From Tatumella morbirosei (GTDB lineage: Bacteria; Pseudomonadota; Gammaproteobacteria; Enterobacterales; Enterobacteriaceae), in the NCBI RefSeq assembly GCF_000757425.2, contig NZ_JPKR02000003.1, positions 1,612,001 to 1,676,000 on the forward strand: a stretch of 64,000 bases of DNA, in the 5' to 3' direction. This document shows, in pieces, positions 1 to 64,000 of this stretch. The translations under genes and the position numbers were made by a program. Within the stretch, counting starts at the first letter, position 1. Each line of letters opens with the position of its first letter. Below the pieces are notes generated by a model. It was not told the origin of the DNA, searched no databases, and saw nothing but the letters and a program-made list of their open reading frames with translations.

Positions 1-498
1 GATGCTATTGTCGCGCACCTGGATAAAAGCCACATTTGCGTACATACCTACCCTGAAAGTCATCCCGAAGGTGGACTATGTACTTTCCGTGCCGATATCG
101 AAGTGTCTACCTGTGGTGTTATATCACCGCTGAAAGCGCTGAACTATCTGATCCATCAGTTGGAATCAGACATTGTGACCATTGACTATCGTGTACGAGG
201 TTTTACTCGTGATATCAATGGATTAAAGCATTTCATTGATCATGAAATTAACTCTATACAGAATTTCATGTCTAAAGATATCAAATCAATGTATGACATG
301 ATGGATGTGAATGTTTATCAGGAGAATATTTTTCACAGCAAAATGCTGCTAAAAGAATTTGACCTGAAGCATTACCTGTTTAATACCCGCCCGGAAGACC
401 TGACGCCTCAGGAACATCAGCGCATCACTGATCTGCTGTGGAAGGAGATGCGGGAAATTTATTATGGCCGGAATATCCCTGCGGTCAGTAATAAATAA
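1..498 (+). CDS. speD: S-adenosylmethionine decarboxylase, C-terminal part
   Basis: This is the 3' part of speD; the gene enters the window already open in frame 1 and stops with TAA at 496-498. SpeD decarboxylates S-adenosylmethionine to give the aminopropyl donor for spermidine synthesis in the cytoplasm. The visible 165 codons include the sequence [14 protein letters not shown]. In the E. coli family the proenzyme cleaves itself between this Lys and Ser to make the pyruvoyl cofactor, so the Ser codon at 28-30 should become the pyruvoyl group. The rest of the conserved C-terminal half ([32 protein letters not shown] near the end) follows the E. coli protein closely. speE would normally lie upstream, outside the window. 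The match to E. coli SpeD leaves little doubt. Confidence 0.97.
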
Positions 499-505
499 TT
501 CAGAC

Positions 506-527
506 GGACCGGCACTTATGCCGGTCC
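506..527 (+). terminator. Hairpin after speD
   Basis: A perfect 9-bp stem (GGACCGGCA / TGCCGGTCC) with a four-base loop starts 8 bases after the speD stop. No T-run follows, so it may be a weak terminator or an mRNA 3' end protecting hairpin. It lies between the convergent genes speD and yacL. Confidence 0.5.
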
Positions 528-563
528 ACGAACTACCAGAATGAGTTCAGACCATATTTTACT

Positions 564-926
564 CTAGCGACCACGAGCAAATTCCCGGTAAGCCGCTATC
601 AGCTGCAGAAAATCCTCCAGACCGCAGAACGACAGCGATTCCTGATCGTAGTAAGCCATCCCTTCTTCTAATTCGTCGGTGTCAAAAGAAAGAAGATTAG
701 CGCCAATCATCACCTCTTCCGCATCCAGCAACAACGTGTATTCCTTACCGGTTTTCTGCCACTGATTTTCGGTGCCTTTCAGCGCCAGTGACGCCTCAAC
801 AACTTCATCCAGTAAAGCCATATCACCCTGAACTTCTTCATTAAACCAGTGACCTACAGCCTCATGATCCATCGACATTCTGACGATGACATTGCCTGTG
901 ACATCATTGACAAACTGGTACTCCAC
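564..926 (-). CDS. yacL: YacL, UPF0231 family protein
   Basis: A 120-residue protein of the UPF0231 (YacL) family, the same length as E. coli YacL and conserved throughout: [16 protein letters not shown] near the N-terminus, [16 protein letters not shown] in the C-terminal half. Its function is not established; it is acidic, has no signal peptide or membrane segment and should be cytoplasmic. The start is a GTG at 926, preceded by AAGGAG at a spacing of 6. An ATG overlaps it by one base but is out of frame. It lies between speD and acnB as in E. coli and faces the same way as acnB, but a terminator after acnB suggests its own promoter. Confidence 0.93.
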
Positions 927-1072
927 ATTGGACTCCTTACTGCAACGGCCTGTCTTCAGACTCTTTCTGCTGACAGAGAATCAGCATAGTGTAACCAAAT
1001 AACCGAATTCCGGACACTACCGGTATGAAAGTGTCCTGCCCCCTCCCGACGGAACAAATCAGGCTGAAGAGG

Positions 1073-1101
1073 AAAAAAAAAGCACAGCGGATGCTGTGCT
1101 T
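1073..1101 (-). terminator. acnB Rho-independent terminator
   Basis: Read on the minus strand, a 9-bp stem (AAGCACAGC / GCTGTGCTT) with loop ATCC is followed by a run of eight T (A on the plus strand, 1073-1080). It lies just downstream of the acnB stop codon at 1130. Confidence 0.88.
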
Positions 1102-1129
1102 CAGATTATTCAGAGATAACGTTTAAAAA

Positions 1130-3727
1130 TCAGACAGCGCTCTGAAAAATGACACCATCGGCTTTTTCTGTGTACTGAGAAAGGCGGTCAAAGTTCAGGT
1201 AACGATAAGTATCGCTGGCTGTTTTATCCACCTGAGCCATATAGTGTTGATATTCTTCCGGGGTTGGCAATTTGCCCAACAGAGAGGATACCGCCGCCAG
1301 TTCAGCGGACGCCAGATAAACATTGGCTCCGTTCCCTAAACGGTTAGGGAAGTTACGGGTAGAGGTAGAGACTACTGTTGCACCATCCGCTACGCGTGCC
1401 TGGTTACCCATACACAATGAACAGCCCGGAATTTCTATTCTGGCCCCACTCTTACCAAAGACGCTGTAGTAGCCCTCTTCAGTCAACTGAGCAGCATCCA
1501 TTTTCGTCGGTGGAGCCACCCACAGACGTGTTGGTAACTGACCTTTCTGGCTGTCCAGTAATTTCCCAGCCGCACGGAAATGCCCGATGTTAGTCATACA
1601 GGAACCAATAAACACTTCGTCAATTTTGGTTCCCTGAACATCAGAAAGCAGTCTGGCATCATCCGGATCGTTGGGTGCACACAGGATAGGCTGAGTGATT
1701 TCATCCAGATTAATGTCGATCACCGCTGCGTATTCGGCATCAGCATCGCCTTCAAGCAGTTGCGGATCGGCAAGCCATTTTTCCATTCCCTGAATACGAC
1801 GTTCGATGGTACGACGGTCACCGTAGCCTTCAGAAATCATCCATTTCAGTAGCACAATATTCGAGTTCAGATATTCGATAATCGGTGCTTTATCCAGTTT
1901 AATGGTACAGCCTGCGGCTGAACGTTCTGCTGAAGCATCGGAAAGTTCAAAAGCCTGTTCGGCTTTGAGATCCGGTAAACCTTCAATTTCCAAAATACGG
2001 CCGGAGAAGATGTTCTTCTTACCTTTCTTCTCAACCGTCAACAGACCCTGCTTAATAGCATACAGTGGAATAGCGTGGACCAGATCACGTAAGGTGATAC
2101 CTGGCTGCATTTTGCCGCTAAACCGCACCAGTACCGATTCCGGCATATCCAGTGGCATCACACCGGTGGCCGCAGCAAAGGCTACCAGACCTGAACCCGC
2201 CGGGAATGAAATACCGATCGGGAAACGGGTATGAGAATCTCCGCCAGTACCCACGGTATCCGGTAACAACATACGGTTTAACCAGCTATGGATAATACCG
2301 TCGCCCGGACGCAGTGAAACCCCGCCACGGTTCATGATAAAGTCAGGCAGAGAGTGCTGCATCGCAACGTCTACCGGCTTAGGATAGGCTGCAGTATGAC
2401 AGAAAGACTGCATCACCAAATCAGCAGAAAAGCCCAGACAGGCCAGGTCTTTCAGTTCATCACGGGTCATCGGGCCGGTAGTATCCTGCGAACCGACAGA
2501 AGTCATTTTAGGTTCACAGTATTCACCCGGCCGAATACCTGCAACACCGCACGCACGTCCGACCATTTTCTGCGCCAGAGAGAAACCACGACTGCTTTTC
2601 TCAACATCCTTCGCTTTACGGAAGACATCGCTATGTGGCAGACCCAGTGATTCACGGGCACGTGCAGTCAGACCCCGGCCAATAATCAGCGGGATCCTTC
2701 CTCCCGCACGCACTTCATCCAGCAGAACATCGGTTTTCAGTTCAAACTTATCCAGCAGTTCACCACTGTCGTGACGACGCAGTTCGCCTTTGTAGGGATA
2801 AACGTCGATGACGTCACCCATATTCAGTTGGCTGACATCGAGTTCAATGGGCAGCGCACCAGCATCTTCCATGGTGTTGAAGAAGATAGGAGCAATTTTA
2901 CCGCCCAGAACCAGACCTCCACCCTTTTTATTGGGGACATAAGGGATATCTTCACCCATAAACCACAACACCGAGTTGGTCGCTGACTTACGGGAAGAAC
3001 CCGTACCGACCACATCCCCGGTATAAACCAGCGGGAAACCTTTGCTTTGCAGTGCTTCGATTTGTTTTATCGGGCCGATATTGCCGGCATCATCCGGCTC
3101 AATACCTTCGCGGGCAATTTTCAGCATCGCCAGAGCATGAAGTGGGATATCCGGACGCGACCAGGCATCGGGTGCAGGTGACAGATCATCGGTGTTAGTT
3201 TCACCGGTTACCTTGAATACCGTCAGAGTGATTTTTTCAGCCAGTTCAGGACGAGACAGATACCATTCGGCATCAGCCCAGGATTGTAATACTTGCTGAG
3301 CATAGCGGTTTCCGGCCTTCGCTTTCTCTTCCACATCGTAGAAGTTATCAAACATCAGCAGAGTATGAGATAACGCTTTTACCGCACCTGGTGCCAGTTT
3401 CTCGTTATCAAGAGCCTCAATCAGTGGCTGAATATTGTAGCCACCCTGCATGGTACCCAGCAGTTCGATCGCTTTTTCGGGGGTGACCAGTGGGGAAGTC
3501 GCTTCACCTTTGGCAATGGCGGCCAGAAAGCCGGCCTTGACATAGGCGGCTTCATCAACACCAGGGGGAACACGGTTTATCAGTAAGTCTGTCAGAAATT
3601 CTTCTTCACCCGTTGGTGGGTTTTTCAGCAGTTCAACCAGTGCTGCCATCTGAGTTGCATCTAAGGGTTTTGGTACAATTCCCTGGGCAGCACGTTCGGC
3701 AACGTGCTTACGGTATTCTTCTAGCAC
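1130..3727 (-). CDS. acnB: Aconitate hydratase B
   Basis: AcnB interconverts citrate and isocitrate in the TCA cycle, is cytoplasmic and carries a [4Fe-4S] cluster. From the GTG at 3727 the protein has 865 residues, exactly the E. coli AcnB length, and begins with the family sequence [15 protein letters not shown]. The order is the AcnB one: N-terminal HEAT-like domain, then the swivel domain ([12 protein letters not shown], about residue 240), then the catalytic domains with the cluster cysteines visible in [10 protein letters not shown] and CSLCMGNQ near the C-terminus. The frame is open 17 codons further upstream, but the GTG at 3727 has GAGGAG at proper spacing and matches the family N-terminus. 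E. coli AcnB also binds mRNA when it loses its cluster, which is family knowledge only. The gene is monocistronic, ending in its own terminator. Confidence 0.97.
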
Positions 3728-3921
3728 GACGTTCTCCTCACTCACATTGTATTGGCTTCCGGGCCCCCGACTCACCACTTGATATTGTTCTATTCAGGGT
3801 TACGGTGTCCGGTTCCGCCTTGACAGCATATCAGGAACCCGCCTGATTGTTAATCCGTTTACAAAAAATCAACATATCCATGCGGAGACCTTTGCTGAGC
3901 TAAAACCTTTCTAATGAATTG

Positions 3922-3940
3922 ATAATAATGAAATTATTAT
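3922..3940. repeat. Perfect AT-rich palindrome upstream of acnB
   Basis: ATAATAAT, spacer GAA, ATTATTAT: two perfect 8-base arms 195 bases before the acnB start. It resembles the A/T pattern of Fur-type boxes, but the match to the 19-base Fur consensus is only moderate (about 10 of 19 in the register tried). It could be an operator or simply part of an AT-rich promoter. Confidence 0.35.
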
Positions 3941-4041
3941 AATACGAACTCAGCTTCCGGAAATATAACGACAAACTATAACCGGTAACTCACCTCGCGA
4001 CTGTGAGCTTGTGCGCCCTTCCACCAGATAAAAATTCCGAT

Positions 4042-4058
4042 GGTTGATTTATGGTTTA
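4042..4058 (+). promoter_or_regulatory. PhoP box upstream of mgtA
   Basis: GGTTGA-N5-GGTTTA is a direct hexamer repeat with an 11-base period and matches the PhoP consensus (T/G)GTTTA-N5-(T/G)GTTTA in 11 of 12 positions. A possible -10 (TAAGAA, about 4076-4081) lies at the usual distance. This would start a leader of about 415 bases before mgtA. PhoP control of mgtA is known in E. coli and Salmonella, so site and context agree. Confidence 0.72.
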
Positions 4059-4248
4059 AGTTACCCGTTTACCGGTAAGAATAAAAACCTTATATTCTGT
4101 CCGTCTTTCATCACAGGAACCTCCCTTGAACAGTTACCGAACCAGCAAGGGCAGATAAAATTATTGTCTGCCTCAACCGGCAGACAGCGAGCCACAAATG
4201 ATGCCCCGCTTGTCTTATTTTTTTGCAACAGACGCGAGGTCACTCACA

Positions 4249-4305
4249 ATGATTACCCATACTCTTTTCCCTCCGGGTGAGCCATTCAGGCACACATCCC
4301 GATAG
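4249..4305 (+). CDS. Candidate mgtA leader peptide (MgtL-like)
   Basis: A short frame, MITHTLFPPGEPFRHTSR, 18 residues with three prolines (residues 8, 9 and 12), sits in the mgtA leader and ends 199 bases before the mgtA start. GAGGT lies 8 bases before its ATG. In Salmonella and E. coli the mgtA leader encodes MgtL, a 17-residue proline-rich peptide whose slow translation in low Mg2+ or low proline lets transcription continue into mgtA. Position, size and proline content fit, but the sequence itself does not match MgtL. The same frame could start further upstream at the ATGs at 4198 or 4201, giving up to 35 residues. Functional identity is inference. Confidence 0.4.
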   Translation: MITHTLFPPGEPFRHTSR

Positions 4306-4392
4306 TCCCTGTTTTTTATTTCAGTTTTGCACATCCGTGCGGTTAATGAAGGAGCCCAAAATGGATGATGACCCGACCAGGCAACGTTACTC

Positions 4393-4437
4393 GCGTTGCA
4401 GGGGTATTCCTGCCTGAACCCCAAAAATCTGCAACGC
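4393..4437 (+). promoter_or_regulatory. Long hairpin in the mgtA leader
   Basis: GCGTTGCA and GGGGT pair with ACCCC and TGCAACGC, an 8-bp plus 5-bp stem broken by a 7-base bulge on the 3' side. It ends 67 bases before the mgtA start. Structured leaders that respond to Mg2+ or to leader-peptide translation are known for mgtA; this is a candidate for that element. No T-run follows, so it is not a simple Rho-independent terminator. Confidence 0.45.
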
Positions 4438-4504
4438 ATCTCTATAACTGACTGCCTGTATCGCTGTAAAGCGCGCCTGGCGGAAAAAAACTGGACCCAA
4501 AGAG

Positions 4505-7204
4505 ATGACTCAGATTATCAACTTCTCTCTGCCGTTGCAGGGAAAGAAACAACCACAACAGCAAAATGACTGGCTGATTACCCGACATATTGCGACCAGC
4601 ACACAAACCACCCTGGAACTACTTAATGCCTCCAATGACGGTCTCACCCCGCAGCAGGTGACTGAACGTCAGGCAACCTTTGGCCCCAATGAAATTGCCA
4701 CCAAAAAAGCCCCTTCTGCATTACTGCAGTGGATTCTTGCGTTTAATAATCCGTTTATTTACGTGCTGATGGCATTAGCAGCAGTCAGTTTTATTACAGA
4801 TTACTGGATTCCACTCCGTTCAGGAGATACGCCTGACCTCACCAGTGTCATCATCATGAGTTGCATGATTCTGTTCAGCACCCTGTTACGTTTTGTTCAG
4901 GAGTTCAGAACCAATAAGGCAGCTGATGCGCTAAATTCGCTGGTTGAAGTGACTACCACTGTCCGTCGCCGCAATGCACAGAACCAGCCGCTGGAAACCA
5001 GGATACCCCGCCATCAATTAGTACCGGGAGATATTGTCCTGTTGAGTGCCGGAGACATTATTTCTGCCGATATGCGGTTGCTGGAAAGCTCTTCATTACA
5101 GCTGAATCAGTCAGCACTGACCGGAGAGACTCTGCCGGTGGAAAAATATGCCAGGCTGACGGAGGAAGAAACTCTGTCAACGATCAGCGAAAATGCTTTG
5201 CTGCACCAACCTGCCATTGTGCTGATGAGTACCAGTGTACTCAGTGGCTCTGCCACTGCCGTGGTGGTTGCCACGGGGGCACAAAGTTGGTTTGGTTCAC
5301 TGGCGGGAAACATTGCTGGCGAGGCGCCAAAAACGTCTTTCGATAAAGGTGTCAACAGTGTCAGTTGGTTGTTGATTCGCTTTATGCTGCTGATGGTGCC
5401 TGTTGTTTTTCTGATCAACGGGTTTACCAAAGGTGAGTGGACAGAAGCACTGTTCTTTTCTCTGGCGGTTGCCGTCGGTCTCACCCCTGAGATGTTGCCA
5501 ATGATTGTCAGCACCAATCTGGCTAAAGGGGCGATGGCTCTGGCTGCTCATCAGGTGGTGGTGAAAAGGATTAATGCGATTCAGAATCTCGGAGCGATGA
5601 CCGTTCTTTGTACTGATAAAACAGGGACTCTGACTGACGATAATATTGTCCTTGAGCAGGCTCTCAACCTGCAGGGGGAGGAAGATCCCCGGGTGGCAGA
5701 AATGGCCTGGCTGAACAGCCATTTCCAGCAGGGAATTGATAACCCGATGGATCGGGCAATTAATCGCTTTGCGAATGCTCATGGTATGGCCAGACGTCTG
5801 ATGCATATCCGTAAAGCTGACGAATTACCTTTCGACTTCACTCGTCGCTGTCTGTCAGTTTCTGTTTATGATGACCATGGCCGCCAACAACTGATCTGCA
5901 AAGGGGCCAGCGAAGAGATGCTGGCCCGCTGTCAGCACCTGCTCTCCGGAGACCATGAAACTGAGATCACCCCTGAATTAAATCGCCAACTGCGTGATAA
6001 AATTGCTGGTTATAACCGTGAAGGATACCGTGTACTACTACTGGGTCGTAAAACTTTAGAGATGACAGAGTCAATGCGCCGCCTGAATTTTAACGACGAG
6101 CAGAACCTGACTCTGTGCGGTATCCTGCTGTTTCTTGACCCGGTAAAACATGGTGCCGATACCGCATTACGCGCCCTGAAAGAGTACGGCGTGCAGGTCA
6201 AAGTGCTGACCGGTGATAATGCAGAAGTCACCGAAAAAATCTGCGGAGAACTGGGACTGGAAGGCGGGCACCCGCTACAGGGACCAGAGATTGCTGCGAT
6301 GGATGATGACACTCTCCAACAAAAGCTGGCAAGTCATACCATTTTTGCCCGGCTGACCCCCTCTGATAAGACCCGGATTGTGACTCTGCTCCAGGCTGGC
6401 GGAGAAACTGTTGGCTTCCTGGGGGACGGTATTAATGATGCTGCGGCATTGCATGCTGCTGATGTCGGGATCTCTGTAGATAATGCTACTCAGATTGCGC
6501 AAAACGCAGCTGATATAATCCTGCTGGAGAAAGATTTGCAGGTGCTGGAAAAAGGAGTGCGAATCGGTCGTCAGACTTTCGGCAATATTATTAAATATCT
6601 GAACATTACCGCCAGCTCAAATTTTGGCAATGTGTTTTCGGTATTGATTGCCAGCGCATTTATCCCTTTTATGCCGATGCTGGCGATTCAGTTACTGCTG
6701 CAGAACCTAATTTATGACGTATCACAGATGGTATTACCCTGGGATGCAATGGATGAAGAGTTTGTCGCTAAACCCCGGCAATGGGATGCGGGCAATATCG
6801 GCCGGTTTATGCTGTTTTTTGGGCCGGTCTCCTCAGTATTCGATGTGGCAACTTTTGCCCTGATGTGGCACGTTTTTGTGGCTCACAGCAGTGAAAGTCA
6901 GTCTCTTTTTCAGTCAGGGTGGTTTGTAGAAGGGTTATTGTCACAGACACTGGTAGTCCATATGCTGAGAACACGCAAAGTACCCTTTTTGCAGAGTTGT
7001 GCCCGCTGGCCGGTATTACTGAGTACTTTGGTCGTCGTAGTGATCGGCATTGCATTGCCCTACTCTCCACTGGCCGTTAATTTTCACTTACAGGCTTTAC
7101 CCCTCAGCTATTTCCCGTGGCTGTTGCTTATTCTGGCAGGATACTGCCTGCTAAGTCAGACAATGAAGCAACTCTATAGCCGCCGGTTCGGTCAGTGGTT
7201 TTAA
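4505..7204 (+). CDS. mgtA: Magnesium-transporting P-type ATPase
   Basis: MgtA imports Mg2+ across the inner membrane, driven by ATP, and belongs to the P3B ATPases. At 899 residues it matches E. coli MgtA (898). In order: N-terminal cytosolic part, TM pair, actuator domain with LTGE, TM pair with LTPEMLPMIVSTNL, phosphorylation site CTDKTGTLT (Asp about residue 371), nucleotide-binding domain, hinge GDGINDAAALHAADVGI, then six C-terminal TM segments ending FPWLLLILAGY. The first 40 residues differ from E. coli, as is usual for this tail. The ATG has only a poor Shine-Dalgarno (AAAGAG directly abutting), so the start is moderately sure. A PhoP box and long leader precede it. In E. coli mgtA lies elsewhere; here it sits between acnB and lpd. 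Confidence 0.95.
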   Translation: MTQIINFSLPLQGKKQPQQQNDWLITRHIATSTQTTLELLNASNDGLTPQQVTERQATFGPNEIATKKAPSALLQWILAFNNPFIYVLMALAAVSFITDYWIPLRSGDTPDLTSVIIMSCMILFSTLLRFVQEFRTNKAADALNSLVEVTTTVRRRNAQNQPLETRIPRHQLVPGDIVLLSAGDIISADMRLLESSSLQLNQSALTGETLPVEKYARLTEEETLSTISENALLHQPAIVLMSTSVLSGSATAVVVATGAQSWFGSLAGNIAGEAPKTSFDKGVNSVSWLLIRFMLLMVPVVFLINGFTKGEWTEALFFSLAVAVGLTPEMLPMIVSTNLAKGAMALAAHQVVVKRINAIQNLGAMTVLCTDKTGTLTDDNIVLEQALNLQGEEDPRVAEMAWLNSHFQQGIDNPMDRAINRFANAHGMARRLMHIRKADELPFDFTRRCLSVSVYDDHGRQQLICKGASEEMLARCQHLLSGDHETEITPELNRQLRDKIAGYNREGYRVLLLGRKTLEMTESMRRLNFNDEQNLTLCGILLFLDPVKHGADTALRALKEYGVQVKVLTGDNAEVTEKICGELGLEGGHPLQGPEIAAMDDDTLQQKLASHTIFARLTPSDKTRIVTLLQAGGETVGFLGDGINDAAALHAADVGISVDNATQIAQNAADIILLEKDLQVLEKGVRIGRQTFGNIIKYLNITASSNFGNVFSVLIASAFIPFMPMLAIQLLLQNLIYDVSQMVLPWDAMDEEFVAKPRQWDAGNIGRFMLFFGPVSSVFDVATFALMWHVFVAHSSESQSLFQSGWFVEGLLSQTLVVHMLRTRKVPFLQSCARWPVLLSTLVVVVIGIALPYSPLAVNFHLQALPLSYFPWLLLILAGYCLLSQTMKQLYSRRFGQWF

Positions 7205-7215
7205 TTTCCCGGGAA

Positions 7216-7248
7216 TAACAAAAACGGCTCCGCAGGGAGCCGTTTTTC
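7216..7248. terminator. Bidirectional terminator between mgtA and lpd
   Basis: Twelve-base arms AAAAACGGCTCC / GGAGCCGTTTTT around loop GCAG give a GC-rich stem flanked by A on one side and T on the other. It can stop transcription from mgtA (plus) and from lpd (minus). Confidence 0.92.
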
Positions 7249-7263
7249 GCCGTAATCTGAAAA

Positions 7264-8688
7264 TTACTTTTTCTTTGCTTTCGGATTAGGCAGGTCGGTA
7301 ATACTACCTTCGTAAATTTCTGCCGCCAGGCCAACGGATTCATGCAGCGTTGGGTGAGCATGAATAGTCAGTGCGATATCTTCTGCATCACAACCCATTT
7401 CGATAGCCAGACCGATTTCACCCAACAGTTCACCGCCATTCGTCCCGACGATGGCCCCACCGATAATACGGTGTGACTCTTTGTCGAAAATCAGTTTGGT
7501 CATACCGTCTGCACAATCAGAGGCAATTGCACGCCCTGAAGCTGCCCATGGGAAGACTGAGGTTTCATAACTGATACCCTTCTCTTTGGCTTCTTTTTCG
7601 GTCAGACCCACCCAGGCAACTTCCGGCTCGGTATAAGCAATAGAAGGAATCACTTTAGGATCGAAATAGTGTTTCTTACCAGAGATGACTTCCGCTGCAA
7701 CATGGCCTTCATGTACACCTTTGTGTGCCAGCATTGGCTGACCGACAATATCACCAATCGCATAAATATGCGGTACATTGGTACGCATTTGCTTATCAAC
7801 CTGAATGAATCCGCGATCATCCACTTCGACTCCCGCTTTACCGGCATCCAGGTTTTTACCGTTAGGTACCCGTCCGATAGCTACCAACACAGCATCATAG
7901 CGCTGTGGTTCTGCCGGCGCATTTTTGCCTTCCATCGAGACATAAATACCATCTTCTTTGGCTTCGACTTTAGTGACTTTCGTTTCCAGCATCAGTTTGA
8001 ACTGCTTGCTGATACGTTTAGTGAATGCTTTCACTACATCTTTGTCCGCCGCAGGAATCACCTGATCAAACATCTCTACAACATCAATCTGTGAGCCCAG
8101 CGCATGGTAAACCGTACCCATTTCCAGACCGATAATTCCCCCGCCCATGACCAGCAGACGTTCAGGGACTGTTTTTAGTTCCAGTGCGTCGGTAGAGTCC
8201 CAGACACGCGGGTCATCATGAGGGATAAAAGGTAATTTTACCGGACGTGAGCCGGCAGCAATAATCGCGTTATCAAAGTTAATCGTCGTCGCGCCGCCTT
8301 CACCTTCAACCACCAGGCTATTGGCGCCGGTAAATTTACCCAGCCCGTTGACCACGGTAACTTTACGACCTTTCGCCATACCGGCCAGGCCGCCGGTCAG
8401 TTGGTTAATGACTTTCTCTTTCCAGGTGCGGACTTTATCGATATCAGTTTGTGGCTGACCGAAGACAATTCCGTGAGCTTCCAGCGCTTTGGCTTCTTCA
8501 ATCACTTTCGCCACATGCAACAGCGCTTTGGAAGGGATACAACCCACATTGAGACAAACACCACCCAGAGTGCTGTAGCGTTCAACCAGTACTGTCTCTA
8601 ATCCTAAATCGGCACAACGGAAAGCCGCAGAGTAACCTGCAGGGCCCGCTCCAAGTACCACGACCTGGGTTTTAATCTCTGTACTCAT
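7264..8688 (-). CDS. lpd: Dihydrolipoamide dehydrogenase (E3)
   Basis: Lpd is the FAD-dependent E3 subunit shared by the pyruvate and 2-oxoglutarate dehydrogenase complexes and the glycine cleavage system; it reoxidises dihydrolipoyl groups with NAD+. The 474-residue protein has the E. coli length. Visible: FAD Rossmann motif GAGPAG (13-18), redox disulfide CLNVGC (C45, C50), NAD Rossmann motif GGGIIGLEMG in the middle, and the C-terminal HPTLHESVG with the catalytic His and Glu. Two ATGs occur in tandem; the second (8688) is better spaced from AGAGG and matches the family N-terminus, so it is chosen. It follows aceF after a 258-base gap, as in E. coli, where lpd also has its own promoter. 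Confidence 0.97.
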   Translation of the reverse strand: MSTEIKTQVVVLGAGPAGYSAAFRCADLGLETVLVERYSTLGGVCLNVGCIPSKALLHVAKVIEEAKALEAHGIVFGQPQTDIDKVRTWKEKVINQLTGGLAGMAKGRKVTVVNGLGKFTGANSLVVEGEGGATTINFDNAIIAAGSRPVKLPFIPHDDPRVWDSTDALELKTVPERLLVMGGGIIGLEMGTVYHALGSQIDVVEMFDQVIPAADKDVVKAFTKRISKQFKLMLETKVTKVEAKEDGIYVSMEGKNAPAEPQRYDAVLVAIGRVPNGKNLDAGKAGVEVDDRGFIQVDKQMRTNVPHIYAIGDIVGQPMLAHKGVHEGHVAAEVISGKKHYFDPKVIPSIAYTEPEVAWVGLTEKEAKEKGISYETSVFPWAASGRAIASDCADGMTKLIFDKESHRIIGGAIVGTNGGELLGEIGLAIEMGCDAEDIALTIHAHPTLHESVGLAAEIYEGSITDLPNPKAKKK

Positions 8689-8909
8689 CATGACCTCTTA
8701 GTTGACTATCCGGCGGTCCGACGCCAGTGGTTATCAGTGATAACCTTCAGCTAGCCACCGGGACGCGTTTAGCGCAAGAGTTTACAGAATTGTTAATAAA
8801 CTGCAAACGGCTTTATCTGAACAGAAAAACGACTTTTCAGGTATCAGCACATCCCTGTCCGGCAGGGCCGGCTGAGCCCAAAAACAACCTGTCATTCTGC
8901 GTTAATAGC

Positions 8910-8937
8910 AATAAGGCCGGTCTTCACCGGCCTTATT
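8910..8937 (-). terminator. Hairpin after aceF
   Basis: An 11-bp perfect stem (AATAAGGCCGG / CCGGCCTTATT) with loop TCTTCA begins 10 bases past the aceF stop. On the minus strand no clear T-run follows, so it probably causes partial termination or stabilises the aceEF message, letting some transcripts continue into lpd. Confidence 0.55.
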
Positions 8938-8946
8938 CATCCTGCT

Positions 8947-10833
8947 TTACATCACCAGGCGACGAATATCTGACAGCACCTGATTAATGTAAGTGATAAA
9001 CCGTGCACCATCGGCACCATCAATGACCCGGTGGTCGAAGGACAGTGATAATGGCAGCATCAGGCGTGGGGTAAACTCTTTACCATTCCATACCGGCTTC
9101 ATCGCGGATTTAGAGACACCAAGAATGGCAACCTCTGGTGCGTTGACAATCGGAGTAAAGGACGTGGTTCCCAGTCCACCAAGGCTGGAGATAGTAAAAC
9201 ACCCTCCCTGCATATCACCGGAGGTAAGCTTACCGCCGCGGGCTTTTTTAGAGACTTCCATCAATTCACGTGATAACTCGATAATGCCTTTTTTGTTAAC
9301 ATCACGGAATACCGGAACCACCAGACCGTTTGGCGTATCAACTGCCACACCGATATTAATGTATTTTTTCAGCGTTAAACGTTGCGCATCTTCAGAAATT
9401 GAACTGTTAAAACGCGGGTAGGCTTCCAGCGCTTTAGCCACAGCTTTCATGATAAATACCACCGGAGTGATTTTCACATCCAGTTTCTGCTTCTCAGCAT
9501 CCACGTTTTGTTGCTTACGGAACGCTTCCAGCTCGGTGATATCTGCTTCATCGAAATGGGTGACATGCGGAATCATCATCCAGTTACGGCTCAGGTTAGC
9601 CCCTGACAGTTTCTGAATACGGCCCAGCTCAACTTCTTCGATTTCGCCAAACTTGCTGAAATCAACTTTTGGCCATGGCAACATTCCGCTGATACCCGCC
9701 GCAGCCGCCGGAGCTTCGGCTCGTTTCACTGCATCTTTGACATAGGCCTGTACGTCTTCACGCAGAATACGGTTCTTACGACCGGTGCCTTTGACTTTCG
9801 CCAGATTTACACCAAATTCACGGGCCAGGCGGCGAATAACCGGAGTGGCATGGACATAGGCGTCATTTTCGGCAAAATCATTTTTCGCCGCCGGAGCCGG
9901 AGTGGCAGGTTTCGCTGCCGCCGGTGCCGCCGGTTTTTCAGAGGCCGGTGCCGGCTCAGCAGCAGGAGCCGCTGGCTGAGCCGGAGCGGCTGCACCCGCC
10001 ACTTCAAACACCATGATCAGTGAGCCGGTGCTGACCTTATCTCCGGTCGCGATTTTGATCTCTTTGACCGTTCCGGCAAACGGTGCCGGAACTTCCATAG
10101 AGGCCTTGTCACCTTCAACCGTGATCAGCGACTGCTCAGCGGCTACTTTGTCGCCCACTTTGACCATGACTTCGGTGACTTCAACTTCATCACCACCGAT
10201 ATCCGGTACCTGAACTTCTTTATCCTGAGCTGCAGCAGGTGCCGCTGCAGCAGGCTGAGCAGCCGGCGCGGCTGGCGCGGTCTGAGTTCCCGCTTCAGTG
10301 GTCTCGAAAATCATAATCAGTGAACCGGTGCTGACTTTATCCCCGGTCGCCACTTTGATCTCTTTCACTTTACCGGCGAATGGTGCAGGCACTTCCATCG
10401 AAGCTTTATCGCCCTCAACGGTAATAAGAGACTGCTCGGCTTCAACGGTATCCCCCGCTTTCACCAGAATCTCAGTGATTTCGACTTCATCCCCACCAAT
10501 GTCCGGAACGTTCACTTCACGCACCACACTGCTGACTGAAGGAGCCGCCGCAGGTGCATCCGCTGACTGAGGAGCTTCCGCTTTGCTCTCTGTGGCCGCG
10601 TCGGCAGATTCAAACACCATAATCAGTGAACCAGTTTCAACTTTGTCACCAACCGCAACTTTGATTTCCTGGATCACACCCGCCTGAGGTGAAGGCACTT
10701 CCATAGAGGCCTTATCACCTTCTACAGTGATCAGTGACTGTTCGGTTTCAACCTTATCACCCACTTTGACCAGAATTTCGGTCACTTCAACTTCATCGGA
10801 ACCGATATCCGGAACTTTGATTTCAATAGACAT
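8947..10833 (-). CDS. aceF: Pyruvate dehydrogenase E2 (dihydrolipoamide acetyltransferase)
   Basis: AceF is the core of the pyruvate dehydrogenase complex and passes the acetyl group from lipoyl arms to CoA. It has three tandem lipoyl domains, each with the lipoylation motif GDKASMEVP (first lipoyl Lys at residue 41), separated by Ala/Pro-rich swinging linkers. Then come a peripheral-subunit-binding domain ([17 protein letters not shown]) and the catalytic domain ending in [13 protein letters not shown] with the active-site His. Three lipoyl domains is the E. coli arrangement; length is 628 against 630. The ATG at 10833 is chosen; a TTG one codon earlier is also possible. It starts 13 bases after the aceE stop, so the two are co-transcribed. 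Confidence 0.97.
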
Positions 10834-10846
10834 CAATCATTACCTC

Positions 10847-13510
10847 TTAGGCCAGACGCGGGTTGACTTTATCCGCATGGATATCAAATTTGCGGATAGC
10901 TTCAGCCACCACATTTTTATCAATCTCACCGCGTTTCGCCAGTTCTCCCAGTGCAGCCACCACCACATAAGAAGCATCAACTTCGAAATGATGACGCAGA
11001 TTCTCACGACTGTCAGAACGACCAAAACCATCGGTCCCCAGCACGCGATAATCACTGGCAGGAATGTAGTTACGTACCTGCTCGGCAAACAGTTTCATGT
11101 AGTCAGTAGACGCGACTGCCGGTGCTTCATTCATCACCTGAGCAATATAAGGTACGCGAGGCTCTTCGGTAGGATGCAGCATATTCCAGCGCTCACAGTC
11201 CTGACCGTCACGGGCCAGTTCGGTAAACGAAGTCACACTGTACACATCAGAACCAACACCGTAATCTTTCGCCAGGATCTCTGCGGCTTCACGTACATGG
11301 CGTAGAATTGACCCTGAACCCAGCAACTGTACCTTGCCTTTGCTGCCTGCAACGCTATCCAGTTTGTAGATACCTTTACGAATACCCTCTTCAACACCTT
11401 CTGGCATCGCCGGCATATGGTAGTTTTCGTTCAGAGTCGTGATGTAGTAATAGACATTTTCCTGAGACTCACCATACATACGCTCCAGGCCATCATGCAT
11501 GATCACTGCCACTTCATAGGCATAAGCAGGATCGTAAGAGATGCAGTTTGGAATAGTCAGAGACTGGATATGACTGTGACCATCTTCGTGCTGCAACCCT
11601 TCACCATTCAGTGTGGTGCGCCCGGAGGTACCGCCTACCAGGAAGCCACGCGCCTGTTGATCGCCTGCCGCCCAGCACAAATCCCCGATACGCTGGAATC
11701 CAAACATAGAGTAGTAAATATAGAACGGGATCATCGGCAGATTGTTAGTACTGTAAGAAGTGGCCGCTGCCAGCCAGGAAGCCCCGGCACCCAGTTCATT
11801 AATCCCTTCCTGCAGAATCTGACCTTTTTCGTCTTCTTTATAGTAAGCCACCTGTTCACGGTCCTGAGGGGTATATTGCTGACCATTAGGACTGTAAATA
11901 CCGATCTGCCGGAACAAACCTTCCATACCAAAAGTACGGGCTTCATCTGCAAGGATAGGGACCAGGCGATCTTTGATTGACGCATTTTTCAGCATGACGT
12001 TCAGCGCACGGACGAAAGCAATGGTGGTTGAGATCTCTTTATTCTGTTCTTCCAGCAAAGATTTGAACTCATCCAGTGCCGGAATATCCAGTTTTTCACT
12101 GAATTTTTCTTGACGACTCGGCAGATAGCCACCCAGTTTTTCACGCTGAGCATGCAGGTAGTTATACTCTTCTGAGCCTTTCTCAAAGGTCACATAAGGC
12201 AGTTTTTCGATCTGATCATCGCTGACCGGTACATTGAAACGATCACGAATATAGCGCACGCCATCCATGTTCATTTTTTTCACCTGGTGAGCGATGTTTT
12301 TACCTTCTGCCGTTTCCCCCATCCCGTAACCTTTAATGGTGTGGGCAAGGATGACAACTGGTTTATCTTTAGTCTCCTGCGCTTTTTTCAGTGCAGCATA
12401 GACTTTCTTCGGATCGTGACCACCACGGTTCAGGGACCAGATTTCATCATCAGTCATGTCTTTGACCAATGCAGCGGTTTCCGGATATTTACCAAAGAAG
12501 TGCTCACGAACATAAGCACCATTTTTGGATTTAAAGGTCTGATAATCACCGTCAACGGTTTCATTCATCAGTTGGATCAGTTTACCGCTGGTATCTTTAC
12601 GCAGCAGTTCGTCCCAGCGCCCTCCCCAAATCACCTTAATCACTTCCCAGCCGGCACCCGCGAAGATACCTTCCAGCTCGTTGATTATTTTACCGTTACC
12701 TGTCACCGGACCATCAAGACGTTGCAGGTTACAGTTAATGATAAATACCAGGTTATCCAGTTTTTCACGGGTAGCAATGGTAATCGCACCTTTGGATTCC
12801 GGCTCATCCATCTCGCCATCCCCCAGGAAGGCGTAAACGGTTTGTGCTGACGTTTTCTTCAGTTCACGGTGTTCCAGGTATTTCAGGAACTTCGCCTGAT
12901 AAATCGCGGCCAGCGGCCCCAGTCCCATAGAAACGGTCGGGAACTGCCAGAAATCCGGCATCAGTTTTGGATGCGGGTAAGACGACAACCCTTTACCATG
13001 AACTTCCTGACGGAAGTTATTCATCTGGTCTTCGGTCAGACGTCCTTCGAGGAAAGCACGGGAGTAAATTCCCGGAGAGATATGCCCCTGGAAGTAAACC
13101 AGATCGCCACCATCCTGCTCAGTACGGGCACGGAAGAAGTGGTTAAAACACACTTCGTAAATGGTCGCTGACGACTGGAAGGACGACATGTGTCCACCCA
13201 GTTCTAAATCTTTTTTGGAGGCATGCAGTACTGCCATAATAGCATTCCAGCGAATGGCTGAACGAATGCGTCGCTCCAGTGACTGATTCCCCGGGTATTC
13301 CGGTTCATCTTCAACGGCAATAGTATTGATATAGTTGTGCGCCGTAGCTCCGGCCGCAACATTCACACCACCTTTGCGTGCAGCGTCCAGTACCTGATCA
13401 ATTAAGTACTGAGCACGTTCAACACCTTCTTCACGGATGACCGATTCGAGCGCCTGTAGCCAGTCGCGGGTTTCAATCGGATCCACGTCATTAGGTAAAC
13501 GTTCTGACAT
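10847..13510 (-). CDS. aceE: Pyruvate dehydrogenase E1 component
   Basis: AceE is the homodimeric, thiamine-diphosphate-dependent E1 that decarboxylates pyruvate and acetylates the lipoyl arms of AceF. Its 887 residues equal the E. coli length and the sequence follows it throughout. The ThDP-binding motif is seen as GDGEMDEPES (about residue 230) running to NCNLQRLDG, and the catalytic region includes HTIKGYGMG. It starts with ATG at 13510, 116 bases after pdhR, and is followed by aceF at 13 bases. Expression is expected to be repressed by PdhR through the operator upstream of pdhR. Confidence 0.98.
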   Translation of the reverse strand: MSERLPNDVDPIETRDWLQALESVIREEGVERAQYLIDQVLDAARKGGVNVAAGATAHNYINTIAVEDEPEYPGNQSLERRIRSAIRWNAIMAVLHASKKDLELGGHMSSFQSSATIYEVCFNHFFRARTEQDGGDLVYFQGHISPGIYSRAFLEGRLTEDQMNNFRQEVHGKGLSSYPHPKLMPDFWQFPTVSMGLGPLAAIYQAKFLKYLEHRELKKTSAQTVYAFLGDGEMDEPESKGAITIATREKLDNLVFIINCNLQRLDGPVTGNGKIINELEGIFAGAGWEVIKVIWGGRWDELLRKDTSGKLIQLMNETVDGDYQTFKSKNGAYVREHFFGKYPETAALVKDMTDDEIWSLNRGGHDPKKVYAALKKAQETKDKPVVILAHTIKGYGMGETAEGKNIAHQVKKMNMDGVRYIRDRFNVPVSDDQIEKLPYVTFEKGSEEYNYLHAQREKLGGYLPSRQEKFSEKLDIPALDEFKSLLEEQNKEISTTIAFVRALNVMLKNASIKDRLVPILADEARTFGMEGLFRQIGIYSPNGQQYTPQDREQVAYYKEDEKGQILQEGINELGAGASWLAAATSYSTNNLPMIPFYIYYSMFGFQRIGDLCWAAGDQQARGFLVGGTSGRTTLNGEGLQHEDGHSHIQSLTIPNCISYDPAYAYEVAVIMHDGLERMYGESQENVYYYITTLNENYHMPAMPEGVEEGIRKGIYKLDSVAGSKGKVQLLGSGSILRHVREAAEILAKDYGVGSDVYSVTSFTELARDGQDCERWNMLHPTEEPRVPYIAQVMNEAPAVASTDYMKLFAEQVRNYIPASDYRVLGTDGFGRSDSRENLRHHFEVDASYVVVAALGELAKRGEIDKNVVAEAIRKFDIHADKVNPRLA

Positions 13511-13626
13511 GGGGCTATTCCTTATCTGTGTCTATTTCGTTGAGTTTTCATAAGAATATCTGACCGGCAATATTTCAGGGTACAGCGCCGCCGATAAACC
13601 TATCTTTTATTGCACACCGAATGTGC

Positions 13627-14391
13627 TTAATCCTTACGTTGCTGAAGACGTCTTAAAGAACGTTCCCGCCGGCTTTGTTCCCGGCTTCTGTCCAGCAATA
13701 TCTCCTCAATAAACGCCAGGTGTGAGTTTGATTCTTCACGGGCTTTTTCCGGCTCACGTGCAATAATCGCCTCAAAAATTCTGGCGCGGTGTCCGCTCAC
13801 TTTCGCTAACATATCGCGGCTTAAGTACAGTATTTCAAAATTTTCCCGGACATTCTGCTCAAGTAACGGCCCCATTGCACGAACCAAATGCAGTAACACC
13901 GCATTATGAGCGGCTTCGGTGACGGTTATTTGATATTTAATGACGGCATTCGCCTCGAGAGCAAGGTTACCACTGTCCTGGGCCAGCCGAATCCGCAGAT
14001 AATATTCCTGAATTCGCTGCAAGTCTTCCTCGGTTCCCCGTAGGGCAGCATAATACGCGGCAATACCTTCCAGTGCATGCCGTGTCTCCAGAAAATCAAA
14101 CCGGGACTCCGATGAGTTAGCCAGCAGTCCAACCAGGGGATCGCTGACGCTGTGCCACAATTCATTTTGCACAAAGGTTCCTCCCCCCTGACGCCGTGAC
14201 AACAAACCTCTGGCTTCCAGGCGTTGAATAGCTTCGCGCACTGAAGGGCGTGATACATCAAACTGGCGGGCAAGTTCACGTTCCGGAGGAAGCTGCTCCC
14301 CGGGGCACAGTGAACCTTCCATGATAAGTGTTGCCAACTGTTGCTCTATGGCATCAGAGAGCTTGGGTTGTCGGATTTTGCTATATGCCAT
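13627..14391 (-). CDS. pdhR: Pyruvate-responsive repressor PdhR
   Basis: PdhR is a GntR/FadR-family regulator that represses the pyruvate dehydrogenase operon; pyruvate releases it from DNA. The 254-residue protein has the N-terminal winged helix ([29 protein letters not shown], about 35-65, here abbreviated by its ends LPPERELA and RLEARG) and a C-terminal FCD ligand domain. Length and sequence match E. coli PdhR. It is the first gene of pdhR-aceE-aceF-lpd. The PdhR operator at 14429-14445, 38 bases before the start, points to autoregulation. Confidence 0.96.
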
Positions 14392-14859
14392 CGCGAAGTA
14401 TTCGTGAGTTCCTTGTCCATGAACGGATAATTGGTATGACCAATTCGCAAAATACGGCGGTAAAGTAACAAACTATTTACCAGGTGTCTATAATCCCCGA
14501 TCGCGTTTTCAGACGGAGCGAATGCAATTATTCACTGTTTTTGTCCCGCCATTCAGATAAGTGTATGGCAACTGTTCAGATAACCCGCAACAGTCCTGTG
14601 GATATTTTTGTTAGAAAACAATCAGCTCGCTGCAATTCTATTGTCGGCCGATCTGTCGATGGCCGGCAGAGGTATATCATATTTTCCGCACTAAACAACA
14701 AAAGTCTGGTGCAATAAAGACAACTTATCTCTATTCTGATGCGCGGACTGATTTAGTGCTCTCACCGCGAGTCACAGGGTAAAAATAATAATCATAGTCA
14801 TATAAATGGCGGCATTCGGCACTGTGGATAGTCGCTCTGTTCATCATCACGAGGTTTGT
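14392..14859. other. Divergent pdhR-aroP intergenic region
   Basis: This 468-base gap holds the pdhR promoter and PdhR operator on its left and the aroP promoter on its right. An inverted repeat GGTAAA-N11-TTTACC lies at 14459-14481. A TyrR box (TGTAAA-N6-TTTACA), expected for aroP from E. coli, was looked for and not found. No further gene is evident. Confidence 0.5.
14429..14445. promoter_or_regulatory. PdhR operator
   Basis: AATTGGT-ATG-ACCAATT is a perfect 7-bp-arm palindrome and contains the PdhR consensus ATTGGTNNNACCAAT exactly. It is 38 bases upstream of the pdhR start, the position of the autoregulatory site in E. coli. Confidence 0.92.
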
Positions 14860-16215
14860 ATGGAAAAACAGCAAGAGGACACACTGAAGAGAGGGTTGAA
14901 AAACCGTCATATTCAGTTGATCGCTCTGGGGGGTGCCATTGGGACTGGCCTGTTTCTTGGGATTGCTCAAACGATTAAAATGGCCGGGCCCTCGGTACTT
15001 CTGGGATATGCCATCGGCGGATTTATTGCATTTATGATTATGCGCCAACTGGGAGAGATGGTGGTTGAAGAACCGGTAGCCGGTTCTTTCAGCCACTTTG
15101 CCTATAAATATTGGGGGAGTTTTGCCGGATTTGCTTCTGGCTGGAACTACTGGGTTCTTTATGTGCTGGTCGCCATGGCAGAACTCACCGCGGTAGGCGT
15201 ATATATCCAGTACTGGTGGCCTGAAGTCCCGACCTGGGTATCTGCCGCGATCTTCTTCGTGCTGATCAATGCCATTAATCTGACCAATGTCAAAATCTAC
15301 GGTGAGATGGAATTCTGGTTTTCTATCATTAAAGTCGTCGCCGTGGTGGGTATGATCATTTTCGGCGGCTGGATGCTGTTCAGCGGTAATGGTGCACCGG
15401 GCGCATCTGTGACGAATATCTGGCAGGCAGGCGGATTTTTCCCGCATGGAATTACCGGGCTGGTGATGTCCCTGGCGGTCATTATGTTTTCCTTCGGTGG
15501 GCTGGAGCTGGTAGGGATTACTGCGGCAGAAGCCGACAATCCTGAAATCAGCATTCCGAAAGCCACCAATCAGGTGATCTACCGTATCCTGATTTTTTAT
15601 ATCGGCTCCCTGACTGTCCTGCTGTCTCTTTATCCGTGGACTAAGGTCGTTGAAGGTGGCAGCCCGTTTGTCATGATTTTCCATGAACTGGGCGACAGTC
15701 TGGTGGCTAATGCCCTGAATGTTGTTATCCTGACTGCGGCATTATCGGTATATAACAGTTGCGTATACAGTAACAGTCGGATGCTGTACGGTCTTGCGAA
15801 ACAAGGTAACGGGCCGCGTTCCTTGCTAAAAGTGGACCGTCGTGGTGTCCCTTATGTGGCATTGGGTCTGTCTGCACTCGCCACCGCCATTGGTGTATTA
15901 ATTAATTACCTGATGCCAGCAGAAGCCTTTGGCCTGCTGATGTCTCTGGTGGTATCTGCGCTGGTAATCAACTGGGCGATGATAAGCCTGGCTCACCTGA
16001 AATTCCGCAAAACCAAAGATAAACAAGGGGTAACCACCCGTTTCCCGTCACTGTTCTATCCGCTGGGGAACTGGATTTGCCTGCTGTTTATGCTGGCCAT
16101 TCTGGTCATCATGATGATGACCCCGGGCATGGCTATCTCTGTGTGGCTGATTCCGGTCTGGCTGGTTATTCTGGCTATCGGTTACCGGTTCACCCGCAAA
16201 AATCAGACGGTCTGA
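14860..16215 (+). CDS. aroP: Aromatic amino acid permease
   Basis: AroP is an inner-membrane proton symporter for phenylalanine, tyrosine and tryptophan (APC superfamily, amino acid transporter family). The protein has 451 residues (E. coli 457), 12 predicted TM segments, and the family signature GLKNRHIQLIALGGAIGTG near the N-terminus. The ATG at 14860 has GAGG at a spacing of 5 and matches the E. coli N-terminus; the open frame extends 18 codons upstream without a good ribosome site. It is close to PheP and other paralogues in sequence, but its position next to pdhR fixes it as aroP. A strong terminator follows. Confidence 0.93.
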   Translation: MEKQQEDTLKRGLKNRHIQLIALGGAIGTGLFLGIAQTIKMAGPSVLLGYAIGGFIAFMIMRQLGEMVVEEPVAGSFSHFAYKYWGSFAGFASGWNYWVLYVLVAMAELTAVGVYIQYWWPEVPTWVSAAIFFVLINAINLTNVKIYGEMEFWFSIIKVVAVVGMIIFGGWMLFSGNGAPGASVTNIWQAGGFFPHGITGLVMSLAVIMFSFGGLELVGITAAEADNPEISIPKATNQVIYRILIFYIGSLTVLLSLYPWTKVVEGGSPFVMIFHELGDSLVANALNVVILTAALSVYNSCVYSNSRMLYGLAKQGNGPRSLLKVDRRGVPYVALGLSALATAIGVLINYLMPAEAFGLLMSLVVSALVINWAMISLAHLKFRKTKDKQGVTTRFPSLFYPLGNWICLLFMLAILVIMMMTPGMAISVWLIPVWLVILAIGYRFTRKNQTV

Positions 16216-16235
16216 TACAGGTCGGAAAAGATAAA

Positions 16236-16272
16236 CAAAAACGGGCGCAGTTCGAACTGCGCCCGTTTTTTT
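16236..16272. terminator. Bidirectional terminator between aroP and ampE
   Basis: A long GC-rich stem (ACGGGCGCAG... / ...CTGCGCCCGT around TTCGAA) is flanked by five A on the left and seven T on the right. It serves the convergent genes aroP and ampE. Confidence 0.92.
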
Positions 16273-16295
16273 ATGGTGATAAATCCCTTCCCCGG

Positions 16296-17150
16296 TTACA
16301 ACAACGTCCCGGTAATCGTGAGTAATGCCACGACAACCACCAGCACCAGGGTAATTCTTTTCGCCAGTGCCACTGCAATACGCGGTTTTTCAACTTTATC
16401 AGTGCAGGGGTCACGCTCCAGTGAAAACTGAGCCAGTTGCGTCAGAACCTGATAAGGCTTGTGGCGAACATCTGTCATAAACTTAAACCATGCCGGTAAT
16501 GCTTTTTCACCATGACCAAGGAGCGCATAGGCTAACCCAGCCAGACGCACCGGAATCCAGTCGATAACAAACAACAGCCGGTCAACACCGGATTGTTCAC
16601 GCTCTGCTGCGGTGTGGTTGGCGGCCAGCCAGCCCTGCCACGCGCGTAAAAAACCATATCCCATCAGCGTTACAGGCCCCCAGGGACCACCGACCACGAA
16701 CCAAAACAACGGTGCGAGGTAAAAGCGATAATTAATCCACAACAGTGCATTTTGCAGTTCCCGCAGATATACGCGTTCGTTGGCAGTATCCGGCAAACCG
16801 TGGATCATACTTAACTCTTCAGCCATTGCCTGATGAGCGACGTTATCATCATGGCTGGCAGACTTTAGATAAGCATGATAATGCCGACGAGTCACGCCTG
16901 CACCGATGCACAGAACGCCGACCACGACCCACAATAATAAAGAGGCAATGCCAAATAATATCCCTTTTAAGCTGAGCACCAGTACCAGAGTGATTAACAT
17001 GGCCAGAATAACCATTCCGGCAGTTCGCACCATCGAGAAATGCGTTTGTCCGCGAAACACCGGTCTCAGGCGGTGCTCAAGCTGCCAGTGCTCCCCGAGC
17101 TTAAATAAACGTTCCCAGCCGAGAACCAGTAACAAACTAAATAACGTCAT
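16296..17150 (-). CDS. ampE: AmpE, inner-membrane regulatory protein
   Basis: AmpE is a polytopic inner-membrane protein encoded with ampD; it is linked to beta-lactamase regulation but has no firm biochemical role. Its 284 residues equal E. coli AmpE, with the conserved [36 protein letters not shown] and [11 protein letters not shown] segments and hydrophobic segments near residues 40-85, 145-170, 195-215 and at the C-terminus. It starts 33 bases after the ampD stop, whereas the pair is tightly coupled in E. coli. The shared direction still suggests one operon. Confidence 0.94.
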
Positions 17151-17183
17151 ACTTTCCAGCCTTTCTCTATCATTTATTCCGGT

Positions 17184-17738
17184 TTACTTATTTGTCATGG
17201 CGAGCAATTTCTGCCGGTAATAGTGCCAGTCGAATGCCTCTCCCGGGTCCGTCTTCCTGCCGGGAGCGATATCACTGTGCCCGGTAACATGTTCACTTTT
17301 AATCGGATAACAATTCATCAGGGTACGGGTTAGCTGACAGAGAGCCTGATACTGCTGTTCGGTATAGGGAAGAGTATCGGTTCCTTCCAGTTCGATACCA
17401 ACAGAGAAATCATTACAATTACTTAGCCCCTGATAACATGACTGTCCGGCATGCCAGGCCCGTTTATCAAAAGCCACATACTGGACAATTTCTCCGTCAC
17501 GGCGAATAAGACAATGCGCGGCGACTTTGAGCTCAGCAATATCTTTGAAATAGGGGTCGGCTTGTGGGTCAAGGCAGCCGGTAAAAAGCTGATCAATCCA
17601 GGGCCCGCCGAACTTTCCTGGCGGAAGGCTGATATTATGCACCACCAGTAACCAGGGGCTGGTATCTTCAGGACGCTCATTAAAATGTTCTGAAGGTACC
17701 TTTCTTGCCTCTGTCAGCCAGCCTGATTCTATTTTCAT
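17184..17738 (-). CDS. ampD: 1,6-anhydro-N-acetylmuramyl-L-alanine amidase
   Basis: AmpD is the cytoplasmic zinc amidase that removes the stem peptide from anhydromuropeptides during wall recycling; its loss raises AmpC beta-lactamase through AmpR. The 184-residue protein keeps the zinc ligands of the amidase_2 family, H34 (VVHNISLPPG), H154 and D164 (GHSDIAPGRKTDPG), and the catalytic E116 (GIELEGTDT). No signal peptide is present, which separates it from the envelope amidases AmiD and AmpDh. ampE follows. Confidence 0.96.
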   Translation of the reverse strand: MKIESGWLTEARKVPSEHFNERPEDTSPWLLVVHNISLPPGKFGGPWIDQLFTGCLDPQADPYFKDIAELKVAAHCLIRRDGEIVQYVAFDKRAWHAGQSCYQGLSNCNDFSVGIELEGTDTLPYTEQQYQALCQLTRTLMNCYPIKSEHVTGHSDIAPGRKTDPGEAFDWHYYRQKLLAMTNK

Positions 17739-17944
17739 ACCTGTGCCGTTTCCCCGCCTGGATTTGAGAATATCATAAATACTGGCATGATATTGTTTCC
17801 TGATAATACAGACCAGTATTCTGTGTTTATTGTGGTTATTCCGATGCTTAACCTGATACTCAACTGGTTACTCTATTCAACTGGTGGTGTGTTGCGCTTC
17901 AGGCTACAGTATTTATTCCTGCCATAAAAGGAGCAAACCACCTT

Positions 17945-18823
17945 ATGCCGATTAGCCATTACGCCGCAGAACACTGCCGCCAACTTTTACTGGAACGAAT
18001 TCAGACAGAAATTCCTGAGTCTGTTCAGTTAGCACTGAAAAATGCCCACCCCGCTCCTACCCTGTCGGGAGTTAAAGCCGGACACGCCGTTATTGTCTGC
18101 AAAGAAACCGGTATTTTCTGCGGGAAAGCCTGGGCGGATGAGGTATTCAGCCAGTTGGATACCAGCATCAATGTGCAATGGCAGGTCAATGATGCGGATA
18201 CCATTCAGGCCGGGCAAACACTGGCAACCGTCAGCGGCCCTGCGTCAGCATTACTGGTGGCAGAGAGTGTGGTTGTCCATTTTTTACAAAATCTTTCCGG
18301 CGTTGCCACACAAATTAATGCATACGCTCAACAGTTTGTCGGGTCGGGAACCCGGTTAATCGACAGTCTGGGGAATACTCCCGGCACTAACAGTCTGAAA
18401 TTTGCCCTGCTAACAGGGACGAAACAGTTTGGATGCATGGACTTTAGCGACATGATTCCGCTGCGGGAAAATCATATTATTGCCTGTGGTTCAGTATTAG
18501 AGGCGGTAGAAAATGCCCGCTGGATAGACCCGGATCGGCCAGTTGAAATTGAAGTGACGTCTCAACAACAGTTGTCAGAAGCAATCAGTGCCGAGGCTAA
18601 CTTTATTTTGCTTAACGGCTTTACTCCGGCAGAGATCACTACCGCCGTCACCTTTACCAGCAAAAACTCAGCACAAACACATCTGGAAGTCGGGGGGAAT
18701 ATTGACGGGGGTGATCTTGCCGCACTGCTGCAGACGGGTATCGGTTATGTCGCTGCAGATGCCCTGATTCGCCACCAGAGACCTCTGAGTATATCGCTGC
18801 AATTTAAGACCTCCGATCGCTAA
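17945..18823 (+). CDS. nadC: NadC-like protein with altered active site
   Basis: By position (between ampD and ppdD) and overall pattern this is nadC, quinolinate phosphoribosyltransferase, which makes nicotinate mononucleotide for NAD synthesis. It is 292 residues (E. coli 297) and aligns end to end: IFCGKAWADEVF, FLQNLSGVA, ENHIIACGSV, PVEIEV, HLEVGGNI. The functional motifs are largely gone. The GERTALNF Arg is S108, DTRKT reads DSLGN (140-144), the GG..NHR stretch reads GTKQFGC (158-164), IKENH reads LRENH (173-177), LDN reads LNG (223-225), and the E-D-x-G loop near residue 35 is shortened by about 8. The first E of EVE is kept (E201). The frame is intact, so this is not an obvious pseudogene. 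The enzyme may be inactive or may do something else; ModD-type paralogy is possible but not shown. Confidence 0.72.
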   Translation: MPISHYAAEHCRQLLLERIQTEIPESVQLALKNAHPAPTLSGVKAGHAVIVCKETGIFCGKAWADEVFSQLDTSINVQWQVNDADTIQAGQTLATVSGPASALLVAESVVVHFLQNLSGVATQINAYAQQFVGSGTRLIDSLGNTPGTNSLKFALLTGTKQFGCMDFSDMIPLRENHIIACGSVLEAVENARWIDPDRPVEIEVTSQQQLSEAISAEANFILLNGFTPAEITTAVTFTSKNSAQTHLEVGGNIDGGDLAALLQTGIGYVAADALIRHQRPLSISLQFKTSDR

Positions 18824-18989
18824 TTACAGGTTAACACCCCAAAAAGATTTTAAGCCATCCCGCACGATTCATTGCAACGACGTAATATTACGACAATCTC
18901 GCAGAGTCCTTTCTCAGCGTGATTGTCGAGCGCATGAGTTGCTGGTGTGACCACGTTATTCTCCTGACTCATTGCTTAAGGAGGACAGC

Positions 18990-19436
18990 ATGCATAACCA
19001 GCAAGGATTTACGCTCACAGAACTGATGATCGTTATTGCTATCATCGCCATCCTCAGTGCCATTGGATTACCGGCTTATCAGAACTACCTGCAGAAGGCC
19101 GCTATCACCGATATGTTGCAACTGATGATGCCTTATAAAACGGCGATTGAACTCTGTGCCATGGAGACCGGGAGCGTACAAAACTGTAATGCAGAAACCT
19201 ATGGTATTCCCGGCGAAAAGGGTTCCCGTTACACTGAAAAAATAACCATCAGTAACGGGCAGATCACCCTGAATGGGCTCGATACACTGAAAGGCCTGCG
19301 TGTCCAACTTTTCCCGCGCTGGGATCCTAAAAAGGGTGATTTGCAGTGGTACAAGAAATGCCAGAGTGAAAATCGCTTATTACTGAATAACTGTCAGAGC
19401 CAGTTCAGATTCAGCGATCAGTCGGAGGTTTTATGA
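18990..19436 (+). CDS. ppdD: Type IV prepilin-like protein PpdD
   Basis: PpdD is the major type IV pilin of enterobacteria. The protein has 148 residues with a short leader MHNQQG, the prepilin peptidase cleavage site G/F, Glu at mature position 5 (FTLTE) and the hydrophobic helix LMIVIAIIAILSAIGLPAY. Two late Cys (KCQSENRL..NCQS) probably form the C-terminal disulfide. The ATG at 18990 has AAGGAGG at a spacing of 5; a TTG 18 bases earlier in the same frame overlaps that site and is rejected. Its stop overlaps hofB by four bases. The first half is conserved with E. coli, the second half diverges. Confidence 0.9.
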   Translation: MHNQQGFTLTELMIVIAIIAILSAIGLPAYQNYLQKAAITDMLQLMMPYKTAIELCAMETGSVQNCNAETYGIPGEKGSRYTEKITISNGQITLNGLDTLKGLRVQLFPRWDPKKGDLQWYKKCQSENRLLLNNCQSQFRFSDQSEVL

Positions 19437-20833
19437 CATCTTTACCTCTGGATCTCCTCTGCCGCCAGCTCCCTGCCTGTATTATTTTCCGCGATCACCA
19501 ACGTATGATACTGGCGGTAACTTCGCAGCCCTCTGCAGAAATTATCGAAACATTATGTTTTGCCAGCCAGTGCCAGGTAGAATTTGAGATCTGGCCAGAG
19601 GCCAGAATTGAAAGTCATCTCAGGAATCAGCCTTCCCATCTGACTCAGGAAGCTCCCGAATATGAAGCGCCAGGAGTTCCACAGATTGCCAGCCAACTGT
19701 TGCATCTTGCCGTCAGGCAGCGGGCATCAGATATTCATCTTGAGCAAACTCTGCAGGGAGTCGTCATCCGGCTACGCATTGATGGCTTACTGCAGCCCGC
19801 CAGTCTTCCCGGCTCCTGTACAGCTCAGGCGCTGATCGCCAGGTTTAAGATTCTGGCAGGACTGGATATTGCCGAATCTCGCTTACCTCAGGATGGCCAG
19901 TTATCACTTGAAATTAACGGAGAGAATCACAGCTTTCGTTTATCGACCTTACCAACAAGGCTCGGAGAAAAACTGGTGCTCAGGCGGCTGCAGTTACTCC
20001 CTGCGACTCTGGACCCACAACAGTTAGGACTGAGTGAGCATCATTTACGACAAGTTCTTAATGTGCTTAACCAGCCTCAGGGAATGATCCTGGTGACCGG
20101 GCCAACCGGAAGCGGAAAAACCTTTACCCTCTATAGTCTGCTGAACAAACTTAACTCTAGTGATAAAAATCTCAGTAGTGTTGAAGACCCTGTTGAAATG
20201 CCACTCAATGGTATAAATCAGTCGCAGATTAACAGCAAAGCAGGTCTGGATTTCGCCCGTATTTTACGGGCATTACTCCGTCAGGATCCTGATGTCATTA
20301 TGATTGGCGAAATACGGGATAATGAAACCGCCGAAATAGCCGTTAAAGCCGCACAAACCGGGCACCTGGTTCTTTCCACACTGCATACCAACTCAACCCA
20401 TGAAACACTTATCCGCCTACGACAAATGGGCATTGCCGGCTATCTGCTCGCAGCCTCCCTCAAACTGGTTATTGCACAGCGACTGGTTCGTAAACTCTGT
20501 TATCACTGCCGCAAAGTGTCAGCAACAGAGATAACACTTCCTGCGTCGTTTGGAGAGCCCTGTCTAACACACTGGCTGCCTGTCGGGTGTGACCACTGTT
20601 TTTCGGGGTATTATGGCCGTATCGCATTATTTGAAATACTGACTGTACAGGGAGAGCTCCATCAGGCTATTGCCCGGGATGCCTCTGCAGAGGAGCTGAA
20701 GACCATCACTATTCGCCAGGGGATGCAAACATTATTCATTGCCGGACTGAATGCCGTCAGAGAGGGACAAACGTCATGGGCTGAAGTGGTCAGAATAACC
20801 GGAGGACCTGGTGGATCATTCAATATTGTTTGA
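19433..20833 (+). CDS. hofB: Type IV pilus assembly ATPase HofB (PilB/GspE family)
   Basis: HofB is the cytoplasmic secretion-type ATPase expected to power pilus assembly. The 466 residues (E. coli 461) show Walker A GPTGSGKT (about 223-230), an Asp box, Walker B DVIMIGEIRD (about 287-296) followed by the His box TGHLVLSTLHTNST, and a four-Cys zinc motif (CYHC and CDHC) near residues 358-385. The N-terminal domain is short, as in E. coli HofB. ATG overlaps the ppdD stop (ATGA) with GGAGG upstream, so it is translationally coupled. hofC follows with a 23-base overlap. Confidence 0.92.
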   Translation: MTSLPLDLLCRQLPACIIFRDHQRMILAVTSQPSAEIIETLCFASQCQVEFEIWPEARIESHLRNQPSHLTQEAPEYEAPGVPQIASQLLHLAVRQRASDIHLEQTLQGVVIRLRIDGLLQPASLPGSCTAQALIARFKILAGLDIAESRLPQDGQLSLEINGENHSFRLSTLPTRLGEKLVLRRLQLLPATLDPQQLGLSEHHLRQVLNVLNQPQGMILVTGPTGSGKTFTLYSLLNKLNSSDKNLSSVEDPVEMPLNGINQSQINSKAGLDFARILRALLRQDPDVIMIGEIRDNETAEIAVKAAQTGHLVLSTLHTNSTHETLIRLRQMGIAGYLLAASLKLVIAQRLVRKLCYHCRKVSATEITLPASFGEPCLTHWLPVGCDHCFSGYYGRIALFEILTVQGELHQAIARDASAEELKTITIRQGMQTLFIAGLNAVREGQTSWAEVVRITGGPGGSFNIV

Positions 20834-22010
20834 CTGGCAGGCAGTGAATCGTCAGGGAGAATATTTTGCCGGTTCAACACTGGTGAGAACACGGCAGCAA
20901 CTGGTCGATTTCATGCAGACTGAAGGTCTGGTGCCAACAGAGATTATCCAAAGGAAAACCTACTCAGCCCGTCACTGGCGCTGGCCAGATAGGATATTGT
21001 TCTTCAGCCAGACGGGGACACTGTTACAGGCTGGCTTACCGCTGGCTGATGGTTTGAGCCTGCTGGCTGGCAGCCATCCGGCAAGACACTGGCGGTCAGT
21101 AATGCTGCAGTTGCAACAGCAAATACTTTCCGGACAATCATTTTCAGTAGCACTTCGGCAGTGGCCAGAAATTTTCCCGCCCGTCTGTATTTCACTGATC
21201 AGTGCCGGAGAGCAGACCGGACAACTGGAGTATTGCTGCATTAAACTGGCTCAGCAGCAGCAACGACAGTTACAGTTGAAACAGCAACTTCTTAAGGCTA
21301 TGCGCTATCCACTGTTCATGTTGTTACTGACGGTGCTAATCAGTAGCGGGATGTTATTATGGGTTTTGCCGGAATTTGCCGCGATTTACCGTTCATCAAA
21401 TACCCCGTTACCAGAATTCACACGGCTGTTAATTTCGTTATCAGATAACCTGATAGCCATTTTGCCAGGAATTGCAGCGCTCTTAATCGCCTTAATTTTT
21501 GGATGGCAAATCAAGCGACGAAGTAATCATGCATGGCAACTGACTGAACAACGCTTTCTGTTGCGACTGCCTCTGGCTGGAGTGCTGTGGCAGTCCACCA
21601 TCCTGGCACAGATATTCAGCGTACTGGCACTGACGCAACAGTCAGGGTTACCATTGAGGGAGGGACTTAAAATCACCGGAAAGCTTCAACATGGTATACT
21701 CTGGCAGCAGGGGCTGGATAATCTCCGCATGCACATTGAACAAGGGCAATCCTTGTCATCAGGCTTAATTCAACAAGTGGGTTTCCCGCCACTCTGCTAT
21801 ATGCTGACCCGGTTAGGTGAACAGACAGGTACTCTGGACCACTTATTTGGCCGCCTGGCCGACTGGTATGAAACCCAGGCCAGCAGGACAACAGCAGACC
21901 TTGCAGCATCAGTCGAACCTGTCATGTTACTCATCACCGGTATCATTACCGGCAGCATTGTGGTGGCAATGTATTTACCCATGTTCAGTCTGGGTGAGGC
22001 CCTGTTATAG
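20811..22010 (+). CDS. hofC: Type IV pilus inner-membrane platform protein HofC (PilC/GspF family)
   Basis: HofC is the inner-membrane platform partner of HofB. The 399 residues hold two GspF domains, each with the family pattern of a soluble helical part followed by membrane segments: TM at about 165-190 and 215-235, then a final segment at about 370-395 (PVMLLITGIITGSIVVAMYL, 20 residues). PxCxxLIxxGExxGxL-like motifs occur twice (SLISAGEQTGQLE and LTRLGEQTGTLD). It starts with GTG at 20811, with GGAGG at a spacing of 5, inside the end of hofB. Sequence identity to E. coli HofC is modest, but fold and context agree. Further pilus genes are not in this window. Confidence 0.9.
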   Translation: MDHSILFDWQAVNRQGEYFAGSTLVRTRQQLVDFMQTEGLVPTEIIQRKTYSARHWRWPDRILFFSQTGTLLQAGLPLADGLSLLAGSHPARHWRSVMLQLQQQILSGQSFSVALRQWPEIFPPVCISLISAGEQTGQLEYCCIKLAQQQQRQLQLKQQLLKAMRYPLFMLLLTVLISSGMLLWVLPEFAAIYRSSNTPLPEFTRLLISLSDNLIAILPGIAALLIALIFGWQIKRRSNHAWQLTEQRFLLRLPLAGVLWQSTILAQIFSVLALTQQSGLPLREGLKITGKLQHGILWQQGLDNLRMHIEQGQSLSSGLIQQVGFPPLCYMLTRLGEQTGTLDHLFGRLADWYETQASRTTADLAASVEPVMLLITGIITGSIVVAMYLPMFSLGEALL

Positions 22011-22246
22011 CGAAGGGCCCGGTAACTTAGCGCTGGTGAGGCTTTGTTGTTGCAGTCAGAGTTCTTTCTGGTAAAGAGACTGACGAAAAAACGGGTTCAC
22101 AGCCATTCAAACACATCCAATAAGGCTGCCCCTGTCGTATTCAGTCAGCCCACAGGGAAGTGAAAACCAGCAACAGTATCTCCTGGTGGCCTGAACTCTC
22201 CCCCTGCTGGGATCACAGACCCATTCAGTCTCTGCCAGATTTAACA

Positions 22247-22281
22247 GACAGCCTGCTGGCTGGTTAAACACGCAGGCTGTC
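22247..22281 (-). terminator. Hairpin after guaC
   Basis: A perfect 10-bp stem (GACAGCCTGC / GCAGGCTGTC) with a 15-base loop lies just past the guaC stop. No good T-run is present on either strand. The rest of the 277-base gap between hofC and guaC shows no gene. Confidence 0.45.
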
Positions 22282-22287
22282 CGGTCA

Positions 22288-23334
22288 TTACTCCTGACCG
22301 TTATAGGTCCGGTTTTCCTGCTCCGCCACCCTGATAAAGGTAGTGCGTTTAGTCAGTTCCTTTAACCGTTCCGCTCCCACATAAGTACAGGCGGAACGTA
22401 AGCCTCCCAGGATATCCCTGACTGTCGGCTCAACAGGCCCCCGCAACGGCAAGCGAACAGTTTTGCCTTCTGCGGCACGATACTCTGCGACACTGCCTGA
22501 ATGGCGTTTCATTGCAGATTCCGAACTCATGCCATAAAACAACATATAAGAGTGACCATTCTCTTCCACAATGGTGCCTTCACATTCATCATGGCCGGCT
22601 AGCATTCCCCCGAGCATAACAAAATCACCACCACCACCGAACGCTTTAGCAATATCTCCTGGCACACTGCAGCCGCCATCACTGACTATCTGTCCACCCA
22701 GCCCGTGAGCGGCGTCTGCGCATTCAATCACGGCAGATAACTGGGGATAACCCACGCCGGTTTTCACCCGGGTGGTACACACTGACCCCGGCCCAATCCC
22801 GACTTTGACAATATCGGCTCCCGAGAGGATCAGCTCTTCCACCATTTCGCCAGTGACCACATTACCGGCACAAATCGTCTTATCCGGGAAGGCTTCCCTG
22901 GCGCGCTGTAGAAAATTAACAAAGTGTTCTGAGTAACCATTCGCCACATCGATACAGATAAAATTCAGACCGGAGGAAAGAGCCAGTATCTGTTTCAACT
23001 TCCCGAAATCAGCAGCAGATGTTCCGGTAGATACCATCACATGACTGAGCACCTTTTCTGAGGTATCCTGCAAAAATTGCTGCCACTGTTCGACACTGTA
23101 GTGTTTATGGACCGCGGTAAGCATCCCAAAATCAGCCAGCGCCGTTGCCATCTGAAAAGTTCCTACAGTATCCATGTTGGCAGCAATCACCGGCACCCCG
23201 GACCAGTTCAGTGCGGAGTGTTTAAAGGTAAAATCCCTGCTAAGTTCAACCTGCGAGCGGCTTTGGAGTGTAGAACGCTTCGGCCGGATCAGGACATCCT
23301 TGAATCCCAGTTTGATATCTTCTTCAATACGCAT
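22288..23334 (-). CDS. guaC: GMP reductase
   Basis: GuaC converts GMP to IMP and ammonia with NADPH, returning guanine nucleotides to the adenine branch. It has 348 residues (E. coli 347) and is a TIM-barrel of the IMPDH/GMPR family. The catalytic loop is visible as [15 protein letters not shown] with the active-site Cys, preceded by [10 protein letters not shown]. The CBS domains of IMP dehydrogenase are absent, as expected for GMP reductase. It is divergent from coaE across about 200 bases and convergent with hofC. Confidence 0.96.
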
Positions 23335-23531
23335 AATTTAGTCCGTTCCTGTTACAGTGAGACATCGTATGTTCCTTCCAGTGTTATCATACGCTGCAAT
23401 AAAGCAACAACAAGGCTGCGTTTTTGGTTTTTATTGAGCTACAATTCGCTTATTCAGACTGAGATAATTTTCGGCGCCCGTGAGTTACTCTGCATTTTGA
23501 TTCGCCCGCTTACTGTCAGGATACATACCAT

Positions 23532-24149
23532 ATGCCTTATGTTGTTGCGCTCACCGGAGGTATTGGTAGCGGCAAAACCACTATCGCAGAAATGTTCGCC
23601 CGGTTAGGGGTGAAAATTGTCGATGCAGACATTATTGCCCGTCAGGTCGTCGAACCCGGCTCACCGGCTCTTAGCGAAATCCGCAATCACTTTGGTCCAC
23701 AGGCCATATTGCCTGGAGGAAACTTAAACCGGGGCTGGCTACGGCAGCGCATTTTTGCTGATCCTGTCAGTAAGCAATGGCTGAATGATCTGTTGCATCC
23801 GTTGATTCAGCAACAGACACAACAATTGATCAACGAAATTACTGACGACTGGTGTCTTTGGGTCGTGCCACTTCTCACAGAAAACGGCTTGCAAGACCAG
23901 GCAGATCGGGTGTTGGTAGTCGATATCGATGAAGAAACACAGATTCGCCGCACCATGGCCAGAGATAATATTACGCGTCAGCAGGCCGCTGACATTCTGA
24001 CGGCTCAGGCCAGCCGGCAATCGCGCTTACAGATTGCCGATGATGTGATTGATAATTCCGGTTCACCGGAAGAACAGCAGCAGGTCGTGGCTATGCTATA
24101 CCAGCGCTATCAGTTACAGGCGTCAGCAAAAAAAGGATCGGTACCATGA
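23532..24149 (+). CDS. coaE: Dephospho-CoA kinase
   Basis: CoaE phosphorylates the 3'-hydroxyl of dephospho-CoA, the last step of coenzyme A synthesis. The protein has 205 residues (E. coli 206), with P-loop GGIGSGKTT (9-17), [21 protein letters not shown] and the lid region. Its stop overlaps the zapD start (ATGA), so coaE, zapD and yacG form one operon as in E. coli. Confidence 0.96.
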
Positions 24150-24889
24150 GCTCTGTTGTCCTGTTTGAATATCCGTTAAATGAAAAGATGCGTACCTGGT
24201 TGAGAATTGAGTATCTCATGCAGCAATTAACCGGGAGTATGCCGGTCAGTGATCCAGTCTCCGCTTTGAGTTTTTTCCGTGGTATCGGCGATTTACTGGA
24301 TATTTTTGATCGCGGTGATATGCGGGCAGACCTCGTAAAAGAGCTGGATCGTCAACAACAGAAACTGCAAAGCTGGCTGAGTGTCAGCGGGGTCGACACT
24401 CTTAGGGTGACAGAACTACTGCAGCAGTTGAAAGGCCAGTCAGCGCGACTGATGACAGCACCTCGTATGGGACAACAACTGCGCGAAGACCGGTTTATCA
24501 GTCAGGTCCGGCAGCGTCTGAGCATCCCTGGTGGATGTTGCAGCTTTGACCTGCCAGCTCTGCATGTATGGCTAAACCTGCCGGAAGAGGAACGCCAGGC
24601 CCAGGTCACAGAATGGTATACTACCCTGGAACCACTGCGTGAAAGCCTGGCTTCAGTCCTGGAACTTATCCGCCAGTCAGGTAATTTTCAGCCACAAACA
24701 AGCCTGAATGGTTTTTTCCAGGATACTGCCGAAGATGCCGATTTACTCAGGCTGAAGGTGGATAACAGCACTGCACTTTACCCGCAGATTTCTGGTCACA
24801 AAAATCGTTACGCCATCCGTTTTTTACCGATGGATACTGGCGGCGGAGAAATACCGTCCCGGTTACAGTTTGAACTCGCATGTTGTTAA
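24146..24889 (+). CDS. zapD: Cell division protein ZapD
   Basis: ZapD (formerly YacF) cross-links FtsZ filaments in the Z-ring. Length is 247 residues, the same as in E. coli. Conserved parts include [16 protein letters not shown] at the N-terminus, the helical middle with [16 protein letters not shown], and the C-terminal beta domain ([10 protein letters not shown]). It starts at the ATG overlapping the coaE stop. It is far from the other division genes but acts on FtsZ encoded at 30250-31404. Confidence 0.95.
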
Positions 24890-24898
24890 GAGGAATGT

Positions 24899-25090
24899 AT
24901 GCAGGAAGAGATTGTCACAGTTCAATGCCCTACTTGCCAAAAAGATGTCATCTGGGATGAGCTCAGCCCATGGCGGCCGTTTTGTTCAAAACGTTGCCAG
25001 ATGATCGATTTGGGTGAGTGGGCCGCCGAGGAAAAACGTATCCCGGTGGATGATAAACTTTCTGAAGACGAAGAGTGGAGCGGGGAATAA
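24899..25090 (+). CDS. yacG: DNA gyrase inhibitor YacG
   Basis: YacG is a small zinc protein that binds GyrB and inhibits gyrase in E. coli. The 63 residues carry the zinc site C10-x2-C13 and C29-x3-C33 (CPTC, FCSKRC), followed by the conserved [14 protein letters not shown] and an acidic tail. It lies 9 bases after zapD with AAGAGGA upstream of its ATG. Confidence 0.95.
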
Positions 25091-25104
25091 CGCGGCCAAC
25101 AGAC

Positions 25105-25132
25105 AGGGGCAAGACGCCATCGCATTGCCCCT
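25105..25132. terminator. Hairpin between yacG and mutT
   Basis: An 8-bp perfect stem (AGGGGCAA / TTGCCCCT) lies in the 49-base gap between the convergent genes yacG and mutT. No T-run follows on either strand, so termination strength is unclear. Confidence 0.4.
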
Positions 25133-25139
25133 CTCCGGA

Positions 25140-25535
25140 TTACAGCTCGCCGGCAACCAGTTTGCCAACCAGTTGATGATTAGCCGGCGGGAATTCGTCT
25201 GCCTGAAGATCCTGCTGTGCGACCCAGCGCTGTGGCTGCCCTTCTTTGCCCCAGGGCTCGCCATTCCACTGTTCAACAATAAAAAAGTGCAGGGTGACCC
25301 GGACATTATCATAGGTGTGGTCAGCGTTCCCAGCCGGTTGTGCAGAAAGTACTTCAATGCCAGTTTCTTCCATAAGTTCACGCTTCAGCGCCTGCTCAGC
25401 AGTTTCGCCTTGCTCAATTTTCCCGCCGGGAAACTCCCATTTGTTTGCCATATGTGAAGTCGATGAACGTTGGGCAAGAAAAATTCCCCGCGCAGGATCC
25501 CGAATAATACCTACCGCTACCTGAAGATGTTTCAT
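25140..25535 (-). CDS. mutT: 8-oxo-dGTP diphosphatase MutT
   Basis: MutT hydrolyses 8-oxo-dGTP and 8-oxo-GTP, preventing A:T to C:G mutations. The 131 residues (E. coli 129) contain the full Nudix box at 38-60 (GGKIEQGETAEQALKRELME then ETGI) with the metal-binding Glu residues intact. In E. coli mutT follows secA on the same strand, as here, but the 161-base gap with a hairpin suggests it may also be made from its own promoter. Confidence 0.96.
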   Translation of the reverse strand: MKHLQVAVGIIRDPARGIFLAQRSSTSHMANKWEFPGGKIEQGETAEQALKRELMEETGIEVLSAQPAGNADHTYDNVRVTLHFFIVEQWNGEPWGKEGQPQRWVAQQDLQADEFPPANHQLVGKLVAGEL

Positions 25536-25667
25536 TGATTACCTTAATATTCGTTGTTTGTCGGAAATAAAATCCCGATATCATGACAATGCTGAAGAGA
25601 TACCCGTGAATAACGGCCAATAAAAAGGTCCATGTCACCATGAACCTTCTTCTTATGAGCCGCAACA

Positions 25668-25687
25668 AGCCGGCCTTACGGCCGGTT
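25668..25687 (-). terminator. Hairpin after secA
   Basis: A 6-bp GC stem (CCGGCC / GGCCGG, loop TTAC) lies about 10 bases beyond the secA stop; on the minus strand CTTGTTG follows. This is a weak terminator at best. Confidence 0.4.
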
Positions 25688-25696
25688 ACAGGTCAC

Positions 25697-28402
25697 TCAG
25701 GCAATTCGTCCATGACATTGCTTGAATTTTTTACCTGAACCACAAGGACAGGGATCATTACGCCCAACTTTACGCTCACCGCTTTGAGAGGCTAACTCTT
25801 CGGCAGCGGCAGTATCAGAATCCACATGGCTAAGCTGCTGCTGGCTGGCTAAACGTTCTGCTTCTTCACGACGTTGTTGCTCAAGCGCTTCAATTTCTTC
25901 TGGCATGCGAACCTGAACTTTGCTCAGGGTACTGATCACTTCATATTTCAGTGATTCCAGCATGTTAGAGAACATAGCGAAAGATTCACGTTTATATTCC
26001 TGTTTCGGATCTTTTTGTGCATAACCACGCAAATGGATACCCTGACGTAAATAATCCATGGCCGCCAGATGCTCTTTCCACAATGAATCCAGTGTCTGAA
26101 GCATTACACCTTTTTCAAAGTTACGCATCATATCCGCGCCGACGACAACTTCTTTCTCTCTGTAATTCTCCAGAGTGCGTTGCATGATACGTTCGCGTAA
26201 TGTTTCTTCATGGAGCTCCGGCTCTTTATCCAGCCACTCAGCAATCGGCAGATTCAGATCGAAGTCATTGCGTAACCTCTCTTCCAGCCCCGGAATATCC
26301 CACATCTCTTCCAGAGACTGTGGCGGAATATAACTATCGATAGTCGCCGTCATGACATCTTCGCGAATACCATTAATGGTCTCACTCACATCAGACACAT
26401 CCAGCAATTCATTACGCTGTGTATAGATTGCACGACGCTGATCACTCGCGACATCATCGTATTCAAGCAACTGTTTACGGATATCAAAGTTACGGCTTTC
26501 AACTTTACGCTGTGCATTAGCGATAGCTTTGGTCACCCATGGATGCTCAATAGCTTCGCCTGGCTTCATCCCCAGTTTACGCATCATGCCTGACACACGG
26601 TCTGAGGCGAAAATACGCATCAGTGCATCTTCCATTGACAGGTAGAAACGGGAAGAACCTTTATCCCCCTGACGACCGGCACGACCACGCAGCTGGTTAT
26701 CGATACGACGAGATTCATGACGTTCAGTACCGATGATATGCAAACCACCTGAGTTTAACACTGCATCATGACGTTTTTGCCATTCAGCTTTAATGGCACT
26801 GATTTCTTCTTCAGATGGGTTCTCACGAGCCTCAACTTCAGCATGCCAACTACCGCCCAGCATAATGTCAGTACCACGACCCGCCATGTTGGTCGCAATC
26901 GTCACCGCTGACGGCTGACCCGCCTGGGCGATGATATCAGCTTCGCTGGCATGAAATTTAGCGTTCAGAACATTATGCTTAATTCCGGCTTTAGTCAGCT
27001 CATGCGAGACGACCTCTGATTTCTCAATCGAAATAGTACCGACCAGTACTGGCTGACCGTTAGCGGTGCGCTCGCGGATATCCTCGATGATGGCATCAAT
27101 TTTCTCTTTCTCTGTCATATAGACCAGATCCGGAAGATCTTTACGGACCATCGGACGGTTAGTCGGCAGTACAATCGTATCCAGTTTGTAGATTGAACTG
27201 AATTCAAAGGCTTCGGTATCGGCAGTCCCGGTCATTCCGGCCAGTTTGTCATACAGACGGAAATAGTTTTGGAAGGTGATAGAAGCCAGAGTCTGGTTTT
27301 CGTTCTGGATTTCCACCCCTTCTTTAGCTTCAACCGCCTGATGCAAACCATCTGACCAACGACGGCCCTGCATGGTACGTCCTGTATGTTCATCAACGAT
27401 AACCACTTCACCGTCTTTCACGATGTAGTCAACATCACGGGTAAATAACGCATGTGCACGCAGTGCAGCTGTAACGTGATGCATCAACATGATATTGGTA
27501 GGAGAATACAGCGATTCACCTTCTTCCATGATTCCCTGGCTGACCAGCAGCTGTTCAATCTTCACCAACCCACGTTCGGTCAAATGCACCTGGCGGGATT
27601 TCTCATCAACAGAGAAATCACCCTCTCCCTGGAAAGTGTCAGAGTCTTCTTTATCCTGACGCACCAGATGAGGAATAATTTTATTGACCTTGATATACAA
27701 CTCAGAACTGTCTTCTGCCGGGCCGGAAATAATCAGGGGGGTACGAGCTTCATCAATCAGGATGGAGTCAACTTCATCCACCAGGGCGTAGTTTAGTTTA
27801 CGCTGCACGCGCTCTTCCGGGCTGAAAGCCATGTTGTCGCGCAGGTAGTCAAAACCATATTCGTTATTAGTGCCGTAGGTGATATCCGCGCCATAGGCTT
27901 CACGCTTAGCAGGAGCCGGCATTCCTGGCAGGTTAATACCGACGGTCAGGCCGAGGAATTCAAATAACGGACGGTTATTTTCCGCATCACGCTGGGCCAG
28001 ATAATCGTTGACCGTCACTACGTGCACACCTTTACCTGACAATGCATTCAGATAAGCAGGCAGAGTTGCTGTCAGGGTTTTACCTTCACCGGTACGCATC
28101 TCTGCAATGCAACGCTCATTCAGCACCATACCACCCATTAACTGCACATCGAAATGGCGTATATTAAAGATACGGCGACTGGCTTCACGAACCGTGGCGA
28201 AGGCTTCAGGAATCAGGCTTTCCAGCACTTCACCTTTTTCCAGACGGGCGCGGAACTCTGCTGTTTTTCCTTTCAGTTGTTCATCAGTCAGTGCTGTGAA
28301 CTGTGGTTCCATTTTATTAATAATATCAACCGTTTTACGCATACGGCGTAAAGTACGATCATTACTGCTACCAAAAATTTTAGTTAATAATTTAATGACC
28401 AT
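25697..28402 (-). CDS. secA: Preprotein translocase ATPase SecA
   Basis: SecA is the motor that drives unfolded preproteins through SecYEG. Length is 901 residues, identical to E. coli. In order: nucleotide-binding domain 1 with Walker A MRTGEGKT (about 102-109) and DEVDS, the preprotein cross-linking domain, NBD2 with the [17 protein letters not shown] segment, the helical scaffold and wing domains, and a C-terminal SEC-C zinc motif ([13 protein letters not shown]) for SecB binding. The ATG has only a weak Shine-Dalgarno (TTGAG, distant) next to a hairpin, which fits translational control by SecM encoded just upstream. Confidence 0.98.
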
Positions 28403-28415
28403 TTTTTTATAATCT

Positions 28416-28446
28416 CAATTCAGCAAAAATTTGCTGCAAAAAATTG
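28416..28446 (-). promoter_or_regulatory. secM-secA intergenic hairpin
   Basis: On the mRNA a stem of CAGCAAA / TTTGCTG with a two-base loop, extended by CAATT / AATTG, sits between the secM stop and the secA start and reaches the edge of the weak secA ribosome site. In E. coli a helix in this gap hides the secA Shine-Dalgarno until a ribosome stalled on secM opens it. The same role is inferred here. Confidence 0.55.
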
Positions 28447-28468
28447 GGGGGTAATTGTTTGCTTGATC

Positions 28469-28975
28469 TCAGGCGGCCACGGGGCCGGCACGGATGCCCT
28501 GAATCCCGGCCAGCCACAGGCCACTATTAAAAACAGAAGGAGTCCGGTTACCCTCTGGCTGCGGGCGAGAAATCACCACACCGGCAGAAGGCCTGGTGGT
28601 TAGCAGAGCATGCAGTGACTGCAGTACTGCAATTTTTTGCACAGCCAGTGGTAATAATTGTTGCTGTGTTTCTGGCTGAATCTGCGGCAGGGAAAAGGAA
28701 AGATGACGAATTACTACCCGAATAGCATGCTGATGCCAGTAATCTACACTCACCCCGGGGCGACGTACCGTTGAACGACTCCGCAACAGGTTCTCAAACG
28801 GGACAGTATTACCGATGAACAGGGTATTGGCAGGAACATCCGCACCATTGCCGGATTCAAGCGCCTGTGCATTCGCTACCGGCAAGCCAAGGCTCGCCGC
28901 GACCATCCCCAGCAGGAGATGCGGCCAGAAATAACGCATGCCAAGTTGTCGCCAACGTGAAAAAAGTCCGATCAC
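28469..28975 (-). CDS. secM: Secretion monitor SecM, arrest peptide
   Basis: SecM is an exported protein whose nascent chain stalls its own ribosome; stalling opens secA translation and is relieved by Sec pulling. The arrest sequence FNSGLWLAGIQGIRAGP ends at P165, 3 residues from the end, and keeps the E. coli spacing F-x4-W-x4-QGIRAGP. A signal region with RYFWPHLLLGMVAASLGLP is present, as is the conserved VDYWHQHAIRxVIRHLSF block. A GTG at 28975 aligns with the E. coli start (168 residues against 170); the frame is open ten codons further to a GTG at 29005 with no better ribosome site. The central region is poorly conserved, as usual. Confidence 0.93.
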   Translation of the reverse strand: MIGLFSRWRQLGMRYFWPHLLLGMVAASLGLPVANAQALESGNGADVPANTLFIGNTVPFENLLRSRSTVRRPGVSVDYWHQHAIRVVIRHLSFSLPQIQPETQQQLLPLAVQKIAVLQSLHALLTTRPSAGVVISRPQPEGNRTPSVFNSGLWLAGIQGIRAGPVAA

Positions 28976-29165
28976 AATCTGTCCATTGAATACGGGTATA
29001 CGCACATCCGGGGAAATTCAGCTATCCCTGCAAAAACCAGCCGGACATGTCCTTTGATATATCAGAGATAGTAACACTAATGACAGTTTTCAACATCAGA
29101 GAATAAGGAGCAGGCGAATAAATTCAGGATTTTTGCTGATTTTTTCGGCAGAACATCAGGTGGGA

Positions 29166-29219
29166 ACAAAAAAACAGCAGGCTTACTGACCGGAGAGAGT
29201 ATCAGTAATTCCTGCTGTT
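29166..29219 (-). terminator. lpxC Rho-independent terminator
   Basis: A long two-part stem (AACAGCAGG / CCTGCTGTT outside, TTACTGA / TCAGTAA inside) is followed on the minus strand by a run of T (A at 29168-29174). It separates the dcw cluster with lpxC from secM-secA. Confidence 0.88.
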
Positions 29220-29230
29220 CTTAGATTTTA

Positions 29231-30148
29231 TCAGGCCAGAACCAGATTCGGTGCTTTAAACGCCTGAGGCAATTCGGCTTCATCTTCAAAGGTTGCCCAT
29301 TCCCAGGCTTCTTGTTTTGCCAGCACCGCCTGAAGCAACTTGTTGTTCAGTGCATGTCCGGATTTGAATGCAGTAAATGCACCAATCACGTTATGACCAC
29401 ACATAAATAAGTCACCGATAGCATCCAGCATTTTGTGGCGAACAAACTCGTCTTCAAAACGCAGGCCATCTTCATTCAGTACACGGAATTCATCCAGGCC
29501 AATCGCACAGTCAAGACTACCGCCCAGGCACAGGCCACGAGACTGCAGATATTCGATTTCATGCATGAAGCCGAAGGTACGGGCACGACTAATCTGGCGA
29601 ACAAATGCATCGGCCGAGAAGTTCAGCTGATAACGCTGTGAACTTGCATCTATCGCCGGGTGTTTAAAGTCGATAGTAAAATCCAGAGAAAAACCATTGT
29701 AAGGTTTCAGCTCTGCCCATTTATCACCGTCTTCAACGCGTACAGCCTGTTTAATACGAACGAATTTTTTAGCGCTGTTAAGTTCTTCAACCCCTGCATC
29801 CAGCAGCAGGTAAACGAACGGTGCAGCACTACCATCCATAATCGGGATTTCTGGCGCATCAACTTCAACAATAATATTGTCGATACCCAGCCCGGCCAGC
29901 GCCGAATTTAAATGCTCGACGGTCGAAATACGCACACCTTCGTCGTTTACCAGGCAGGTACTCAGCATGGTATCGCGCACGTATTTTGCATCAGCCGGAA
30001 AATCCACCGGTGGATTCAAGTCTGTGCGACGATAGATGACCCCGGTATTGGCCGACGCAGGGCGCAGAGTCAGGGTGACTTTCTTACCGGTATGTAAACC
30101 GATACCTGTCGCCTGAACAATACGTTTTAATGTCCTTTGTTTGATCAT
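29231..30148 (-). CDS. lpxC: UDP-3-O-acyl-N-acetylglucosamine deacetylase
   Basis: LpxC is the zinc deacetylase that commits UDP-GlcNAc to lipid A synthesis. It has 305 residues as in E. coli. Zinc ligands are visible: the His in [14 protein letters not shown] (about 79) and the H...D pair in [11 protein letters not shown] (about 238 and 242). The C-terminal tail ends FKAPNLVLA; in E. coli the C-terminus (LAxxxxxVLA pattern) is the FtsH degradation signal, so regulated proteolysis is likely. It follows ftsZ after about 100 bases and ends with a strong terminator. Confidence 0.97.
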
Positions 30149-30249
30149 CGTATTAATCTCGCAAAATTACTCTTCATTCATGACTATACACTACTTAGTT
30201 GCCGCCATTTTAGCACAAAGAGCGAGCAAGGCCAAATATCGGTATATTC

Positions 30250-31404
30250 TTAGTCAGCCTGTTTACGCAAAAACGCTGGAATATCAAGATAATCAGGCTC
30301 TTTATTCGCCTGGCCAGCTGGGTCATTGACGACTTTAGCCGCAGGTTTTTGTTCCTGTGGTAATGGTGTCAGACCATGCTGCTGGTAACGGTGGTCCATC
30401 ACTGGCTGGCTGGCATTTTTGTTGGTCACCAGGGTTATCTCAGGACGTTTGTCCATGCCGATACCTGTCGCAACAACAGTGACACGCAGTTCGTCGTTCA
30501 TTTCCGGATCCAGTGAAGTACCGATAACCACGGTCGCATTATCTGATGCAAATGCACGGATGGTGTTACCGACGGTTTCGAACTCATCCAGACGCAGGTC
30601 GAAGCCAGCAGTGATGTTAACCAACACACCACGCGCACCTGAAAGATCGATATCTTCCAGTAACGGGCTGGAAATAGCCATTTCAGCCGCTTCTTCAGCA
30701 CGATCTTCACCACAGGCAACGCCGGAACCCATCATGGCATAACCCATTTCAGACATCACTGTACGTACGTCAGCAAAGTCGACGTTCATCAGGCCCGGAC
30801 GGGTGATCAGTTCAGCGATACCCTGAACAGCACCTTTTAATACATCGTTCGCAGCGCCAAAAGCATCCAGCAACGAAATACCACGACCAAGCACTTTCAG
30901 CAGTTTGTCATTTGGAATGGTGATTAATGAGTCAACATGCTTGGAAAGTTCAGCAATACCCTGCTCAGCAAAAGCCATACGCTTTTTGCCTTCAAAGTTA
31001 AATGGCTTGGTCACAACAGCCACTGTCAGGATACCCAGATCTTTAGCAACTTCAGCGACCACTGGTGCAGCACCCGTACCGGTACCACCGCCCATACCCG
31101 CAGCGATAAACACCATATCAGCACCATCCAGCGCAGCGCGTAGTGCTTCACGGTCTTCTTCTGCTGAGTTACGGCCAACTTCAGGGTTCGCACCCGCCCC
31201 CAGCCCTTTAGTAATGTTATTACCAATCTGGATGGTCTGACCGACAGCCGTCTTACGTAATGCCTGAGCATCGGTATTGACTGCAAAGAATTCAACACCT
31301 TCGATACGCTCGCGTACCATATGCTCTACGGCGTTACCGCCGCCGCCGCCAACGCCGATGACTTTTATCACCGCATCGTTGGTTAATTCCATAGGTTCAA
31401 ACAT
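30250..31404 (-). CDS. ftsZ: Cell division tubulin FtsZ
   Basis: FtsZ polymerises with GTP into the Z-ring at midcell. The protein has 384 residues (E. coli 383). The tubulin signature GGGTGTG (about 104-110) and T7 loop [14 protein letters not shown] are intact, and the C-terminal conserved peptide [16 protein letters not shown], which binds FtsA, ZipA and MinC, is complete. A variable linker with Gln and Pro lies before it. ftsA ends 71 bases upstream. Confidence 0.98.
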
Positions 31405-31475
31405 GATTTCTCTCCGTTATGTGCCTGTCGCCTGGAGACCATAAATGCTGTTAGCATGATCTCCTTTAGTAAAAA

Positions 31476-32732
31476 TTAAAACTCTTTTTTAAGCCAACTA
31501 TTGATTCGTTTAAACCAACCGCCGACTGATGCTCTTTTCTCGCTATCACCATCCCCACCCAGATGCGACTCCTTGCCATAATGCAACAGGCCAACAGCCG
31601 TTGAATAGTAGGGTTCCTGCGCATAATCGGTCAGGCCGGTGATATTTAAAGGCTGACCAATACGGACCTGGGTATGGAATACCCGTTGCGCGCAAGCCGC
31701 CAGACCTTCAATCTGCCCTGCTCCACCGGTTAACACGATGCCGGCAGCCAGATGATGCTTCACTCCCTGCTGACGTAACTGTTCCTGAAGCTCCAGGATT
31801 TCGTCATTCACCAGGTTTAACAATTCGGTATAACGAGGTTCGATAACTTCAGCCAGCGTCTGACGTTGCAAACTGCGTGGTGGTCTTCCGCCAACACTCG
31901 GGACTTCGACATTTTCGTCTTTACCCACAATCGAACCTAAGGCACAACCATGACGGACTTTAATTGCTTCCGCATCGGTGGGCGGGGTGCCAAACGCATA
32001 GGCGATATCACTGGTCACCACATTCCCTGCATAAGGGATTACTTTAGTGTGTCGCAATGCTCCGCCGGTATAGACCGCCATATCCATTGTACCACCACCA
32101 ATATCAACCACACAGACACCCAGTTCACGTTCATCTTCAGTCAGAACCGCATAACTTGATGCCAGTCCGGCGAAAATGAGTTGATCCACTTTCAGCCCAC
32201 AACGTTCAACCGCTTTAACGATGTTTTTCGCCATATCGTTATGACAGGTAATCAGATGCACTTTCGCCTGCATCCTGACCCCCGATAATCCTACAGGATT
32301 TTTGATCCCTTCCTGATAGTCGATGGCATATTCCTGAGGAATTACGTGCAAAATCCGGTGTTCATCACGGACACGAACTGATTTCGCCGTATGTACCACA
32401 TTCTCTACATCATCCTGGGTTACTTCTTCTTCCGAAATCGGAACCATCCCGATTTCGTTCTGACAACTGATATGCTTACCGGACAGCGCCAGGTAAACTG
32501 ACGATATCTGACAGTCAGCCATTAATTCAGCCTGGTCTATCGCCCGCTGAACGCATTTCACCACTGACTCGAGATCGTTTACGCCGCCTTTATCCATCCC
32601 ACGGGACGGACAGCTGCCTACTCCGATAATGTTGACCATACCATCGGGCAGAATCTCCCCTACAAGGGCAGCAACCTTAGCGGTGCCGATTTCAAGTCCT
32701 ACTACAAGTTTTCTGTCCGTTGCCTTGATCAT
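31476..32732 (-). CDS. ftsA: Cell division protein FtsA
   Basis: FtsA is an actin-like ATPase that tethers FtsZ to the membrane. It has 418 residues (E. coli 420). Visible are the N-terminal LVVGLEIGTAKVAALVGE, the ATP-binding VVDIGGGTMDMAVY, and the C-terminal amphipathic helix (GGWFKRINSWLKKEF) that inserts in the membrane. Its ATG shares the A of the ftsQ stop (TAATG), so the two are translationally coupled. Confidence 0.98.
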   Translation of the reverse strand: MIKATDRKLVVGLEIGTAKVAALVGEILPDGMVNIIGVGSCPSRGMDKGGVNDLESVVKCVQRAIDQAELMADCQISSVYLALSGKHISCQNEIGMVPISEEEVTQDDVENVVHTAKSVRVRDEHRILHVIPQEYAIDYQEGIKNPVGLSGVRMQAKVHLITCHNDMAKNIVKAVERCGLKVDQLIFAGLASSYAVLTEDERELGVCVVDIGGGTMDMAVYTGGALRHTKVIPYAGNVVTSDIAYAFGTPPTDAEAIKVRHGCALGSIVGKDENVEVPSVGGRPPRSLQRQTLAEVIEPRYTELLNLVNDEILELQEQLRQQGVKHHLAAGIVLTGGAGQIEGLAACAQRVFHTQVRIGQPLNITGLTDYAQEPYYSTAVGLLHYGKESHLGGDGDSEKRASVGGWFKRINSWLKKEF

Positions 32733-33568
32733 TATTGTTTAGCCTGTGCCTGCTTTTGTTGCTGGTTAGTGGTCTGAGGTTCAACAGGAGCGGCTACCCA
32801 ACCAACTGCCGCACCGGAGTCATACCGTAAGTCCACATAACCTATCCGTTTATTCTCCGCCTGCCCCTGCCTGAGCAGTACCGGGTAAAGGTCAATAAAA
32901 CGTTGTAAACGTTTCATTGTTTCATCACGTCCCAGTTCGATTTTCATATCATCACTGGTGACCAGTTGCCATGAACGTCGTGCGGTCATCGAAGCCGCCT
33001 TCAGAATAACTTTCGAAGGCTTTAACATATCGCTCATCTGATAGAAGCCAGCCATGACCTCTTTCTCACTGCCTTCTGGCCCGTAGAGCATGGGCATCGC
33101 TTGCTTACCCAACTGGCTTAAAGGTAAGCTAAAAGACACTCCATCCGCATCAACCACATTCTGATCATTCCAGCGGGCTACAGGAACATATTCAACCAGA
33201 TGAATCTTTAATTCGTCAGGCCACTGCTTACGTACACTGACCTGTTTAATCCATGGCAGCCGCTCAATCTGCTGCTGTATCACATCCACATTCTGTGACA
33301 TAAATGTGCCTGGTGGACCCAGTGATAAAATCGCCTGACGGATATCATCGTTAGTGGTGTAATGCGTGTCTCCGGTCACCACCAGTTTCGAAAGTGGTAA
33401 ACGGGATGCGTCATCCATCCATTTCACTACCATCACACCACCCAGCACCATGACACCGATGACCATTAACAGAAAGATCATCCCGAACAGGCGCGAACCA
33501 TTACTACGTCCGGACCCCATACGATCCTGTGGTTCCCGGTTGCGTGTATTTAAAGCCGCCTGAGACAT
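32732..33568 (-). CDS. ftsQ: Cell division protein FtsQ
   Basis: FtsQ is a bitopic inner-membrane protein that recruits FtsL/FtsB and links early and late division proteins. In 278 residues (E. coli 276) it has a short cytoplasmic N-terminus, one TM segment ([20 protein letters not shown], about 28-47), a POTRA domain ([18 protein letters not shown] onward) and a beta domain, then a Gln-rich tail. It lies one base after ddlB and overlaps the ftsA start by one base. Confidence 0.96.
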
Positions 33569-33569
33569 A

Positions 33570-34490
33570 TCAGTCTGTTAACTCCAGAATCATGGTCACT
33601 AATTGCGAAAACTCTATACCTGCCTGTTTTGCTGCCATCGGCACCAGACTATGGCTGGTCATGCCTGGCGAGGTATTGACCTCTAATAGCTGGAAATTAC
33701 CCTCTCCGTCCATCATGACATCAACACGACCCCATCCGCTGCAACCTAAAGAATGCCATGCCGCCAACACTAATTCATTCAGCGCAATCTGTTGTTGTTC
33801 ATCTAATCCTGACGGACAAAAATATTCTGTGTCATCAGCGAGATATTTTGCATTGTAGTCGTAAAATTCTGTTTTAGCTTTAATTCGTATTGAAGGCAGA
33901 ACTTTATTGCCAATAATTGCAACCGTATATTCTTCACCGCTGAGAAAAGCTTCGACCAGAACTTCGCTATCATATTGAAAAGCAAGTTCTAAAGCAGCAA
34001 ACAGATCGTCTGCATGGTTAACCCGGCTAATCCCAACACTGGAACCTTCGTTACCAGGCTTTACAAATAATGGCAGCCCCAGCGCCTTAACTGACTCCAG
34101 AGTCGACTGATCTAACCCTGCGCTCATCTGCTGGCGTGTCAGACAAACAAACCGGCTGGTTGGTAATCCACACCCCTGCCACAACCATTTAGTACGGGCT
34201 TTATCCATGGTGATTGCCGAAGCCATCACACCACTGCCGGTATACGGCAAACCGATAAAATCCAGTACCGCCTGCAGTGTCCCATCTTCCCCGCCACGGC
34301 CATGCAGAGCAATAAATGCACGGGTAAAACCTTGTTCTTTCAGGCTAAGTACCGATTGTTCACGGGTATCTATCCCATAAGCGTTCCATCCCGCCGCAGT
34401 TAACCCGGCGACGACCGCACGACCTGACTCAAGAGAAACTTCTCGTTCTGCCGAGGACCCGCCCATCAAAACAGCAATTTTTTCAACCAT
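33570..34490 (-). CDS. ddlB: D-alanine--D-alanine ligase B
   Basis: DdlB joins two D-Ala for the peptidoglycan stem peptide and is an ATP-grasp enzyme. From the ATG at 34490 it is 306 residues, the E. coli length, with GAGGAG four bases upstream. N-terminal [17 protein letters not shown]-grasp centre with [15 protein letters not shown], and the C-terminal metal site [17 protein letters not shown] are present. The open frame extends 19 codons upstream but that part lies inside murC. It overlaps the end of murC by 8 bases. Confidence 0.97.
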
Positions 34491-35958
34491 GCTGCTCCTC
34501 CGTGCGGGCAACCGGCTGTAATTTATGCTCAGCCAGAGTCCGGGCAATACGACCCACTGTCCCTGCTCCCTGAGCCAGAATCAAATCATTACCACTCAAT
34601 ACCGGAGCCAGCATTTCCGCCAGCAACTCATTGTCTGCCACCAAAATCGGATCAACTTTTCCACGACTACGGATTGACCGGCATAATGCCCTGCTGTCAG
34701 CTCCGGCAATCGGCGCCTCCCCGGCTGAATAGACGTCCAGCATGAGCAACACATCCACCTGACATAGCACATTGGCAAAATCATCAAACAGATCACGGGT
34801 CCGTGTATAACGATGTGGCTGGAATATCATCACCAGTTTCTTATCCGGCCAGCCCGCTCTTGCTGCTTTGATGGTGGCATCAACTTCTGTCGGGTGATGA
34901 CCATAGTCATCCACCAACATCGCCGTTCCACGGGTTCCATTTACCGGGGCCGTCGGATATTCCCCCAGCAAGTCGAAACGCCGACCGGTTCCCTGGAAGT
35001 TCTCCAGTGCTGCCAGTATCTCTGCATCATCGATGCCTTCTTCTGTGGCAACGCTGACAGCCGCAGCAGCATTCAATGCATTGTGACGACCGGGCGCGTT
35101 CAGAGTCACGTCCATCACCGGCTTGTCCTGACGCACCAGCCGGAAGTGGCCACGGGCACCCTGTTGCTGATAATTTTCAATTCTTACGTCAGCATCATCA
35201 CTGAAACCATAAGTGGTTATCTGACGTCCGACTCGTGGGATGAGTTCACGAATCACAGGATCATCCACACACAACACCGCGCGACCATAAAATGGCAGGT
35301 TATGCAGGAAGTTCACGAACGTCTGTTTCAGGTTTTCAAAATCCCCCTGATAGGTGTCCATATGATCTGCTTCGATATTGGTGACGATCGCAACCATGGG
35401 TTGCAGATGCAGGAACGATGCATCACTTTCATCGGCTTCTGCTATCAGGTAGCGGCTGCTACCCAACCGGGCGTGAGTTCCGGCTGCTTTCACCAGTCCG
35501 CCATTAACAAACGTCGGATCCAGCCCACCTTCGGCATAGATACTGGAAACCATCGCCGTGGTGGTGGTTTTACCGTGTGTGCCGGCAATCGCGATCCCAT
35601 GCCGGAAACGCATCAGCTCGGCCAACATTTCAGCCCGGCGGATCACCGGAATCCTGGCCTCACGGGCCGCCACCAGCTCAGGGTTATCCTGAGAAATAGC
35701 ACTGGATACCACGACCACGCTGACATCTGTCACATTCTCTGGCCGGTGGTTAAAGTAAATAGTCACACCCAGTGAACTCAGATGCTGAGTCACCGGATTT
35801 GGCGCCAGATCCGAACCGCTGATCTGATACCCCTCATTTGCCAGCACTTCAGCAATACCGCCCATGCCAGCACCACCGATGCCAACAAAATGGATATGCC
35901 TGACCCGACGCATTTCAGGCACAACAGAGCGAAGTTTTGCTAATTGCTGAGTATTCAT
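34483..35958 (-). CDS. murC: UDP-N-acetylmuramate--L-alanine ligase
   Basis: MurC adds L-Ala to UDP-MurNAc, the first amino acid of the stem peptide. The 491 residues equal E. coli MurC. Order: N-terminal UDP-binding domain with [17 protein letters not shown], central ATPase domain with P-loop GTHGKTTT (about 125-132), C-terminal domain with [10 protein letters not shown] and QPHRYTRT. It is followed, with overlap, by ddlB. Confidence 0.98.
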
Positions 35959-36022
35959 TTATTCACACTACCTGTTATCACTTTGCCCGTTTTACCGGGG
36001 AGCTGCTCTTCTGGAGCACTAT

Positions 36023-37081
36023 TCATTTGGCGGCTTTTGCCACTTCAGTTGCCACACGTTCAGTGGCATCCGGGATCGCAATGGCTCGAGCTTTTAAGGC
36101 CATGGCCAGTAACTGTTGGCGATCCCAGCCCGCCAGGGTGTCGGCGACCCCCTGAGCGTTAAAATCTGGCTGTTCGAAAATTCTTGCTGCTCCTGCTTTT
36201 TCCAGCGGTAAAGCATTCCAGTATTGCTGGCGATCTTTATGCTGAAACGGAACAAATATCGCCGGTAGCCCTGCAGCCGCAATTTCACTGACTGTCAATG
36301 CGCCCGAACGACACACCACCACATCAGCCCAGGCATAAGCTTCCGCCATATCATCGATAAACTCCGCGACCCGGTGTCCGGTTTGTCCGACGCTGGCATA
36401 CAATTCATTCACCTGCGCCAGTGCGCCTTTACCGGTCTGGTGCCAGAGAGTAATACTCTCCCCTGCTTTTTGAGCGACCAGAGGCATAGTCTGATTGAGG
36501 ATTCTCGCTCCCTGACTACCCCCTATCACCAGCACCCTCAGCGGGCCTTCTCTGCCGGCAAAGCGTTGTTCCGGAGCCGGCAGCGCCAGTACATCGGTCC
36601 GCACCGGGTTTCCAACCACTTCTGCATCGGGAAAAGCCCCCGGGAAAGCCTGCATGACTTTGCGCGCTATCTTCGATAACCCTTTATTCGTCAAACCGGC
36701 TATCCCGTTTTGCTCATGTAACACCACCGGGATGCCACAACTCCAGGCCGCCAGGCCACCAGGACCAGAAACATAGCCGCCCATGCCCAGTACCACATCT
36801 GGTTGCCAGGCCTTCATGATGGCCCGGGCCTGTCGCCATGCAGTAAAAATCCGTAGCGGCGCCATAAGCTGCGCTTTTAACCCTTTGCCACGCAATCCAC
36901 TGATTTGAATAAAATCGATATCAATGCCATGCTTTGGCACCAGGTCAGCTTCCATCCGGTCTGCAGTACCCAGCCAGCGAACCTGCCAGCCTTGATCCAT
37001 CAGATGGTGCGCAACAGCCAGCCCCGGAAACACATGTCCGCCGGTTCCTCCGGCCATCACCATCAGTCGTTTGCCACTCAT
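36023..37081 (-). CDS. murG: N-acetylglucosaminyltransferase MurG
   Basis: MurG transfers GlcNAc from UDP-GlcNAc to lipid I, making lipid II at the inner face of the membrane. It has 352 residues (E. coli 355), GT-B fold, with N-terminal [14 protein letters not shown] and C-terminal [22 protein letters not shown]. The ATG overlaps the ftsW stop by four bases. murC follows after 64 bases. Confidence 0.97.
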
Positions 37082-38304
37082 CGACTACCCCGGGTAAACG
37101 CCTGTGCTTTTGTCAGACGTGTTTCATAATCTATTCGTAATAACAGCACTATCGCTGTAGACATAATAATCAGGCTCGATCCCCCGTAACTGATCAGGGG
37201 TAACGTCAGACCTTTGGTTGGCAGCATTCCGGCAGCGGCCCCGACGTTAACCAGCGCCTGAAAACTAAACCAGACACCGATAGCACAGGCCAGAAACCCG
37301 GAGAAACGCTGATCTAACTCCAGCGCTCTGCGCCCAATGGACATCGCCCGAAAAGCGACGAAGAATACCATTAAAAGTGCCAATACCACACCGAAAAAGC
37401 CCAGTTCTTCACCAATAATCGAGAAGATAAAGTCAGTATGTGCTTCCGGTAAGTATTCAAGTTTCTGTACCGAATTCCCCAGTCCCTGCCCCCAGAATTC
37501 ACCACGACCAAAGGCCATGAGTGACTGGGTTAACTGATAACCACTGCCGAAAGGATCGGCCCAGGGGTTCCAGAAAGAAGTTACACGCCGCATACGATAG
37601 GGCTCAGCAATAATCAGCAACACAACCGCAAATATTCCGGACCCGATAATCGCCAGGAACTGCCACAATTTTGCTCCGGCCAGAAACAGCATCGCCAGGG
37701 TGGTAACAAACAACACAATGACCGTACCGAGGTCTGGCTGAGCCAGCAGTAATACCGCCAGAACGACCATGACCCCCATCGGTTTACAGAACCCCCAGAA
37801 GTTACTCCGGACTTCATCCACCTTTCGCACCAGATAACTGGCGAGATAACAAAATAGTGACAGCTTAGAAAATTCAGCGGGCTGAATACGTAACGGTCCT
37901 AACGCAATCCAGCGTGAGGCCCCGTTAACTGAGCTTCCCACCACCAAAACCACCAGCAACATAACGACCGAGGCCAGCAGCATGACATTGCTGTAACGCT
38001 GCCAGAAGGACATAGGTAACCGCAGTGTCACCAGTGATATTGCGAAACCAAGTCCCAGATAGAAAGCGTCACGCTTCGCAAAGTAGAACGGGTCATCACT
38101 CATCCGCTGGCCCACAGGAACTGACGCAGAGGTCACCATCACAAAACCAATAATTGCCAGACCAAAGGTCAGCCATAACAAGGTGCGGTCATAGAGAATG
38201 ATGGCAGTGTCATCACTTTTTCTGGCTCCCATGACCCAGTCTCTTAAACGACCAGTGATCGCCATAACTGCAGTGCCGGCAAGCGCCAGGCCTGGAATAC
38301 GCAT
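37078..38304 (-). CDS. ftsW: Septal peptidoglycan polymerase FtsW (SEDS family)
   Basis: FtsW polymerises lipid II at the septum together with FtsI. The 408 residues (E. coli 414) include about ten TM segments and the SEDS signatures [11 protein letters not shown], the extracellular loop with [16 protein letters not shown], and the late PLISYGGSS. Its ATG shares a base with the murD stop (TAATG). The N-terminus matches the E. coli cytoplasmic segment in part. Confidence 0.96.
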
Positions 38305-39623
38305 TAGCCTAACTCCTTAGCTAACCGGGTAAAAAGATCGCCCCGTTGCTCAAAATTTTTAAACTGATCCAGACTGGCACATGCCGGAGACAGCAATACC
38401 ATGTCTCCCTGTCGGGTCTGCGGGGCAATCTCTGTCATCACTTGCTGTAATGTTTCTCTGCACTCAGAGATTTCAGGACGTAATGCCGCCAGTTCAGCCG
38501 CATCCCGGCCAAAGCAGTAAATCTTCAGATTATCCTTTAGCAGGTAAGGTTGCAGAGGAGAGAAATCTGCGGATTTTCCGTCGCCCCCCAGCAATAACCA
38601 CAATGTTCCTGAAACATTAAGTCCTTTCAGCGCGGCTTCAGTACTGCCGACATTGGTCGCTTTCGAGTCATTGATCCAGTCCACCCCTTTATTGCGGTAG
38701 GCCAGATTAAATCGGTGACTCAGCCCGCTAAAGCGAGTGAGTGCTTCCAGGCTGGACGCTCGAGGCAAACCGACAGCGTCAGCCAGTGCCAGTGCCGCCA
38801 GCGCATTGGTAAAATTATGCTGACCGGTGAGTTTCATTTCCCGGGTATCCAGCACTTTCTCGCCCTTCACCCATAACCAGGTAGCGCTTTGCTGACTGTC
38901 CAGATGATAGTCACCGGAATTCACACCGAAACTGATGCAACGGTTATCCACTCCCCTCACCGGCAAGGTCAGACTATCATCGGCATTAACCACACAGACT
39001 CTGGCATTTTCGTAAACCCGTAACTTGGCTGCGCGGTACTGCTGCATCCCGAGCGGATAACGATCCATATGATCTTCGGTAACGTTCAGTATGGTTGCCG
39101 CTGCTGCCGCAAGACTATATGTGGTCTCCAGCTGAAAACTGGATAATTCCAGTACGTACAACTGTGCCGGTTGTTCCAGCAACGACAGCGCAGGTAAACC
39201 GATATTACCGCCTACCCCGACCTGCCAGCCGGCAGCTTTAGCCATTTCTCCCACCAGTGTGGTCACGGTGCTTTTACCGTTAGATCCGGTAATCGCTACG
39301 ATCGGGGCGCGGGCTTCACGGCAAAACAGTTCAACATCACCGATAATTTCCACCCCGGCTTCGGCAGCTTCTGCCAGCGCCGGATGCGCCAGGGCAATGC
39401 CCGGACTTGCGATAATTAAATCGGCATCCAGTAACCAGGCCTCGTTAATCCCCCCGAGGTAACGCTCCAGATGTTCCGGTAATTTATCCAGTCCGGGAGG
39501 GGACATTCGGGTATCAACCACCCGCGGCATTACTCCGCGGGCTAAAAAGAAATCAACACAGGACAGGCCGGTCAGCCCCAGCCCGATAATGACAACTTTT
39601 TTACCCCGATAGTCAGACATCAT
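38304..39623 (-). CDS. murD: UDP-N-acetylmuramoylalanine--D-glutamate ligase
   Basis: MurD adds D-Glu to the stem peptide. It has 439 residues (E. coli 438), with N-terminal [22 protein letters not shown]-loop GSNGKST (about 113-119), and C-terminal [18 protein letters not shown]. Two tandem ATGs exist: 39623 overlaps the mraY stop as TAATG, while 39620 matches the E. coli N-terminus (MSDY against MADY) and is equally possible. Confidence 0.97.
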
Positions 39624-40705
39624 TAGCGTACCTTAAGGGTCGCCAGTCCGATCAGGACCAGCATTAACGAAATAATCCAGAAGCGCACGATAACGCGAGG
39701 TTCCGGCCAGCCTTTCAGTTCATAGTGGTGATGGATAGGAGCCATGCGGAAGATACGTTGTCCGCGCAGTTTGAACGATCCTACCTGCAGAATGACCGAC
39801 AGAGTCTCCACTACAAATACCCCGCCCATAATCACCAGTAAGAATTCCTGACGTAATAACACGGCAATGGTTCCAAGCGCACCGCCCAGAGCCAGCGAGC
39901 CGACATCGCCCATAAATACCTGCGCCGGGTAGGTGTTAAACCATAAAAAGCCTAAACCAGCACCGACAATTGCCGTACAGACAATCACCAGCTCCCCCGC
40001 ATGACGCAGATACGGAATATGCAGGTATTCGGCGAAGTTCACGTTACCGGTGGCCCAGGCAACCAGACCGAAACCGGCCGCAACAAACACTGTTGGCATA
40101 ATTGCCAGACCATCCAGACCGTCTGTCAGGTTTACTGCATTACTGGTGCCAACAATGACGAAGTAAGTCAGTAACAGGTAACTCAGGCCCAGTTGCGGCA
40201 TAACATCTTTAAAAAATGGCACGACCAGTTGGGTCGCCGGAGTACCTTTCCCGATTGCATACAGCGTAAAGGCCACGCCTAATGCAATCACCGACTGCCA
40301 GAAATATTTCCAGCGGGCAATCAGACCTTTGGTGTCTTTACGTACCACTTTGCGGTAATCATCTATAAACCCGATGATGCCGTAACCTATCAGCACGACC
40401 AGTACACACCAGACATAAGGGTTAGACGGATACGCCCACATCAGGACCGAAATGGTGATTGACGTCAGAATCATCAGTCCGCCCATTGTCGGCGTACCAC
40501 GCTTGCTGAAATGTGACTCCGGGCCGTCGTTACGAACCACCTGACCAATTTGCAGTTTTTGTAGCCATGCGATCAAACGTGGCCCCATCCACAGACTGAT
40601 AAACAACGAGGTCAGCAGACTGACAATGGCGCGAAACGTCAGGTACGAAAAGATATTAAATCCTGAGTAGAGGGAAACCAGGTGTTCAGCCAACCAGACT
40701 AACAT
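39623..40705 (-). CDS. mraY: Phospho-MurNAc-pentapeptide translocase MraY
   Basis: MraY moves phospho-MurNAc-pentapeptide to undecaprenyl phosphate, forming lipid I. It has 360 residues as in E. coli and ten TM segments. The active-site Asp residues are visible in [17 protein letters not shown] (about 115-116), [10 protein letters not shown] (about 190) and [11 protein letters not shown] (about 267), with the C-terminal [11 protein letters not shown]. It overlaps the murF end by 7 bases. Confidence 0.98.
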
Positions 40706-42063
40706 GTGCCTTTCTCCTGTAATTGCTGAACCACTTCTTCCATAGCAGCACTTCTCGAACCTTTGATCAAAATGGTAACTTCCTGATGTTCAGATAATAA
40801 TTTCCGCAACCGCGCAATCAGCGCCGGTTTGCCAGTAAAATGTTCACCCTGCTGGCTTTCCTGAGAGATAAAACGGCTCAGTGTTCCAACGCTCAATACT
40901 TTATCAATACCTGCTTCCCGTGCAGCAACGCCAACCGCACGGTGGCACTGTTCAGCTTCATCACCTAACTCTGCCATGTCGCCAACCACCATAATCCGGT
41001 AACCCGGCATCTCGCCCAGCACCTGTGCTGCTGCCGTCATTGAACCGACATTCGCATTGTAACTGTCGTCCAACAATTGCTGTTGTTCAGACAATCGGAC
41101 AGGGAAGAGTCGTCCGGGTACCGGTTGCAGATCACTGAGCCCGGTTGCAATCGCAGGCAAAGGCGCCCCCACTGCCAGAGAGAGAGCCGCCGCAGCCAGG
41201 GCATTAGCGATGTTATGCCGGCCAGGGAGTGGCAGACGAACCGCGACGCTACCCTGCGGGGTGTACAGAGTAAATGCAGTACCCGTTCCACTGACGATAA
41301 CATCGCGGGCATGGAAATCTGCCGACGATTCCGCCGCAGGGGAAAAACGCCACACGGTCTTATCCGATAACTGAGTCTGCCAGTGTGGCCAGTCATTGCT
41401 GTCATCATTGAGGATGGCAATCCCTTTTTGCGACAGGCCACCAAAAATCTCACCTTTAGCCTTGGCAACACCAGCCAGTGATCCAAAACCTTCAAGGTGT
41501 GCTGCGGCCAGATTATTCACCAGCGCAGCTTCAGGACGAACCATCGCAGTGGTATAGGCTATTTCACCCTGATGATTCGCGCCCAGTTCAATCACCGCAT
41601 ATTCATGTTCCGGCGTCAGACGCAGCAGAGTCATAGGTACGCCGATGTCATTATTCAGGTTACCCGCGGTGTACAGGGTATTACCGCATTGCTTCAGAAT
41701 CGATGCGGTCATCTCTTTAACCGAGGTTTTCCCGGAGGAACCTGTCAGAGCAACCACCCGCGCCGGCACCTGCTGGCGAACAAACGCAGCCAGCTCACCA
41801 AAGGCAATACGGGTATCTCTGACCACCACCTGAGGGATATCTGTCGGTAATGGTTTGCTAACCATCAACGCGGCTGCTCCCGCTTTCAGGGCATCGTTGA
41901 TAAAATCATGAGCATCGAAGCGTTCACCGATTAAAGCAATAAACAGGCATCCTGGCGTGACTTTACGGGTATCGGTGGTGACCGAAGAAAAGCTCAACGC
42001 CGAATCTCCGGATAGCTGACCACCGGTCAGGGTGGCCAGTTGCTGTAGGGTCATCTCAATCAT
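40699..42063 (-). CDS. murF: UDP-MurNAc-tripeptide--D-alanyl-D-alanine ligase
   Basis: MurF attaches the D-Ala-D-Ala made by Ddl, finishing the UDP-MurNAc-pentapeptide. The 454 residues (E. coli 452) carry [16 protein letters not shown]-loop [11 protein letters not shown] (about 107-113), [12 protein letters not shown] and the C-terminal [11 protein letters not shown] and [12 protein letters not shown]. The ATG overlaps the murE stop by four bases. Confidence 0.97.
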
Positions 42064-43547
42064 GCCAATACCCCCAGTAATGAAGCTACGGTCGCTCTGT
42101 CTGAATAATCCAGACGGCGCTGGCCGATTATCTGATAATCTTCATGTCCCTTGCCTGCCACCAGAACGATATCCTGAGGACCAGCCTGCATCAGAGCGTG
42201 GGTGACGGCACGGGCGCGGCCAGGAACCACCAGTGCTCTGCCAGGGTCCAGCAACCCGCTGAGAATGTCGTTAACAATCGCCTGTGCATCTTCGCTGCGT
42301 GGGTTGTCATCGGTCACAATCACTTGATCGGCCAACTGTTCGGCAATCGCCCCCATTAACGGGCGCTTGCCTTTGTCACGATCACCGCCACATCCAAAAA
42401 CACACCACAGTTTGCCACTGCAATGTAACCGGGTCGCTGCCAGTGCTTTTTCCAGTGCATCCGGGGTATGGGCATAATCGACCACCACCGTCGGCCGGCC
42501 ATCGGCATGGAAAACTTCCATCCGCCCACAAACAGGTTGCAACCGGGCAGCAGTGTCACGCAACCGTTCCAGCGGATAACCTAATGCCAGCAGAGTCGCC
42601 ATCGCCATCAGCATATTGCTAACATTAAATGCTCCCATCAGCTGACTGGTAAATTCTCCGTCACCCCAGTCAGAACGGAAAGTGACCTTTGCCCCTTTAT
42701 CCAAATACTCTACGTGACAAGCCTCTAACCGGCGACCATGATGGCCGGCAGGAACTTGCCCTTGCATGCTGACAGCGACGGCATCGGTCAATTTTCCCAG
42801 CCAGCGGCGTCCTGTCTCATCATCAGCATTAATAACTGATTGTCCGACCTGATGATCGGCAAACAGCGACCATTTTGCAGCTTCGTAACTCTGCATATCC
42901 CCATGATAATCCAGGTGATCACGGCTCAGATTGGTAAATACGGCCGCAGCAAACGGCAAAGCAGCAACACGATGCTGGACCAGCCCGTGAGACGAAACTT
43001 CCATGGCGGTCAGTGTGGCCCCTTGCTCCGCTAATCCAGCTAAAACCTGCTGGATATCAACCGCAGAACCGGTGGTATTTTCGCTCGGCGTCAGGTGTCC
43101 GTACAGACCATTACCTACAGTCCCCATTACCGCACCGGTTTCGCCCAACAGATTTGCCCACTGAGCCAGAAGCTGGCTGGTCGTAGTTTTACCATTAGTA
43201 CCGGTGATTCCAATTAATGTCTGTTTCTCTGCAGGATTTTCATAGAAACGACCCGCCAGGGCAGACAGGCGTTGCGATAACTGCTTCAGATAGATGACCG
43301 GCACGCCATGCAGTTCTTTGATATCACCATCCGCAGCTTCGCCTTCAGCTTCAGCAATCACTGCGGCCACGCCCTGAGCAATGGCCTGAGGAATATAGTG
43401 ACGTCCGTCGACGCTATGTCCGGCCACAGCCACAAACAGATCGCCGGCAGCCGCCGTGCGGCTGTCCAGTGTCATTTCCTTCAGCTGACGTTCTGGCGCA
43501 CCCGGCACCCACGGGGCCAGCAGGTCGCGCAAGTTACGATCTGTCAC
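42060..43547 (-). CDS. murE: UDP-MurNAc-L-Ala-D-Glu--meso-diaminopimelate ligase
   Basis: MurE adds meso-diaminopimelate as third residue of the stem peptide. From a GTG at 43547 it has 495 residues, the E. coli length, starting [15 protein letters not shown] after the initiator. P-loop [11 protein letters not shown] (about 116) and the DNPR motif ([11 protein letters not shown], about 413-416) that selects meso-DAP over lysine are present, so this species has DAP-type peptidoglycan. GAGGA lies 5 bases before the GTG. The ATG four codons upstream (43559) and the longer frame lie inside ftsI and are less likely. ftsI and murE overlap by 14 bases. Confidence 0.96.
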
Positions 43548-45300
43548 TTTCGTCCTCATTTCTGTTATCCACGAAATCGTTTTTGTCATTGGCAGGTAAT
43601 GCATCCGGTTCGATATTCATCGTTCGCAATACGCCACCCATGATGGCGCCGAAAACCGGTGCAGATACCGCACCACCGTAATACTTGCCTGCCTGTGGAT
43701 CGTTAATCACCACAACCAGCGCAAAACGTGGATGGCTGGCAGGCGCAACGCCTGCGGTGTAAGCAATATACTTGTTAACGTACTGACCATCCGGACCGAC
43801 TTTTTTTGCGGTCCCGGTCTTGATCGCTATCCGGTAGCCCTTAATAGCAGCTTTAACACCACCCCCCCCCGGCAGTGCGACACTTTCCATCATGTGCAGT
43901 ACAGTTTTCACAGTAGACTCGGGGAAGGCCCGCTCTCCTGCTACCGGTGGATCAACTTTAGTAATCGATAATGGTCTGGCGATGCCGTAGCTGCCAATGG
44001 TGGCGTAGACACGCGCTAACTGTAACGGCGTTACCATTAGCCCGTAGCCAAATGAGAAGGTGGCCCTCTCTATGTCAGACCACCGTTGTTTTTTAGGGTA
44101 TATGCCACTGCTTTCCCCGACCAGCCCCAAATTAGTCGGTTTACCCAATCCAAAGCGCGAGTAGGTTTCTACCAGCGCAGAGGAGGGCATCGCTAATGCC
44201 AGTCTTGATACACCGACATTACTCGATTTTTGCAAGACACCTGTCAGTGTCAGTTCGTTATAACGTGCTACATCCTTGATCTCATGGCCATTAATCCTGT
44301 ACGGCACAGTATTGATGACGCTATTTTCGCGGATAACTCCACGCTGTAATGCCGTCATCACTACCATAGGTTTCACTGTAGACCCGGGTTCAAAAATATC
44401 GGTAATAGCCCGGTTACGCATCGCATCTTTGGTGGTGGTCCCCAGGTTATTCGGGTTATACGCCGGGCTGTTTGCCATGGCCAGCACTTCTCCGGTGTTC
44501 ACGTCGACCAGGACCGCTGACCCGGATTCCGCTTTATTGAATGCCACCGCATTACTCAGTTCACGATACACCAGTGCCTGTAAACGCTCATCGATACTCA
44601 ATGTCAGGTTATGCGCAGCCTGGCTGTCAACAGAGGAGATATCCTCAATCACTCTCCCCTGACGATCTTTACGTACCGTTCTGACGCCCGGCTGACCGGT
44701 CAACCATTTATCAAAACTCTTTTCGATCCCTTCAATCCCGACACCATCAATATTGGTGAAACCGATCAGGTGAGCGGTCACCTGACCTGCCGGATAGTAG
44801 CGGCGGGATTCCTCACGCAGATGGACCCCCGGCAGTTTCAGTTTTTTAATGTACTCACCCACCGACGGATTGATCTGCCGGGCAAGGTAGATAAACCGGC
44901 CTTTCGGATTAGTGTTTACACGGGCGTAGAGCTGGTCCTGGGTCATCGACAATGCATCGGCCAGCGCCTTCCAGCGGTTATCGACTGTGATACCGCCTTT
45001 ATCATTCAGCTCTTTCGGATCGACCCAAACAGCATTCACCGGCACACTTACCGCTAAAGGACGCCCGGCGCGATCGCTTATCATGCCACGGGAGGTCGGC
45101 ACTGGTTGAACACGTAATGAACGGAGATCACCCTCTTTGACTAAACGATCCGGGTTGACGACCTGTAGGTAGCCGACACGTGTCACCAGCCCCACCAGTG
45201 CGGCCAGAATTCCGAGACACAGCAACGCAAAACGCCAGCTGATAAAGCTGGCCTTGTTTTCCGGTTTTCTGGACTTCAGCGTTTTTTTCGCGCTGCTCAT
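43534..45300 (-). CDS. ftsI: Septal peptidoglycan transpeptidase FtsI (PBP3)
   Basis: FtsI is the septal transpeptidase and target of aztreonam-type beta-lactams. Length is 588 residues, as in E. coli. One TM near the N-terminus ([16 protein letters not shown]) precedes the pedestal domain and the transpeptidase domain with S-T-V-K (GSTVKPM, about 307), SSN (KSSNVG) and KTG ([10 protein letters not shown]). The [11 protein letters not shown] segment is encoded by nine consecutive G (plus-strand C at 43862-43870), a slippage-prone run in an essential gene. The E. coli protein has the same four Gly. Confidence 0.97.
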
Positions 45301-45315
45301 GCCGTTATTGTTTTC

Positions 45316-45636
45316 CTATGGTTGAACCACAATGTTTTCTTGTGAAGGATCAACATGTTGCATATGGAGTTTTTCAATCGCCAATCGCTCTACCCGACTA
45401 TGATCACCCAGCGCATTCTCTTCAAGGATCAGGTTTCGCCATTCGATATCCAGCGAATCCCGCTCCAGTACCATCTGTTCACGTTGAGCGGTCAGTAACC
45501 TGGTTTTATGAGTAGTGATCACCACCATCACTGCCGAAATCAGTACCGCAATAATGAGCAGCAAAGGTAATTTTCCGTGGCGTAGTAAATCTCCACCGAT
45601 AATGCCGGGCAGGCTGTGACGTTCGTTACCGATCAT
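45316..45636 (-). CDS. ftsL: Cell division protein FtsL
   Basis: FtsL is a short bitopic protein that joins FtsB and FtsQ in the division complex. The 106 residues show one TM segment ([18 protein letters not shown], about 23-40) and the periplasmic leucine-zipper-like coil ([21 protein letters not shown]) ending [11 protein letters not shown]. Compared with E. coli (121 residues) about 15 residues are missing from the cytoplasmic N-terminus. The ATG overlaps the rsmH stop by four bases. Confidence 0.95.
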
Positions 45637-46574
45637 TCAGCGGTCCTCTGTGCAATACGTAATACCGAACTTCGGGCCCGCGGATTATCAGCAACTTCAC
45701 GCTCTCCCGGCACCAGCTTGCCCAGTGTTTTCAGCTCACGCCCGCCCAGTGCTTTGAGTTGAGCTTCCGTCAGCGGCAGCCCTGAAGGGACCTGTGCACC
45801 ACGGCTCTGATCACGCATAAAACGCTTAACCAGCCGGTCTTCCAGTGAATGGAAACTGATGACGGACAGACGACCTTCCGGTGCAAGAGCCGTCAGAGCT
45901 CCATTTAATGCCTGTGAAATCTCTTCAAGTTCACTGTTCACCCAAATCCGGATAGCCTGAAAACTACGGGTTGCCGGGTGCTTAAATTTATCTTTCACTG
46001 GCGTCGCGTTATAAATCACTTCTGCCAGTTCCTTGGTTCGGCTCATCGGTTGTTCGCGGTTACGTTCTACGATGGCTCTGGCGATACGTTTAGCAAAACG
46101 CTCTTCACCATAGGCCTTAAGCACAAACGCAATATCCTGTTCTTCGGCCTGCAACAACCACTCAGCGGCTGATTGTCCGCGTGTCGGGTCCATTCGCATA
46201 TCCAGTGGACCGTCACGCATAAATGAAAAACCACGTTCGGCATCGTCGAGCTGCGGAGAAGAAACCCCGAGATCCAGTAAAATGCCGTTTACTTTGCCAC
46301 GCAGTCCCAGTGAATCTGTGTATTCTGCCAGGCCGGAAAAAGGACCATGGATAATGGAAAAACGCGGATCATTGATTTCCGCCGCCGCAGCAATCGCCTG
46401 AGGATCTCTGTCAATGGCGATAAGCCTGCCATGTTCTCCCAGTCGGGAAAGGATAAGACGTGAGTGCCCTCCCCTGCCAAAAGTGCCATCAATATAGATG
46501 CCGTCTTCCTGAAGGTTGAGTCCGTTGACTGCCTCATCTAACAGCACTGTGGTATGTTTAAAATTTTCCGACAT
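45633..46574 (-). CDS. rsmH: 16S rRNA (cytosine1402-N4)-methyltransferase
   Basis: RsmH (MraW) methylates N4 of C1402 in 16S rRNA with SAM. It is 313 residues as in E. coli, with [15 protein letters not shown] at the N-terminus, SAM motif [34 protein letters not shown] and [15 protein letters not shown]. It lies 3 bases after mraZ and overlaps ftsL. Confidence 0.97.
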
Positions 46575-46577
46575 AAG

Positions 46578-47033
46578 CTATAGCGATAAATCCTGCAACC
46601 GCTCAGATAAAACATCCTGAGCCGTCTCTGCTTCAATATCTTCCTTGATCTGTTGATACCAGGTCTGTTCATCCCACAGTTCAAATTTGTTGAACTGCCC
46701 GACCAGCATGATTTCTTTCTGTAATCCGGCATGTTGTCTGAGTGTTCCTGCCAGTAACAACCGCCCTGCACTATCCATCTGACACTCGCTGGCATGCCCA
46801 AGTAACAGGCGTTGCACACGACGCTCAGCCGGGTTCATCGTCGACAGGCGGGACAGCTTTCGCTCAATGACTTCCCATTCCGGCAAGGTGTAAAGCAGCA
46901 GGCAGGGCTGGTGGAGGTCAATGGTGCATACCATTTGCCCCTGTGATTCCCCGATCAGTATTTCCCGATAGCGAGTAGGTACTGCTATCCGGCCTTTACC
47001 GTCAAGATTAACCAGCGTTGCCCCGCGAAACAT
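46578..47033 (-). CDS. mraZ: Transcriptional regulator MraZ
   Basis: MraZ is a DNA-binding protein of the AbrB-like fold that represses the dcw cluster from its first position. The 151 residues (E. coli 152) hold two SpoVT-AbrB-like repeats, with [16 protein letters not shown] in the first and [18 protein letters not shown] in the second. GAGGGGA precedes the ATG. Its own operator repeats lie 31-55 bases upstream of the start. Confidence 0.97.
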
Positions 47034-47063
47034 GAGTGTTGATCCCCTCAGTTAACCTGTTTC

Positions 47064-47088
47064 ACCACTTTATCCCACAATTTACCAC
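47064..47088 (-). promoter_or_regulatory. MraZ-binding repeats
   Basis: On the minus strand GTGGT, GTGGG and GTGGT stand exactly 10 bases apart (47084-47088, 47074-47078, 47064-47068). MraZ of E. coli binds three TGGGN repeats spaced by five bases just before mraZ. The spacing fits; two of the three repeats have T in place of the third G. Confidence 0.75.
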
Positions 47089-47094
47089 TAATTG

Positions 47095-47124
47095 AGTGTA
47101 CGGAGCGGATGAAATCCTTGTCAA
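47095..47124 (-). promoter_or_regulatory. mraZ (dcw cluster) promoter
   Basis: On the minus strand TTGACA (47119-47124) and TACACT (47095-47100) are separated by 18 bases, a near-consensus sigma-70 promoter. The start point would fall about 47088, at the edge of the MraZ repeats, so bound MraZ would block RNA polymerase. Confidence 0.78.
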
Positions 47125-47461
47125 GCAACAACGGTCGCTTAATAACATTATTTCCTGCGGCAAATTCAGAGAATTCCAGAGACATCTTTGACAAAAAAAC
47201 GGGCCAAAAGAATTAACTCAATGAATAACTGCAATAATTTGAGAACACTGCGGGGAAGGGTTAATAAATATCGGCGAAAAACGACGGAATTGTTAACTTC
47301 GGGCGGTGTATTCACGGCGGGCATTTTAAGGAATTTCTTACCGAAATCACAGCAGAGTTGCCATGATATTAGTAAAGCTAATCACCTTGTGGCCAGTTAG
47401 ACTGGCGGTCGGCCCTGAAAACAGACCTCAGCAGGCAAAAAAGCACGCTCCGGGAACTGAA
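47125..47461. other. cra-mraZ intergenic region
   Basis: About 340 bases between the cra stop and the mraZ promoter. A short hairpin (GCCAGT / ACTGGC, near 47392-47406) could belong to the cra 3' end. A 70-codon frame on the plus strand (47188-47400) has no recognisable protein features or good ribosome site and is not called. Nothing else was recognised. Confidence 0.4.
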
Positions 47462-48472
47462 TTATTGAGGCCGGCGCCCCAGTTTACCACGCTGATAAAG
47501 GTTTCGACGTATACGGGTCAGTCCCGGTTTAGGACGTTTAGGCTCATCAAGACTGGCCAGCACTAATTCCAGCACCCGTTCAGCAATATCCCGATGCCGC
47601 TGGCCGGCAGAAAGTACCGGACACTCCAGAAAATCGAGTAATTCATTATCACCAAACGTGGCAATTGAAACATGGCCTGGCAGATGACCATGAACCCGAA
47701 GGCAGGCATCCATCATTCCCTGTAACAGACCAAATGAGGTGGTAAACAACGCCGCAGGCATCGGATGGTTTTCCAGATAGCGAACAAAAGTATCTGCCGC
47801 AGCACTTCGCTCAAAACTGTTGCTGTAGATAAAATCTACCTGACGACTGTCACCGCGCCAGGCATCACGAAATCCTTGCTCACGTAAAAAACTCACCGAC
47901 AATTCAGGTAATGCTCCCAGAAACAATACATTGTCTACCGGCTGTTTGCGTAATTCGCTGGAAAGGGCAAACGCATCTTCCTGATCAGCGCCTACCACGC
48001 TGGTGAAATGCTCCCTGTCCAGGGCACGATCCAGTGCAATTATCGGTAATGAATCGCCCACCCAACGCTGATAAAAAGGGTGCTCAGGGGGCAGAGACGT
48101 CGATACAATTAAGGCATCAACCTGACGTTGCAGCAGATGTTCGATGCACCGGATTTCATTATCTGGCTGGTCTTCTGAACAGGCTATCAGTAGCTGATAA
48201 CCGCGTTGTCTGGCCTGGCGTTCAAGGTATTTTGCAATCCGTGTATAGCTGGTGTTTTCCAGGTCAGGGATGACCAGTCCAATAGAACGAGTCCGCCCTG
48301 CACGTAATCCTGCCGCCACTGCATTAGGCTGATAATTATGTTCCCTGACCACAGCCATGACTTTTTCTACCGTTTTTTCACTCACACGGTATTGTCTGGC
48401 TTTGCCATTAATGACATAACTCGCCGTCGTCCGGGAAACACCTGCCAGACGTGCAATTTCATCCAGTTTCAC
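47462..48472 (-). CDS. cra: Catabolite repressor/activator Cra (FruR)
   Basis: Cra is a LacI-family regulator that senses fructose phosphates and controls glycolysis and gluconeogenesis genes. From the GTG at 48472 it has 336 residues (E. coli 334). The HTH with hinge is visible ([19 protein letters not shown], then [11 protein letters not shown] and [15 protein letters not shown]), followed by the periplasmic-binding-like domain with [18 protein letters not shown] and [16 protein letters not shown] precedes the GTG, and E. coli cra also begins GTG-Lys-Leu-Asp. The upstream 15 codons of open frame are not needed. Confidence 0.96.
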
Positions 48473-48574
48473 TTTTACCCCAGCGTCCAAAAAATTCTTC
48501 TGATGCCTGATCGACACTCTACTGCCGATCTAAACGCAGATGCTGCAACGGAGCAACCATTTTGTTGATACCGA

Positions 48575-48598
48575 TAAAAAAGGCCCGTAGAACGGGCC
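48575..48598 (-). terminator. ilvIH Rho-independent terminator
   Basis: On the minus strand a 7-bp GC stem (GGCCCGT / ACGGGCC, three-base loop) is followed by six T. It lies 30 bases past the ilvH stop and before cra. Confidence 0.88.
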
Positions 48599-48628
48599 AG
48601 AAAGTATGGCAGAGACGTAATTTAGCCT

Positions 48629-49120
48629 TTAGCCAATGGTGCGCTCGCCACGGGACAAACCGATGACTCCGGAGCGAACCACTTCGACAATATCCGTCAC
48701 ACCACGCAATGTATTCAGAAATGCATCCAGTTTGTCACTGGTGCCGGCCAACTGCACGGTATACAGAGAGGCACTGACATCGACGATCTGTCCGCGGAAA
48801 ATATCAGAACAGCGTTTAACTTCATCACGCTGGCTGCCTTCCGCCTGAATTTTAACCAGCATAATTTCCCGCTCAACACAGGCAGCCTGGCCCAGTTCAC
48901 TGACCCGTAAAACGTCCACCAGTTTATGCAGCTGCTTTTCAATTTGCTCCAGAACCTTGGCATCGCCCACGGTCTGGATAGTCATCCGCGACAAGGTAGG
49001 GTCATCGGTAGGAGCAACTGCCAGACTTTCAATATTATAACCCCGTTGTGAAAACAATCCGATTACGCGTGACAATGCCCCGGATTCATTCTCTAGTAAT
49101 ACAGATAAAATACGGCGCAT
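48629..49120 (-). CDS. ilvH: Acetolactate synthase III regulatory subunit
   Basis: IlvH is the regulatory subunit that gives valine feedback inhibition to acetolactate synthase III. The 163 residues equal E. coli IlvH. An N-terminal ACT domain ([23 protein letters not shown] onward, 20 residues of which are diagnostic) and a second ACT-like domain ([10 protein letters not shown]... [10 protein letters not shown]) are present. The ATG shares a base with the ilvI stop. Confidence 0.97.
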
Positions 49121-50841
49121 TATTCAGTCCTCTCGGTTTTGCTTAACCACATCTCATTCATTCCGCCGCCACGAATCAGCATCGGATAAACGTGTTCACT
49201 GCCATCGACATGCACATCCACAAACACCAGACGGCCGCTGGCAACGATATTCAGGGCTTCAGTCAGTTTCTCATCCAGCTCAGCAGGATTACTGATGGTC
49301 ATTCCTACGTGACCATAAGCTTCGGCGAGCCGTACAAAATCTGGTAACGACTGCATGTAGGATTGTGAGTGACGGCCGGAATAGATCATATCCTGCCATT
49401 GCTTCACCATCCCCAGATAACCGTTATTCAGATTAAGAATTAACACCGGCAGTTCATACTGCAACGCCGTAGATAATTCCTGAATATTCATCTGGATACT
49501 GCCATCGCCGGTCACACAAACTACCGTAGCCTCCGGCACCGCCATTTTCACACCCAGCGCGGCTGGCAGGCCAAAGCCCATCGTGCCCAGGCCTCCCGAG
49601 TTAATCCAGCGACGCGGCTGATTAAAGCGATAGTGCAACGCTGCAAACATCTGGTGCTGACCGACATCAGAGGTCACATAAGCATCACCTTTTGTCAGAC
49701 GCCAGATAGCATCAATCGCGGCCTGAGGTTTAATCGTTTCACCCCCGGTCTCAAAAGCGAGGCAGTGACGCTCCCGCCATCCTTCAATCTGTTTCCACCA
49801 GTCACTGTGGTCTTCAGAGGTTTTGTCTCCGGCATTCAACAGTTCCAGCATCTGTTGTAACACCTGCCCGGCATCTCCTACCACAGGAATATCCGCCGCG
49901 ATGGTTTTAGAGATGGATGTCGGATCAATATCGATATGGATGACCGTGGCATCCGGACAATATTTTGCCAGGTTATTGGTGGTACGATCATCAAAGCGCA
50001 CTCCAATAGCGAAGATAACATCAGCATTATGCATCGTCATATTGGCTTCATAGGTGCCGTGCATACCCAGCATGCCAACGCTTTGCTGATGCGTTCCGGG
50101 GAACGCGCCCAGCCCCATCAGAGTCGTGGTCACCGGAATGTTCAGCGTTTCGGCCAGAGAAATCAGCGCCTGCTCACAGCCGGAAGTAATCACCCCGCCA
50201 CCGGCATAAATCACGGGCTGTTTGGCCGCCAGTAACACCTGTAATGCTCGTTTAATCTGGCCACGGTGCCCCTGCGTTGTGGGGTTATAAGAGCGTAGAG
50301 ATACCTGCTCCGGCCAGTAATAGGGCAGTTTTTCTGCCGGGTTCAGAACATCCTTAGGCAGATCGATCACTACAGGCCCGGGGCGACCGGACGATGCCAG
50401 CCAGAAAGCTTTCTTAATAATGGCAGGGATATCTTCTGTGCGTTTTACCAGAAAACTGTGCTTCACTACAGGGCGGGAGATCCCCACCATGTCACATTCC
50501 TGAAAGGCATCACTACCTATGAGTGAGGAAGCCACTTGTCCGGAAAGTACGACCATTGGAATAGAATCCATATAGGCCGTCGCAATACCGGTAATGGCGT
50601 TGGTTGCTCCCGGACCGGATGTCACCAGCACCACTCCCGTTTCCCCGGTGGCACGGGCCAGGCCATCAGCCATGTGCACAGCAGCCTGTTCATGACGAAC
50701 AAGGATATGGTCAATCCCACCGACGGTTTGCAGTGCATCATAAATATCCAGCACGGCCCCTCCGGGATAACCAAAAACCTGTTTTATGCCCTGGTCAATC
50801 AACGATCGAACGACCATCTCGGCTCCTGACAACATCTCCAT
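49120..50841 (-). CDS. ilvI: Acetolactate synthase III catalytic subunit
   Basis: IlvI condenses two pyruvates, or pyruvate and 2-oxobutyrate, in valine, leucine and isoleucine synthesis; it needs ThDP, Mg2+ and FAD. From the ATG at 50841 it has 573 residues (E. coli 574), starting [14 protein letters not shown], with GGAGG at a spacing of 5. The ThDP Glu in [12 protein letters not shown] and the ThDP motif GDGSIQMN (about 430) are intact. The frame is open 16 codons upstream without a ribosome site. leuA is divergent, about 900 bases away. Confidence 0.97.
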
Positions 50842-51507
50842 TTTTGCCTCCAGGCGATAACTGAATTCACGGACACGCATGACTGACAAACGATAGCCTT
50901 CCGTTAATAATATTCCCCAATGAAGATCAAAAACTTATACCATCTGCAAGGTGATGGGATCATCTCTTCATTGCTTGTATACAGAAGGAAGACAGCATTT
51001 ATTATCTGCATTTCATCCGGCTAACATAACCGCAGAAATGTTACCAGGCAAACCCCGGTCTGATTCAGGCAGATAAATATTTAATAAAAGTTACTGCGAT
51101 CACGAACAACCAGCCCGGAATAAAACTACCACAGTGTTTTTTAGTAGTTTAATATTCTGACTTTATGAGCCACTGCAGTTAATAATGAAATTTAACTATT
51201 TTATTCAGGTGATAAATTCAGTGCCCTGTCCCGCATATTTTTCAGGTGGCAATTTTATTCTCTGGTAATGAATATCTCTGCAATATATTTCACTACCACC
51301 ATCATCCTTCGCGATAACTTCCACCTTGAAAAACCAGAAATAAAAACAATAAATTTCAATTAATTATATAAAAAAACCCTTCAGACACTCCGGATTGACT
51401 GATCATTAAGCAAGCGGGTAAACGCCTCTCACGCCAGATATCTTGCTGAGCTTAGGATGGCAGAATAATCCTCTGATGACACCCACGGAATAGCCACTGA
51501 CTTTAAG
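50842..51507. other. AT-rich gap where leuO normally lies
   Basis: About 670 bases between ilvI and the leu promoter. In E. coli and many relatives the LysR-family gene leuO (about 945 bases) occupies this place. No open frame with LysR features was found on either strand. The segment is visibly richer in A and T than its neighbours, especially 51060-51370. The ilvIH promoter and Lrp sites would be expected near 50900-51100, but no site could be defined with confidence. Confidence 0.6.
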
Positions 51508-51536
51508 TTGACATCGGCTACAGATTCCAGTACCAA
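51508..51536 (+). promoter_or_regulatory. leu operon promoter
   Basis: TTGACA (51508-51513), 17 bases, then TACCAA (51531-51536). The -35 and spacer end (TTGACATC... TTCCAGTA) resemble the E. coli leu promoter, and leuL begins 34 bases after the -10. Confidence 0.72.
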
Positions 51537-51569
51537 TATAAGCATACATATTTTACAGGGTCTGAACTA

Positions 51570-51653
51570 ATGATTCGTTTTATCCGCCTATCAGGACTAC
51601 TCCTTCTCGCATTTAATGTGCGCGGTAGTTTTGTGGGCGGAATCAAAAAATGA
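51570..51653 (+). CDS. leuL: leu operon leader peptide
   Basis: A 27-residue leader, MIRFIRLSGLLLLAFN then VRGSFVGGIKK, with four consecutive Leu codons (cta ctc ctt ctc) plus one earlier CTA. Leu-tRNA shortage would stall the ribosome here and stop the attenuator at 51671-51700 from forming. E. coli LeuL has 28 residues, also with four Leu in a row, and the same position before leuA. AGGG lies 9 bases before its ATG. Confidence 0.9.
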   Translation: MIRFIRLSGLLLLAFNVRGSFVGGIKK

Positions 51654-51670
51654 TTCGGGCCTGAAAACAG

Positions 51671-51700
51671 AAAAACCCGCGCCGCAGCGCGGGTTTTTTT
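51671..51700 (+). terminator. leu operon attenuator
   Basis: A 7-bp GC stem (CCCGCGC / GCGCGGG, loop CGCA) preceded by five A and followed by seven T, 18 bases after the leuL stop and 43 before leuA. Together with leuL it forms a classical amino-acid attenuator. Confidence 0.92.
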
Positions 51701-51742
51701 ATGCCCGCGAGCCGGAGCCATAAAACACACAAGGAATTTACA

Positions 51743-54402
<2,660 letters not shown>

Positions 54403-54405
54403 AAA

Positions 54406-55806
54406 ATGAGCAAAACTTTATACCAGAAGTTATTTGATGCACATGTCGTCTATGAAGCAGAAAACGAAACCCCGTTACTGTATATCGATCGTCACTTAGT
54501 TCATGAAGTGACCTCTCCCCAGGCATTTGATGGCTTACGTGCTCATGGCCGTCGTTTACGGCAGCCCTCCAAAACCTTCGCCACCATGGACCATAACGTG
54601 TCTACCCAGACCCGTGATATCAATGCGTCCGGCGAGATGGCCCGTATTCAGATGCAGGAATTGATCAAAAACTGCGAAGAATTCGGCGTACAGCTGTATG
54701 ACCTGAACCACCCTTATCAGGGCATCGTACATGTTATCGGCCCTGAGCAGGGGATGACTCTGCCAGGTATGACCATTGTCTGCGGAGATTCACATACCGC
54801 CACTCATGGGGCCTTTGGCTCTCTGGCATTTGGTATTGGTACTTCAGAAGTTGAACATGTCATGGCAACTCAAACCCTGAAACAGGGTCGGGCGAAAACC
54901 ATGAAGATTGAAGTCACCGGCGAAGCTGCCGTGGGCATCACCGCAAAAGATATCGTACTGGCCGTGATCGGCAAAACTGGCAGTGCTGGTGGTACCGGCC
55001 ATGTGGTGGAGTTCTGTGGCCCTGCCATCGAGGCCCTGAGCATGGAAGGCCGTATGACCCTGTGCAATATGGCGATTGAAATGGGTGCTAAAGCCGGACT
55101 GGTTGCTCCGGACGAAACGACCTTTAATTATCTGAAAGGCCGTCAGTTTTCCCCAACCGGCGAGCAATGGGACCAGGCAGTAGCCTACTGGAAAACCCTG
55201 AAGTCTGACAGTGACGCAGTTTTTGATAGCATTGTGAGCCTGGATGCTGCCGATATTGCACCTCAGGTGACCTGGGGAACCAACCCGGGTCAGGTTATTG
55301 CGATCAATCAGGCCATTCCAGCCCCTGAGTCTTTCAGCGATCCGGTTGAACGTGCCTCCGCAGAAAAAGCCCTGGCTTATATGGGCCTGGATGCCGGGGT
55401 TAAACTGACCGATGTAGCCATTGATAAAGTGTTTATCGGTTCATGTACCAATTCACGCATTGAAGATTTACGTGCTGCGGCGGCCATTGCCAAGGGTCGT
55501 AAAGTTGCCCCGGGTATCGTGGCCATGGTGGTTCCAGGCTCTGGTCCTGTGAAAGCCCAGGCAGAAGAGGAAGGTTTAGACAAAATCTTTACCGATGCCG
55601 GTTTCGAATGGCGCCTGCCAGGTTGCTCAATGTGTCTGGCAATGAACAACGATCGGCTGAATGCCGGTGAGCGTTGTGCCTCTACCAGCAACCGTAACTT
55701 CGAAGGCCGTCAGGGCCGTGGTGGACGTACTCATCTGGTCAGCCCGGCGATGGCCGCTGCTGCTGCCGTGATGGGCCGTTTTGCCGACATCCGTGAACTG
55801 AATTAA
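54406..55806 (+). CDS. leuC: 3-isopropylmalate dehydratase large subunit
   Basis: LeuC with LeuD isomerises 2- to 3-isopropylmalate; it is an aconitase-family [4Fe-4S] protein. The 466 residues equal E. coli LeuC. Cluster cysteines are seen in [13 protein letters not shown] and in [11 protein letters not shown] near the C-terminus, with TMDHNVST and [14 protein letters not shown] in the first half. It begins three bases after leuB and ends 10 bases before leuD. Confidence 0.98.
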
Positions 55807-55816
55807 GGAGCTTCTG

Positions 55817-56422
55817 ATGGCCACTAAATTTACCCAACATACCGGGATTGTTGCGCCGCTGGATGCAGCCAATGTCGATACTGATGCAATTATTCCAAAA
55901 CAATTCTTGCAGAAGGTGACCCGTACCGGATTCGGTCAGCATTTATTTAATGACTGGCGGTTCCTGGACGATGCCGGGAAAGTGCCTAATCCTGAGTTTG
56001 TCCTGAACAAACCGGTATTCAAAGGCGCCAGTATCCTGCTGGCACGCGAGAACTTCGGCTGTGGTTCTTCACGTGAGCATGCACCGTGGGCACTGACTGA
56101 TTTTGGATTTCGTACCGTTATCGCCCCAAGTTTCGCTGACATTTTTTATGGAAACAGCTTCAACAACCAGCTGTTGCCGGTAAAACTGAAAGAAGAAGAG
56201 GTCGATGAACTGTTCCGTCTGGTTGCAGAACAGCCTGGAATCGAATTCCTGGTCGACCTGGAAAAACTGGAAGTGGTTGCTGGTGGTAAACATTATCCGT
56301 TTACTCTGGACAGTTTTCGCCGGCACTGCATGCTTAACGGGCTGGACAGTATTGGCCTGACGTTACAGCACGAAGCGGCGATTTCGGCCTACGAAACCAG
56401 CCAGCCGGTGTTTCTGCGTTAA
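55817..56422 (+). CDS. leuD: 3-isopropylmalate dehydratase small subunit
   Basis: LeuD is the swivel-domain partner of LeuC. It has 201 residues as in E. coli, with [17 protein letters not shown] near the start and the substrate loop [26 protein letters not shown] precedes the ATG. Last gene of leuABCD, followed by a terminator. Confidence 0.98.
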
Positions 56423-56451
56423 ACGCAGGTCAGTCACCATTTTTAGCCGAT

Positions 56452-56474
56452 ACCCCCTCCTGTGAGGGGGTTTT
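56452..56474 (+). terminator. leuABCD terminator
   Basis: ACCCCCTC / GAGGGGGT with loop CTGT and a four-T tail, 30 bases after leuD. Confidence 0.85.
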
Positions 56475-56487
56475 CGTTTCCGAGCGG

Positions 56488-57669
56488 TTACGCCGATTCC
56501 TTCACCCGCCAGGTTAACAACAACGATACCAGTATCAGCCCCGAAGCCAGCCAGTAGATGGCCTCATGCCCCCACCAGTCACTGACACTTCCCTGCAATA
56601 ACCCGGCAAAAATCATCCCGGTCGATACCGAGTTGGTAAACATCGTGGTCGCGACTCCGGCCCGGCCCGGCATCAGATCCTGGAACCATAACATCACCAG
56701 CCCGGCGACAATACCAATAAATATGGCATTCAGTAGCTGCAACATCAGCATACTGTGGAATGAATGAAACAACAGCATGCCCGGATAAAACAGCACCCCT
56801 GCAAATACCGCTACCAGCACCAGAGGACGCTTACCGATGCGTTTCGCCAATAAACCCGCCAATAGCATCACCGGAATTTCCAGTCCTGCCGCAGTCCCCA
56901 TAAAGATCCCGGCGACCTTTTCCTGCATGCCCAGTGTATTGCTGATATAGAGCGGCATATCAATGATGTACATAATGTTGCAGGTCCACATCAGCACCGA
57001 AGCAATAAATAACCGGCGAACTCCCGGGATTTTCCAGCCTGAAACGGTACTGCGGGCAATATCAGCCTCCGGAAAAATCTTTGGTACCGAAGGCAGGCTA
57101 AGCCGGATAAAACATAATGCAATCAGAAACAACGACGCAGCGACCAGATAGAGGGTCATAAACCCCCAGTTCAGCGCCAGCGCAAACGAAAGAGGAGGAC
57201 CGATAACCCAGGCCAGCGACATCTGAGCCCGCATCAGTGAGCTGAACATCACGACTTCCCGCGAGGTATAGTCGGCGTATTCCCTGGCCAACGCAAAAAT
57301 CTGAGGCATTACTACGGTCGAAAACGCGGACAGCAATAATCCCAGGCTGATCAGCAGCCAGTAACTGCGGGTAAACGCAAACACTATCGCGTTACCAATG
57401 GCCATCAGACAGCAAAGCATCAGTAAATTTCGGCGGTCCCCTTTCTTATCCGAACGTTTAGCCAGCAGGAAACTGACCAGGATTCCGGTAATGGCATTCA
57501 CGGTAAAGAACAATCCGACCTTAAAAGGTTCTGCATGCAATTCTTTACTGAGGAACAGGCTCAGTGTCGGTGCCTGCAATGCGCCGGCAATACTCACGAT
57601 AAAGGTGACCAGCATAAAAAACACAAATACGCTGTTGCCTTTTGCTGGCTGAAGCTCAGGGCTTTGCAT
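56488..57669 (-). CDS. setA: Sugar efflux transporter SetA
   Basis: SetA is a major-facilitator-family exporter of sugars and analogues; in E. coli it helps cells survive glucose-phosphate stress. From the ATG at 57669 it has 393 residues (E. coli 392). It shows 12 predicted TM segments, LAKRSDKKGDRRNLL in the 2-3 loop, and family blocks SREVVMFSSLMRAQMSLAWV, MWTCNIMYIIDMPLYIS and WFQDLMPGRAGVATT. The frame is open 48 codons further but that part has no membrane or family match. It is divergent from sgrR, as in E. coli. SetB and SetC paralogues are the alternative, but position favours SetA. Confidence 0.9.
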   Translation of the reverse strand: MQSPELQPAKGNSVFVFFMLVTFIVSIAGALQAPTLSLFLSKELHAEPFKVGLFFTVNAITGILVSFLLAKRSDKKGDRRNLLMLCCLMAIGNAIVFAFTRSYWLLISLGLLLSAFSTVVMPQIFALAREYADYTSREVVMFSSLMRAQMSLAWVIGPPLSFALALNWGFMTLYLVAASLFLIALCFIRLSLPSVPKIFPEADIARSTVSGWKIPGVRRLFIASVLMWTCNIMYIIDMPLYISNTLGMQEKVAGIFMGTAAGLEIPVMLLAGLLAKRIGKRPLVLVAVFAGVLFYPGMLLFHSFHSMLMLQLLNAIFIGIVAGLVMLWFQDLMPGRAGVATTMFTNSVSTGMIFAGLLQGSVSDWWGHEAIYWLASGLILVSLLLTWRVKESA

Positions 57670-57726
57670 AAAAATACATCCGCATCCAAGGGTGACGATA
57701 GTAAGATCATATAACAAACAGGGAAA

Positions 57727-57852
57727 AGCCGGCAGAGATTGTCTGCCGGCAGAGCAATTAACACCCGAAATGTCGCAAATTTTTTGAGAAAGATGAACAA
57801 AGACGGGGAGCACAGAAACAGCATCGCAGTCTTCCGTTCACCTGAAGTCTGC
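57727..57852 (-). ncRNA. Candidate SgrS-like small RNA
   Basis: In E. coli the sRNA SgrS is transcribed from the sgrR-setA gap towards setA. Here, on the minus strand, a 9-bp perfect hairpin (GCCGGCAGA / TCTGCCGGC, 57728-57750) followed by TTTTCCC ends a possible transcript, and TATATT (57858-57863) could be its -10. The known SgrS seed (GTGTGACTGAGTATTGG) and SgrT were not found, and the T-tail is short. A divergent, degenerate or absent SgrS are all possible. Ends are approximate. Confidence 0.25.
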
Positions 57853-57881
57853 TCTTAATATAAAGAAATTAATATTGAGCA
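57850..57881. promoter_or_regulatory. Imperfect palindrome in the sgrR-setA gap
   Basis: TGCTC-TTAATAT and ATATT-GAGCA face each other across AAAGAAATTA, overlapping the possible -10 of the leftward transcript and ending 24 bases before sgrR. It is a candidate SgrR or autoregulatory site. Confidence 0.35.
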
Positions 57882-57904
57882 GTTTAAAAAAGAGTTCCTC
57901 TTTT

Positions 57905-59566
57905 ATGACAACTAAGCGACTGAAAGAGCAATTTATCCGATTATGGGAACTGAACCAGGGGCAGGATCAGCAAACCAATCTGGCTCAGTTGGCTGAACAA
58001 CTACATTGTTCAACCAGGCATATCCGTAACCTGCTAAATCGAATGCAACAGCAGCAGTGGCTGCGCTGGGAGAGTCATTCCGGCAGAGGCAAACGTTCAG
58101 CGCTGTACTTTCAGATAACCGCCGCTGAGCTCCGTCAGCAACAGGCTGAGGCATTGCTGGAACAAGAGCAGACGGAGCAGTTATTACAACTGACGGGAGT
58201 TAAGTCACGGGTAAAGCAGATAATACTGGCCAGACTGGGCCGCAGCTTCCGTCAGGGACGACATATTCTGCGGGTCCCTTATTACCGGCCACTCCTCAGT
58301 TTACTTCCGGGGTCACCATTAAGGCGCAGTGAAACTCACATCGCCCGACAAATATTTAACGGTCTGCTTCGTGTGGATGAGCGTTCCGGCGAAGCTGTCC
58401 CCGATATTGCCCATCACTGGCAACAGTTATCACCATTACACTGGCGTTTTTATATCCGCCCGGCGGTTCATTTTCATCACGGCCGGGAACTGCATGTCAC
58501 CGACATTATTACCAGTCTGCAACGTTTAACCTGTCATCCATTATTTTGCCATCTGAAAAGTATCAACTCACCGGCAGCCTGGATAGTTGATATCCATCTG
58601 ATTTCTGCCGATGAGCGGCTGCCCTGGCTGCTGGGTAGCGTTGCCGCCCTGATACTCCCCGCTGAATGGCGAACCATGCCTGATTTTTCCTCTAAACCCA
58701 GTGGTACGGGTCCCTACTTTGTAGTGGAAAATCAGAGAAGCCAGCTACGAATAGAAGCTTTCGACGATTACTTTGGCTATCGCCCGCTCATCGATAATGT
58801 CACTATCTGGGTGTTACCTGAAATCAGTGAAGACCTTGTTTATCGGGGGCTGACATTGCAGGGAAACGGGAATCAGCAGACCGCCGGAGAGAGAAAGCTG
58901 GAAGACGGTTGCTATTTTATACTGTTCGATGAACGCTCAGCCGTTGCTCAGCAGTCTGCTGTACGACGCTGGCTGAGTAATCTGTTAAATCCGGAAATTT
59001 TATTGCAGCAGGCCCCTTCAGTACACCAACGTTTCTGGTCTCCCGCACGGGGTATGCTACCGGAGTGGCAACATACCCAATATGAATCTCTGACAGAAAA
59101 ACCAGCAAGTCTTACCCAACTGACGATCTGCTGGTACGGTTCACATATTGAACATCTGGCCATTATGAAAATTGTCAGTCCCCTGCTCGCCCGCCATGGC
59201 ATCCGGTTAATCTGCAAAGAAGTCACCTATCAACAATGGTTTAGCGGCGATGCCACTGCCGATTTGTGGCTGGGAAGTTGCAACTTTACCGCACCGCTGG
59301 ATTGGTCGGTATTTGCTCAAATCTGCGAAATACCATTATTCCATCACTGCCTGGGGAATGAACTCACCCTGTCACTGCCACTCTGGCACCAGAAAAAGCT
59401 AAATACTGAACAGTGGTACCGGAAACTACATAACCACCATCGTCTGCTGCCCCTGTTCCATCACTGGCTGACATTACAGGGACAGAGAAGCATGCGTGGG
59501 ATTCGGATGAACTCTCTGGGCTGGTTTGACTTTAAATCAGCCTGGTTTGTTCCTCCGGAACTTTGA
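57905..59566 (+). CDS. sgrR: Transcriptional regulator SgrR
   Basis: SgrR activates sgrS during glucose-phosphate stress. It has 553 residues (E. coli 551): N-terminal winged helix (about 1-110) with LHCSTRHIRNLLNRMQQQQWL region and SGRGKRSALYF, then a solute-binding-protein-like domain (about 160-553, SETHIARQIFNGLLRVDE, SPLHWRFYIRPAVHFHHGRE) ending GQRSMRGIRMNSLGWFDFK. The ATG at 57905 aligns with the E. coli N-terminus; a TTG ten codons earlier is also open. The Shine-Dalgarno is weak. The sequence is well conserved, so the regulator is probably functional even though its classic target RNA is not recognisable. Confidence 0.95.
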   Translation: MTTKRLKEQFIRLWELNQGQDQQTNLAQLAEQLHCSTRHIRNLLNRMQQQQWLRWESHSGRGKRSALYFQITAAELRQQQAEALLEQEQTEQLLQLTGVKSRVKQIILARLGRSFRQGRHILRVPYYRPLLSLLPGSPLRRSETHIARQIFNGLLRVDERSGEAVPDIAHHWQQLSPLHWRFYIRPAVHFHHGRELHVTDIITSLQRLTCHPLFCHLKSINSPAAWIVDIHLISADERLPWLLGSVAALILPAEWRTMPDFSSKPSGTGPYFVVENQRSQLRIEAFDDYFGYRPLIDNVTIWVLPEISEDLVYRGLTLQGNGNQQTAGERKLEDGCYFILFDERSAVAQQSAVRRWLSNLLNPEILLQQAPSVHQRFWSPARGMLPEWQHTQYESLTEKPASLTQLTICWYGSHIEHLAIMKIVSPLLARHGIRLICKEVTYQQWFSGDATADLWLGSCNFTAPLDWSVFAQICEIPLFHHCLGNELTLSLPLWHQKKLNTEQWYRKLHNHHRLLPLFHHWLTLQGQRSMRGIRMNSLGWFDFKSAWFVPPEL

Positions 59567-59605
59567 CGCTTTCACCGCAGGCACTAATTGACTAGAATAA
59601 GCTGT

Positions 59606-59682
59606 TCTCAACGGGGTGCCCACTGGTGCTGAGATATACCCGTAGAACCTGATCCGGTTAACACCGGCGTAGGGATTTGAGA
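59606..59682 (+). promoter_or_regulatory. TPP riboswitch (THI box)
   Basis: The THI-element core is plain: CGGGGTGCC, GCTGAGATATACCC, ACCTGATCCGG, ACACCGGCGTAGGGA. P1 closes as TCTCAA (59606-59611) with TTGAGA (59677-59682). It precedes thiB, encoding a thiamine-binding protein, so bound TPP should shut off thiamine uptake. Confidence 0.97.
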
Positions 59683-59735
59683 CTGACTCACTCAGATCCT
59701 TTGCGCAAAAAAATTCCCGCCTCAAGGAGCGCAAA
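59673..59735 (+). promoter_or_regulatory. Expression platform of the TPP riboswitch
   Basis: GGATTTGAG (59673-59681) can pair with CTCAGATCC (59691-59699), a 9-bp helix with one G-U pair that excludes P1. Downstream TTTGCGC (59700-59706) pairs with GCGCAAA (59729-59735), which ends at the thiB GTG, and TCCTT (59697-59701) can pair with the AAGGA of the ribosome site (59724-59728). This suggests translational control: TPP forms P1 and frees TCCTT to cover the ribosome site. Confidence 0.6.
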
Positions 59736-60722
59736 GTGTTAAAAAAAGTTCTGCCAGTATTATTGCTTGTCTCCGCGCCGGTTCTGGCTGCTAAACCGGA
59801 ATTGACCGTTTACACTTACGACTCTTTTTCGTCTGACTGGGGCCCCGGACCGGCGATTAAAAAAGCCTTCGAAGCGAACTGTGACTGTACCCTGAAGTAT
59901 GTATCTCTCGGCGATGGTGTCGCTTTGCTAAACCGTCTAAGAATGGAAGGAAAACACAGTAAAGCAGATGTTGTGGTCGGGCTGGACAATAACCTGCTGG
60001 ACGCCGCACAAAAAACCGGGTTGTTCGCCCCCACACCCGTCGATTACAGTCATATCACCGTCCCCGGTGGCTGGAATAACACGACCTTTGTTCCTTATGA
60101 CTATGGCTATTTTGCGTTTGTATATAACAAGAAGCTGCTGAAAAACCCGCCCACCAGCCTGAAATCACTGGTCGAAAGCCCTGAGAAATGGCGGGTCATC
60201 TATGAAGATCCACGGACCAGCACCCCGGGGTTAGGCTTACTGCTATGGATGCAAAAAGTTTATGGAGATCAGGCTCCGGCTGCCTGGCAGAAGCTGGCAT
60301 CTAAAACGGTCACGGTGACCCGCGGCTGGAGCGAAGCTTATAACCTGTTCCTGAAAGGAGAAAGCGACCTGGTACTCAGTTATACCACCTCACCGGCCTA
60401 TCATATTATTGAGGAACATAATTCTGATTATGCTGCCACCAGCTTCCCGGAAGGTAACTATATGCAGGTGGAAGTCGCGGCCCGGCTGGCAAACAGCCCA
60501 CACCCTGCACTGGCAAAACAGTTTATGCAATTTGTCACCAGCCCGGCGTTCCAGCAAACGTTGCCTACCGGCAACTGGATGTACCCGGTGATTAAAACCA
60601 CGCTGCCTGCAGGCTATCAGCAACTCACTATCCCCAAAACAGCCCTACAGTTTACCCCTGAAGAAGTCGCGGCACACCGTGATGCATGGATAAGTGCATG
60701 GCAGAACGCAGTCAGCCAATAA
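59736..60722 (+). CDS. thiB: Thiamine/TPP periplasmic binding protein
   Basis: ThiB (TbpA) binds thiamine, TMP and TPP in the periplasm for the ThiBPQ ABC importer. It has 328 residues (E. coli 327). A signal peptide of about 18 residues (KKVLPVLLLVSAPVLAA) precedes KPELTVYTYDSFSSDWGPGP. Conserved family parts include DVVVGLDNNLLDAA and VPYDYGYFAFVYN. The start is GTG at 59736, with AAGGAG six bases upstream, inside the riboswitch-controlled hairpin. Confidence 0.97.
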   Translation: MLKKVLPVLLLVSAPVLAAKPELTVYTYDSFSSDWGPGPAIKKAFEANCDCTLKYVSLGDGVALLNRLRMEGKHSKADVVVGLDNNLLDAAQKTGLFAPTPVDYSHITVPGGWNNTTFVPYDYGYFAFVYNKKLLKNPPTSLKSLVESPEKWRVIYEDPRTSTPGLGLLLWMQKVYGDQAPAAWQKLASKTVTVTRGWSEAYNLFLKGESDLVLSYTTSPAYHIIEEHNSDYAATSFPEGNYMQVEVAARLANSPHPALAKQFMQFVTSPAFQQTLPTGNWMYPVIKTTLPAGYQQLTIPKTALQFTPEEVAAHRDAWISAWQNAVSQ

Positions 60723-62308
60723 TGCCACGCTGGTTAATCCCGGGGTTACTGGCGGCTCTGGTGACCTGCGGTATTGCATTGCTGGCTTTCGTCAGCCTGC
60801 TATGGAATGCTCCGCTAACTCACGGATATCGCTGGCTGAGCGATCATTATCTGTGGCATGTCATCGCCTTTTCCTTTGAGCAGGCAGCATTGTCCACCTT
60901 GCTCTCCGTGTTTCCTGCGATCTTCGTCGCCCGGGCACTGTACCGACGCCGCTTTTCAGGTCGTAACCTGTTACTCCGCTTGTGCGCGATGACACTGGTG
61001 TTGCCGGTGCTGGTGGCGGTGTTTGGTCTGCTGAGTATCTATGGCAGAGATGGCTGGCTGGCCAGCCTGTCCGCTCTTGTCGGGATTCACTACCGCTTTT
61101 CGGTCTACGGTCTGCCGGGGATTTTGCTGGCACATGTCTTTTTTAACCTGCCGCTGGCAGCCCGCTTGTTACTACAGTCTTTAGAGCAAATTCCTGCCGA
61201 ACAACGGCAATTGGCGGCACAACTCAATATGCAGGGATTTTATCTGTTCCGTTGGCTGGAGTGGCCGTGGCTGAAACGTCAGTTGCTGCCGGTAGCGGCT
61301 CTGATTTTTATGCTCTGCTTCGCCAGTTTTGCCGTCGTATTAGCCCTGGGGGGCGGACCACGGGCCACGACTCTGGAACTCGCTATCTTTCAGGCGCTCA
61401 GTTACGATTTTGACCCGGCAAAAGCCGCTGTACTGGCCCTGGTTCAGCTGGTTTTTTGTCTGTTACTGGTCTTGCTCAGCCTTCGGCTGAATACCACACT
61501 GACCGGTAACAGCCCACTGGTAAGCCACTGGCGCTCCCCTGATTATCGCTGGCGCCCCAGAATTATCGATAGTCTGGTAATCCTTCTGACCCTGCTATTA
61601 CTTATCCCCCCCGTACTGGCGGTGATCATTAACGGCCTGAATTCTGATCTGTTCACCACATTGCGTCAGCCTGAACTCTGGTCAGCGACCTGGAACTCGG
61701 TCAGTATTGCGTTACGCGCCGGAATCCTGTCGGTGATTCTGACCATGATGTTACTGTGGAGCAGCCGTGAGTTTCGGCTGCGCGGAACGCTGCTGCCAGC
61801 CCAATTGCTGAATACCAGCGGTATGCTGATCCTGGCAATGCCCGGGATTGTACTGGCCAGCGGAATTTTCATGTTTTACAACAACACCAGCGGTGTCCCA
61901 GATTCGCCGGAAAATATTATAGTACTGGTCAATGCACTGATCGCCATGCCCTATGCCCTCAAAGTTCTGGATACACCAATGCGTGACATTGCCGGGCACT
62001 ACAACCGGCTTTGTCTTTCACTGGGAATTCATGGCTGGCAAAGATTGCGGCTGGTTGAAGAACGGGCGCTGAAACGACCTCTGGCCCAGGCATTGGCCTT
62101 TGCCTGTGTCTTATCGGTGGGTGATTTTGGGGTAATCTCTTTGTTTGGGAGTGATGATTTTCGGACACTCCCGTTTTACCTGTACCAACAGATGGGTGCC
62201 TATCGTGGGCAACAGGCGGCAGTCAGTGCCCTGCTGCTGCTGGTGGTGTGTTTTATACTGTTCACTCTGATTGAAAAAGTTGCAGGAAATCATGCTGACA
62301 CTGAATGA
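60698..62308 (+). CDS. thiP: Thiamine/TPP ABC transporter permease
   Basis: ThiP is the inner-membrane channel of the importer, a fused double permease with two sets of about six TM segments. From the ATG at 60698 it has 536 residues, the E. coli length. Two EAA-type loops are visible: [28 protein letters not shown] and the second with [21 protein letters not shown] (abbreviated [10 protein letters not shown]). The start overlaps thiB by 25 bases; an alternative ATG at 60722 shares the A of the thiB stop but would remove 8 conserved residues. Confidence 0.96.
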
Positions 62309-63005
62309 TCTGACCTACCACTATCAGTCACAGACAATGTGCTTCTCATTGCAAGTCGCGCGGGGGCAACGGGTCGCAATTCTTGGCCCCAGCGGGGCAG
62401 GTAAAAGTACCCTGCTCAGTATGATAGCCGGATTCCTGCCTCTGAGTGGCGGTGAGTTGTGGATCGATGGAAAAAACTGCACCCGGTTGCCACCGTCCGG
62501 ACGACCGGTCTCCATGCTGTTTCAGGAAAATAACCTGTTTGCTCATCTGACCGCCAGGCAGAACCTCGGGCTTGGTTTGCATCCGGGACTCAGACTCAAT
62601 GGACAGCAGCAGCAACAGGTAACAGATATTGCTGCCAGTGTGGGATTGCAGGGACTACTCGACAGGTTGCCCGGACAATTATCAGGAGGTCAGCGTCAAA
62701 GAGTCGCGCTGGCTCGCTGCCTGTTACGCCAGCAACCGGTGTTATTGCTGGATGAGCCCTTTTCGGCACTGGATCCGGTACTGCGCCAGGAAATGCTGAT
62801 ACTGACTGATCAACTCTGTACCGCGCACAACATTACCTTGTTGATGGTGACACATAATCTGGAAGACGTCCGGCAAATTGCCGGACAAACACTGCTGGTT
62901 AACGACGGTCACATTGTCTGGCAGGGAGAGAGCCAGACACTACTCAACGGAGATGTAGCGGATGCAGAGCTGCCTGGCATCTCATCCGTAGTCGTCAGGC
63001 GATAA
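62292..63005 (+). CDS. thiQ: Thiamine/TPP ABC transporter ATPase
   Basis: ThiQ powers the importer. It has 237 residues (E. coli 232) with Walker [10 protein letters not shown] (about 32-40), Q-loop FQENNLF, signature [15 protein letters not shown], Walker [12 protein letters not shown] and switch His in MVTHNLED. The ATG at 62292 has AGGA upstream and matches the family; an upstream in-frame start at 62271 lies deeper in thiP. It overlaps thiP by 17 bases and, tail to tail, yabI by 11 bases. Confidence 0.96.
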
Positions 63006-63759
63006 ATACCCGCCATAACAGTTGACGAAAGTGCGGCATCATCGGATCAAACTGTAAACCCACCAGCCCGGCAATGGCCAGAATAATCAGTAACGGCGCG
63101 AGCCAACGCAGACGGGCAGCCGGCAACAGCTTGCTGGCCCAGTCCTGCTTTTTGGTGCCGCGTAACCAACGCCATCCGGTCCAGACAGCCAGCCACAGAG
63201 CGACTGCCTCTGCCAGTAACAGCCACTTGAATAAGCTGGATTGCGCGTTATGTGGCGCGTCAATCACTACCCCTGCCAGAATACCGGGTAACAGGTAGAC
63301 GGGTGGCCACAAAATACAGCCAATAATGTTCGGCGGCAGAAATTTCTTCACCGGTAATTCCAGCATCCCCGCCAACAGAGGAATCAATGGGCGGGTCGGT
63401 CCTACAAAGCGGCCAATCAGAATCGTTGCCACACTGTGTTCATTCAGCGCATGTTCAGTTTTGTCCAGTAAACTGCGATGTTTTTGCAAATATTTCCAAC
63501 GGTGTAAAGGCCCCTGGAAACGCCAGCCGATATAAAATGAAAGCCAGTCACCCAGCAAACACCCAGCCAGCCCTGCCCCCCATGCCGGATATAAACCAAT
63601 TTTTCCACTGCCAATCAGTGCGCCCAGACTCGCCATCAGCACCGTCCCCGGGAGGATCAACCCCACCAGCGCCAGCGACTCAAAAAAAGTCACCACGGCG
63701 ACCGCAAACAAAGCCCAATCCAGTGACTGAGTCAGAAGGTGTTGGATCCAGACTTCCAT
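62995..63759 (-). CDS. yabI: DedA family membrane protein YabI
   Basis: A DedA-family inner-membrane protein; members are linked to undecaprenyl or other lipid carrier flipping, membrane potential and drug tolerance, but YabI itself has no fixed role. The 254 residues equal E. coli YabI. Family marks: [34 protein letters not shown] and [17 protein letters not shown], with several TM segments. The ATG at 63759 has GAGGA six bases upstream; an ATG at 63765 overlaps that site and is rejected. Confidence 0.95.
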
Positions 63760-63937
63760 AAGCATTCCTCACGTAAACTGAGCCTGGATTGTCCAGAGCA
63801 AGTGCACAGACGTCAAGCAATGTGTGAGGTTTAATACAAACTAATACCAAACCAGATACCCGACGGTGGCCGGCAGGGAATACCGGTGCCCTTCGACAGG
63901 TATGTTATACTCCAATGACTGAAACTCCGGAGATCCC

Positions 63938-64000
63938 GTGAATAATCCCCAACCAGGCTTCCTGCTCACCCGTCACTGGCGGGATACCCCTCGCGGCATC
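63938..64000 (+). CDS. polB: DNA polymerase II, N-terminal fragment
   Basis: The last 21 codons in the window read (GTG)NNPQPGFLLTRHWRDTPRGI, matching the start of E. coli DNA polymerase II (GFILTRHWRDTPQG). Pol II is the B-family polymerase of the SOS response. GGAG lies five to six bases before the GTG. TATACT (63906-63911) could be its -10. No LexA box (CTG-N10-CAG) was seen between yabI and polB. Only the first residues are present. Confidence 0.85.
   Translation, partial: MNNPQPGFLLTRHWRDTPRGI

Follow-up and report, generated by a model that had tools for sequence, protein, structure and literature searches.

Here, we propose that the nadC-derived gene of Tatumella encodes what is probably a pseudoenzyme, which would have lost its activity after the de novo pathway of NAD synthesis and been kept by selection as a folded, non-catalytic protein. 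The proposal is based on the two features by which a pseudoenzyme is recognised, the loss of catalytic residues and purifying selection, both of which are found here. The gene was studied in a stretch of 64,000 nucleotides (the window), in which it occupies positions 17945..18823 of the forward strand, and in related genomes. It would represent a natural case in which the other genes of a pathway are gone and the last enzyme, apparently dead, has been kept by selection. It gives a clear before and after of constraint along a protein, and it hints at a hidden function of a textbook enzyme of NAD synthesis.

A NadC homologue at the ancestral locus

The gene is an open frame of 292 amino acids with an ATG start and no internal stop. 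An earlier note, made from the letters of the window, had described it as a NadC homologue over its whole length, free of frameshifts and stops and lying between ampD and ppdD, and this description holds throughout. Both Pfam domains are recognised in the window protein (QRPTase_C, E-value 9.9e-24 and 84.4 bits against a gathering cut-off of 23.1; QRPTase_N, 2.8e-16 and 59.9 bits against a cut-off of 27), and the best solved relative by sequence, the QAPRTase 1qap, covers residues 5-287. The two domains together with the predicted fold (mean pLDDT 67) place the protein in the QRPTase superfamily, which has the type II PRTase fold. The divergent neighbour ampD (17184..17738, reverse strand) marks the ancestral nadC locus, and ppdD (18987..19436, forward strand) follows downstream. 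The gene order pdhR, aroP, ampE, ampD, nadC, ppdD, hofB, hofC is shared by the window, the five other Tatumella genomes and two relatives (G024 and G025), and the frame at this locus is open in all six Tatumella genomes.

Within its own genome (4.41 Mb in 6 contigs, rated 100% complete), the window frame is the sole QRPTase match, no second one being found over the cut-off. The most divergent Tatumella genome, G001, has one extra weak QRPTase match, at 19.8 bits and hence below the cut-off of 23.1.

Structure prediction from an alignment of three sequences gave a model with a pLDDT of only 47. A second model, built from five sequences of which two were ordinary NadCs, one complete and the other partial, reached a mean pLDDT of 67.4, with residues 1-42 and 141-181 under 50. 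Compared with known structures, it matches QAPRTases (Z 16-21), and then nicotinate and nicotinamide phosphoribosyltransferases (Z of about 13-16). The second model thus supports the family fold, for which it is adequate, and is not one from which to read the pocket or the function.

Loss of the active site

The six Tatumella proteins were compared with 24 relatives carrying an ordinary NadC (all 24 non-Tatumella loci; 30 of the 45 homologue matches had loci), using the numbering of the reference L010, which matches 1qap. None of the six Tatumella proteins retains R118, R152, K153, H174, D235, G280 or K284, and five have lost K185, while R175 is lost in two and retained in four, and E214 is lost in three and retained in three. 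In the window protein, E214 is the sole survivor among R152, K153, H174, R175, K185, E214 and D235. Each substitution proposed in the earlier note was confirmed by the alignment, all on the forward strand: S108 (18266..18268) replaces the invariant Arg118 of GER; DSLGN at residues 140-144 (18362..18376) replaces DTRKT, which removes R152 and K153; GTKQFGC at 158-164 (18416..18436) replaces GGG.NHR and with it H174; R174 (18464..18466) replaces Lys185; and LNG at 223-225 (18611..18619) replaces LDN, which contains D235. The N-terminal loop is likewise shortened, as had been claimed, having 10 residues fewer than in ordinary NadC and no EDL.

The porcine enzyme with NaMN holds the nicotinate carboxylate through Arg138, His160, Arg161 and Lys171, the phosphate through Lys139, three glycines and other groups, and the ribose through Glu201 and Asp222 (PMC3633916). 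We mapped these contacts by motif onto R152, H174, R175, K185, K153, E214 and D235. Across the six Tatumella proteins the position of D235 reads N, N, R, H, Q and Q; the vacated positions differ between species, and so no common new residue has replaced the old ones. From the lost residues, the Tatumella protein is predicted to have no phosphoribosyltransferase activity. Among the columns that are invariant in ordinary NadC, 10 of 11 ligand contacts and 41 of 63 others are not fully kept in Tatumella, a difference that is not significant (Fisher P 0.16).

Tatumella has also acquired invariant residues of its own. At 13 positions, all six proteins share a residue that no more than 10% of ordinary NadCs carry. 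D166, P172, D195, R198, Q209 and P280 are examples, and of these D195 and R198 are absent from the ordinary NadCs compared. Set beside NadC as in 1qap, the Tatumella protein keeps near full-length homology, the ampD-ppdD locus, the predicted fold and the FCGK, NHIIACGS and EIEV motifs, but it is without most of the binding and catalytic residues, its catalytic segment is loosely constrained, and its genomes yielded neither nadA nor nadB.

NAD synthesis in Tatumella

nadA was found in none of the six Tatumella genomes and is present in 20 of the 36 genomes searched. The search for nadB likewise gave nothing over the cut-off in the six; its hits there, near 335 bits, are frames of 588 amino acids with counterparts in many relatives, and are probably succinate dehydrogenase. 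pncB exceeds the cut-off in all six. With nadA not found, nadB below the cut-off and pncB present, NAD is predicted to be made from nicotinate, and Tatumella species are predicted from their genomes to be nicotinate auxotrophs. The same searches, with no second NadC over the cut-off, fit the expectation that the cell needs another NadC or takes up nicotinate or nicotinamide. Neither a NadC-derived protein nor auxotrophy of Tatumella was reported in the titles and abstract openings surveyed, those of papers mentioning Tatumella or Pantoea citrea included. Species moved from Pantoea to Tatumella may need nicotinic acid, a point on which nothing here relies.

We propose the following course of events. 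An ancestor of Tatumella would have lost the de novo pathway (nadA and nadB) and lived on nicotinate through pncB. A burst of change would then have deprived NadC of its activity as a quinolinate phosphoribosyltransferase, an order of losses that we infer, and the protein would have been fixed as a folded pseudoenzyme and retained by selection since.

Could the protein still be a quinolinate phosphoribosyltransferase, weak or of changed chemistry, fed by external quinolinate? Its predicted fold is retained, and orphan NadC proteins that salvage quinolinate are known in other bacteria. Yet this is highly improbable, since R152, H174, K153 and D235, which correspond by motif to carboxylate, phosphate and ribose contacts of the porcine enzyme (PMC3633916), are gone from all six proteins.

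Selection since the loss

Identity to the window protein ranges from 83% (G005) down to 41-43% (43% being that of G001), and in the gene tree the six Tatumella sequences split from the other 14 with 100% support and a long stem. Pairwise codon fits to the two close pairs gave an omega of 0.174 (G000-G005; LR 95 against 1) and 0.164 (G003-G004; LR 87 against 1). Synonymous divergence of nadC in these pairs is 0.61 and 0.47, and that of seven neighbours in the same pairs 0.18-1.0. coaE, from the same neighbourhood, has omegas of 0.175 and 0.182 and is level with nadC, while the six other neighbours have 0.02-0.12. The omega table is without hofC of G002, which has a broken frame; aroP and guaC did not serve as yardsticks, and ppdD of G000-G002 gave an unbounded dS.

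A codon branch model, fitted to 295 codons of 15 of the tree's 20 sequences, assigned an omega of 0.096 to the background of active NadC. The Tatumella stem has an omega of 0.744, which is indistinguishable from 1 (2dL 0.16), and the Tatumella crown 0.181, which is far from it (2dL 384.5). The stem differs from the background (2dL 11.2) and, by a 2dL of only 6.1, from the crown. Equality of crown and background is rejected (2dL 21.1); the crown value exceeds that of active NadC, and constraint is therefore weaker than on the enzyme. On its own, G001 has an omega of 0.185 (2dL 25.6 against 1). Because the long branches of this model are saturated for synonymous change, the two close pairs bear most of the weight.

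In simulations, a neutral frame of 291 codons gained a mean of 8-9 stops at the divergence of the close pairs, and the probability of none was at most 0.0005 (2000 simulations each). The marks of a pseudogene, a dN/dS near 1 together with stops, were looked for within the genus and neither was seen: the crown omega is 0.18, and not one of the six frames contains a stop. The earlier note's impression of something unlike plain decay is thereby upheld. Of the two alternatives that it offered, retention for another purpose is supported by the omegas of 0.16-0.18, whereas the other, that catalysis was lost very recently, is refuted: all six species share the loss, down to 41-43% identity, and it therefore predates the genus.

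Plain decay would mean that nadC became useless once nadA and nadB were lost and that its frame has stayed open by luck. The pathway has indeed gone, a real stage of decay is seen in one relative (G080, with stops in nadC and in a nadA remnant), nadC was not found between ampD and ppdD in three others (G008, G017 and G039), and active NadC is under stronger constraint. Against this stand the omegas and their distance from neutrality, the frame that is open in six of six genomes although a neutral one would gain 8-12 stops over the same divergence, the low omega of even the most divergent member, G001, and the retention of upstream signals. We therefore regard plain decay as very unlikely.

A shift of constraint along the protein

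Regional omegas were estimated for nine segments, the values for active NadC coming from 7 sequences. The catalytic segment, residues 138-165, has the lowest omega of the nine in active NadC (0.012) and one of 0.240 in Tatumella. In Tatumella the lowest of the nine belongs instead to residues 166-206 (18440..18562, forward strand), at 0.064 against 0.035 in active NadC; here NHI.ACGS and ENARW.DPDRP are invariant in all six proteins at the letters shown, and in either close pair the 41 codons show nine silent changes and a single replacement. The N-terminal domain, residues 46-110 (18080..18274, forward strand), stays constrained, with omegas of 0.148 and 0.139 in Tatumella against 0.116 and 0.118 in active NadC. 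The C-terminal part, residues 251-292, is among the less constrained segments of the Tatumella protein (omega 0.23). Constraint has thus shifted along the protein and has not been uniformly relaxed.

A rival reading is that of a new enzyme, a barrel with a rebuilt active site around K152, D166, D169, N176, H177 and E201. These polar residues are invariant in six of six Tatumella proteins, D166 being new to the genus, and a fast stem followed by constraint fits neofunctionalisation. However, omega is comparatively high in residues 138-165 and 251-292, and species differ in what now occupies the vacated contact positions. A new catalytic role is unlikely on this evidence, though less so than plain decay or residual NadC activity.

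We favour a role by binding over a new catalytic role, with plain decay and residual NadC activity both being unlikely. By the logic of the TIM barrel, the DPDRP turn would lie on the face of the barrel opposite the old active site, and because it faces away from that site we propose a contact surface there, formed by the N-terminal domain and residues 166-206, with R192, D195 and R198 as its predicted patch. The protein would most likely act as a dimeric scaffold or as a regulatory partner.

Such an arrangement is known from HisZ, a pseudoenzyme retained as the regulatory partner of a related active enzyme, HisG. The Tatumella protein resembles this type in having lost its catalytic residues and kept its constraint, and in sharing the cell with PncB, an enzyme whose fold belongs to the same class. 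It differs in that it is the former enzyme of its pathway and has no active copy beside it, and in that its partner is only a candidate. PncB, the salvage enzyme, comes first among the candidates, although we think it improbable that it will prove to be the partner.

Relatives lacking nadA

Ten genomes outside Tatumella that lack nadA (G008, G010-G013, G015, G017, G020, G039 and G043) gave no NadC match, and six of them are of 2 Mb or less. These relatives manage without NadC, so the function of the Tatumella protein is not a general one.

When 198 genomes of the family were scanned, 124 had a NadC above the cut-off, two of them, G071 and G141, in a further disabled form. Like the Tatumella protein, both forms lie between ampD and ppdD as unbroken frames and have lost K153, D235, G280 and K284, in genomes where nadA was not found; unlike it, they still carry R118 and R152. 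The tree places G071 beside the ordinary NadC of G028 (support 92 for protein, 55 for nucleotide) and G141 with that of G025 (62 and 85). Their placement and the kept arginines indicate that these losses are separate in origin from that of Tatumella. The tip omegas, which mix the time before and after the loss, are 0.218 for G071, which differs from the background (2dL 11.3), and 0.156 for G141, which does not (2dL 1.55). Each genus is represented by one genome, and so selection after the loss is inseparable here from selection before it.

Twelve genomes were chosen for a check of nadA on account of a low, broken or missing NadC, which makes them no fair sample, and none has an intact nadA. 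In G079 (L087 and L088), NadC is interrupted near codon 197, its two pieces sitting at contig ends; R175 and K185 have been replaced, DTRKT and LDN survive, and nadA was not found in the genome. An early stage of loss or an insertion may account for this. In the 2.2-Mb genome G080 (L083, 2364-5737), ampD, ampE, nadC and guaC adjoin as broken pieces, which is ordinary decay. The hits of G111, G165 and G171 are all ModD-like, as judged from the alignment by eye, G027 and G195 have low-scoring NadC hits, and G068, G075 and G089 have none. With NadC absent or broken in the other relatives examined that lack nadA, loss or decay is its usual fate, to which Tatumella, G071 and G141 are the exceptions so far.

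A wider reading, which we hold as doubtful yet worth stating, is that the NadC of these enteric bacteria has a second job independent of catalysis, such that after loss of the NAD pathway catalysis has been shed in at least three lineages and the protein kept. In the same doubtful reading, Tatumella would have kept the protein long enough for it to become a regulatory or scaffold protein throughout the genus.

Annotation of disabled NadC proteins

The window protein scores 182.3 bits against the NadC equivalog TIGR00078, short of the curated cut-off of 198.4 (NCBIfam), as do the proteins of G003 (183.8), G004 (188.5) and G001 (144.2). Those of G005 (204.1), G002 (206.3), G071 (201.7) and G141 (about 220.4-220.5) exceed it. 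Four of the eight disabled NadC proteins scored thus clear the curated nadC cut-off, with the result that genome-based models would credit these bacteria with a reaction that is most likely lacking; the disabled nadC of G071, G141, G002 and G005 would be annotated as an active enzyme.

ModD (TIGR01334), a NadC paralogue of the same superfamily, is matched weakly, at 36.2 bits by the window protein and 31-53 bits by the other seven, all under its cut-off of 178.85. The Tatumella proteins score far closer to NadC, and the ModD-like frames of relatives, so named from alignments, have kept the TRK and GG..HR motifs.

Upstream region and neighbouring genes

Of the 44 bases that precede the start codon, 29 are identical in all six Tatumella genomes, with no gaps, and these include the ribosome-binding site and a possible -10 region. 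Among the five genomes other than G001, 33 of 44 bases are identical before nadC; the corresponding figures are 3 of 44 ahead of ppdD and 2 of 86 after nadC, both of them lowered by insertions and deletions because the counts are ungapped. The conserved blocks, all on the forward strand, are AACTGGTTACTCTATTCAACTGG (17862..17884), CAGGCTACAGTATTTATTCCTG (17900..17921), whose inner GGCTACAGTATTTA is identical in six of six and may be the -10 region, and the region of the ribosome-binding site, AAAGGAGCAAAC (17927..17938), of which AAAGGAGCAA is kept in all six. A simple promoter scan found nothing above shuffled sequences, and conservation further upstream may be partly that of ampD. The 21-base pattern CTGGTTACNCTATTCNNCTGG, derived from the first of these blocks, has no mismatches before nadC in five Tatumella genomes and two in G001. 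A search for a regulon of this pattern gave no sign of one: with at most 3 mismatches allowed, the six Tatumella genomes hold 1-4 further hits each, against 0-3 for a control with the pattern reversed.

A further rival is that selection acts on DNA or RNA within the gene, such as an overlapping signal of ppdD or ampD, and not on the protein. nadC does lie between two genes, and its upstream region may hold the ampD promoter. Synonymous divergence is nonetheless ordinary while amino-acid change is suppressed, codons 166-206 of each pair show nine silent changes to one replacement, and in G001 a stretch of 1666 bp parts nadC from ppdD. Selection on the nucleic acid is scarcely credible as the explanation, and the protein remains in our reading the object of selection.

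A tie to the pilus genes was also considered; it is unlikely, given that same spacing in G001 and the persistence of ppdD, hofB and hofC in G008, G017 and G039, which are without nadC at this locus.

The insert between nadC and ppdD of G001 (L049; about 1666 bp) contains an Hcp-like frame of 167 amino acids and frames of 177 and 118 amino acids, and presumably resembles a small cargo module of type VI secretion. In G002 (L050, 12796-13991), hofC is apparently frameshifted, tblastn matching it as two pieces that overlap but differ in frame, possibly through sequencing error, while ppdD and hofB beside it look whole. In G003 (L051, 14093-14570), hofC is followed by three tandem extra copies of about its last 45 residues.
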